This document shows positions 1-32,112 of a stretch of DNA of 32,112 nt, one piece after another. Positions within the stretch are counted from its first letter, which is position 1; every line of letters starts with the position of its first letter. This DNA is from Actinomycetes bacterium (lineage in GTDB: Bacteria; Actinomycetota; Acidimicrobiia; Acidimicrobiales; Acidimicrobiaceae): assembly GCA_021786375.1 (NCBI GenBank), contig JAJYNL010000008.1, forward strand, positions 1 through 32,112, written 5' to 3'. The translations under genes and the position numbers were made by a program. The notes below the pieces were generated by a model. It was given only the letters and a program-made list of their open reading frames with translations, was not told the origin of the DNA and did not search any database.

Positions 1-126
1 GGCTTCGGCCACCGGCCCGGCTTCGGCCACCGGCCCGGCTTCGGCCACCGGCCCGGCTTCGGCCACCGGCCCGGCTTCGGCCACCGGCCCGGCTTCGGCC
101 ACCGGCCCGGCTTCGGCCACCGGCCC
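1..126. repeat. 18-bp tandem repeat, seven perfect copies
   Basis: The unit GGCTTCGGCCACCGGCCC is repeated seven times without a mismatch from base 1 to base 126 and probably continues beyond the window edge. Its length is a multiple of three. On the minus strand it stays in frame in the partial gene that begins at 252 and encodes GPVAEA repeats. Identical copies at the nucleotide level suggest recent slippage or expansion. There are no unique spacers, so it is not a CRISPR array. Confidence 0.97.
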
Positions 127-252
127 TATGGTCATATCTGAAGCCGTCTGGGGTGTGTCGGTGGGCGAGGTCGACACCTCGCCGACTGCTGTTTGGGTTT
201 CGCGGGCGGGCTCCTCCGTCTTCGCACGCTTTCCCCAGCCGAAGATCCCCAT
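1..252 (-). CDS. N-terminal part of a repeat-containing protein (runs off the left edge)
   Basis: An open frame starts with ATG at 252 on the minus strand and continues without a stop through base 1 (84 codons seen). The N-terminus reads [11 protein letters not shown], followed by an acidic, Thr/Pro/Ser-rich stretch to about residue 42. Seven perfect copies of the hexapeptide GPVAEA, coded by an 18-bp repeat, fill residues 43-84. A purine-rich AAGGCGGG lies just upstream of the ATG. No folded domain is visible. The short hydrophobic/basic start followed by a low-complexity acidic region resembles the variable A-domain of FtsY (SRP receptor), but that identity is only a guess. The gene is divergent from the malic enzyme gene, with about 170 bp between them. 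Confidence 0.6.
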
Positions 253-424
253 CGTTCCCGCCTTTGTCGATTGAGTTTGGAGCCCTGGGCGCCCACCCCG
301 GATGCCCAAGCCTATCCCTAGTTCTAGTTCCCTTCTATGGTCTGAACAATCCGGCCCCCGTGCGCGTCTACCTGCACAGATGTCGAAAATGAGTTTTCAC
401 AAGCTATCGGCTATGTTTGGAAGT

Positions 425-1840
425 ATGGCAACTCCCAATGTCTCTCACTCCGTGGTTATACGTGCCGAGCTGAGTCACCGCCCAGGTGTTCTGGGTCGCC
501 TGACGACCGCAATCGGCGATGCAGGGGGAAACATTCTCGGGCTGGACCTCATCGAGGTAACGGGGGAGACGATCGTACGCGACATTACCGTCTTGGCGGT
601 GGACGAGGCCCACGTCGACCAAATCCGCACAGTCGCTGAGGAGGTTCCGGGCGTCCACATCAAGAGCGTCTTGGACCGAACCTTCCGTCTCCACCTCCAT
701 GGCAAGATCGAAGTCTGCGGAAAGACGCCCATCCAGAACCGCGACGATCTTTCGATGGCTTACACACCAGGCGTAGCCCGTGTCTGTCTTGAGATTGCCA
801 GAAAGCCCGTTGAGGTGCACAACTACACCATCAAGGCAAATTCGGTGGCCGTAGTCACGGATGGTACCGCCGTCCTTGGGCTCGGAAATATCGGCCCTTA
901 CGCAGCACTACCCGTCATGGAGGGGAAAGCTCAGCTTTTCAAGCAGTTCGCCGGCGTGGATGCCTTTCCCGTCTGCCTCAATGTGCAAAACACGGAACAG
1001 CTGATTCAGGCGGTGGAGGCTCTGGAGCCAGCCTTTGGCGGCATCAATCTCGAGGACATCGCCGCGCCGCGGTGTTTTGAAGTGGAGGAGGAACTGAAGA
1101 GGCGCCTTGATATCCCGGTCTTCCACGACGATCAGCATGGGACGGCGGTCGTCACCCTCGCCGCCCTTCGGAACGCCATGACGGTCATCGACAAAAAGCT
1201 GACCGAGCTGACCATCGTGATTGCTGGTGCCGGAGCCGCCGGAGTAGCGATTACCAAAATCCTTGCCAATGCGGGTGTGCCGAATATCGTGGTCACGGAC
1301 CGGCAGGGAGCGATTTACGATGGCCGTCCTGGCTTGTCGGGCATGAAGGAGTGGGTTGCGGGTAACACAAACCCCGGTAGGCGCCACGGCTCACTGTCAG
1401 ATGTTCTGGTGGGAGCCGACGTCTTTGTAGGTGTTTCCGGCCCGGGGCTGCTGACTCGTGACGATGTCGCCCGAATGGGCAGCAGGCCCGTCGTTTTTGC
1501 GCTGGCGAACCCTGAGCCTGAGATCCTCCCCGACGAGATCGAGGACCTGGCGGCAGTTGTGGCAACCGGGCGCAGCGACTATCCGAACCAGATCAACAAC
1601 GTGTTGTGCTTCCCGGGAATCTTCCGCGGCGCCCTCGACGCAAGCGCTATGGCGATTACGGAGTCGATGAAGTTGGCGGCAGCAAATGCGATCGCTTCCG
1701 CGGTCGCACCCGACCAGCTCTCGCCGCACTATATAATCCCGTCGCTCTTTAACAAGAACGTGGCTTCTATGGTTGCGCAGGCTGTTGCTGATGCGGCACG
1801 TGCCGAAGGGGTCGTGCGCCAGGATCCACGCATCGTCTGA
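425..1840 (+). CDS. NAD(P)-dependent malic enzyme with N-terminal ACT domain
   Basis: Predicted to catalyse oxidative decarboxylation of malate to pyruvate in the cytoplasm. From the ATG at 425 it is 471 residues. Residues 1-85 or so form an ACT domain ([17 protein letters not shown]), which in this family usually binds a small regulatory ligand. The catalytic part follows with the conserved Tyr in [10 protein letters not shown], the Lys/Asp stretch [16 protein letters not shown], the metal-binding [14 protein letters not shown], the FHDDQHGTA segment, a Rossmann motif [12 protein letters not shown] and the C-terminal [15 protein letters not shown]. In-frame ATG codons also exist at 302, 380, 389 and 413. 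None has a good ribosome binding site. I chose 425 because the ACT domain starts right after it, but 380 to 413 remain possible. A strong hairpin follows the stop. Confidence 0.93.
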
Positions 1841-1846
1841 GAAGGC

Positions 1847-1877
1847 AAAGAGCTCGTAGTCTGCTACGGGCTCTTTT
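1847..1877. terminator. Intrinsic terminator after the malic enzyme gene, possibly bidirectional
   Basis: The arms AAAGAGC-t-CGTAG and CTACG-g-GCTCTTT pair almost perfectly around a 4-base loop. A T-run follows on the plus strand. The hairpin lies 7 bases after the malic enzyme stop. It also lies just downstream of the minus-strand tRNA-Phe, where the opposite arm ends in TTT, so it may end transcription from both sides. Confidence 0.85.
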
Positions 1878-1885
1878 GTATTTAA

Positions 1886-1961
1886 TGGTGGTCGGGACCG
1901 GTTTCGATCCGGTGACCCCACGCTTTTCAGGCGTGTGCTCTACCAACTGAGCTACCCGACC
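1886..1961 (-). tRNA. tRNA-Phe (GAA)
   Basis: On the minus strand the acceptor arm GGTCGGG pairs with CCCGACC, followed by discriminator A and an encoded CCA. The D-arm TAGCTCAGTTGGTAGAGCA, the anticodon loop CTGAAAA (anticodon GAA) on a CACGC/GCGTG stem, and the T-arm with TTCGAAA... all fit a canonical 76-base tRNA. It is followed by the shared terminator and lies 19 bases downstream of tRNA-Asp, so the two are probably cotranscribed. Confidence 0.97.
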
Positions 1962-1980
1962 AAGGCGGTAAGACCACCAG

Positions 1981-2055
1981 CGGACCTGACGGGATTTGAA
2001 CCCGCGACCTCCGGCTTGACAGGCCGGCGTGCACTCCGAGCTGCACCACAGGTCC
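1981..2055 (-). tRNA. tRNA-Asp (GTC)
   Basis: On the minus strand the acceptor GGACCTG pairs with CAGGTCC. The discriminator is G, as is usual for tRNA-Asp. The anticodon loop is CTGTCAA (anticodon GTC) on a CCGGC/GCCGG stem, and the T-loop is TTCAAAT. CCA is not encoded, in contrast to the neighbouring tRNA-Phe. Confidence 0.97.
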
Positions 2056-2706
2056 CAGTACCTCGTCACTAATCAGGCAACGAGGAAACACTAGCTTAGC
2101 GAGTCAGCTGGCGTCTGCACACCGCGGGGAACAAATTGGCTACGCACCATGAGCTGATCACTGAGTCGTTTGCTTGTTCAATCGAGTCCGGCGCTCCGGC
2201 GCTCCGGCGCGCACGCGGACGATCTCGATATGTCTTGGAAGGATCACCGGGGCATACCAGCTTGGTCACGAAGGGCGTCAAGCGTCGAGTTTGGCCCCTC
2301 GGGTGCCTTACTGGATTCGATATTCGAAGACCTGCGCCTATTTGTACGTTTGAACCTCGTACAAGACGTACCCTTCGTCCGCCGCTTGACTTGACTCATC
2401 GGCGGGCCGGCAACAATCTGAGGCCGGCGCGATACCACGGTGCGCCATAGGCACTGCATGGGCGTCTTTCCAAGCGATCCGGTTAGGGCCCGTATTTTGG
2501 GTCCCCGTTGCTGCTTCGTGCCGGTGTTCGGATCCTATCGGGCTGCTCAGGTGGGGATTCCGCGGCCGGTGTGCGCACACTTCTTCAGAGTCTTGTTCTC
2601 GGGAATCCAAATCCGCCGTGAGCCCTGTTTTTGACGGAATCCCCCGCGGCTTCCTGTGGGTAGTCGTAAACTCGTCACAAGTGTCAGCCACAATGAGGGA
2701 ATGCGA
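2056..2706. other. Intergenic stretch of about 650 bp without a convincing gene
   Basis: Short frames on both strands have no recognisable product and no good ribosome binding site. I looked for SRP RNA, tmRNA and RNase P core motifs and saw none. There is a short 8-bp repetition around 2189-2211. A 10-bp inverted repeat, GGGGATTCCG at 2553-2562 and CGGAATCCCC at 2635-2644, flanks the region upstream of the secreted-protein gene. The right end should contain that gene's promoter: a TAAACT hexamer at 2667-2672 is a possible -10 box, with no clear -35. Confidence 0.6.
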
Positions 2707-3522
2707 GTGCGCACCAGATCACGTAAAGTAGCCCGACGCGCCAGCCATCTCGGGGCAAAAGGCATTCTGGGCATAGCGGCTGTGACCTTGGCCTGGCTTG
2801 GGTTGCTGCCGATTTCGGCGATCGCAGCGACATCCAACCCTTATAGCGGTACCGGCTACGACGTCTCCTATCCCAATTGCACCGCGAGTCAACCCCCGTC
2901 GGGGGCCACCTTCGCCCTGATCGGTGTCGGCGGGGGCCGTGCCTTCACTTCGAATTCCTGCGCCGGGTCGGAATTGAAGAGTGCCGCCGGACTCCCCGTG
3001 TCGCTTTACTACAACACCGGGTATGCGGGGTCTTTTGCGCGCCAGATCGACGGGACGTGCCTCAGCGACGTCTCCAATGCGGGCGTTTTCTCCAAACTAA
3101 GTGGTCACAAGCTCTCCCAGGCACAGCAGGCTTGGGAGATAGGTTGCAGCGAGGCTTCCTATGCGGCTACCTACGCCGCCTCCTCGCTCGGGGTGTCTAA
3201 TCCTCCCGTGTCGTGGTGGGCCGATGTCGAAACCGGCAATAGCTGGTCCACGAACACCAGCCTCAACCAGTTCGCCCTCGACGGCATGAGCTATTTCATG
3301 TCCAACAATGGCAATGGCGTCGGGGGTTTTTACTCCTCGCCGTCTATGTGGGCAAAGATCGCCGGCAACTCGAGCTGGAACACTACTCCGGCTATGTCTG
3401 GCAGCTGGGTGGCCGGCTTGCAGCCGCCCTGCTCGACCAGTCCTGTCTTGGGTGGAGCCCCTACCTGGCTGGTCCAGAGCGGCAGCATCGGGGGTCTTGA
3501 CCAGGACACCGCTTGTTCTTGA
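2707..3522 (+). CDS. Secreted GH25-like (DUF1906-type) protein, short form
   Basis: The N-terminus has several Arg/Lys, a hydrophobic segment (GILGIAAVTLAWLGLLPI) and a likely signal peptidase site after AIA, so it is probably exported. The mature part resembles glycoside-hydrolase-25-like domains: it begins GYDVSYPNC, has a DVE motif in WWADVETGNSW, then VGGFYSSPSMW, and ends DQDTAC. The same blocks occur in the protein at 14848-16272 (GADISWPQC, WWLDVELPGN, VGIYSSKYQF, DPDYAC), so the two are paralogues. Muramidase or other glycan-binding activity is inference. I prefer GTG at 2707, 6 bases after GAGGGA, over ATG at 2701, which abuts that site. The 3' end carries a 22-bp tandem duplication that relocates the stop. 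Confidence 0.8.
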   Translation: MRTRSRKVARRASHLGAKGILGIAAVTLAWLGLLPISAIAATSNPYSGTGYDVSYPNCTASQPPSGATFALIGVGGGRAFTSNSCAGSELKSAAGLPVSLYYNTGYAGSFARQIDGTCLSDVSNAGVFSKLSGHKLSQAQQAWEIGCSEASYAATYAASSLGVSNPPVSWWADVETGNSWSTNTSLNQFALDGMSYFMSNNGNGVGGFYSSPSMWAKIAGNSSWNTTPAMSGSWVAGLQPPCSTSPVLGGAPTWLVQSGSIGGLDQDTACS

Positions 3523-3539
3523 CCAGGACACCGTTTGTT
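3496..3539. repeat. 22-bp tandem duplication across the stop codon
   Basis: CTTGACCAGGACACCG(C/T)TTGTT occurs twice in direct succession (3496-3517 and 3518-3539), differing at one base. Copy 1 encodes the conserved C-terminal LDQDTAC. The present stop TGA (3520-3522) lies in copy 2. Read as a single copy, the frame would end TGT-TAG with TAG at 3539-3541, giving a protein ending in Cys like its paralogue. This suggests a coding-neutral slippage event. An alternative is the terminal repeat of a vanished insertion sequence. Confidence 0.9.
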
Positions 3540-3820
3540 AGGGCTTGCAGCCAGAACCTCTGAATAGGATCTGTGCACGCTTCCTGATGGGGTGTACACG
3601 CCCGGAAGGTGGGCCCCAAGAGGGTCGCAGTCTGCCTGTGCAGGAAGTGGACTTCTGAGATTGGCGCGCCCCTGACGGTTTGAACTCTCGTGATGCCTTG
3701 AGGCGAGAAGTGCCTGAGGACACTCTTCGCCGGTTTCAAAATGCGTCGCCGGCAGCGCGGCGGCATTCGACCGGCCTAAAAGATGGGCGCGCGTCCGGCC
3801 GTGACCGGCCACGCTCCGTG
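3540..3820. other. Intergenic stretch between the GH25-like gene and tRNA-Glu
   Basis: About 280 bp with no supported gene. Short frames here have no recognisable product. A GGCCG-tgac-CGGCC hairpin at about 3797-3810 lies just downstream of the minus-strand tRNA-Glu, but it has no T-run, so a terminator role is uncertain. Confidence 0.5.
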
Positions 3821-3893
3821 CACCCCCAACGGGATTCGAACCCGTGTTACCGCCGTGAAAGGGCGACGTCCTAGGCCACTAGACGATGGGGGC
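3821..3893 (-). tRNA. tRNA-Glu (TTC)
   Basis: On the minus strand the acceptor GCCCCCA pairs with TGGGGGT (closing G-U pair). The anticodon loop is CTTTCAC (anticodon TTC) on a CGCC/GGCG stem, the T-loop is TTCGAAT and the discriminator is G. CCA is not encoded. The gene lies 35 bases after the stop of the minus-strand S51-like/CysRS-like gene, so it may be read through from it. Confidence 0.96.
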
Positions 3894-3928
3894 TGGCTAC
3901 CAGGCATCGCCGATCAAACCGCAAGCTC

Positions 3929-5185
3929 TCAGGGCTTGGCAAGGTGCCAGATCGCTCCGTCGGGCGTGTCTTGAATGACGATTCCTAGCTTGTCGAGTTT
4001 ATCGCGAATGGCGTCGGCGTCGCCCCATCGACGTTCCGCCCTTGCTCCGGCTCGAAGCTCCATGAGCGTTTCCATCAGTGGCCCGATCCGTTCCTCGGCG
4101 CTGACGAGCCCCTCACGGACGATCGGCTCGAGACGGCTCACCATGGAGCGAAGAGCCGCTCGGCCCTTCTCCATCTCGTCGGACTGCAGAGTGTCGGCCG
4201 ACCAGGCGGCGAGTTCCTCTTCCAGGTCAAGAATGGTTTCAAGCGCCGTATGCGAGTCGAGTGATTTCAGGGCGGCATCGAAACGCGCTTGGTGCGACTC
4301 TATGCTCGCCAGGAGCGGCGATTCCGCCTTCTTCTCCCCGGATACTTCGCTTCTTGCCTGCTCTGGCTTGGCCGCCACGTGCATTTCGCCCACGGTGGCA
4401 AGCGCGGAGCGGAATTCTTCGAATGTCAGCCGTTCGCCTGCCTGATAGACGGCACGCCCCGAGCCTTGAAGAAGGGTCACGGTACCAAGGCCGACAAAGC
4501 GCACGCTGCCTTGTTCCAGGTCGATGATGATCCCGGTGTGCTCGTCGATTCCGATCACTGCGCATCCCTGGTCGAGCTGCGACATGAGCAAGTCCAGGCG
4601 TTCCTGCCCCATGTAGCAGAAACGGGTGTCGTGATTCTGCCCCTCGGCATTGTTGAAGTGCGGAATCACCAGTGCCTTGAGCCCGATTGCGGAGAGGACG
4701 TCCAAGCCTTTGCGAAGTTGGACGGGCTCTCCCACCTTGTAGATCTCGTAGACGGGGATCGAGTGGTGGCCGAGAGTGAGGACAGCGGCGGACGAGAATG
4801 CGACCACCCCACCAGTGGTCAACTTTTTGGAAAGAATGGAAGCCAAAGGCAGGTCGGACCATTGGCGCAACGCATAAGTCGGGCTGCCCGGGCCGGCAAA
4901 GACGTAGTCCGCGTCACGGAGTTGATTGGCGAATGACTCCAGCTGCAGGGATGAAGCCCTGGAGGCCTCCCGCATCGAGGCAAGGTCGACCTTTACTCCG
5001 ATAGAAGTCTTGAAGTAGTCGATGGCCTTCTGGGCAATGTCATCGGCATTGCCCTGGAAGCCGAAGGGCGTGTCCAGGATGACGGCTTTGGCCGGGTTGG
5101 GCAGCACGGAGAAAATCTCGCGATGCGATTTGACCATGGTGGGACTGGTCTCACCCGATCCCATGAGCATGAGGATTCTTGCCAT
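3929..5185 (-). CDS. Fusion: peptidase S51/cyanophycinase-like domain plus cysteinyl-tRNA synthetase C-terminal domain
   Basis: 418 residues. Residues 1-265 resemble the peptidase E/cyanophycinase (S51) type of the class I amidotransferase fold: MGSGETSPTM at the start, AGPGSPTYALRQW at 97-109, a candidate nucleophile in FSSAA (Ser131/132) where the family usually has GxSAG, and PHFNNAEGQNHDTR around 175-188. A polar linker (about 272-290) leads to residues 290-418, which match the DALR/C-terminal part of CysRS: a helical bundle, then RRWGDADAIRDKL (385-397) and IQDTPDGAIW (404-413). The CysRS catalytic domain with its HIGH and KMSKS motifs is absent. The ATG is 2 bases after the upstream hydrolase stop, so the two are likely coupled. 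A role in tRNA or cysteine-related hydrolysis is speculation. Confidence 0.8.
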   Translation of the reverse strand: MARILMLMGSGETSPTMVKSHREIFSVLPNPAKAVILDTPFGFQGNADDIAQKAIDYFKTSIGVKVDLASMREASRASSLQLESFANQLRDADYVFAGPGSPTYALRQWSDLPLASILSKKLTTGGVVAFSSAAVLTLGHHSIPVYEIYKVGEPVQLRKGLDVLSAIGLKALVIPHFNNAEGQNHDTRFCYMGQERLDLLMSQLDQGCAVIGIDEHTGIIIDLEQGSVRFVGLGTVTLLQGSGRAVYQAGERLTFEEFRSALATVGEMHVAAKPEQARSEVSGEKKAESPLLASIESHQARFDAALKSLDSHTALETILDLEEELAAWSADTLQSDEMEKGRAALRSMVSRLEPIVREGLVSAEERIGPLMETLMELRAGARAERRWGDADAIRDKLDKLGIVIQDTPDGAIWHLAKP

Positions 5186-5187
5186 GA

Positions 5188-6048
5188 TCAGGCCGCCTCT
5201 CCGATCTTGCTCTCGAAAGCAAGGAGAAGGTCGGCGACCCGCTCGGGATACTGGGCATGCAGGTCATGGTCTCCGTCGACAAAGATCTCAGTTTGCAGGC
5301 CGACCTTTTGGACAAGCGCGTTGAGCCGCTCGCGCCGCTCGCCTGACTCCACCTCGTCGTGCTTGATCGCCAGGAGCGCAAAAATAGGAACTCCAAGGTT
5401 GGAAAGGACCGCGGCCGGCGTGTACTTATAGAGTTCGTGAAGGATCTGCATGTGCTGCTCGCGGCCGAGCTTCGCCCGGGCGGTTCCATCCGCCAGCTCC
5501 TCGAGATTGCCGAGCGTCGCACTCAGGGCCTCTTCGCTCCAATCCTTGTGCGCAGAGCGGATGTGGTCGGCAAGCCGTGAGAAGGAGAAGCGGGAGAGTT
5601 TGGGTGGCGCCAGTACCGAGGCGCACTCGTCCCAGGTGCGGAAGTGCTCTTTCAAATCGAAGACACCCCCGTCGACCAGTACGACGCCCGCGACACTTTG
5701 AGGTTGCGCCTGAGCAAACAGCGCCACGACAGCCGCCCCCCATGACTGGCCCACGACGATGGATGGATCCGGGTGCTGTTGGCTGGCCGCCAAGGACAAC
5801 ACCTTGGTAAGGTCCTCCACCAGCTGAGGGTGCGTGAAGCCCCAGTCCGGCTTGGAGCTGAGCCCGTGGCCCCGCTGATCGATTGCCAGACTGGATCTGC
5901 CTGCTCGCTCCAATTGATAGCCGACACCGTCCCACAGCAGAGCATTGGAGGCCAGTCCGTGCACGAGCAGGAAGTCCGGCGGCATTTTGCCGCGCACGAC
6001 CCCCGAGATGGCAACCCCGTTCCCAACGTCGAAAAGCTGTCGTTTCAC
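5188..6048 (-). CDS. Alpha/beta hydrolase
   Basis: 286 residues of the alpha/beta-hydrolase fold. Visible features are the oxyanion-hole HG in LLVHGLASNALLW (28-40), the DQRGHGLSSKP segment (57-67), the nucleophile elbow GQSWGA with Ser102, and a C-terminal histidine in FVDGDHDLHAQYPE (His261 or His264). The substrate cannot be told from sequence; esterases, lactonases and haloperoxidase-like enzymes share these motifs. The start is GTG at 6048 with no Shine-Dalgarno sequence on this strand. It follows the oxidoreductase gene at 6102 by 53 bases and overlaps functionally with the downstream S51-like/CysRS-like gene (2-base gap). Confidence 0.88.
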   Translation of the reverse strand: MKRQLFDVGNGVAISGVVRGKMPPDFLLVHGLASNALLWDGVGYQLERAGRSSLAIDQRGHGLSSKPDWGFTHPQLVEDLTKVLSLAASQQHPDPSIVVGQSWGAAVVALFAQAQPQSVAGVVLVDGGVFDLKEHFRTWDECASVLAPPKLSRFSFSRLADHIRSAHKDWSEEALSATLGNLEELADGTARAKLGREQHMQILHELYKYTPAAVLSNLGVPIFALLAIKHDEVESGERRERLNALVQKVGLQTEIFVDGDHDLHAQYPERVADLLLAFESKIGEAA

Positions 6049-6101
6049 GGTGGAGGAAACAATCGCGCCGGCTGAGGCATTCCGTAACCCGCCTTCCCTG
6101 G

Positions 6102-7088
6102 TTAGCTTGTGTCCGCTATGCGGTTCAAGAGATGGGCAACCGCAAGGCTCCGACCGAGCGGTCTCGGAAAGGGAGTTCCGTCACGCAAGCTGGTCGCGAA
6201 CTCCTTTACCATCAGTTCGTATGGGTTCGAGGGCCGGGAGGAGATCAACTGCTCCCGGCCTTGCCGGTTGATCCGGATTTCGGTGTCAGAAGTGCCGGGG
6301 GTGAATGGGTTGGCCATCTCCGCGGTGCCGTGTGCCCCGCGTACCTCAAGCCGCTGCCGCTCCGGCCGCACGAAGGACGCAACCACTCGTGCTCTGGGGC
6401 CACGGTCGAAGCTCAGCTCAACAGCAGTCTCGACGTCGATGTCCCCTTGCACTTTGCGCTCCACTCGCTCGATCTGGGGGGTTGCGCCGGCAAGTTCCAC
6501 GATCGGGTCAAGGAGGTAAACGCCCACGTCCAGAAGCGCTCCGCCACCCATTGATCCCTTCCAGCGATAATTTTCGCCAGGCGCCAGCTCGAAGGTGAAC
6601 TCCGCTTCGATCTCCTGCAGAGGTCCGATGCCTCCATCCTGGATGTAGGAGCGGAAGCGCCGGTCGCGGAGGTGGAATTGGGTCATATAGGCCTCGCCTA
6701 CGAGGACCTGGTTGGCCAAGGCGCAATCGGCGATAGCCGAGACTTCGTTGGCATCAAGGGCAAGGGGCTTCTCGCAGAGGGTGGGGACGCCTGCTTCGAC
6801 AGCCATGCGCACCACCGGCAGATGCAGGGAGTTGGGGAGGGCGACATAAACGGCATCCACTTCACCGGAGCCGATGAGCGAGGCGTAGTCGGCGAAGCGC
6901 CGAGCGCCCGCCCTTTCCGCCGGCAACCCCGAGCCTCCCGACAGCGTGGCGTAGGCGGCGAGCCTCGCATTAGGGTCCGCAAGGATGGCCGGTATAACGG
7001 CCGCATTGGCGACGAATGAGGCAGCTCCGATAACGCCCCAGCGCACGGGTTCTCGCTTGGTTCTGTCATAGTTTGGCATGGTGCTCAC
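6102..7088 (-). CDS. Gfo/Idh/MocA family oxidoreductase
   Basis: 328 residues. It has an N-terminal Rossmann domain (WGVIGAASFVANAAVIPA at about 18-35), the family signature VPTLCEKPLALDANE with the conserved Lys of EKP, and a C-terminal alpha/beta domain beginning about residue 130 (GEAYMTQFHLRDRRF; GGGALLDVGVYLLDPI). These enzymes use NAD(P) on sugars, inositols or similar polyols; the substrate is not predictable here. The start may be GTG at 7088 or ATG at 7079. Either overlaps the end of the upstream oxidoreductase gene (stop at 7066), so the two are translationally coupled. Confidence 0.9.
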   Translation of the reverse strand: MSTMPNYDRTKREPVRWGVIGAASFVANAAVIPAILADPNARLAAYATLSGGSGLPAERAGARRFADYASLIGSGEVDAVYVALPNSLHLPVVRMAVEAGVPTLCEKPLALDANEVSAIADCALANQVLVGEAYMTQFHLRDRRFRSYIQDGGIGPLQEIEAEFTFELAPGENYRWKGSMGGGALLDVGVYLLDPIVELAGATPQIERVERKVQGDIDVETAVELSFDRGPRARVVASFVRPERQRLEVRGAHGTAEMANPFTPGTSDTEIRINRQGREQLISSRPSNPYELMVKEFATSLRDGTPFPRPLGRSLAVAHLLNRIADTS

Positions 7089-8697
7089 GGTTCTCGCTCA
7101 GGGCTTGAGCCGCCTCGAGGACCTCGATTACCGGACGCACCGACTCGGGGGTGACGGCCAGCGGCTCGCCGTAGTGGAGATGAGCGGAAAGATTGGCGTG
7201 AAAAGCGAAGGCGGGCGTGCGTACGGGTGGAATCAGCAGGGAGTGCGTACGCCCGTGGCCCTCGTATATGGTTGCCGAGAGCTCGACCGGTGCCTCAGCA
7301 TGGTGGAACTCACGCATGCGGAAACCGAAGGGGAACTCCACCTCGGCCTGGCGCACTGGAGCGTAGCGCCCGGTGGCGGTGCCACGGGTCCCCTGCACAT
7401 AGAACTTGGGCTTGCGCTCGCCGGCCACATCGGACTGCACGAAGGTGGCTTCGCGCCCGTCGCCAAAGACCATCCGGATGCTGATCTGGTCGACATTGGT
7501 GACATCGTGCCAGACGCGCTTGTGGTCAGTTACGAAGATCTCGGTCGGACGATCCCGGTAGAGCTGAAGGATCCAGTCGATATGGTGGGATCCCCAGTCG
7601 TAGGCGGCACCACCCGAGACCGATTCGTCGGAGTGCCAGGCGCGACAGGGGTGCTCGAAGGATCCCACGAAGGTTTCTATGTTGAAGATCTCGCCCAGCG
7701 CACCGTCCTGGATCAGCCTTGCCAGGGCCAGGTAGTCGGCGTCGAACCGACGATTCTGGTGCACGGTCAGCACCCGCTCCCGCCGTTGGGCGATATCGAT
7801 TAACTCGTCGGCCTCGGCAACGGTAAGTGCCATGGGCTTTTCCAGTACAACGTGCTTGCCCGCCTCCAGGGCCTCGAGCGCGAGCTGGTAGTGGCTGTTG
7901 GGTGGAGTCGCGATGATAACCATGTCGACCTCGGAATCGCCAAAGAGCGATCCGGCGTCGGAGTGCGCGGCAATGTCCGGGAATTGCGCCAGAGCGGACT
8001 CGCGCCTGCCCGAACTTGGCTCGGCGATGGCGGCCAGGCGAAGGCCGGGTGTGGCCTGGCAACCCGCCCCGTGGTAATGGCCCATCCCTCCATAGGGGCC
8101 GTATCCGACAATCCCTATGGTGATGTTGCAGTTGACTGCAAGTGGGCCCAGCGCGAGGCGGCGAGCGAAACGGGCAAGCTCGGCGTCGGCCAAGAATGCC
8201 CGTGCCGAAAAGCCGATCATGTGGATGCCGTCGCAGGAGAGCGCCACGTTACGGTCCTTGAAGCCGACCGAGACGACTGCCGACACGTCGCAGGCTCGTC
8301 CGCTGGTTTCGAGCTCGACCAAGGTGGAGCGCACAGCGAATTCGGCTGGGATGCCCAGGCTCGGTTCGGGGTTGACGAACCATTCCCCTTCACCCAGGTA
8401 GGTGCCCCTGACTCCCGCCGAGGCGCCGACCATGCGTGAGAGGTCTTGCGTGGACGAGGGGACAAATGCCAGGACGGAATCCAGCTTGTGCAGGGCCTCC
8501 ATTTCAGAAGCGGCAAGCGCCGTGGCATCGGCCACGACCACCAAATCGGCATCCGCGCCGATGGCCGAGGACGTATCGGCTAAGACTTCGACGGCCCTTG
8601 CGCCCCTAAAGGCAGCCCGCCATGCGGCCGGGCTTCCGTGCCCCACGGAATCGACGACTGCGATCCGGGTGTCAGGCAATAGACGCGGTCGCGCCAT
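7066..8697 (-). CDS. Gfo/Idh/MocA oxidoreductase with an extra N-terminal domain of unknown function
   Basis: 543 residues from an ATG at 8697 preceded by AAGGAGGG at good spacing, the best ribosome binding site in this operon. A longer frame to 8823 has no such site. Residues about 191-543 are a complete oxidoreductase: NITIGIVGYGPYGGMGHYH nucleotide-binding loop, HVVLEKPMALTVAEADE, then SGGAAYDWGSHHIDW. Residues 1-190 form a separate domain that I do not recognise. It has alternating strands and helices (TRIAVVDSVG, ADLVVVADATAL, VLAFVPSS) and ends in DGIHMIGFSARAFLADAE, and may be a Rossmann-like or amidotransferase-like fold. The 3' end overlaps the next oxidoreductase gene by 14-23 bases. 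Confidence 0.88.
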   Translation of the reverse strand: MARPRLLPDTRIAVVDSVGHGSPAAWRAAFRGARAVEVLADTSSAIGADADLVVVADATALAASEMEALHKLDSVLAFVPSSTQDLSRMVGASAGVRGTYLGEGEWFVNPEPSLGIPAEFAVRSTLVELETSGRACDVSAVVSVGFKDRNVALSCDGIHMIGFSARAFLADAELARFARRLALGPLAVNCNITIGIVGYGPYGGMGHYHGAGCQATPGLRLAAIAEPSSGRRESALAQFPDIAAHSDAGSLFGDSEVDMVIIATPPNSHYQLALEALEAGKHVVLEKPMALTVAEADELIDIAQRRERVLTVHQNRRFDADYLALARLIQDGALGEIFNIETFVGSFEHPCRAWHSDESVSGGAAYDWGSHHIDWILQLYRDRPTEIFVTDHKRVWHDVTNVDQISIRMVFGDGREATFVQSDVAGERKPKFYVQGTRGTATGRYAPVRQAEVEFPFGFRMREFHHAEAPVELSATIYEGHGRTHSLLIPPVRTPAFAFHANLSAHLHYGEPLAVTPESVRPVIEVLEAAQALSENREHHAKL

Positions 8698-8843
8698 GGT
8701 CGAACCCTCCTTGCTTGGCCCTGGCTGCACACCATCTTTGGTCACGGCCGGGTTGAGCCCGCTAGATGTCTCGCTTTGGTGTCCTGAATCGACGACCGGC
8801 GCAATTGCGAGGCGATAATGCAATCTCCTCAGGCGCCCGGCGC

Positions 8844-9329
8844 CTAGCTTTGCTCGCCTTTCCCCAACTGTCCCGAAAGAAATGCCAACAGGGATCCCTG
8901 CAGCCAGGTTAGGTAATCGAAGATCACGAAATCCTGGAAACGCGGGTCATCCTCTCCTGGCCGGTCCATTTCCTCGTACACGTCCAAGGCGGTTCCGATG
9001 AGAAGGCGGATGTCGTTGATGGCGCCGACCCAAACGACAAGGTCCTGGTGCGTAAGCACGGGCTTGTTCACCGTGTCGGCAAGGCCTTCCAGGATGCGCC
9101 GGTGTTCCTCCGCCAGCGAATCTGAGCCCACATCCTCGATCTCTTTCTGGGCCGTATGGTCAAAGGGATATGTCGGCGGAAAGAGGCGCGTAACGTAGGG
9201 GCTGTGCGCGGCAATGGCCTCCACGACAACTCCTGGGAGCATGCCCAGCAGTTCCTTTTCCTCGTCGGTGAGGAGATTTTCGAAGCGATCGCCTTCGATC
9301 TGCTTCAGCGGGCCCCTTATTTCAGTCAC
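8844..9329 (-). CDS. DUF2017 family protein
   Basis: 161 residues. The pattern of a C-terminal helical part ending in FQDFVIFDYLTWLQGSLL and its place immediately after clpS match the actinobacterial DUF2017 family, whose function is unknown. The start is GTG at 9329, 17 bases after the clpS stop, without a clear Shine-Dalgarno sequence, which suggests coupled translation. No transmembrane segment is seen. Confidence 0.88.
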   Translation of the reverse strand: MTEIRGPLKQIEGDRFENLLTDEEKELLGMLPGVVVEAIAAHSPYVTRLFPPTYPFDHTAQKEIEDVGSDSLAEEHRRILEGLADTVNKPVLTHQDLVVWVGAINDIRLLIGTALDVYEEMDRPGEDDPRFQDFVIFDYLTWLQGSLLAFLSGQLGKGEQS

Positions 9330-9346
9330 AGGACTTGAAACACCGC

Positions 9347-9640
9347 TCAGTCCGATTCTCTTTCCAGAGTTGCCCAGAGTCCCTTTTCGTGCAGCCTGCT
9401 TGCGTCCATCTCCGCTTTTTCGCGGGGGCCGTGCGACACGATGGCGCGGCCATTGTTGTGTACCTCCATCGTGAGCGCGGTCGCCTTGGAGGTTGAATAG
9501 CCGAACAGCGTCTCAAGAACCCATATCACGTAGGAGATGAGATTGATGGGATCGTTCCAGAGGACGACTCTCCAGGGCGAGTCAAGACTTTCGGCGGATC
9601 CTGTGACGATTTTTTCCTCGGTGGATGTACCGGTAGGCAA
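9347..9640 (-). CDS. clpS: ATP-dependent Clp protease adaptor ClpS
   Basis: 97 residues. ClpS binds N-end-rule substrates and delivers them to the Clp ATPase. The core WRVVLWNDPINLISYVIWVL carries the conserved NDP motif, with the helix after it and the TMEVHNNGRAIV strand. The C-terminal GLWATLE segment is also typical. The N-terminal extension is flexible and polar. The start is TTG at 9640, preceded by GAGGAG about 11 bases upstream. It forms a pair with the DUF2017 gene, a common actinobacterial arrangement. Confidence 0.95.
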   Translation of the reverse strand: MPTGTSTEEKIVTGSAESLDSPWRVVLWNDPINLISYVIWVLETLFGYSTSKATALTMEVHNNGRAIVSHGPREKAEMDASRLHEKGLWATLERESD

Positions 9641-9708
9641 CTTGGCGACTTCTCCTCGATGGGCAAGGAATTAGGAGTGGCGATTCCATGCTACGCCGCC
9701 GCTCAAGA

Positions 9709-9734
9709 CCCGACGCTCGCTGGAGCGTCTCGGG
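9709..9734 (-). terminator. Hairpin downstream of ctaA
   Basis: CCCGACGCTC pairs with GAGCGTC-tc-GGG around a GCTG loop, with a small bulge. It begins 10 bases after the ctaA stop on the minus strand. There is no T-run, so it may be a factor-assisted or weak terminator, or a 3' stabilising hairpin. Confidence 0.5.
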
Positions 9735-9744
9735 ATCCGGGGAC

Positions 9745-10722
9745 TCAGGCCTGACCGGATACGCCCCTATCGGCTAGTTCGGTTTCTACGTGCTCGTCAA
9801 CCGCGGGAGCGGATCCGACCGGAACTCGCCGCTCGAATAGGTTGAGATTGTGCCAGACCATGGCCACCCACACCGCTGTTGCGCCAACGATATGGAACTC
9901 GACCAGAAGGGCCGGAAGGTTGGTGAAGTACTGCGTGTACCCGATGAAACCCTGGGCGGCCATCAGCCACAGCAGCACGCGAGCCCGCTTCATTACCGGC
10001 TCCGGCGCGCGCCCCTGATGTAGCAAGAAGATGCTGGCCAGAGTCAGGCCGATCAGGAAGAGGACGAAGTCGGCGTGCAGCTCCGCAACTGCCCTCAGCG
10101 GAAAGGGAAGCCGGACCGCGAGCGGGCTGCCCGAGTGGGGGCCCGACCCGGTGACGGCGGTTCCGACGAAGAGCACTGCTGCAAGGGCCACCCACATGAG
10201 CCGGCTAAGCCAGACCGCTTCCTTGCTGACCAGCCGTACTGATTCGGTCCCTTCGCTCGATGCCCGGTAGTAGAGGACTACAGCGTCGAGCACCACGACG
10301 AGTGAGAGCAGGAAGTGCGCCATCACGAACGGCGGCGCCAGCTTTTCCAGAACCGTAATTCCCCCGAGGATCACCTGGGCAACAAGGCCGCCGACCATGC
10401 CCATGCTGAGCCAGGCGAGATCGCGGCGGAACGGCTTGCGGAAGAAGGCGGCCGCTGTGGCGACCATCACTGCAATGGTGAGGAAGATGGTGATCACCCG
10501 GTTGGTGAACTCCACCATCGGATGGAAGGAGTATTGGGCTACAAGCTGGTTGCCTTGGCAGTCAGGCCACGTCGGGCAGCCGAGACCGGATTGAGTCAGC
10601 CTTACGGCGCCACCGGTGATGATGATGAGCGAAAGCCCGATTAGGGCGAAGTAAGCCAAGCGACGATAGAGCCGGGGGCTGACTTCCCATTTCGAGATCC
10701 ATGTCCACAGCCGACGGAGCAC
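9745..10722 (-). CDS. ctaA: Heme A synthase (CtaA/COX15 family)
   Basis: 325 residues, integral membrane with about eight hydrophobic segments. It converts heme O to heme A for cytochrome c oxidase. Diagnostic pieces are GGAVRLTQSGLGCPTWPDC with the paired cysteines near the N-terminus, HPMVEFTNRV, the histidine in FVMAHFLLSLVV, ELHADFVLFL and VEFHIVGATAVW; the conserved histidines are the presumed heme ligands. The start is GTG at 10722. A permease gene ends 46 bases upstream, so the ABC exporter and ctaA probably form one operon. ABC-2 exporter genes next to ctaA are common in actinobacteria. Confidence 0.94.
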   Translation of the reverse strand: MLRRLWTWISKWEVSPRLYRRLAYFALIGLSLIIITGGAVRLTQSGLGCPTWPDCQGNQLVAQYSFHPMVEFTNRVITIFLTIAVMVATAAAFFRKPFRRDLAWLSMGMVGGLVAQVILGGITVLEKLAPPFVMAHFLLSLVVVLDAVVLYYRASSEGTESVRLVSKEAVWLSRLMWVALAAVLFVGTAVTGSGPHSGSPLAVRLPFPLRAVAELHADFVLFLIGLTLASIFLLHQGRAPEPVMKRARVLLWLMAAQGFIGYTQYFTNLPALLVEFHIVGATAVWVAMVWHNLNLFERRVPVGSAPAVDEHVETELADRGVSGQA

Positions 10723-10768
10723 TCTTCAAGGATAAACGATGGCGCCCGCCAACGGTACGCGTCCCGAC

Positions 10769-11503
10769 CTACTCGAAGCGGAAGAGCCGCGTGGCCAGCA
10801 GTGGAGCGATGATTGCCCACACCAGCAGCACGATCCACGAGCCGGTCAGCGAGCCGGCACCGCCGGTCGAGGCGACGAAGAGGATGTGTGCGCTCGCGTA
10901 GGCGGGCAGGAGCCGGGCAACGTCGGCAATCGGTCCGGGAAGCGAAGTAACAGGGAAGATCATGCCGCCCAGCACGAGCAGCACCAGGAAGAGCCCGTTC
11001 GCAGCTCCGATCACCGCTTCGGACTTGAGCCGGCCGGCCAGAATCAGGCCGATTCCGGCGAATGCCGCGCTGGAAAGAACAATGGCGCCTACGAACGCGA
11101 GAGCGTTGCCGGTTGGCTTCCATCCCAAAGCCAGCCCCACTACTGCCAGCAGTACGACTTGGACCAGTTCGATGACGGCGATCGAGGTTATCTTGGCCCC
11201 TAGCAGCGCTCCACGGGAGAGTGGAGTGGTGCCGAGGCGCTTGAGAACTCCGTAGGAGCGCTCCACGCCGGTGGCGATGCCCAGGGAGACCATGCCGGTG
11301 GCCATGACGGCCAGCGCGATGGTGCCAGGAACCAGGAATGCAACCGGCTTGAGCACCCCATGAGGCAGCGGCAGCACCTTGATGAGGGAGAATGCGACTA
11401 GGAACAGCAGTGGTATGCCGAAAGTGACCAGCAAGGACTCGTATTGCGTCATTGACAGGCGGATCTCCGCCTTTGCCTGAGCCTGATAAGGGTGTGCAGC
11501 CAA
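10769..11503 (-). CDS. ABC-2 type transporter permease
   Basis: 244 residues with about six membrane helices (for example ESLLVTFGIPLLFLVAFSLI, AIVLSSAAFAGIGLILAG and SWIVLLVWAIIAPLLA). It is the membrane part of the exporter whose ATPase is coded just upstream. A short cytoplasmic loop VERSYGVLKRLGTTPLSRG is typical of ABC-2 permeases. The likely start is TTG at 11503, preceded by GGAAGAGGAAAG. The exported substrate is unknown; the neighbourhood of ctaA suggests a link with respiratory chain assembly, but this is inference. Confidence 0.87.
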   Translation of the reverse strand: MAAHPYQAQAKAEIRLSMTQYESLLVTFGIPLLFLVAFSLIKVLPLPHGVLKPVAFLVPGTIALAVMATGMVSLGIATGVERSYGVLKRLGTTPLSRGALLGAKITSIAVIELVQVVLLAVVGLALGWKPTGNALAFVGAIVLSSAAFAGIGLILAGRLKSEAVIGAANGLFLVLLVLGGMIFPVTSLPGPIADVARLLPAYASAHILFVASTGGAGSLTGSWIVLLVWAIIAPLLATRLFRFE

Positions 11504-11526
11504 CTTTCCTCTTCCTGGGCCTAAGC

Positions 11527-11550
11527 GAGCGGGCAGGTTCGAACCCGCTC
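11527..11550. repeat. Intercistronic inverted repeat between ABC ATPase and permease genes
   Basis: GAGCGGG (11527-11533) and CCCGCTC (11544-11550) are perfect inverted repeats. The 10-base interval contains most of a second palindrome, GGTTCGAACC, so two alternative hairpins are possible. The right arm overlaps the ATPase stop codon (11549-11551). It may stabilise the upstream mRNA or modulate the amount of permease made. Confidence 0.7.
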
Positions 11551-12454
11551 AGGCTTCTCCGTTTGTGATCTCGAGGAATACGTCCTCGAGGGATCCCCGC
11601 CCGGCATTCATCTCGACGAGGTCGATGCTTTGCTCGGCGAGAAGCGACGTGATGGTGCCGACAATGCTTGCCGGCGCCTCTTCCCCCAATCTGTAACTGT
11701 TGTCTCCCAGGTCGGTTACTTTTAGGCCAAGACGTTGGGAGAAGGAGACCACATCGATCGCGCTCGCTGTCCGGAAGACCACTGTCTGCTTCCCGAAGCG
11801 CTCCCTCAGTTCGGTCGGCGTTCCCTCCGCGATGATCCGGCCCTCGTCGATCACCGCGATCGAGTCGGCCAGGCGCTCGGCTTCGTTCAGCTCGTGGGTT
11901 GTGAGAAGCACGGCAACTCCGGCACGGGCCATTTCGGCCACAGCGTTGCGGATCTGCTGCTTGCCGGCGGCGTCGACCCCGGCGGTGGGCTCGTCCAGGA
12001 AGAGCACATCCGGTCGGCCGACGAGTGCAAGCGCCAGAGCCAGGCGCTGCTTCTCGCCGCCGGAGAGGAAGCGGTACGGCGTCTCTTGCGCAGAGCCCAG
12101 CTCGGCCAACTTTAATAGTTCGTCCACGGGCACGGGGTCGTCGTAGAAGCCGGCGTAAAGGTCTAGCGCCTGACGGGGGTTCATGCGGGGGTAGATACCG
12201 CCTACCTGCAGCATCACCCCGATCTTTTTCACGACCTCACGATGATGGCGCGCGGGATCCAATCCAAGTACCCGCACGGTTCCCTTGGCAATCCTGCGGT
12301 ACCCTTCAATTGCCTCGATGGTGGATGTCTTGCCTGCGCCGTTGCGCCCCAGTACGCAGAGAATCCGCCCGGGCTCAACGGCCAGGCTTACGCCCCGGAC
12401 CGCTTCGCGGTCTCCGTAGCGGACCCAGAGGTCATTTACTTCGATAGATGGCAC
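11549..12454 (-). CDS. ABC transporter ATP-binding protein
   Basis: 301 residues. Walker A is GRNGAGKTS (about 36-44), the signature is LSGGEKQRLALALAL, Walker B is VLFLDEPTAGVD and the switch His is in LLTTHELNEAERL. A C-terminal extension of about 80 residues (VVFRTASAIDVVSF onward) is usual for DrrA/CcmA-type exporter ATPases. It is paired with the permease at 10769-11503. The start is GTG at 12454 with no Shine-Dalgarno sequence; a TAGCTT -10-like box lies 8 bases upstream, suggesting a leaderless mRNA. Confidence 0.93.
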   Translation of the reverse strand: MPSIEVNDLWVRYGDREAVRGVSLAVEPGRILCVLGRNGAGKTSTIEAIEGYRRIAKGTVRVLGLDPARHHREVVKKIGVMLQVGGIYPRMNPRQALDLYAGFYDDPVPVDELLKLAELGSAQETPYRFLSGGEKQRLALALALVGRPDVLFLDEPTAGVDAAGKQQIRNAVAEMARAGVAVLLTTHELNEAERLADSIAVIDEGRIIAEGTPTELRERFGKQTVVFRTASAIDVVSFSQRLGLKVTDLGDNSYRLGEEAPASIVGTITSLLAEQSIDLVEMNAGRGSLEDVFLEITNGEA

Positions 12455-12462
12455 GCGTTAAG

Positions 12463-12472
12463 AAGCTAGCCT
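12463..12472. promoter_or_regulatory. Overlapping divergent -10 boxes for the ABC operon and serS
   Basis: The 27-bp gap between two divergent start codons contains AAGCTAGCCT. On the minus strand this gives TAGCTT (12468-12463), 8 bases before the GTG of the ABC ATPase gene. On the plus strand it gives TAGCCT (12467-12472), 9 bases before the ATG of serS. Neither gene has a Shine-Dalgarno sequence, so both transcripts may begin at or near their start codon. The -35 regions would lie inside the opposite coding sequence. Confidence 0.45.
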
Positions 12473-12481
12473 TTCCTTTCG

Positions 12482-13804
12482 ATGATCGACATTCGTGGCC
12501 TGCGTGAATACCCCGCACTGGTGAAAGAACTGCTTGGCCGGCGTGGGGTGGAGGACTCGGTCGTCGAAGAGCTTGCAGAAGTCGACTCCGCCTTTCGGGA
12601 TGCGGTCTCCGCCCGCGACGAGCTACGCTCGCGCGTGAACGACACCTCGCGCCGTGTGGCCGAGGCGTACCGTAACAAGGAGCCGGTGGAGGCCGAGCGG
12701 TTGAAGGAGGAGAGCCGGCGCCTCGGCGTCGACCTCGACAGAATCACGGCGGAAGCAGCCGAACTCGAGAAGCGGCGCAGGGAAATCTGGCTGGTGATTC
12801 CCAACCTCCCCTCCGAAGAGGCTCCGGTTGGTGCCGGCGAAGCGGACAACGTGGTAGTTCGCTATTGGTCCTCCGAAGTTGGATCGAGCGATGTGGCCCC
12901 GAACCTCGAGTACCCGGACTTCAAACGCGTCCCGCATTGGGACATAGGGGCCGAACTGGACATTATCGACCTGGAGCGCGGAGCGAAGCTTTCCGGCAGC
13001 ATGTTCCCCCTCTATAAGGGCCTCGGATCCAGGCTGATCCGGGCGCTCACGTCCTTTGCCCTTGACGAGCACTCGGACGCCTTCCTGGAGATCCGGCCAC
13101 CTACGTTTGTCAAGCGCGAAACGATGGTCTCTACAGGGCATTTGCCCAAATTTGCCGACGACGCTTATCAGATGGAGCGCGACGACCTCTGGGCCATACC
13201 GACCGCGGAAGTGCCTCTGACCTCCATGGCGCGCGACGAGATCCTCGAAGCGGATCAACTCCCACTCAAGATGACGGCTGCAACGCCGTGCTTCAGGCGT
13301 GAGGCGGGCTCAGCAGGCAGGGATACGCGCGGGCTTCTCCGGCTGCACGAGTTCGACAAGGTCGAGTTGATGGTTTATTCCACGCCTGCTCAGGCACCCG
13401 AGATGCACGCCGAGATTCTCCGGCGTGCTGAGGGACTTCTACGCCGGCTTGGCTTGACCTACCGGGTGCTCGACCTTTGCACCGGCGATTTGGGAGCCTC
13501 ATCGCGGCGAACCTTTGACCTGGAGGTCTACGCCCCGGGCGTGGATCGCTGGCTCGAGGTATCCTCGGTCTCCTGGTTCGGCGACTACCAGGCCAGGCGT
13601 GCCAACGTCAGGTATCGCACCGAGCCTGGCGGAAGCATCGAGTTCGTGCATACGCTCAATGGTTCCGCGTTGGCATGGGCACGCGTTATCGCGGCACTGC
13701 TCGAGACGGGCCGCGAGGCCGACGGCTCCGTCACTCTTCCGGCGGTGCTCACGCCGTATCTCCGGGGCGTGACAAGAATCCAGCGTCCCGACTCCGAAAT
13801 TTGA
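12482..13804 (+). CDS. serS: Serine--tRNA ligase
   Basis: 440 residues, class II aminoacyl-tRNA synthetase charging tRNA-Ser. The N-terminal 110 residues form the long helical hairpin that grips tRNA (rich in E, R and A, for example LKEESRRLGVDLDRITAEAA). The catalytic domain has the TAEVPLTSM segment, motif 2 FRREAGSAGRDTRGLLRLHEF and motif 3 in FVHTLNGSALAWARVIAALLE. Two blocks differ from the usual bacterial form: SSVSWFGDYQARR where SSCSNxxDFQARR is expected, and NGSALAWAR where NGSGLAxxR is expected. The start ATG at 12482 lacks a Shine-Dalgarno sequence and may be leaderless. Confidence 0.95.
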   Translation: MIDIRGLREYPALVKELLGRRGVEDSVVEELAEVDSAFRDAVSARDELRSRVNDTSRRVAEAYRNKEPVEAERLKEESRRLGVDLDRITAEAAELEKRRREIWLVIPNLPSEEAPVGAGEADNVVVRYWSSEVGSSDVAPNLEYPDFKRVPHWDIGAELDIIDLERGAKLSGSMFPLYKGLGSRLIRALTSFALDEHSDAFLEIRPPTFVKRETMVSTGHLPKFADDAYQMERDDLWAIPTAEVPLTSMARDEILEADQLPLKMTAATPCFRREAGSAGRDTRGLLRLHEFDKVELMVYSTPAQAPEMHAEILRRAEGLLRRLGLTYRVLDLCTGDLGASSRRTFDLEVYAPGVDRWLEVSSVSWFGDYQARRANVRYRTEPGGSIEFVHTLNGSALAWARVIAALLETGREADGSVTLPAVLTPYLRGVTRIQRPDSEI

Positions 13805-13823
13805 GCTGGGCGCCCGGAAGCGT

Positions 13824-13829
13824 TAGTTT
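13824..13829 (+). promoter_or_regulatory. Candidate -10 box for a leaderless transcript of the sdh anchor operon
   Basis: TAGTTT lies 7 bases before the GTG at 13837, and that GTG has no Shine-Dalgarno sequence. The spacing fits the TAnnnT-N(5-9)-RTG layout of leaderless actinobacterial genes. No convincing -35 was seen. Confidence 0.4.
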
Positions 13830-13836
13830 CTATTGA

Positions 13837-13965
13837 GTGAGTACAGCGCAGGTATTGTTCGCGATCGCGCTAGCGGCGGTCACCCTCATAGTGGTGGTGT
13901 TCGCGGTGTTCGTGATATCCACCACCATGTGGGGCAACCGGTGGGTGAGGAGGTCTCCCAGGTGA
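13837..13965 (+). CDS. Small single-pass membrane protein upstream of sdhC
   Basis: 42 residues beginning GTG: VSTAQVLFAIALAAV, a continuous hydrophobic helix through VVVFAVFVIS, then a short basic tail (WGNRWVRRSPR) that places the C-terminus in the cytoplasm by the positive-inside rule. Its stop TGA (13963-13965) overlaps the GTG start of sdhC (13962-13964) in a GTGA arrangement, so it is probably translated and coupled to sdhC. A candidate leaderless -10 box lies 7 bases upstream. I do not recognise a family. It may be a small subunit or assembly factor of the succinate dehydrogenase membrane part; that is inference. Confidence 0.6.
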   Translation: MSTAQVLFAIALAAVTLIVVVFAVFVISTTMWGNRWVRRSPR

Positions 13966-14339
13966 GCCCGGAGTCCACTGTTTACAAGGGGAAGACCGGC
14001 CAGTGGGCCTTCGTGCTCCATCGAATCACCGGCTTTCTTGTCCTTATGTTCATCCTCCTGCACATCGTCGATGTGTCGATGCTCAACTTCCCGAGGATCT
14101 ACAACGAGATACATGCGCTTTACGGCAACGTCCTGATGCGCCTGTTCGAGGTTGGCCTATTGTTTGGGCTGGTCTATCACGCGCTGAACGGTCTGAGGGT
14201 GATCATGATCGACTTCTTCCCCGGGTCGATCAAGAACGAGAAGTCGGTTTTTTACGGCATCTTCTCCCTGACCATCCTCTTGACCATCATCGGCGGGGTC
14301 ATCATCCTGCGGCCCTTCTTTACGGGGAGCGTTCACTAG
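13962..14339 (+). CDS. sdhC: Succinate dehydrogenase cytochrome b subunit (SdhC-like)
   Basis: 125 residues from GTG at 13962, with an excellent GAGGAGGT ribosome binding site at 13947-13954. An upstream frame extension to 13833 has no support. Three membrane helices are seen: WAFVLHRITGFLVLMFILLH, MRLFEVGLLFGLVYHALNGL and the last one ending in IIGGVIILRPFF. The HRITG segment near the N-terminus and HALNGLR in helix 2 are the family marks; histidines there are candidate heme b ligands. It anchors SdhAB in the membrane and passes electrons to quinone. The stop TAG is directly followed by the ATG of the next gene. Confidence 0.9.
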   Translation: MSPESTVYKGKTGQWAFVLHRITGFLVLMFILLHIVDVSMLNFPRIYNEIHALYGNVLMRLFEVGLLFGLVYHALNGLRVIMIDFFPGSIKNEKSVFYGIFSLTILLTIIGGVIILRPFFTGSVH

Positions 14340-14750
14340 ATGTCTATCCTCGAAAGATCCGCCTCGCGTCCGGGGTCGACCCCCAACAGGCGGTCCCGCC
14401 AGAACTTCGAGACCTGGTCGTGGTTCTTCATGAGGATCTCGGGCCTGGTCCTGTTCTTCTTGGCCTTGATCCACTTCTCTCTCACGCACATCTTCAACGA
14501 CGTCACCACGACGACCGTGTCGTTTGTTGCCAAGCGGTGGGCCAATCCGTTCTGGCGCGTGTTCGACTGGCTGCTCCTGGCACTCGGCCTCCTTCATGGA
14601 ACCAATGGCCTGCGCTTCATCATGGATGACTACGTGCGCAATCCACGCAAGCGGGCCGCCATCAAGGCGGTCATGTATTCGCTGGCTGTCGCTCTTTTCA
14701 TTCTCGGCACAATCACGATCGTGACGTTCAGAGGAAATTTCAGCGGCTAG
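14340..14750 (+). CDS. sdhD: Succinate dehydrogenase hydrophobic anchor subunit (SdhD-like)
   Basis: 136 residues with three membrane helices. After a polar N-terminal 25 residues comes WSWFFMRISGLVLFFLALIH, then WLLLALGLLHGTNGLRFIMDDY, which carries the HGxNGLR motif of this family, and a last helix around YSLAVALFILGTITIV. It is adjacent to sdhC with no spacer. No flavoprotein (sdhA) or iron-sulfur (sdhB) gene follows; the next gene encodes a secreted repeat protein. The catalytic subunits must be coded elsewhere. Confidence 0.88.
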   Translation: MSILERSASRPGSTPNRRSRQNFETWSWFFMRISGLVLFFLALIHFSLTHIFNDVTTTTVSFVAKRWANPFWRVFDWLLLALGLLHGTNGLRFIMDDYVRNPRKRAAIKAVMYSLAVALFILGTITIVTFRGNFSG

Positions 14751-14847
14751 ACCGACCGAAGCCGCGGCACGTTAGCATTCTCTAGGGCAGCGGGAGCCTC
14801 CGTCGTCAGCCGTGGCGTATTCGTCGGTGGACATTTGAGGAGCTGGG

Positions 14848-16272
14848 ATGGGATTTGGCCACGCGGCGCGTCGTCTTGGCCTGGCGCTCTTGCTTACTAT
14901 TGCCGTGCTGGCCATTGGGTGTAGGGTGAACGCGCCCGTCGTGCCTACCCGCACCTTTGCCCTGTCACCCATCTCGACGACTTTGAGCCCAAGCTATGAC
15001 ATGGTTGCCGCCGACGGGGGAATCTTCACCTTCGGGAACGCGGGCTTCTGGGGCTCCATGGGTGGCACCACTCTGAACAAGCCGATCGTCGGCATGGCCG
15101 CCACCCCAGACGGCCAAGGATACTGGCTGGTTGCCGCCGACGGGGGAATCTTCACCTTCGGGAACGCGGGCTTCTGGGGCTCCATGGGTGGCACCACTCT
15201 GAACAAGCCGATCGTCGGCATGGCCGCCACCCCAGACGGCCAAGGATACTGGCTGGTTGCCGCCGACGGGGGAATCTTCACCTTCGGGAACGCACCCTTC
15301 TACGGCTCCATGGGTGGCACCACTCTGAACAAGCCGGTCGTCGGTATGGCCGCCGACCCCGTCACCGGCGGCTACTGGCTGGTCGCCTCCGACGGCGGCG
15401 TCTTTTCTTTCAACGCACCCTTCTACGGCTCCATGGGTGGCACCACTCTGAACAAGCCCGTGGTAGGTATAGCCCAGACCTATTCCATGAACCCCTATTC
15501 GACCGGCATGTACGGGGCGGATATTTCTTGGCCTCAGTGTCCGGACTCGCCGCTGAATCCGATCACGCAGTTCCCGGCCAATAATGGAGTCGGTGTGGTC
15601 GGTGCTACCTCGGTTTCAGCACGCGTGCCAGTAGGAAGTGCGTTTCCGACCTGGAGCGAAGCATTTGCGACGAATCCCTGCCTCGGCTCGGAGTTCAAGA
15701 TGGCCCAGGCTGCAGGTGCTCATGTCTCCCTGTACACGGTGCTGTGGTCGCCTTCGGCGCCGAGTTCCGGCGATACTCAGCTTTTCTCCGGTCCGGAGGG
15801 GACGTGTGCGAGCACTGCGCCGCTGACTTCCACCGCCGCCCTCGACTGCCAGGCCTATGACTGGGGCTACAACATCGCGCTGGCCGCCCTCGGCTACTCC
15901 TCCGCGCAAGGTGCCTACTCCAACCTTTGGTGGCTCGACGTTGAGCTGCCTGGCAACGGAAACGTACTGTTTGGTACCGACACCACTGCCAACGACAACG
16001 TCATATCCGGCGCTGTCTACGCCCTGAAGACCCTTGGCTACCAGGTCGGCATTTATTCAAGCAAGTACCAGTTCGCTTCGATCGCCGGATCGGGTTACTC
16101 TCCCGGAGCCCCGATCTGGATCGCAACTGCAAACACGGTTTCCAGCCTGCCCTCCTACTGCACGTCCTCGAGCTCCTTCTTTGGCGGCGGAACCCCGTGG
16201 CTGATCCAGGGAGCAGCGATCCCGATCACGCCGAACGCGAGCTCTTATGTCGATCCGGACTACGCCTGCTAG
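14848..16272 (+). CDS. Secreted protein with four 42-residue repeats and a C-terminal GH25-like domain
   Basis: 474 residues. The N-terminus has a basic start, a hydrophobic stretch (LGLALLLTIAVLAIGC) and a Cys that could be a lipobox, though position -3 is Ala, so lipid attachment is uncertain. Residues about 50-210 are four repeats of the type VAADGGIFTFGNAGFWGSMG, continuing GTTLNKPIVGMAA; repeats 1 and 2 are nearly identical at the DNA level, and the fourth is degenerate. Such repeats probably form a beta-propeller or cell-surface binding region. The C-terminal 250 residues start GADISWPQC and contain WWLDVELPGN, VGIYSSKYQF and a final DPDYAC, shared with the protein at 2707-3522. A GAGGAGC site lies 6 bases before the ATG. 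Glycan binding or hydrolysis is inferred. Confidence 0.85.
   Translation: MGFGHAARRLGLALLLTIAVLAIGCRVNAPVVPTRTFALSPISTTLSPSYDMVAADGGIFTFGNAGFWGSMGGTTLNKPIVGMAATPDGQGYWLVAADGGIFTFGNAGFWGSMGGTTLNKPIVGMAATPDGQGYWLVAADGGIFTFGNAPFYGSMGGTTLNKPVVGMAADPVTGGYWLVASDGGVFSFNAPFYGSMGGTTLNKPVVGIAQTYSMNPYSTGMYGADISWPQCPDSPLNPITQFPANNGVGVVGATSVSARVPVGSAFPTWSEAFATNPCLGSEFKMAQAAGAHVSLYTVLWSPSAPSSGDTQLFSGPEGTCASTAPLTSTAALDCQAYDWGYNIALAALGYSSAQGAYSNLWWLDVELPGNGNVLFGTDTTANDNVISGAVYALKTLGYQVGIYSSKYQFASIAGSGYSPGAPIWIATANTVSSLPSYCTSSSSFFGGGTPWLIQGAAIPITPNASSYVDPDYAC
15002..15295. repeat. 126-bp direct repeats inside the secreted-protein gene
   Basis: The sequence starting at 15002 recurs at 15128 with a period of 126 bp (42 codons). 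It is almost identical for the first two units and into the third, up to about 15295; the third and fourth units then diverge. The repeat unit covers VAADGGIFTFGNA through PDGQGYWL. Near-perfect DNA identity over more than 250 bp indicates recent duplication or gene conversion within the gene. Confidence 0.93.
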
Positions 16273-16275
16273 AAG

Positions 16276-16746
16276 TCAGCTTGGTGTAGCCGCCCTGTGC
16301 TGCCTCCGGTAGCAGTCCCGGCAGAGGCCGATGATGGAAAAGTGGTGGGCGCGCGTGTAGAAGCCGAGCCGTGCCTCTAATTCCATCTCCAGGCGCTCGG
16401 TGAGATCCCGAGGTGCTTCGATGATCTTGCCGCAACTTTCGCACACCAGGTGCTGGTGGACGTTCTCTTCGAGGTGGTAGATGGCCCGTCCATGCCCGAG
16501 ATGCACATGTTCGACCACGCCCAGCTTTTCCAGCGCTTCCAGCGTGCGATAGACGGTCGAGAGGTGAATGTCGGGGCTGCCGGCCTGGATGCGCTCGAAG
16601 ATCTCCTCGGCGGAGACATGGCTCTCGGAGTCAACTATTGCGGTGATCACCGCCAGTCGTGACGGGGTTACCCGCCCTCCATGGGAGTGAATTGCCTCGA
16701 TGGTGCGCTCCAGCACTCCATTTTGGCCCGCGCCTTTGCTGCTCAT
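16276..16746 (-). CDS. Fur family transcriptional regulator
   Basis: 156 residues. The winged-helix part includes RVTPSRLAVI (25-34) and HLSTVYRTLEALEKLGVVEH (61-80), the DNA-recognition region of the family. The C-terminal domain has HQHLVCESCGK (Cys102, Cys105) and CRDC (Cys142, Cys145), a structural zinc site. Sensing of iron, zinc, manganese or peroxide cannot be distinguished from sequence. The ATG overlaps the stop of the response regulator gene (ATGA), so it is the third gene of a coupled operon. The 3' end lies only 3 bases from the converging secreted-protein gene. Confidence 0.93.
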   Translation of the reverse strand: MSSKGAGQNGVLERTIEAIHSHGGRVTPSRLAVITAIVDSESHVSAEEIFERIQAGSPDIHLSTVYRTLEALEKLGVVEHVHLGHGRAIYHLEENVHQHLVCESCGKIIEAPRDLTERLEMELEARLGFYTRAHHFSIIGLCRDCYRRQHRAATPS

Positions 16747-17474
16747 GGTCTTTCCGTGCGTGACTCGAACCTATATCCGAGTCCGCGAACCGTGGTTATA
16801 TAGGCGGGGTTCGAGGGGTCGGGCTCTATCTTCGAGCGGAGCCGCTTTATGTGCACGTCGAGGGTCTTGGTGTCGCTCGTGTGGAAAGGACCCCAAACCC
16901 GGTCGACGATCATGTCACGCGTCATTACCCGGTTAGGGTTCGACATGAGGAGCTCCAGTAGCTCGAACTCCTTCAGGGGGAGCGGCACCGGCTTGTCGTT
17001 CACCCTTAGCTCGTGGCGAGCCGTGTCGAGGGTGACCGACCCGATGCGAAGCATCTCCGAGTTGGTGGTCGACGCCGATTCCGGCTGCATTTCCGAGTTG
17101 GCCGGCGCTCGGCGGAGCACGGCACGGATTCGCGCAGTGAGCTCGCGCATCGAGAACGGCTTGACGACGTAGTCGTCAGCGCCGACTTCGAGCCCGACCA
17201 CCGTGTCCACCTCCGAGCCGCGCGCAGTCACCATTATGATCGGGACCTGGCTCTGTGTGCGGATCTCCTTGCAAACGTCGATGCCCGAGAGTTTTGGCAG
17301 CATCAGATCCAGGAGAATTACGTCGGGAGACGACTCCTTCCAGACCTCGATAGCCTCGCGGCCGTCTCGGGCCACCAGGACTGTCATGCCCTCCTTGACA
17401 AGGCCAAGGGTCAGGGCGTCTATGAAGGACTCCTCGTCTTCGGCCACCAGCACGGTGGTCTCTGTCTTGCTCAC
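16743..17474 (-). CDS. OmpR/PhoB-type response regulator (RegX3-like)
   Basis: 243 residues. The receiver domain has the acidic pair in VAEDEESF (about 12-14), the phosphoacceptor Asp56 in DVILLDLMLPK and the Lys in VVKPFSMREL. A winged-helix DNA-binding domain occupies the C-terminal 100 residues, with LKEFELLELLMSNPNRVMTR and TVRGLGYRFE. It starts with GTG at 17474, overlapping the kinase stop (GTGA), and ends overlapping the Fur gene. The arrangement resembles the SenX3-RegX3 phosphate-response pair of actinobacteria, but no phoU or pst gene is in the window. Confidence 0.94.
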   Translation of the reverse strand: MSKTETTVLVAEDEESFIDALTLGLVKEGMTVLVARDGREAIEVWKESSPDVILLDLMLPKLSGIDVCKEIRTQSQVPIIMVTARGSEVDTVVGLEVGADDYVVKPFSMRELTARIRAVLRRAPANSEMQPESASTTNSEMLRIGSVTLDTARHELRVNDKPVPLPLKEFELLELLMSNPNRVMTRDMIVDRVWGPFHTSDTKTLDVHIKRLRSKIEPDPSNPAYITTVRGLGYRFESRTERP

Positions 17475-18541
17475 TGGCCGTCTCCATCGCTGCTCGGAAG
17501 AAGGATCCTAAAGGTGGTGCCTGCGCCTTCGCGAGACTCCACCTCTACCGCGCCGTTGTGGTTGTTGACCGCGTGGCGCACGATCGAAAGCCCCAGCCCG
17601 GTGCCTCCCGTCTGGCGAGAGCGGGCTTGGTCGACTCTATAGAACCGCTCGAAGATTCGTTCGAGATCCTTTTGAGGGATTCCGATCCCGTGATCGGCCA
17701 CGCTGATCTCGATCCGTCCATCCTCGGCTCGGCGCAAGCCGACGCGAACCCACGAGTCCTTGTCGGAGTATTTGATCGCATTGTCGATCAGATTGGCGAT
17801 GGCCGAGCGCATCTGTCGCCGGTCGGCCTCGATTACAAACCCCGAGTCTTCGATAGCGAAACCGAGTTCGACCCTTGCGGTATCGGCTGCGGAGGCCATC
17901 TGCTCCACCACCTCGTGGCAAAGATCTGCTAGGTCCGTCGGCTCCTTGTGCGATGCCCCTTCGGATTCGATCCTGCTCAGATCAAGCAGGTCATCAATAA
18001 CCTTGGCCACCCTGAAGGTTTCGTTCTGTATGCGGTTCGCAAGCCGCTGCCTGACGGCCGGGTCGTCCTCATAGGCCAACGTCTCCGCGAGCAGGCCGAG
18101 AGCTCCAATGGGAGTTCTGAGTTCGTGGCTCACGTTTGCCACGAAGTCGCGGCGAATGGCGTCAAGCTGATTGCGAACCGTTAGATCCTCCACGACGGTG
18201 ACGACCGCGGTTGCATCGCGAGCGGGTTTCGTGTGGATCACGAAGTCGCGCCGAGGTGGTCCGAAAATCGAGAACGTGTGCTTCTTGAAGCGGCCCCCGA
18301 GTGCGTCGGCGACGGCCTCTTCTATGGCGCGCATGAGCCCAGCCTCCTCGTGCCGTGCCATCCCAAGGTCGCGCGCGGTGGCGTTCTCGAAGATCGGCTC
18401 ACCGCTCGTCCTGTCGTGGATGAACACCGCCTGGGAGATCGCGTCCAGCGCACTACCGAGGCACTGCGCGTAGGTGCCGGAGTCTTGTTCCGGAAGGGAG
18501 GATCCCGTTTGAGGTATCGAGCTTTCTGGCATCATGGGCAT
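17471..18541 (-). CDS. Soluble sensor histidine kinase (SenX3-like)
   Basis: 356 residues. Residues 20-120 resemble a PAS-type sensor (AISQAVFIHDRTSGEPIFEN). The phosphoacceptor is His139 in FVANVSHELRTP. The catalytic part has the N-box NLIDNAIKYS, DHGIGI, the F-box FERFYRVDQARSRQ and GGTGLGLSI. No transmembrane segment is present, unlike most SenX3 proteins, so sensing is probably cytoplasmic or through a membrane partner. The first of three coupled genes on the minus strand, it is divergent from the type IV secretion-like operon with about 137 bp between. ATG codons at 18541 and 18532 are both possible starts. Confidence 0.92.
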   Translation of the reverse strand: MPMMPESSIPQTGSSLPEQDSGTYAQCLGSALDAISQAVFIHDRTSGEPIFENATARDLGMARHEEAGLMRAIEEAVADALGGRFKKHTFSIFGPPRRDFVIHTKPARDATAVVTVVEDLTVRNQLDAIRRDFVANVSHELRTPIGALGLLAETLAYEDDPAVRQRLANRIQNETFRVAKVIDDLLDLSRIESEGASHKEPTDLADLCHEVVEQMASAADTARVELGFAIEDSGFVIEADRRQMRSAIANLIDNAIKYSDKDSWVRVGLRRAEDGRIEISVADHGIGIPQKDLERIFERFYRVDQARSRQTGGTGLGLSIVRHAVNNHNGAVEVESREGAGTTFRILLPSSDGDGQ

Positions 18542-18666
18542 CGTCTTCTAGGGCGGCTACCAACGAGACTACAACCTGACGCCGCCGTGTCGCTGATGGA
18601 AGTGAGCCGCCAGTACCGGAGTACGACGAAAAATAGCTAAATAGATTGGAACATTCCGAAATATGG

Positions 18667-18672
18667 TATGGT
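18667..18672 (+). promoter_or_regulatory. Candidate -10 box for a leaderless start of the T4SS-like operon
   Basis: TATGGT lies 6 bases before the ATG at 18679, within an AT-rich stretch that stands out from the surrounding sequence. A TTGGAA at 18646-18651 is a possible -35 with a short 15-base spacer. No Shine-Dalgarno sequence precedes the ATG. A GGAA-ca-TTCC inverted repeat at 18648-18657 lies in the same region and could be an operator. Confidence 0.4.
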
Positions 18673-18678
18673 GAGTCC

Positions 18679-18993
18679 ATGCTTTCGCCGTTCAACTTCT
18701 TTGCCCCGGGGATCGTGCTCGATGTGAGCGTCACCCCCGATATGAATGCGCTACCTGGAGGTGCCGCTTTACAGTCGATCGCGAATGGCGCGGCCGCATG
18801 GGCGCTGGTGATATCGCTGCTGGGACTACTTATCGGAGCGGCGATCTGGGCAATCGGAGCCCATTCCAGCAACTATCAACAGACCTATACCGGGAAGCGC
18901 ACCCTAATCGCATCGGCGCTCGCCGCGGTGCTGGTTGGTGCGGCACCGGCTCTGATCAACTTCTTCTTCCACCTGGGCCAATCGGTCCACTGA
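18679..18993 (+). CDS. Small two-helix membrane subunit, DUF6112-like (T4SS VirB2/TrbC-like)
   Basis: 104 residues from ATG at 18679; an in-frame ATG at 18646 is less likely. There is a hydrophobic N-terminal part, then helix 1 (AAAWALVISLLGLLIGAAIWAIGA), a short polar loop SSNYQQTYTGKR, and helix 2 (LIASALAAVLVGAAPALINFFF). This pattern fits the DUF6112-type small subunits found at the start of actinobacterial type IV secretion gene clusters, which resemble pilin-like VirB2 proteins in layout. It is the first gene of the operon; the next gene begins 21 bases on. Confidence 0.72.
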   Translation: MLSPFNFFAPGIVLDVSVTPDMNALPGGAALQSIANGAAAWALVISLLGLLIGAAIWAIGAHSSNYQQTYTGKRTLIASALAAVLVGAAPALINFFFHLGQSVH

Positions 18994-19014
18994 GTCCAAA
19001 GCGCGATACGGACC

Positions 19015-20016
19015 ATGACAGCTGCGCTCTCTTCGGCCCTGGCCGGCGTCTTCTCGCTGTTCCTGGGGCACTCGCTCCTCGGTGCCGACCGCTACCTCGC
19101 GTCGCGCCTTGGGTCCGTCGCCAGTGGCGCAGGAGATCCTGCGGTGCTTTCAGGATGGTTCTCGTCCGCGATCATACGCTTGTTGCCGGGAGTTGAGCTG
19201 GTGGCACTGATCGCCACCCTCGTGTCCGCCGGCATGGCGGCCTTCGCGCATGGAGATCCTATGGGCGCCGTGCGCTCCCTGGTGGTGGCGATTCCCGCTG
19301 TGGGGATCTTTTCGGGAGTGGAGATCGGAGTGGTCGCACTCCTTGTAACGGCCAGCGACAGCCTGGCGGCCTTCATCTTTCGTGCTTTCGCCGCCTCCGC
19401 AGGCCATGGTGCCTCACTGGGAGCGCCGCTTTCGGGAGTTCAGGTTCCGATGCTGGTCGGCATCCTGCTGTTCGGCGCGTATCTGGTTCTCGCGCTGCTT
19501 CTTTGGCTGGAGATTGCGCTGCGGTCGGCCGCGATCTATATGCTCTGCGCGCTGCTTCCCTTCCTCGCGGCGCTGGCTATCTACAGGGGCGCACGGGTCG
19601 TTCTCTTCCGATCGCTGGCGGCTTTGGGTGCTCTGCTTGTGATGAAAGTCCTCATCGGAATGGGTCTTGGTCTCAGCCTGGCGATCGCCTCCGCATCGGT
19701 GGCCGATCCAGGTCAGATGGTAATGGCCATCTCCTGCCTCTTGGTGAGCGCGCTTTCCCCTCTGGCACTCGTTCGTCTCTTCTCACTGGAATACTTCCCC
19801 GGCCACGATATGGAGCGTGGCGCGCGTCTTGCGGTGCGCGCAGCATCGACTGCCTCCACATTTCTCGGCTCACTGGGCTCCTTTCCCGGCGAGGCGATAG
19901 ACGCCGCGCCGGGCATAGCGGCGATCCCGTTTGCCGAGGGCGACCCGACCTGGGAAGGAAACACCAACCCCGGGTGGGGGGACACCGGCCAAGGAGGCAC
20001 CTTTGGCGGGGAATGA
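19015..20016 (+). CDS. VirB6/TrbL-like multi-spanning membrane protein
   Basis: 333 residues with about seven hydrophobic segments (for example VELVALIATLVSAGMAAFAH, VPMLVGILLFGAYLVLALLL, AIYMLCALLPFLAALAIY). In the middle it has LWLEIALRSAAIYMLCALLP, a segment with the character of the TrbL/VirB6 family core. The last 70 residues are hydrophilic and Gly-rich (GDTGQGGTFGGE end) and probably face the cytoplasm. In type IV systems this protein forms the inner-membrane channel. The next gene starts 7 bases after the stop. Confidence 0.75.
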   Translation: MTAALSSALAGVFSLFLGHSLLGADRYLASRLGSVASGAGDPAVLSGWFSSAIIRLLPGVELVALIATLVSAGMAAFAHGDPMGAVRSLVVAIPAVGIFSGVEIGVVALLVTASDSLAAFIFRAFAASAGHGASLGAPLSGVQVPMLVGILLFGAYLVLALLLWLEIALRSAAIYMLCALLPFLAALAIYRGARVVLFRSLAALGALLVMKVLIGMGLGLSLAIASASVADPGQMVMAISCLLVSALSPLALVRLFSLEYFPGHDMERGARLAVRAASTASTFLGSLGSFPGEAIDAAPGIAAIPFAEGDPTWEGNTNPGWGDTGQGGTFGGE

Positions 20017-20023
20017 GCGGCAG

Positions 20024-21199
20024 ATGGGGTCGGCAAAATCATTCCATTCTTCCTTCAGGACCGGTCTCTGGGGAATGGAACGGCTGGAACTCGGTGTCGC
20101 AATCGGCGCACTGGCCATCGCCGGCTCGATCCTGGGAATGCATTTGGGGCCCGGCGAGGGGCTGTTCGGAGCGACGGCGGTCGCCCTGCTCGGACTCGCT
20201 CTAGGGGCTGTGCGGATCCAGGAGGTCTCCGCGGCGAGTCTCATCGGGCGCATGGCTGCCTTTGCCTTGCACAGCCAGGCTCGGACCAGTCTCGCGAGTT
20301 CTGTCGGAGCGTGCGAAGCACTCGCATACGAGGTTGCTTTGAACCGTTCTCCTTACCTGGAGGGTGGCGCAGGCAGGCAGGAGCTGGCGCGTCTGCTGAG
20401 CGGTGTTCTTGATTCGCTGGCGCGCTCGGAATCCCCGACAGCCTTGGCGGCTTTCAGCACTTCCAGGGTTCGGCCGGGCTCCCCCCGCGAGCGGCAACGC
20501 CCCTCGTTGGGAGTTGGGGATTCCTATGCGGCGGAGCTCGCGGAGCTCGAGGAGGGGTTGCTGGCCAGGGAGCACGGCCCCGAGAGCTTCCTGGTTCTGC
20601 TTCCGGCAACGCCATCCGCCGGTGTCGACGCGCTTGCCGGTGCTCGGAGCAACGCACCCGAACTTTTCGCCCGACGTCTGCCGGCGGATGGCGGCAAGCT
20701 TTCCGCAAGTCTTCCTCGAGACGGAAGGTTGCGTGAGCGCTTCTCAAGTCTTGGTGCAGCGGGCGAAAAGCTGGTCATCTACAGCGTGGCGCGATGGCCG
20801 CACAGCGCTGGGCCCGGCGTGTTCGCCCGCCTCTTGCTCAACTCTCCCACGCGATTCGTGGTGGCGGTGCTTTTCGAGCCCGCGGCCCCGGAGCGACTTG
20901 CCCGAGTGGTCAGGACGCGGAGGACCAGGCTCGAGGCTGACGGACGGCTCGGAGCAGAGATGGGCTATATGCGTGGGGCGCAGCGGCAGCTTCTCCGTGC
21001 CGCGCTGGGTGAGGCCGAGGGCCAGGTTCTGGCTGGGCGTGCAGGAGTTGTGATGTCCGCGCTGGTGATTGCTTGGCATCCGCCTGGAGATCGTGAGAAC
21101 CTGCCTGCCACTTTCGCGATGAGCGGTATCACGTTGCGCAGAGAATTCGGCCGCCAAGCCGAGGCGCTCGGTGCAATTCTCCGGATGGCGGGGCGATGA
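20024..21199 (+). CDS. SCO6880-like type IV secretion membrane protein (VirB4 N-terminal-like)
   Basis: 391 residues from ATG at 20024. The frame is open back to 19931 but would overlap the VirB6-like gene. Two membrane helices sit near the N-terminus (LGVAIGALAIAGSILGMHLG and GLFGATAVALLGLALGAV). A cytoplasmic part of about 320 residues follows, without a Walker motif, ending in REFGRQAEALGAILRMAGR. Position and layout match the SCO6880-type membrane proteins of actinobacterial type IV clusters, which stand between the channel protein and the VirB4-type ATPase. The family call rests mainly on layout. The stop overlaps the next start (ATGA). Confidence 0.6.
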   Translation: MGSAKSFHSSFRTGLWGMERLELGVAIGALAIAGSILGMHLGPGEGLFGATAVALLGLALGAVRIQEVSAASLIGRMAAFALHSQARTSLASSVGACEALAYEVALNRSPYLEGGAGRQELARLLSGVLDSLARSESPTALAAFSTSRVRPGSPRERQRPSLGVGDSYAAELAELEEGLLAREHGPESFLVLLPATPSAGVDALAGARSNAPELFARRLPADGGKLSASLPRDGRLRERFSSLGAAGEKLVIYSVARWPHSAGPGVFARLLLNSPTRFVVAVLFEPAAPERLARVVRTRRTRLEADGRLGAEMGYMRGAQRQLLRAALGEAEGQVLAGRAGVVMSALVIAWHPPGDRENLPATFAMSGITLRREFGRQAEALGAILRMAGR

Positions 21200-22449
21200 T
21201 ACCGCCGCCGCGCATGCCTGCTCGTCGGGTTCTGGAGGCGACATCGACCGCTGCAACGCTCATGCCCGGCTATGGCGAGGCGGACCATTCGAAGCTCCGC
21301 CCCTTGCTGGGGGCGTCGCGTTTTGGTGGCGCCTTCGGTTACAACCCCTTTACGCTCTACGCGGCGAATGCCGTTTCCAGCCCAAACGCCCTCGTTCTGG
21401 GCAAGATAGGCAACGGGAAGTCGGCGCTGGTGAAGGCTTACCTTGCCCGCATGCTGGCTTATGGATATCCTGCGCTGGTGATCGACCCAAAGGGCGAGTA
21501 CCGGGCGCTCGCCGAGCGCTTCGGTGAGGGCGCGGTGACGCTGATGCGGGGCGGCGAGGGTGTCAATCCATTCGTCCCTCCATCGATTGGGGACTCGGCC
21601 TCGGCCCTCGAGTTCAACTGCGAAATGGCCGAACGTGCGATCGAGGCACTGACCGGACATCCTGTTTCCGCACTCGAAGGTGCGTCGGTGCGCAGCGTGC
21701 TCGGTGCGCTGGGGGACAAGGTGGGATTCCTCGCGCTTCGCCGCGGGCTTGCTGACCTGGACGAGCGTGGTGGCCCCCTCGAGTGGCTGGGCGATTACCA
21801 AAAAGGGAGTCTCGCCGAGGCGGTGGTCGCTCTGGATCGGCTTCTCCAGTCGGGCCTGGTCTCGGCTGGAGAGCGGGCGGGCTCGCTGGCTTCCAGGCTG
21901 GGCAGGGGCATTGTTGCAGTCGATCTATCCGCAGCTTTCGGGAGTTCTCTCTACAGCCTCGCTGCCACAATGGTTCTCGCCTCGGTGCGCGCACTCCAGC
22001 TGCGACCGGGCTCGCCACGGCTCGTAGTCGCTGTGGACGAGATTTGGGCGCTGGGGGAGGAGCCTGAGGCTGCGCGCTGGCTGCGAAGCTATTGGAAACT
22101 ATCCCGTGCGCTGGGAATCGCGAACCTGGGAGTCACGCATCGACTTTCGGATCTGCGCCACGGTGCAGGAGCCGGCTCGGCTGGATTGCTGCAGGATTCG
22201 GAGACCATCGTGACCTTCGCGATGGAAACGGGCGACGCCGAGGCGATATGCCACGAGCGCGGACTCGCACCCGAGCTCGCCCGCACAATCGCTCGGCTTC
22301 CCAAGGGAAGCGCCCTGTGGCAGTTCGGCAAAAGTGTATGCGTGGTGGATCACATCTTGACGCGAACCGAGCGGCAGATTTGCGACACCGACGCGCGGTT
22401 GCGCGGCGACGGGCCGGAACTCGCTGCCCTTGGGGAGAATCCGCTTTGA
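21196..22449 (+). CDS. VirB4/TraC-like ATPase
   Basis: 417 residues. The N-terminal 60 residues are short and contain GYNPFTLY. Walker A is GKIGNGKS (69-76), followed by YPALVIDPKGEYRALAERFG (91-110), the strand and loop typical of VirB4/TraC ATPases. Walker B is VVAVDEIW with Asp281-Glu282. Near the C-terminus are NLGVTHRLSDLRHG and the LLQDSETIVTF segment. It lacks the usual large VirB4 N-terminal domain, which may be supplied by the preceding protein, so VirB4 may be split over two genes. It likely energises assembly or substrate transfer at the membrane. The start overlaps the preceding stop (ATGA). Confidence 0.85.
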   Translation: MIPPPRMPARRVLEATSTAATLMPGYGEADHSKLRPLLGASRFGGAFGYNPFTLYAANAVSSPNALVLGKIGNGKSALVKAYLARMLAYGYPALVIDPKGEYRALAERFGEGAVTLMRGGEGVNPFVPPSIGDSASALEFNCEMAERAIEALTGHPVSALEGASVRSVLGALGDKVGFLALRRGLADLDERGGPLEWLGDYQKGSLAEAVVALDRLLQSGLVSAGERAGSLASRLGRGIVAVDLSAAFGSSLYSLAATMVLASVRALQLRPGSPRLVVAVDEIWALGEEPEAARWLRSYWKLSRALGIANLGVTHRLSDLRHGAGAGSAGLLQDSETIVTFAMETGDAEAICHERGLAPELARTIARLPKGSALWQFGKSVCVVDHILTRTERQICDTDARLRGDGPELAALGENPL

Positions 22450-23813
22450 ATCCCGGCGCGGAAGCAGCTGTCATAGCGGGTGTCGCGGCGCTTGGTTATG
22501 TAGCCATCCAAGGGGGTGAACGCAAGGGAAGGGACGGCGCCCCGGGCCGACCGGCTAGGCGCCGGCGCTCAGGGTTCGGGCACGGCGGCTTTGCCGGAGC
22601 CGGATACGCTCTGGAGTTCCGCCACGCTCCGGCCGGGGTGGTGCTCGGAACCGCCAGCCGGTTGCCCGTCCGACTCCATCGGCGTGATTCGGCGGTTGTC
22701 TTCGGACCGACGCAATCCTTCAAGACCAGCTCGCTCGTGGTTCCGGCCATTCGCTCCTTCCCGGGCGCGATCGTTGCGACCAGCGTGAAAGAGGACATTC
22801 TCTCTGCAGCCCACGAAGGGCGCGATCCTGATTCGGTGCTCGTATTCGACCCTTTCGGCGTCGGCGAGAACGGCAACTGTTTTTGGAACCCGCTTGTGCC
22901 CGGCATGGGCGACGCCGAGGCAAGGCACCTGGCATCGGTGATTTGCCAGCGCCCTTCGGGCGGTCTGGAAGACGCGGAGTTCTGGATGGCGCTGGCTGCC
23001 AAGATGCTTTACCCGCTCCTTTTGGCCTCCTCGTTTCTGGGAGCGGATCTCGGCAAAGTTCGCGACTGGGTTGAGGCGAGGGACTTCCGTGAGGCGTCCG
23101 AGGAGTTGATTGCGAGGGGGAGCAACGAGGCCATGTCCGCGCTGGCCTCCTCTCTCGACCGGGAGGAACGTCAGCTTTCCAGCGTCCTCACCACCCTGGA
23201 GCGCCTGCTCGAGCCTTTCGTGGCCGGTATTGTCGCGCCCAGCGGGCGCAATGCGCGCCTCTTTTCGGCCGAGCCGGGCTGCGTGCTATGTCTTCTGGCT
23301 CCACCGAACCGCCAGTCGGAGGCCGGGCCTCTCTTCGCGGCGGTTTTGCGTCTTCTCCTGGACGACGCCTTCGCCACTCCACCGCGCTCAGGGTTGCTCC
23401 TGGCGCTGGACGAGGCCGCCAATTGCGCGCCTATACCCAACCTGGATGAGATCGTCTCGGTGATTGCCGCCTTCGGTATCCAGTCGTTGACCGTCTTCCA
23501 CGACTTTGCCCAGGTGCGGGCCCGCTACGGCGAGCGGGCGGCGACGCTTGTCAACAATCATCGCGCCAAGCTTTTTCTGAGCGGCATTTCCGACCCCGAG
23601 ACCCTGGCGCTGGCCGAGACGCTGTGTGGTTCCACGACGGCAGGTGCCCTGGAAGAGGCCCTGATGCCACGCGGTGGACTCCGATCGCTCGCACCGGGGC
23701 GTGGACTGCTCGTCTACGGCCATCGGCGCCCCGTACTGCTGCGCTTGAACCCCGGCCGAGGCAGCTCCGGACGGTACAGTATTCGAGCCTTGTTGCCGAT
23801 ACCTAAAAAGTGA
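22446..23813 (+). CDS. VirD4/TraG-like coupling ATPase
   Basis: 455 residues from TTG at 22446, which overlaps the previous stop (TTGA) and has GGGGAG 8 bases upstream; the longer frame from 22092 is out of place. One N-terminal membrane helix (AAVIAGVAALGYVAIQGG) precedes a basic stretch. Walker A is GPTQSFKTS (87-95), where Phe replaces the usual Gly before Lys. SVKEDILSAAHEGRDPDS and VFDPFGVG follow, then Walker B LLLALDEAAN with Asp322-Glu323. TVFHDFAQVRARYG (349-362) and NNHRAKLFLSGISDPETLAL (370-389) match the VirD4/TraG type. Such proteins select and deliver substrates to the secretion channel. The stop overlaps the next GTG. Confidence 0.88.
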   Translation: MNPGAEAAVIAGVAALGYVAIQGGERKGRDGAPGRPARRRRSGFGHGGFAGAGYALEFRHAPAGVVLGTASRLPVRLHRRDSAVVFGPTQSFKTSSLVVPAIRSFPGAIVATSVKEDILSAAHEGRDPDSVLVFDPFGVGENGNCFWNPLVPGMGDAEARHLASVICQRPSGGLEDAEFWMALAAKMLYPLLLASSFLGADLGKVRDWVEARDFREASEELIARGSNEAMSALASSLDREERQLSSVLTTLERLLEPFVAGIVAPSGRNARLFSAEPGCVLCLLAPPNRQSEAGPLFAAVLRLLLDDAFATPPRSGLLLALDEAANCAPIPNLDEIVSVIAAFGIQSLTVFHDFAQVRARYGERAATLVNNHRAKLFLSGISDPETLALAETLCGSTTAGALEEALMPRGGLRSLAPGRGLLVYGHRRPVLLRLNPGRGSSGRYSIRALLPIPKK

Positions 23814-24253
23814 TGTTTGCCGAACTAGTCGAGGTGCTCGACGCCGAAAAGGTCATCTTGGAAGAGCTGGTCCTCGGAGTCGAGGCGGAGATCCGCTTCT
23901 TGACCGGTGAGCGATTCGATCTTCTTGCCCAAGCCAATCGAGAGCTGCAGCGCATCTCCCGGAGGTTGAAGGATGCCGAGCTTTACCGCGCTCTCGCGAC
24001 CGGTGAGCTCGAGAGCCACCTGGGGCTCGAGCCGATGGCGGCACTGGCTGCCATCGCCGAGAAGGCGCCCGAGCCATGGCGCGAGCTGCTCTCCCTAAGG
24101 CGCGATGAGCTCGTGGACCTTACCAAGCGTCTCGAGCGCTCCACCACGTTGCTGGCGCGACGGATTTCAGACAAGATCGGTGAACTGGAAGAGCCCGTCA
24201 AGAGCGCGGAAAAGCCGCAATCCGCAGAAGGACATGTGACTACGGAGGCATGA
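23810..24253 (+). CDS. FlgN-like coiled-coil protein
   Basis: 147 residues from GTG at 23810 (overlap GTGA with the preceding stop); ATG at 23813 is an alternative. It is almost all helical with heptad character: LVEVLDAEKVILEELVLGVE, FLTGERFDLLAQANRELQRI, then a C-terminal helix through DELVDLTKRLERSTTLLARR. Length, spacing of helices and the FLTGERFDLL turn resemble the FlgN family of flagellar export chaperones. No flagellar gene is in the window, so here it could be a chaperone for a substrate of the type IV-like apparatus. The resemblance is by eye and needs a profile search. Confidence 0.55.
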   Translation: MMFAELVEVLDAEKVILEELVLGVEAEIRFLTGERFDLLAQANRELQRISRRLKDAELYRALATGELESHLGLEPMAALAAIAEKAPEPWRELLSLRRDELVDLTKRLERSTTLLARRISDKIGELEEPVKSAEKPQSAEGHVTTEA

Positions 24254-24426
24254 TGACCGACGATCGAGACGTTGCCGCTATGGCTGGGGCCCACGGTTCT
24301 CCGCACGCGGCCGGCGAGGCTTCTCCGATCCCGCGTGAACGCCAAGCCGCGCTTCTGCACTGCGGCATGGCGATGCTGGTCTGTTCCGGCCTGCCCCAGC
24401 CGTCACTTGCCGAGTTCCTTCGGTGA
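24250..24426 (+). CDS. Small protein of unknown function, last gene of the T4SS-like operon
   Basis: 58 residues from ATG at 24250, which overlaps the stop of the FlgN-like gene in an ATGA arrangement; a second ATG follows at 24253. The N-terminal half is polar (MTDDRDVAAMAGAHGSPHAA) and the second half has a short amphipathic or hydrophobic segment with two Cys (ALLHCGMAMLVCSGLPQPSL). No family is recognised. The overlap argues for translation. It converges with the NatB-like gene, whose stop is 34 bases away. Confidence 0.5.
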   Translation: MMTDDRDVAAMAGAHGSPHAAGEASPIPRERQAALLHCGMAMLVCSGLPQPSLAEFLR

Positions 24427-24460
24427 CTCGTGGCGTACCCTGGCGCCCGCCTGGTTGTGT

Positions 24461-25669
24461 CTAGGCGGCCCGCCCATTCGGAGTGCGCCCTCGCCGAAGT
24501 GCCCCCGAAACCGCCTCCTGCCAGCTGACTCTTGACCCGATCCTGAGGATCGAGGCCCGATATATTCGGGCTGCCACGAGGGCAAGAGAGTAGGTTGCCG
24601 CCACAGAGATGAGACCGGAAGCCACCGCCTCGGCACCTGATACCTTTCCGACCGCGTACATCGCGGGGACCAGGAAGGGCGATAGGCCAGGAACCAGGGC
24701 CAGGGCCTTCAGCAAAGGGTCGGGGAAGCTCCCGCCCAAGCCGAACAGGGCGATGATATACCCTGCGAGCATGGGGAGGGCCACTGGGAAGCTGGCCGCC
24801 TGGGCATCCTCGGTTCGTGAGACGGTCGAGCCGACCGCCGCGAAGAGGGTGCAATAGAAGGCATAGCCGAGGATGAACCACAGGGGCGCCAGCCAAAGCA
24901 CCCCTCCAGAGAGGTTCGCGGAGGGGCTGGAGCCAATCGCGTAGAGACCAGCCGTCATGGCGGCGACCAGAGCCGTAGCGTGGATTACGGCCACCGCGCC
25001 TATACCCGCGACCTTTCCCACCAGGAGCTCACGGGGCGTAACCGCCGAGAGCAGCACCTCTATCACGCGGCTCGACTTCTCCTCGATAATCCCGAGCATC
25101 ACCCAGGCTCCGTACTGGCTGAGCAGTATGTACATCAGCACCGCAGCGATCGCGGCTGCCTTTGTGTTCGAAGAAGATGCCTTGCCTGCAGGGGTGAGTC
25201 CGACTACCGGCGGGGCGTTCGGGTGGGTGATCAACTGCAGCTGGCTCGAATTCAACCCCGCGGCCTGCAGGGCTAGTACCGAGCCGAGTTCCTGGGCCGC
25301 ACGCTGGGCGAAGAGCGTAGCTTGATCTTGTGCGGCGATCCGCTTCACAAAGAAGCCCTGGCTCTGGTCGTAGGCGGCGATCGCCGCCCCGGAAGTCACC
25401 GCCGCCTTGGCGGCTTCAAGCGTTCGATAGGTGCGAAAGTCGATCCGTAGCCCCACTGCCGTGGCGGCCGAGGTGAGTGTGTGGCGCTCGATGGCTGTCA
25501 CCGGGCTGGTAATGGCCACCGTCTTCACAGTGTTCCGGGATGCCAGGACGTGTGGAAGCACGACGTAGGCGATCGCCGCCACCATCGTGACCGCTGTCGC
25601 TACTCTGAAGCCGCGTGAGGCGGTGCGCTGGCGGATCTCTCGCAAGGCAATAAGGGCGATCCTGTCCAT
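24461..25669 (-). CDS. ABC-2 type permease (NatB-like)
   Basis: 402 residues. An N-terminal membrane helix ([20 protein letters not shown]) is followed by an external domain of about 150 residues and then five or so helices, including [20 protein letters not shown]. The segment [20 protein letters not shown] is the hallmark of NatB-type ABC-2 permeases. The start ATG at 25669 overlaps the stop of the ATPase gene (TAATG). Together they are likely an exporter of ions or small molecules; the substrate is unknown. The C-terminal tail is basic. Confidence 0.9.
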
Positions 25670-26580
25670 TAGGCGCCTTCCTGCTGGGTGTCGGGAGCGG
25701 CGACAGCCTGCCTGAACACCTCAACCAACGAGCGCCGCACGTGGTCGAAGCGCATAACGGTCCCGGCCTTCATCGCCGCCTCGAGCACCCGTTGTGCCGC
25801 ATTCTCGTCCCGAACCTCGATCCGTTGCCCGCCAGCGTCGGCACCGATGCGCGAGATCCCGTCCACACCATCCAAATACGCACCTGCGGGATCCTCCTTG
25901 ACGCTCACGACGAGGAGTTTCTCGCTCTCGGTCAGCGCGTCGACCCGGCCGGAGAGGACGATGCGCCCGAGGTTGGCTATCGCGACGCTTTGGCAGAAGT
26001 CCTCGACCAGCTCGAGCTGGTGGGAGGAGAAGAGCACGGTCGCCCCTTGGAGGGCGTAGTCCTCCAGCATCTCTTTGACTATGTCGATGGACAAGGGGTC
26101 CAGGCTCGAGAAGGGCTCGTCCAGGACCAGCACATCTGGACTGTGGATGAGAGCCGCTGCGACTTGCGCGCGCTGGCTGTTGCCGAGCGAGAGCGACTCG
26201 ATCTTCGCCCCGGGCCCGCCGCTTATCTCAAGCTTTTCGATGAGGGCGAGAGCCCTTTTCTTGGATTCTGCCGCGGAGACGTCGTGCAATCTGGCCAGGT
26301 AGACCAGGTGGTCGAGAACAGTCATCTTCGGGTAGAGCCCCCGTTCCTCGGGCATATAGCCGAAACGCTGGCGCTCGGTGGGGCCGATGCCCTTCTCCTG
26401 GTAGAGGACCTCACCCGAATCCAATTCGACCAGGCCGAAGATCGAGCGCATCGCTGTCGTCTTTCCGGCGCCGTTCGGGCCGAGGAAGCCGAAGACCTCA
26501 CCCGCTGGCACCGAGAAGCTCATGTGATCCAATGCCCTCTTGCCGGCGTAGGTCTTGACCAGCTGTCGGAACTCGAGCAC
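25669..26580 (-). CDS. ABC transporter ATP-binding protein (NatA-like)
   Basis: 303 residues. Walker A is GPNGAGKTT (34-42), the Q-loop is in [20 protein letters not shown], the signature is [15 protein letters not shown] (non-standard LSLGN in place of LSGG) and Walker B is [12 protein letters not shown], with His in [13 protein letters not shown]. The C-terminal 80 residues are an accessory domain as in NatA-type exporter ATPases. Its start is 10 bases after the stop of a 46-residue gene, and it overlaps the permease gene by one base. Confidence 0.93.
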
Positions 26581-26590
26581 CAGGTGAAAA

Positions 26591-26731
26591 CTACTCCTCG
26601 AGCGAGGAGAGCTCCGCTTCGACCTCGGCTATCTCCGCCTCCAGCCGCTCGAGCACGGCCTCCTGGAAAGCGGATGCCTCGACCCGCGCATTCGTCTCCA
26701 CCCCTGGCTCCGGCGGCTGCTCCGGCTGCAT
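26591..26731 (-). CDS. Small helical protein between MoaD-like and NatA-like genes
   Basis: 46 residues from ATG at 26731, preceded by GGGGGATGATCTG, a good ribosome binding site; a longer frame to 26932 is an overlap with the MoaD-like gene and is not supported. After a Pro/Glu-rich start (MQPEQPPEPGVE) comes a strongly acidic helix (QEAVLERLEAEIAEVEAELS) with heptad spacing of Leu/Ile/Val, a likely coiled coil. It begins 4 bases after the MoaD-like stop. No family is recognised. Confidence 0.55.
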   Translation of the reverse strand: MQPEQPPEPGVETNARVEASAFQEAVLERLEAEIAEVEAELSSLEE

Positions 26732-26735
26732 CAGA

Positions 26736-26972
26736 TCATCCCCCGGATACCGGTGGCAATATGGCGATCTCGCTGTCGGCGCCAACCGGGTCAGACCCGG
26801 AACACGGCTCTCCGTCCAGCCATATGCGGCAGTGAGGCATGAGAGCCTTGAACGCCTCGCCCGCTTCGGTGGCAACCGCGGAAACTGCCGAGTCGACAGT
26901 AGAGGCCTCGACGCGCACTTCAGAGCGTCCAACCATCTCTCTCAGTTGCGCAAAGAGCTTGACCACGGCCAT
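26736..26972 (-). CDS. MoaD/ThiS-like ubiquitin-fold sulfur carrier
   Basis: 78 residues from ATG at 26972 (TTG at 26981 is an alternative). It starts AVVKLFAQLREMVGRSE, typical of MoaD, and ends in ILPPVSGG with the di-glycine that is thiocarboxylated or adenylated in this family. It could be the small subunit of molybdopterin synthase or a sulfur carrier for another pathway. No MoaE, MoeB or other molybdenum gene is nearby, so the pathway is uncertain. It lies in a tight operon with a membrane protein upstream and the 46-residue gene downstream. Confidence 0.85.
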   Translation of the reverse strand: MAVVKLFAQLREMVGRSEVRVEASTVDSAVSAVATEAGEAFKALMPHCRIWLDGEPCSGSDPVGADSEIAILPPVSGG

Positions 26973-27023
26973 TGAGACCAACCTAATGGGACGGGCCAGG
27001 CTGCACCACGCCGACCTGCTTCT

Positions 27024-28115
27024 TCAGCCCTCCGGATTATCGGGGGTGCGATTGGGCGTGGTGGCAAAGTGCACCGTCGCATCCTTCCACCGCCTGGCGC
27101 CCGACCATGGTGCCGGTACGGCATCGACGTTGTAGCAGAGCCGGTAGAGCACCTGCTCGTAGTTGACCCGCCAGCCCTGGAAGTGCCGAAAGGCGTCGGC
27201 ACCATCACGCTCTATGGGGAATCCCGCATTCCTGATACGCGTCACCGCCGCGTCGAAGTCCGAGCGGGTAACGGAGATCGGCTCGGTAGGGAGTGGATCA
27301 GGGTCGAAGGGGATGCGTAGGGACTGGGCGATGTCGCGCAGAGCCTGGAATCCTGCCTGGACACAGAGCCGGGCCTGCATAGGCGCCTGTTCGGGCGCCA
27401 GCGCGAGGTGCATGGACGCGGCGTCGAGAACCGCCAAAAGGGATACGATCCAGGAGTTTCCGTTGCCGGGTGAGCGGTATCTGAGCAGGATTGGGTAGCT
27501 CGTGTGGGTCTCGGCTACCTCGGCGGCCCAACGCTCCCAGCTGTGGTAGATGTCGGAAAGGTCTGCCACGTAGTTCCCCATCGCGGCTCTGCGGAGTATC
27601 TCGGGCCCCCAGGCGGGCTGACCGGCTTCGGCCTTCAGCAGCGTCACCTCGGTTTCGCGATGGTTGTATGCGGCGTACAGAGTCGGAAGGTAAGCGATCT
27701 GCAATGCCACGACGATCATCCCGGTGAAGGCGGTGACGACGTCGACGGCGGTCGCGTAAGCGCCGGGGCTGTGGATGATTCCGAGTGTCACCAGCGAGGA
27801 ACCCGCCTCTTCCAAAGCGGAGGGCAGCCCGGAGGTCGCGGGGTACAGCAAGAGCGCGGCACAGGCCAGGAACGAAAGCGCCCAGGCTCCGAGAATTACG
27901 AACAGCACGGCGGCGGGCTGGGCGGCAAGCATGGCGTTGCGCCGCGCGTACGTCCTGACCCTCAGGGTGACAAGGATGAATGCGGCTCCGACGAGCTGGT
28001 CGGTAACCTTGGTCATGCGAGTGATCGTGCCGCCGGGAACCACGAGCGAGCGGAGCACGCTGGAGATGGTCAACCCGAATAGCACGATGCCCAGAAGCGC
28101 AGCGGCGATCTTCAC
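27024..28115 (-). CDS. Membrane protein with an ion-channel-like pore segment
   Basis: 363 residues from GTG at 28115, with GGAAGGG 8 bases upstream. The N-terminal 150 residues hold four or so hydrophobic segments. The stretch ALEEAGSSLVTLGIIHSP sits between two helices like the pore loop of two-helix potassium channels (family form TVGYGD), but the GYG filter is missing. Residues 150-363 are a soluble domain rich in Arg, Trp and Tyr, with YNHRETEVTLLKAEAG right after the membrane part. It ends just before the MoaD-like gene. No precise function can be given. Confidence 0.65.
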   Translation of the reverse strand: MKIAAALLGIVLFGLTISSVLRSLVVPGGTITRMTKVTDQLVGAAFILVTLRVRTYARRNAMLAAQPAAVLFVILGAWALSFLACAALLLYPATSGLPSALEEAGSSLVTLGIIHSPGAYATAVDVVTAFTGMIVVALQIAYLPTLYAAYNHRETEVTLLKAEAGQPAWGPEILRRAAMGNYVADLSDIYHSWERWAAEVAETHTSYPILLRYRSPGNGNSWIVSLLAVLDAASMHLALAPEQAPMQARLCVQAGFQALRDIAQSLRIPFDPDPLPTEPISVTRSDFDAAVTRIRNAGFPIERDGADAFRHFQGWRVNYEQVLYRLCYNVDAVPAPWSGARRWKDATVHFATTPNRTPDNPEG

Positions 28116-28286
28116 CTGCGGTTCCCTTCCGTTCGGCTGCTAAAGACGTTAACAGAAGCGACCGCGGTGGCGGACCCCTCAGGCGCATATCCGGAGTGAC
28201 TGAAGGCCGGCCGAAGGCCCGGCTCGTCGGTGGTTTTATTTAGGCGGAGCCTCCCCACCCTATTAGCCTGGTTTGGGCACTTTTCC

Positions 28287-28292
28287 AGGAGG
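28287..28292 (+). promoter_or_regulatory. Ribosome binding site that fixes the TTG start of the MFS gene
   Basis: AGGAGG at 28287-28292 is followed after 4 bases by the TTG at 28297. No other start codon in the frame near the first membrane helix has a comparable site; the upstream ATG at 28273 has none. Confidence 0.65.
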
Positions 28293-28296
28293 TTCG

Positions 28297-29487
28297 TTGC
28301 GCAACAAAGTGGAGGCCGGCGGCGCTATAGGTATCAAGCGTGGCCAGGCCCTTGTCTTTGCCGCCACCGCGGGATTCACCGTGGCGAGCACGTATTATTT
28401 CCAGCCACTGTTCCCGGTGGTCGGAGCCTCCCTACACGTTCCCGCGTCCAGCGCCTCTTGGATATCCACGGTTCTGCAGCTGGGCTATGCTCTCGGCCTC
28501 TTTCTGGTGGTGCCGCTCGGGGACTACTTCGACCGCAGGAGGCTTGTCCCGCTCCTGATGCTCCTGTCGGCCGTGGGCTTGGTGGGAATTTCGGTTTCGG
28601 GTTCGTTGGGAGAGCTCCTGGCCTGGTGCGCCGTCGTAGGGGTGACATCCGCGGTCGCCCAGGTGGTGGTGGGGATGGTGGCCACAATCGCGACTCCTTC
28701 GCAGCGTGGAGCCGCCATCGGCAATGTTATGACCGGGCTGCTGCTTGGAATCCTGCTGGCGCGCACCGTCTCGGGCCTGGTCGCCCAGTACGCGAGCTGG
28801 AGGCTGGTCTTCATTGGTTCGGCCATCGTGGTCGCCTTGCTTGCCTGGTTCTCCGCGGCCGCCATCCCTCGGATTCCCAGAGGCCACCAGGGAACCTATC
28901 GGCAACTACTCGCATCGCTCGGACGCACCTTCGTGGAGGAGCAGGTGGTTAGGAGGGCGGCTTTGATAGGCGCGCTCAATTTTGCCTGCTTCTCCATCTT
29001 CTGGAACACCTCGTCCCTGCACCTTTCGGCGCCTCCACTCGGACTCGACGCAGCCAGTATCGGGTTGTTCGGCCTGGTTGGAGTGGCCGGGGCCCTGGCG
29101 GCGCGCCTTGCCGGGGGCCTGGCGGACCGAGGCCGGCAGTGGGTCACCTCACTCATCATGAACACCCTCATCGTCCTATCGTTTCTCATCCTCCTGGCCT
29201 GGCCGGACAACTTGTGGACTGTCATCGCGGCTGTTGTCGTGCTCGATTTCGGGGTCCAGGGTTCGCACATCTCCAATCAGTCCATGATTTTTTCCATCAG
29301 ACCTGAGGCTCGCAGCCGTATTACCGGTATCTATATGACCGCATACTTTCTCGGCGGTTCGCTCGGCTCTTTCTTTTCAACCCTCGCCTATCGCGACGCC
29401 GGTTATCGGGCGGTAGTGGAGGGAGCGATAGTTTTCGCCGTGCTTGCAGTCGGGTCGCGGATGTTGCGGATGCGCTCGACTGGATAG
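28297..29487 (+). CDS. MFS transporter
   Basis: 396 residues with about 12 membrane helices. The loop between helices 2 and 3 carries VVPLGDYFDRRRLVPL, the MFS motif GxxxDrxgrr in variant form, and the equivalent loop in the second half is LAGGLADRGRQWVTS. The early segment ASTYYFQPLFPVVGASLHVP is like the sugar or drug efflux groups. The substrate is unknown. The start TTG at 28297 is preferred because of AGGAGG just upstream. The gene stands alone between the channel-like gene, on the other strand, and the FAD-linked oxidase. Confidence 0.92.
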   Translation: MRNKVEAGGAIGIKRGQALVFAATAGFTVASTYYFQPLFPVVGASLHVPASSASWISTVLQLGYALGLFLVVPLGDYFDRRRLVPLLMLLSAVGLVGISVSGSLGELLAWCAVVGVTSAVAQVVVGMVATIATPSQRGAAIGNVMTGLLLGILLARTVSGLVAQYASWRLVFIGSAIVVALLAWFSAAAIPRIPRGHQGTYRQLLASLGRTFVEEQVVRRAALIGALNFACFSIFWNTSSLHLSAPPLGLDAASIGLFGLVGVAGALAARLAGGLADRGRQWVTSLIMNTLIVLSFLILLAWPDNLWTVIAAVVVLDFGVQGSHISNQSMIFSIRPEARSRITGIYMTAYFLGGSLGSFFSTLAYRDAGYRAVVEGAIVFAVLAVGSRMLRMRSTG

Positions 29488-29553
29488 CCTGGGCGCCGGC
29501 CCTGGGACGGTGCTACCGTGGCCAGGAAGGCGGCCGGCGGGATCGGAGCGACG

Positions 29554-31122
29554 ATGCGCAACCACGCGGGGTGGGGCGAGATCGAGCATGCACTGGGAGC
29601 CGTCGAGCGCGAGTCCCTGGCATCGCTCTTGAAGATCGCGCTTGGTGCGCGCCCGACCTATCGCGAGGCGAGCCCTCTTTCGGCGGCGCGGATGCCGCCC
29701 TCCAGGCTGAGCCACCTTCCAACTCCCCTGGCGGCCATCGCCGCCGACGACCCGCTTGCGAGGGCGCTGCACAGCTACGGCCGCTCCTTCCCGGAGCTGG
29801 TGCGCGCCCGCACAGGGGACTTTTCCGACGCCGTGGACTGCGTCCTCTTTCCCGGGAGCGAGGCCGAAGTGGCCGAGGTTCTCGACTTCGCCGCGCGCTC
29901 GGGAGCCGTCGTGGTGCCTTACGGAGGTGGCTCGAGCGTGGTCGGCGGCATTGGCCCGGTGCCGCGGCACGAATACCAGCTGGTGCTCGCGCTCGACACC
30001 GCTCGTCTATCCGGCGTGGCGGATCTCGATGTCCTCAGCCAGACCGCTCGACTGGGAGCGGGGCTTCTCGGCCCGGCACTTGAAGACGCGCTGCGCCCGC
30101 ACGGGCTCACGCTCCGGCACTTCCCACAGAGCTTCGAATTCTCGTCCCTGGGGGGCTGGATTGCCACTCGGTCTGGGGGTCATTACGCGGTAGGCACCAC
30201 TCATATCGAGGACTTCGTGGCCGCTGTGACCGCGGTTGCTCCGAGCGGTGTCCTGAGGACGTATCCCCTTCCGGCCTCGGGTGCCGGACCGGCGCTCGAG
30301 CGCCTGTTCGCCGGTAGCGAAGGTGCGTTCGGCGTGATCACCGAGGCGACGATGAAGCTGGCGCCCCGGCCTGAGTATCGAGCCTCCGCCTCGGTCGTCT
30401 TCGCAACGCTGGAGGCCGCATTGGCGGGATTGGCCGCCTTGGTGAGGTCGCGCCTCAATCCGTCAAACTGCAGAGTCCTGGACGAGAACGAATCTTTGCG
30501 TTCGGGCATGACGCCCAAGGTGCGGATGCTGCTGGCATTCGAGTCGCCCAACGTTTCGGTCGACGGGCTCCTGGCTGTGGGACTCGCGCTGCTTGCCGAC
30601 CATGGAGGGATGCGCGAGGACGATACGGGTGGTGGAGGGAGAAACCTAGCCGGGGAGCGCTGGAGGTCCTCTTTTATCCGCGCCCCCTACTTCGCGGATG
30701 CCATCATTGGGATGGGCCTCGTGGTTGAAACCTTCGAAACCGCAGTCAGCTATGCGGGGTTCGGGACGCTGGACCGGGAGGTGCGCGCGGCGATTGCCCG
30801 GGTGCTGGCCGCCCGGGGAGCGCGAGCAATGGTTTCGTGCCGGGTAACACACGCCTATAGTGACGGCCTCGCCCCCTACTACACCGTCGTCGCCACTCCG
30901 GGCTCGGTGTCTCCCGTCGCATTCTGGACGGAGCTGAAGGAGGCGGTCACCCAGTCATTTGTCGATAGCGGGGGAGCGGTGACGCATCATCACGGAGTGG
31001 GACGTTACCATCGGGCCGCCTTCGAGGAGAGCATTGGAGAGCGAGGGAGAGCAGCCCTATGGGTGCTGAGGCGCCACTTCGATCCGCAAGGGGTTATGAA
31101 TCCCGGAGTCCTCCTCGGATAA
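29554..31122 (+). CDS. FAD-linked oxidase, alkylglycerone-phosphate synthase/GlcD type
   Basis: 522 residues from ATG at 29554 with GGAG 5 bases upstream; GTG at 29518 is an alternative. The start MRNHAGWGE, near the MKWWGWG type of alkyldihydroxyacetone-phosphate synthases, supports 29554. The PCMH-type FAD-binding domain shows VVVPYGGGSSVVGG, LSQTARLGAGLLG, then FPQSFEFSSLGGWIATRSGG (like the FPQSFEYSTLGG segment of that family), HIEDFV and FAGSEGAFGVITEATMKL. The C-terminal part has THHHGVGRYHRAAF (the HHHGVG block is typical) and ends in FDPQGVMNPGVLLG. It may work on ether lipid precursors or on a 2-hydroxy acid; which one is not decided by sequence. Confidence 0.9.
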   Translation: MRNHAGWGEIEHALGAVERESLASLLKIALGARPTYREASPLSAARMPPSRLSHLPTPLAAIAADDPLARALHSYGRSFPELVRARTGDFSDAVDCVLFPGSEAEVAEVLDFAARSGAVVVPYGGGSSVVGGIGPVPRHEYQLVLALDTARLSGVADLDVLSQTARLGAGLLGPALEDALRPHGLTLRHFPQSFEFSSLGGWIATRSGGHYAVGTTHIEDFVAAVTAVAPSGVLRTYPLPASGAGPALERLFAGSEGAFGVITEATMKLAPRPEYRASASVVFATLEAALAGLAALVRSRLNPSNCRVLDENESLRSGMTPKVRMLLAFESPNVSVDGLLAVGLALLADHGGMREDDTGGGGRNLAGERWRSSFIRAPYFADAIIGMGLVVETFETAVSYAGFGTLDREVRAAIARVLAARGARAMVSCRVTHAYSDGLAPYYTVVATPGSVSPVAFWTELKEAVTQSFVDSGGAVTHHHGVGRYHRAAFEESIGERGRAALWVLRRHFDPQGVMNPGVLLG

Positions 31123-31171
31123 CCTGGTGGCCGGAGCGACCCGACTCTTGTGACTAACGAGGAACTGACGA

Positions 31172-31957
31172 GTGGACGAAGCAGCTTTTTTCAAGCAGTT
31201 GGACGGGAGATCGTTTCTGGCGGAACCCTCCACCGTCGGGCCATGGGCGCCGGATGCCCAGCACGGCGGCCCTCCTTGTGCATTGATCGCCTCGGCCATC
31301 GAGGAGGCGTCGGCGGCTCCTGGGACCGAGCTTTCCAATCTGTCCGTCGAGTTCCTGAAGCCCGTACCACTTGGAAAGCTCGATGTTGATGTCCGGGCGG
31401 TCAGGTCGGGGTACAAGGTGGCGCTCTACGAGGCGGAGCTTGGAAATGAAGACGGTCCCTGCCTGCTTGCGCGGGCATGGCGCACGCGACGAGAAGAGGG
31501 CCGGGCTCCGGAGGTTTCGCTGGCCGAGCCGATGGGACGTGACCCTGCGGGCCTTCCTTCGGCCGACCTCTACCAGTTCCCTTACATCGCCCAGGTCGAC
31601 TGGCGTTTCGAAGAGGGGGCCTTCGCCGATCCCGGTCCGGCCGTGGTGCATGCACGCCCACGGATTCCCTTGGTGCAGGGCCGGGCGATGACCGGTCTCG
31701 AGGCACTCCTGGTCATGGTCGATTCCGCCAATGGTTTTTCGCAGGAGCTACCTATGGACCGCTACATCTATGTTCCGGTCTCCTTGCTTGTCAGCCTCGT
31801 CGCGCATCCCGACCCTGGCGGGTTCATCACCTTCGACTCGCATACCCGCATCTCCTCGAGCGGGATGGGTATCACCGAGACGACGATCTCTCAGGCAGGG
31901 AAGTTCGTGGGCTCAGCAATGCACACTCTCTACGTGGAGCCCAGGAAGCAGCCTTAG
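31172..31957 (+). CDS. TesB-like acyl-CoA thioesterase family protein
   Basis: 261 residues from GTG at 31172 with GAGGAA upstream. It has the two-hot-dog layout of the TesB-like superfamily: an N-terminal half with WAPDAQHGGPPCALIASAIE and LSVEFLKPVPLGKLDVDV, and a C-terminal half with YVPVSLLVSLVAHPD and MGITETTISQAGKFVGSAMH. Function is predicted as hydrolysis of acyl-CoA or related thioesters. It follows the FAD-linked oxidase after 49 bases and may be cotranscribed, which would fit a lipid-related role; this is inference. Confidence 0.88.
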   Translation: MDEAAFFKQLDGRSFLAEPSTVGPWAPDAQHGGPPCALIASAIEEASAAPGTELSNLSVEFLKPVPLGKLDVDVRAVRSGYKVALYEAELGNEDGPCLLARAWRTRREEGRAPEVSLAEPMGRDPAGLPSADLYQFPYIAQVDWRFEEGAFADPGPAVVHARPRIPLVQGRAMTGLEALLVMVDSANGFSQELPMDRYIYVPVSLLVSLVAHPDPGGFITFDSHTRISSSGMGITETTISQAGKFVGSAMHTLYVEPRKQP

Positions 31958-32005
31958 CTTGGATCCACCGACCCGGCCCGTCAAGAAGGAGCTCATGAAT
32001 TAGAA

Positions 32006-32073
32006 AAGTGCCCCCTGAGCTGGTAGAATAGCAGTTATTACACAGCCGCTAACTACCAATCAGAAAGGCACTT
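32006..32073. repeat. Short inverted repeat near the right edge
   Basis: AAGTGCC at 32006-32012 and GGCACTT at 32067-32073 are perfect 7-bp inverted arms 54 bases apart, in a stretch more AT-rich than the rest of the window. They could belong to the left end of an insertion sequence or to an mRNA leader. A TAGAAT box at 32024-32029 may be a -10 element. Confidence 0.45.
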
Positions 32074-32076
32074 CCT

Positions 32077-32112
32077 GTGAGTCGATTCTATCTTCGCCAA
32101 AGAGCCGTAGAA
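32077..32112 (+). CDS. Possible 5' end of a gene running off the right edge
   Basis: GTG at 32077 opens a frame of 12 codons (MSRFYLRQRAVE) to the window end. AGAAAGG lies about 8 bases upstream as a ribosome binding site. The lower GC content and the inverted repeat just upstream suggest an acquired element such as an insertion sequence, but a transposase cannot be shown from 12 residues. Confidence 0.35.
   Translation, partial: MSRFYLRQRAVE

Follow-up and report, generated by a model that had tools for sequence, protein, structure and literature searches.

The window analysed here, a stretch of 32,112 nucleotides from a member of the Acidimicrobiaceae, makes up one entire contig in an assembly of 119 contigs and 2.83 Mb. 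Seven plus-strand open reading frames (g1 to g7) lie head to tail within it and span positions 18679-24426, with gaps of 21 bases between g1 and g2 and of 7 bases between g2 and g3 and 4-base overlaps at the remaining four junctions, an arrangement that agrees to the base with the initial annotation. The first gene (18679..18993) encodes a two-helix, pilin-like protein of 104 aa that matches DUF6112 (PF19607, 5e-11) above the cut-off, with matches to T4SS_pilin (2e-4) and TrbC below theirs, and 27 columns are invariant among 18 aligned sequences; it supplies the VirB2-like subunit of a conjugation-type type IV secretion system (T4SS). The 333-aa membrane protein g2 (19015..20016) is modelled as all-helical, and Foldseek ranks four chains from the R388 VirB5/VirB6 stalk at the top, which we took as VirB6 (best E only 0.027, probability 1.00). 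The 391-aa product of g3 (20024..21199) is SCO6880-like and resembles the N-terminal domain of VirB4: every one of its top 12 Foldseek matches comes from an R388 complex that contains VirB4 (best E 2.4e-6, query TM-scores 0.38-0.46). These matches cover VirB4 only, and the two N-terminal helices of g3 may stand for VirB3. PF03135, the VirB4 N-terminal model, had no match in the window genome, as may be expected where the N-terminal half of VirB4 is the diverged g3. The ATPase half is g4 (21196..22449, 417 aa), which matches DUF87/HerA above the cut-off (PF01935, 1.3e-6) and has an intact, conserved Walker A motif (GxxxxGKS); its VirB4-family NCBIfam matches are weak and far below the cut-offs, and those to AAA_10 and CD1110-type models are likewise below theirs. 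The g4 profile and the g3 fold together identify a VirB4-family ATPase. A VirD4-type coupling protein is encoded by g5 (22446..23813, 455 aa, TTG start), which matches T4SS-DNA_transf (PF02534, 1.3e-19) and TraG-D_C (1.9e-13); its P-loop reads GPTQSFKT and lacks the glycine that is normally conserved before the lysine. The operon ends with the FlgN-like g6 (23810..24253, GTG start; PF05130, 30.8 bits, just over the cut-off of 30.5) and the 58-aa g7 (24250..24426), which is conserved in G003, G011 and G004; measured against G011, dN/dS is 0.12 for g6 and 0.20 for g7. The list of parts in the initial annotation, and the profile searches proposed for it, thus held for g1, g4 and g5; g2, g3 and g7 matched no profile in Pfam/NCBIfam-type searches, g3 was recognised by its fold, and the VirB6-like assignment of g2 comes from a weak fold match.

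A Pfam search of the window places the operon among housekeeping genes, as had been described, and tRNAs lie only at 1.9-3.9 kb. No relaxase, integrase or replication gene was found in the window or among the conserved neighbours of the operon, and no VirB8-like protein or wall hydrolase at any of 81 operon loci, many of them incomplete, in a search of the loci only with models from conjugative relatives; the earlier observation that relaxase, VirB8 and hydrolase are missing beside the operon extends to the operon loci examined. In a locus of family f22 (L037, genome G056), an NlpC/SLT hydrolase gene is divergent from g1; this cluster lies off the conserved address, and its g4 groups with the operon type. 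Two secreted proteins nearby (2656-3522 and 14848-16272) had been suggested as GH25-like wall-remodelling partners, a suggestion without profile support, as neither had a GH25 Pfam match up to an E of 0.01. Nor was a conserved substrate-like gene seen next to the operon among operon loci.

Divergent from g1, on the minus strand, are a histidine kinase (17471..18541; HisKA and HATPase_c) and a response regulator (16743..17474; Response_reg and Trans_reg_C) that is retained with the operon. The best solved-structure match of the regulator is RegX3 (2oqr, 263 bits), with MtrA second (200 bits), and of the 77 loci with enough sequence, 72 have a divergent kinase no more than 1.5 kb from g1. The intergenic region upstream of g1 (18542..18678) carries TGAAA repeats in relatives: 35 of 81 loci have tandem 10-bp repeats in the 400 bp that precede g1, and the repeats are specific to that interval (44 hits, vs 7 in the remainder of the 81 loci), while the window has them at most in decayed form. 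RegX3-box-like GTTCAC repeats upstream of g1 were not enriched over shuffles that preserve single-base composition only.

The operon is widely distributed among relatives. A g4 match is present in 31 of 35 Acidimicrobiaceae relatives, including 18/18 of those at least 90% complete, and a g1 match in 58 of 61 genomes of a second family, f23 (39/39 good genomes). The synteny comparison that had been proposed revealed a single chromosomal address in both families, running from serS to the RegX3-like pair divergent from g1. Genes in relatives came from a purpose-made caller that missed some, so the loci were additionally read in six frames. Compared with the relative G011, each operon gene has a dN/dS of 0.05-0.29, and tree distances follow those of serS (0.64-0.76 for g2-g5, and 0.78 between serS and the response regulator; L150 omitted). 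The split between operon and mobile types in the g4 tree has a support of 0.62, in a tree where L059 carries the operon-type label but sits off the conserved address. Six genomes have g1-g3-only loci; we rejected the idea that these hold a degenerate operon, since in five of them g4 lies elsewhere with g5 after it, and the sixth (G063) has no g4 match. Neither a patchy distribution nor variable sites, as expected of mobile elements, were seen in the two families, and the operon is not linked to the relaxase and integrase or replication genes of an integrative conjugative element or plasmid. A mobile element was therefore rejected on the basis of the one address, near-universal presence and low dN/dS. 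The core g1-g5 is thus well supported as resident, vertically inherited and not mobile, and the initial annotation was right to call this a resident T4SS-like operon; the outcomes that it had named as contrary evidence (a mobile island, sporadic distribution or ATPases of unrelated families) were absent from the material examined.

The genome-wide search for relaxases that had been recommended found one of the MobF/TrwC type outside the window (G000:C54:56897-59308, minus strand; PF08751, 1.1e-39). MobF relaxases such as TrwC have an N-terminal tyrosine and a three-histidine metal site, and a C-terminal helicase domain is usual. The unlinked relaxase has both the tyrosine and the histidines, as conserved residues Y15, H148, H159 and H161; for the helicase domain, L203, L218, L219, L254, L263 and L265 had no Pfam match, and L266 had a weak AAA_30 match below the cut-off. 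A TrwC match is present in 21 of the 22 genomes examined in f1, the family of the window genome, which is counted among them; in one f1 genome (G010, 86% complete) the only TrwC match is of the mobile type. Of 18 f1 relaxase loci fetched as resident type, 14 share one neighbourhood and 4 a second. The HUH motif occurs in 34/34 fetched relaxase loci, 2 of these mobile-type, and the N-terminal tyrosine in at least 90% of the f1 set (the resident relaxase alignment leaves out L204 and L222, and A4 leaves out L205) and in 12/12 f23 loci, where motifs were read from six-frame translation. The relaxase locus is conserved, has housekeeping surroundings and a PafBC-like regulator nearby, and is unlinked to the operon; in G017, a genome in a single contig, 374 kb separate the two. 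A closer arrangement is found in G050 (family f16), where a relaxase gene is divergent from and adjoins g1-g4. With a dN/dS of 0.26-0.31, the relaxase evolves faster than the operon, and the relaxases of f27 and f30 group with mobile ones, in a tree where the support of the resident/mobile split is just 0.24. PF03432-type relaxases were found in 0/36 genomes, and no clear inverted repeat indicative of an oriT was visible by eye in the aligned relaxase upstream regions of seven loci. Relaxase loci totalling 457 kb gave 3 TGAAA-repeat hits, every one inside coding calls, and a regulatory site common to operon and relaxase was rejected because the repeats are absent upstream of the relaxase.

The window genome also encodes a second VirD4-like coupling protein, on G000:C45. 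Its homologue adjoins the relaxase in 12/12 f23 loci read in six frames (10/12 by gene calls), and it was not near the relaxase in f1 relaxase loci. Across 198 genomes of the class, with at most five candidates scored per genome, 26 had a g1 match, and a relaxase match was found in at least 22 of these vs at least 26 of the 172 without; the other 4 of the 26 had none among those candidates. Where the g1 match was strong (a cut of 1e-27, set afterwards), all 18 genomes had a relaxase match, a co-occurrence confounded by descent, as 15 of the 18 come from two families. The initial annotation had taken the operon for a resident transport apparatus rather than a conjugative element. Residence stands, and with a MobF relaxase at another conserved locus and a second VirD4-like protein in the genome, the lack of a relaxase in the operon no longer points away from DNA transfer.

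We lean towards the view that g1-g5 are a domesticated conjugation core that acts with the unlinked resident relaxase to move chromosomal DNA. What sequence provides here is the set of parts and folds, residence, selection, co-occurrence and intact catalytic-type motifs; from these we infer that the two loci act together and that DNA is the substrate. The machine would consist of a pilin-like subunit, a VirB6-like pore, VirB4 divided into membrane-bound g3 and ATPase g4, and the VirD4 ATPase g5, with the resident MobF relaxase and, at least in the window genome and f23, the second VirD4-like protein as putative partners. The relaxase would use its N-terminal tyrosine to nick a site in the chromosome, remain on the 5' end and be docked by a coupling protein; single-stranded chromosomal DNA with its relaxase would then pass out through a channel of g1-g4 and end up in an adjacent cell or in the surroundings, a direction that is itself presumed. 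The divergent RegX3-like pair may control how strongly the operon is expressed, and a PafBC-like regulator nearby hints that the relaxase could be under DNA-damage control. We counted against this reading that operon loci have no VirB8-like or hydrolase genes, though conjugative relatives have both, and also that no oriT was seen upstream of the relaxase and that g5 lacks its P-loop glycine. Weighing on the same side are the faster evolution of the relaxase, the lack of the operon's repeats before it, the 4 genomes with a g1 match but no relaxase match, the confounding of co-occurrence by descent, the mobile-type match of G010, the grouping of the f27 and f30 relaxases, the tree supports of 0.24 and 0.62, and a second coupling protein that is not near the relaxase in f1 loci.

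Several known systems bear on this reading. The actinobacterial plasmids NZ_CP012477.1 and NZ_CP104318.1 carry a DUF6112/VirB6/SCO6880/VirB4/VirD4 set (g4 identity 27-31%) in the core gene order of the operon, with extra genes interspersed in NZ_CP104318.1. Both have a C40 peptidase upstream and NZ_CP012477.1 has a MobF relaxase downstream, neither of which adjoins the resident operon. The gonococcal genetic island is an acquired island with a linked relaxase, whereas the system described here comprises unlinked core loci throughout whole families. The T4SS of that island is chromosomal, has the relaxase TraI and secretes single-stranded DNA, according to the portion of the source used here (PMC8716806). 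The nearest known systems are archaeal Ced/Ted and Streptomyces cmd. As presented in the excerpts drawn on (PMC9905601), Ced/Ted have a chromosomal VirB2, VirB6 and VirB4 core, Ced imports DNA, and the authors know of no relaxase homologue in archaea and of no domesticated DNA-transfer conjugation apparatus outside them. The operon resembles these systems in having a conjugation-type VirB2 pilin, VirB6-like pore and VirB4 as a vertically kept chromosomal core rather than on a mobile element, but it is bacterial, its VirB4 is split in two, and it is accompanied by VirD4-type proteins and a resident MobF relaxase. In the consulted part of PMC2782261, cmdABCDEF of Streptomyces coelicolor (SCO4126-4131) is a resident cluster encoding VirB4-like and SCO6880/SCO6881-like proteins; it and the SCO6871-6884 cluster, set beside our operon by description, are likewise resident, actinobacterial and related to SLP2 conjugation genes. 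In contrast to our system, the role given for cmd there is in sporulation and chromosome segregation, with no relaxase partner described.

Among other explanations, a resident T4SS that secretes proteins, one that delivers them to other cells or to the surface, uses g6 as its chaperone in this genus and leaves the relaxase to some other task, is unlikely, if still to be taken seriously. An operon without relaxase, VirB8-like or hydrolase genes would fit it, as would unlinked relaxase loci without the operon's promoter repeats and a FlgN-like g6 kept beside the operon although searches of the window genome found no FlhA, flagellin or FlgK; it is harder to square with a co-occurring, syntenic MobF relaxase with intact catalytic-type motifs, a second coupling protein that adjoins the relaxase, and the absence of a conserved substrate-like gene by the operon. 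FlgN also raises the question of a flagellar part, which we find scarcely credible and dropped. In many Acidimicrobiaceae, flgN-flgK-flgL-fliW-csrA-cheA come after the operon, and of the 52 loci long enough to judge, 10 have FlgK near it, but 42 lack it, and the operon is retained in the window genome (G000) and four others (G003, G016, G027, G057) without an FlhA match.

The resident cmd cluster offers a distinctly less probable model than protein secretion, that of an envelope complex for chromosome segregation or differentiation inside the cell, without intercellular transfer: its loss, in the passages used, disturbs sporulation and segregation and spares transfer of an SLP2-derived plasmid (PMC2782261). 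The only ATPase named in those passages is the VirB4-like CmdB, whereas here VirD4-type proteins and a relaxase are kept too. Import of DNA for repair or food, drawn in by VirB4, has the shared Ced/Ted core in its favour and is quite improbable, since a relaxase, which would act on the donor side, is retained here, whereas no archaeal homologue is known to the authors of the source excerpts (PMC9905601), and VirD4-type proteins are present as well. That the operon is what is left of an integrated conjugative element in decay is very hard to believe: conjugative plasmids and elements do carry the core, together with a hydrolase and, in one case, a relaxase, but all genes have low dN/dS at one address in two families, the g4 Walker A is intact, and g4-g5 stay together away from g1-g3 in 5/6 genomes.

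Conjugation is generally regarded as a matter for plasmids and integrated elements. If our favoured reading, a core that moves chromosomal DNA, is correct, whole bacterial families would own a built-in, relaxase-driven system of gene exchange. More tentatively, and with somewhat less than even confidence, this could be the first fully domesticated relaxase-driven conjugation in bacteria, made up of unlinked vertical core genes in at least two families of Acidimicrobiales and donating chromosomal DNA to kin, possibly when DNA damage acts through the PafBC-like regulator close to the relaxase gene. The carriers form a large group of acidophilic and soil-dwelling bacteria, with cultured environmental members, Acidithrix ferrooxidans and Ferrithrix thermotolerans, that are open to tests, and such a system, if real, would bear on recombination and adaptation in acidophilic iron oxidisers.

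The seven plus-strand genes that the initial annotation had proposed as a type IV secretion (T4SS)-like operon, here g1 to g7, lie exactly at 18679-24426, joined by a 21-base gap, a 7-base gap and four 4-base overlaps. The window is one entire contig of a 2.83-Mb assembly in 119 contigs, and the housekeeping surroundings claimed for the operon are present in its flanks, with a seryl-tRNA synthetase (serS), Fur, a two-component pair, ABC-2 transporters, an MFS protein and an FAD oxidase. The closest solved structure to the response regulator is that of RegX3. On the minus strand, 31959-32076 matches the Rfam actinobacterial sRNA Ms_IGR-7 with a score exactly equal to the gathering score. Profile searches upheld the proposed identities of three genes: g1 matched DUF6112 over the cut-off (27 invariant columns in an alignment of 18 sequences), g4 matched DUF87/HerA together with weak VirB4-family matches, and g5 matched the VirD4 family. 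No profile matched g2, g3 or g7, and g6 matched FlgN at threshold.

An AlphaFold2 model of g3, built from 20 relatives (mean pLDDT 66, pTM 0.66), was compared with solved structures using Foldseek, and its top 12 matches were all chains from VirB4-containing complexes of R388, with a best E of 2.4e-6 and TM-scores by query of 0.38-0.46, ahead of an ESX-3 translocon chain at 1e-3. VirB4 is thus divided between two genes, with the N-terminal half in g3 and the ATPase half in g4, and a pair of helices with which g3 begins may be the VirB3 equivalent. The four best matches to the g2 model (pLDDT 73) were R388 VirB5/VirB6 stalk chains, taken as VirB6; the best had an E of 0.027 at probability 1.00 and no match fell below 0.001, which weakly suggests that g2 is VirB6-like. 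Among the patterns listed, g4 carries a GxxxxGKS Walker A motif. In g5 (22446-23813) the P-loop residue before the lysine is Phe in the window; across the 46 g5-yielding loci from the best 80 of 140 relatives this position holds Gly 28 times, Phe 7 times, Tyr 3 times, His and Arg twice each and Met once, with 3 loci unmatched, so that the Gly is replaced in 15 of 46.

Residence of the operon and its T4SS nature are well supported. A g4 relative occurs in 43 of 60 related genomes, in 31 of 35 from the window's own family (Acidimicrobiaceae) and in all 18 of those that are at least 90% complete, and g1 was detected in 58 of the 61 genomes of a second family (f23), including 39 of 39 good ones, in agreement with the claim of a resident apparatus without mobile-element character. 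The first family includes Acidithrix ferrooxidans and Ferrithrix thermotolerans, and NCBI places Acidithrix in Acidimicrobiaceae, Acidimicrobiales. At least one g4-positive genome, G010 of the same family, has its match away from the conserved address. As only 26 of 198 genomes sampled across the class had a g1 match, the operon is a feature of clades and is not class-wide. Scanning with the g1 alignment yielded 140 relatives; the 80 best, all with actinobacterial titles, were retained for the synteny comparison. Among these, a histidine kinase gene is divergent from g1 in 72 of 77 loci with enough upstream sequence, serS lies within 6.5 kb upstream in 46 of 51, and the complete g2-g5 set is found within 6.5 kb in 39 of 52; FlgK occurs in 10 of 52, and beyond g5 the commonest downstream cluster is seen at 14 loci. 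Six loci hold only g1-g3, and in five of those genomes g4 and g5 occur together elsewhere. In one relative (L132:13378-15719), a serine-recombinase-like gene, identified by eye, follows a g4 shortened to 317 aa and resembles an insertion into the operon. Tandem 10-bp TGAAA repeats were found in the 400 bp upstream of g1 in 35 of 81 loci (44 matches, versus 7 in the remainder of these loci), the window having at most a decayed form, and our guess is that the divergent regulator is a candidate binder.

All seven genes appear constrained, with dN/dS of 0.05-0.29 against the relative G011. Tree-distance correlations with serS were 0.64-0.76 for g2-g5, 0.78 for the response regulator, 0.57 for a neighbouring ABC gene and 0.24 for the short g1. 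In a tree of 69 g4 sequences, conjugative elements and plasmids separated from the operon type save for two misfits, with support of 0.62. Conjugative-type clusters of identical gene order encode NlpC/P60, M23 or CHAP hydrolases, and five such loci encode a small single-helix protein without a profile match, which was taken as VirB8-like. Models of both, built from these clusters, matched none of the 81 operon loci within the locus sequence covered, which bears out the absence of VirB8 and a wall hydrolase noted in the initial annotation; an operon-like cluster at a different address (L037) does have a hydrolase. A secreted protein at 14848-16272, with GYWLVASDGG-type repeats recognized by eye in a relative, has relatives within three other T4SS clusters (L062, L064 and L069), between T4SS genes.

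In many Acidimicrobiaceae g5 is followed by flgN-flgK-flgL-fliW-csrA-cheA (named by eye and mutual homology), and 29 of 35 relatives in this family have an FlhA match that passes the cut-off. FlhA had no match in the window genome (G000), its sister G003, G016 or G027, four genomes that all retain the operon; no flagellin was detected in the window genome, and no FlgK in these four or in G004. Since G011 has a separate flgN beside flgK and flhA while g6-g7 remain with the operon, and g6 is kept where flagellar genes were not found, g6 looks like an FlgN copy retained by the operon. For the G000-G003 pair alone, g6 has so few changes (dS 0.037) that selection on it since flagellar loss is only weakly indicated.

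A genome-wide search found a TrwC (PF08751) relaxase match in the window genome, outside the operon, and in 30 of 36 genomes overall, including 21 of 22 Acidimicrobiaceae; PF03432 matched nothing in the 36. Several genomes, the window genome among them, have additional TrwC matches; here the second gene (G000:C37:1138-4440), on a 5.7-kb contig, is followed by an AAA_30/UvrD-like helicase frame and resembles an ordinary MobF relaxase segment from a mobile element. Nineteen of the 21 positive Acidimicrobiaceae were taken for locus study, and 18 have a gene that we called resident (L203 in the window genome), while G010 has a mobile-type one only. Fourteen of the 18 share one neighbourhood of rnhB, PIG-L-like, acyl-CoA-ligase-like, PafC/WYL regulator and typA genes (by eye except the regulator); the other four share a different one, in which L218 retains the typA side. 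The conserved residues, Y15 near the N-terminus and H148, H159 and H161 in HUH context, are presumably those of MobF relaxases. All 34 relaxase loci, including two that are mobile-type, carry the HUH motif, and an N-terminal Tyr is present at 12 of 12 f23 loci; those resident relaxases of the two families that were scanned gave no helicase domain. The relaxase dN/dS is 0.26-0.31 (0.18-0.35 for the N-terminal domain). The PafC/WYL regulator near the window genome's relaxase (L203:12061-14019) has equivalents adjoining the relaxase in f23 and f27 (L265), a possible link to DNA damage.

Of the 26 g1-positive genomes in the 198-genome sample, 22 have a relaxase match, compared with 26 of the 172 g1-negative ones (p 2.5e-12 in a Fisher test ignoring descent); for g1 E <1e-27, a cut chosen afterwards, the figure is 18 of 18. 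The relaxase gene of G050 (f16) is divergent from g1 of a g1-g2-g3-(repeat protein)-g4 cluster with no g5 called, which favours joint function. Against such a link, the relaxases of f27 and f30 cluster with mobile ones, and the split of the resident type has a tree support of 0.24. The two loci are 374 kb apart in the single contig of G017. The f23 relaxase is short (open frames of 335-500 aa) and is adjoined by a WYL gene at all 12 loci according to clustering and at 10 of the 12 according to a direct search, and a WYL gene lies near 14 of the 18 resident Acidimicrobiaceae relaxases. A VirD4-type gene, which also has a profile match, adjoins the f23 relaxase and is matched by the window genome's second VirD4 in 12 of 12 loci; this second VirD4 was found at none of the 18 resident Acidimicrobiaceae loci. 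That second VirD4-like gene (G000:C45:7733-9010, minus strand; L073) is solitary, in housekeeping surroundings and with a canonical P-loop, and a homologue is also found on an f30 relaxase contig (L266).

No description of an operon-relaxase system was found in the titles and abstracts of the open-licence literature searched, and in the available portion of a 2011 survey of integrated elements in actinobacteria the Acidimicrobidae are mentioned once, as a group without elements of the FtsK type (PMC3218068). The archaeal Ced and Ted systems are described, in the sections available, as domesticated conjugation machines with no apparent relaxase, Ced taking DNA in (PMC9905601). The Streptomyces cmd operon, which functions in sporulation and in chromosome segregation according to the available part of its description (PMC2782261), appears to be a resident relative. 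The best reading of these sequences is that the operon would move chromosomal DNA together with the resident relaxase.
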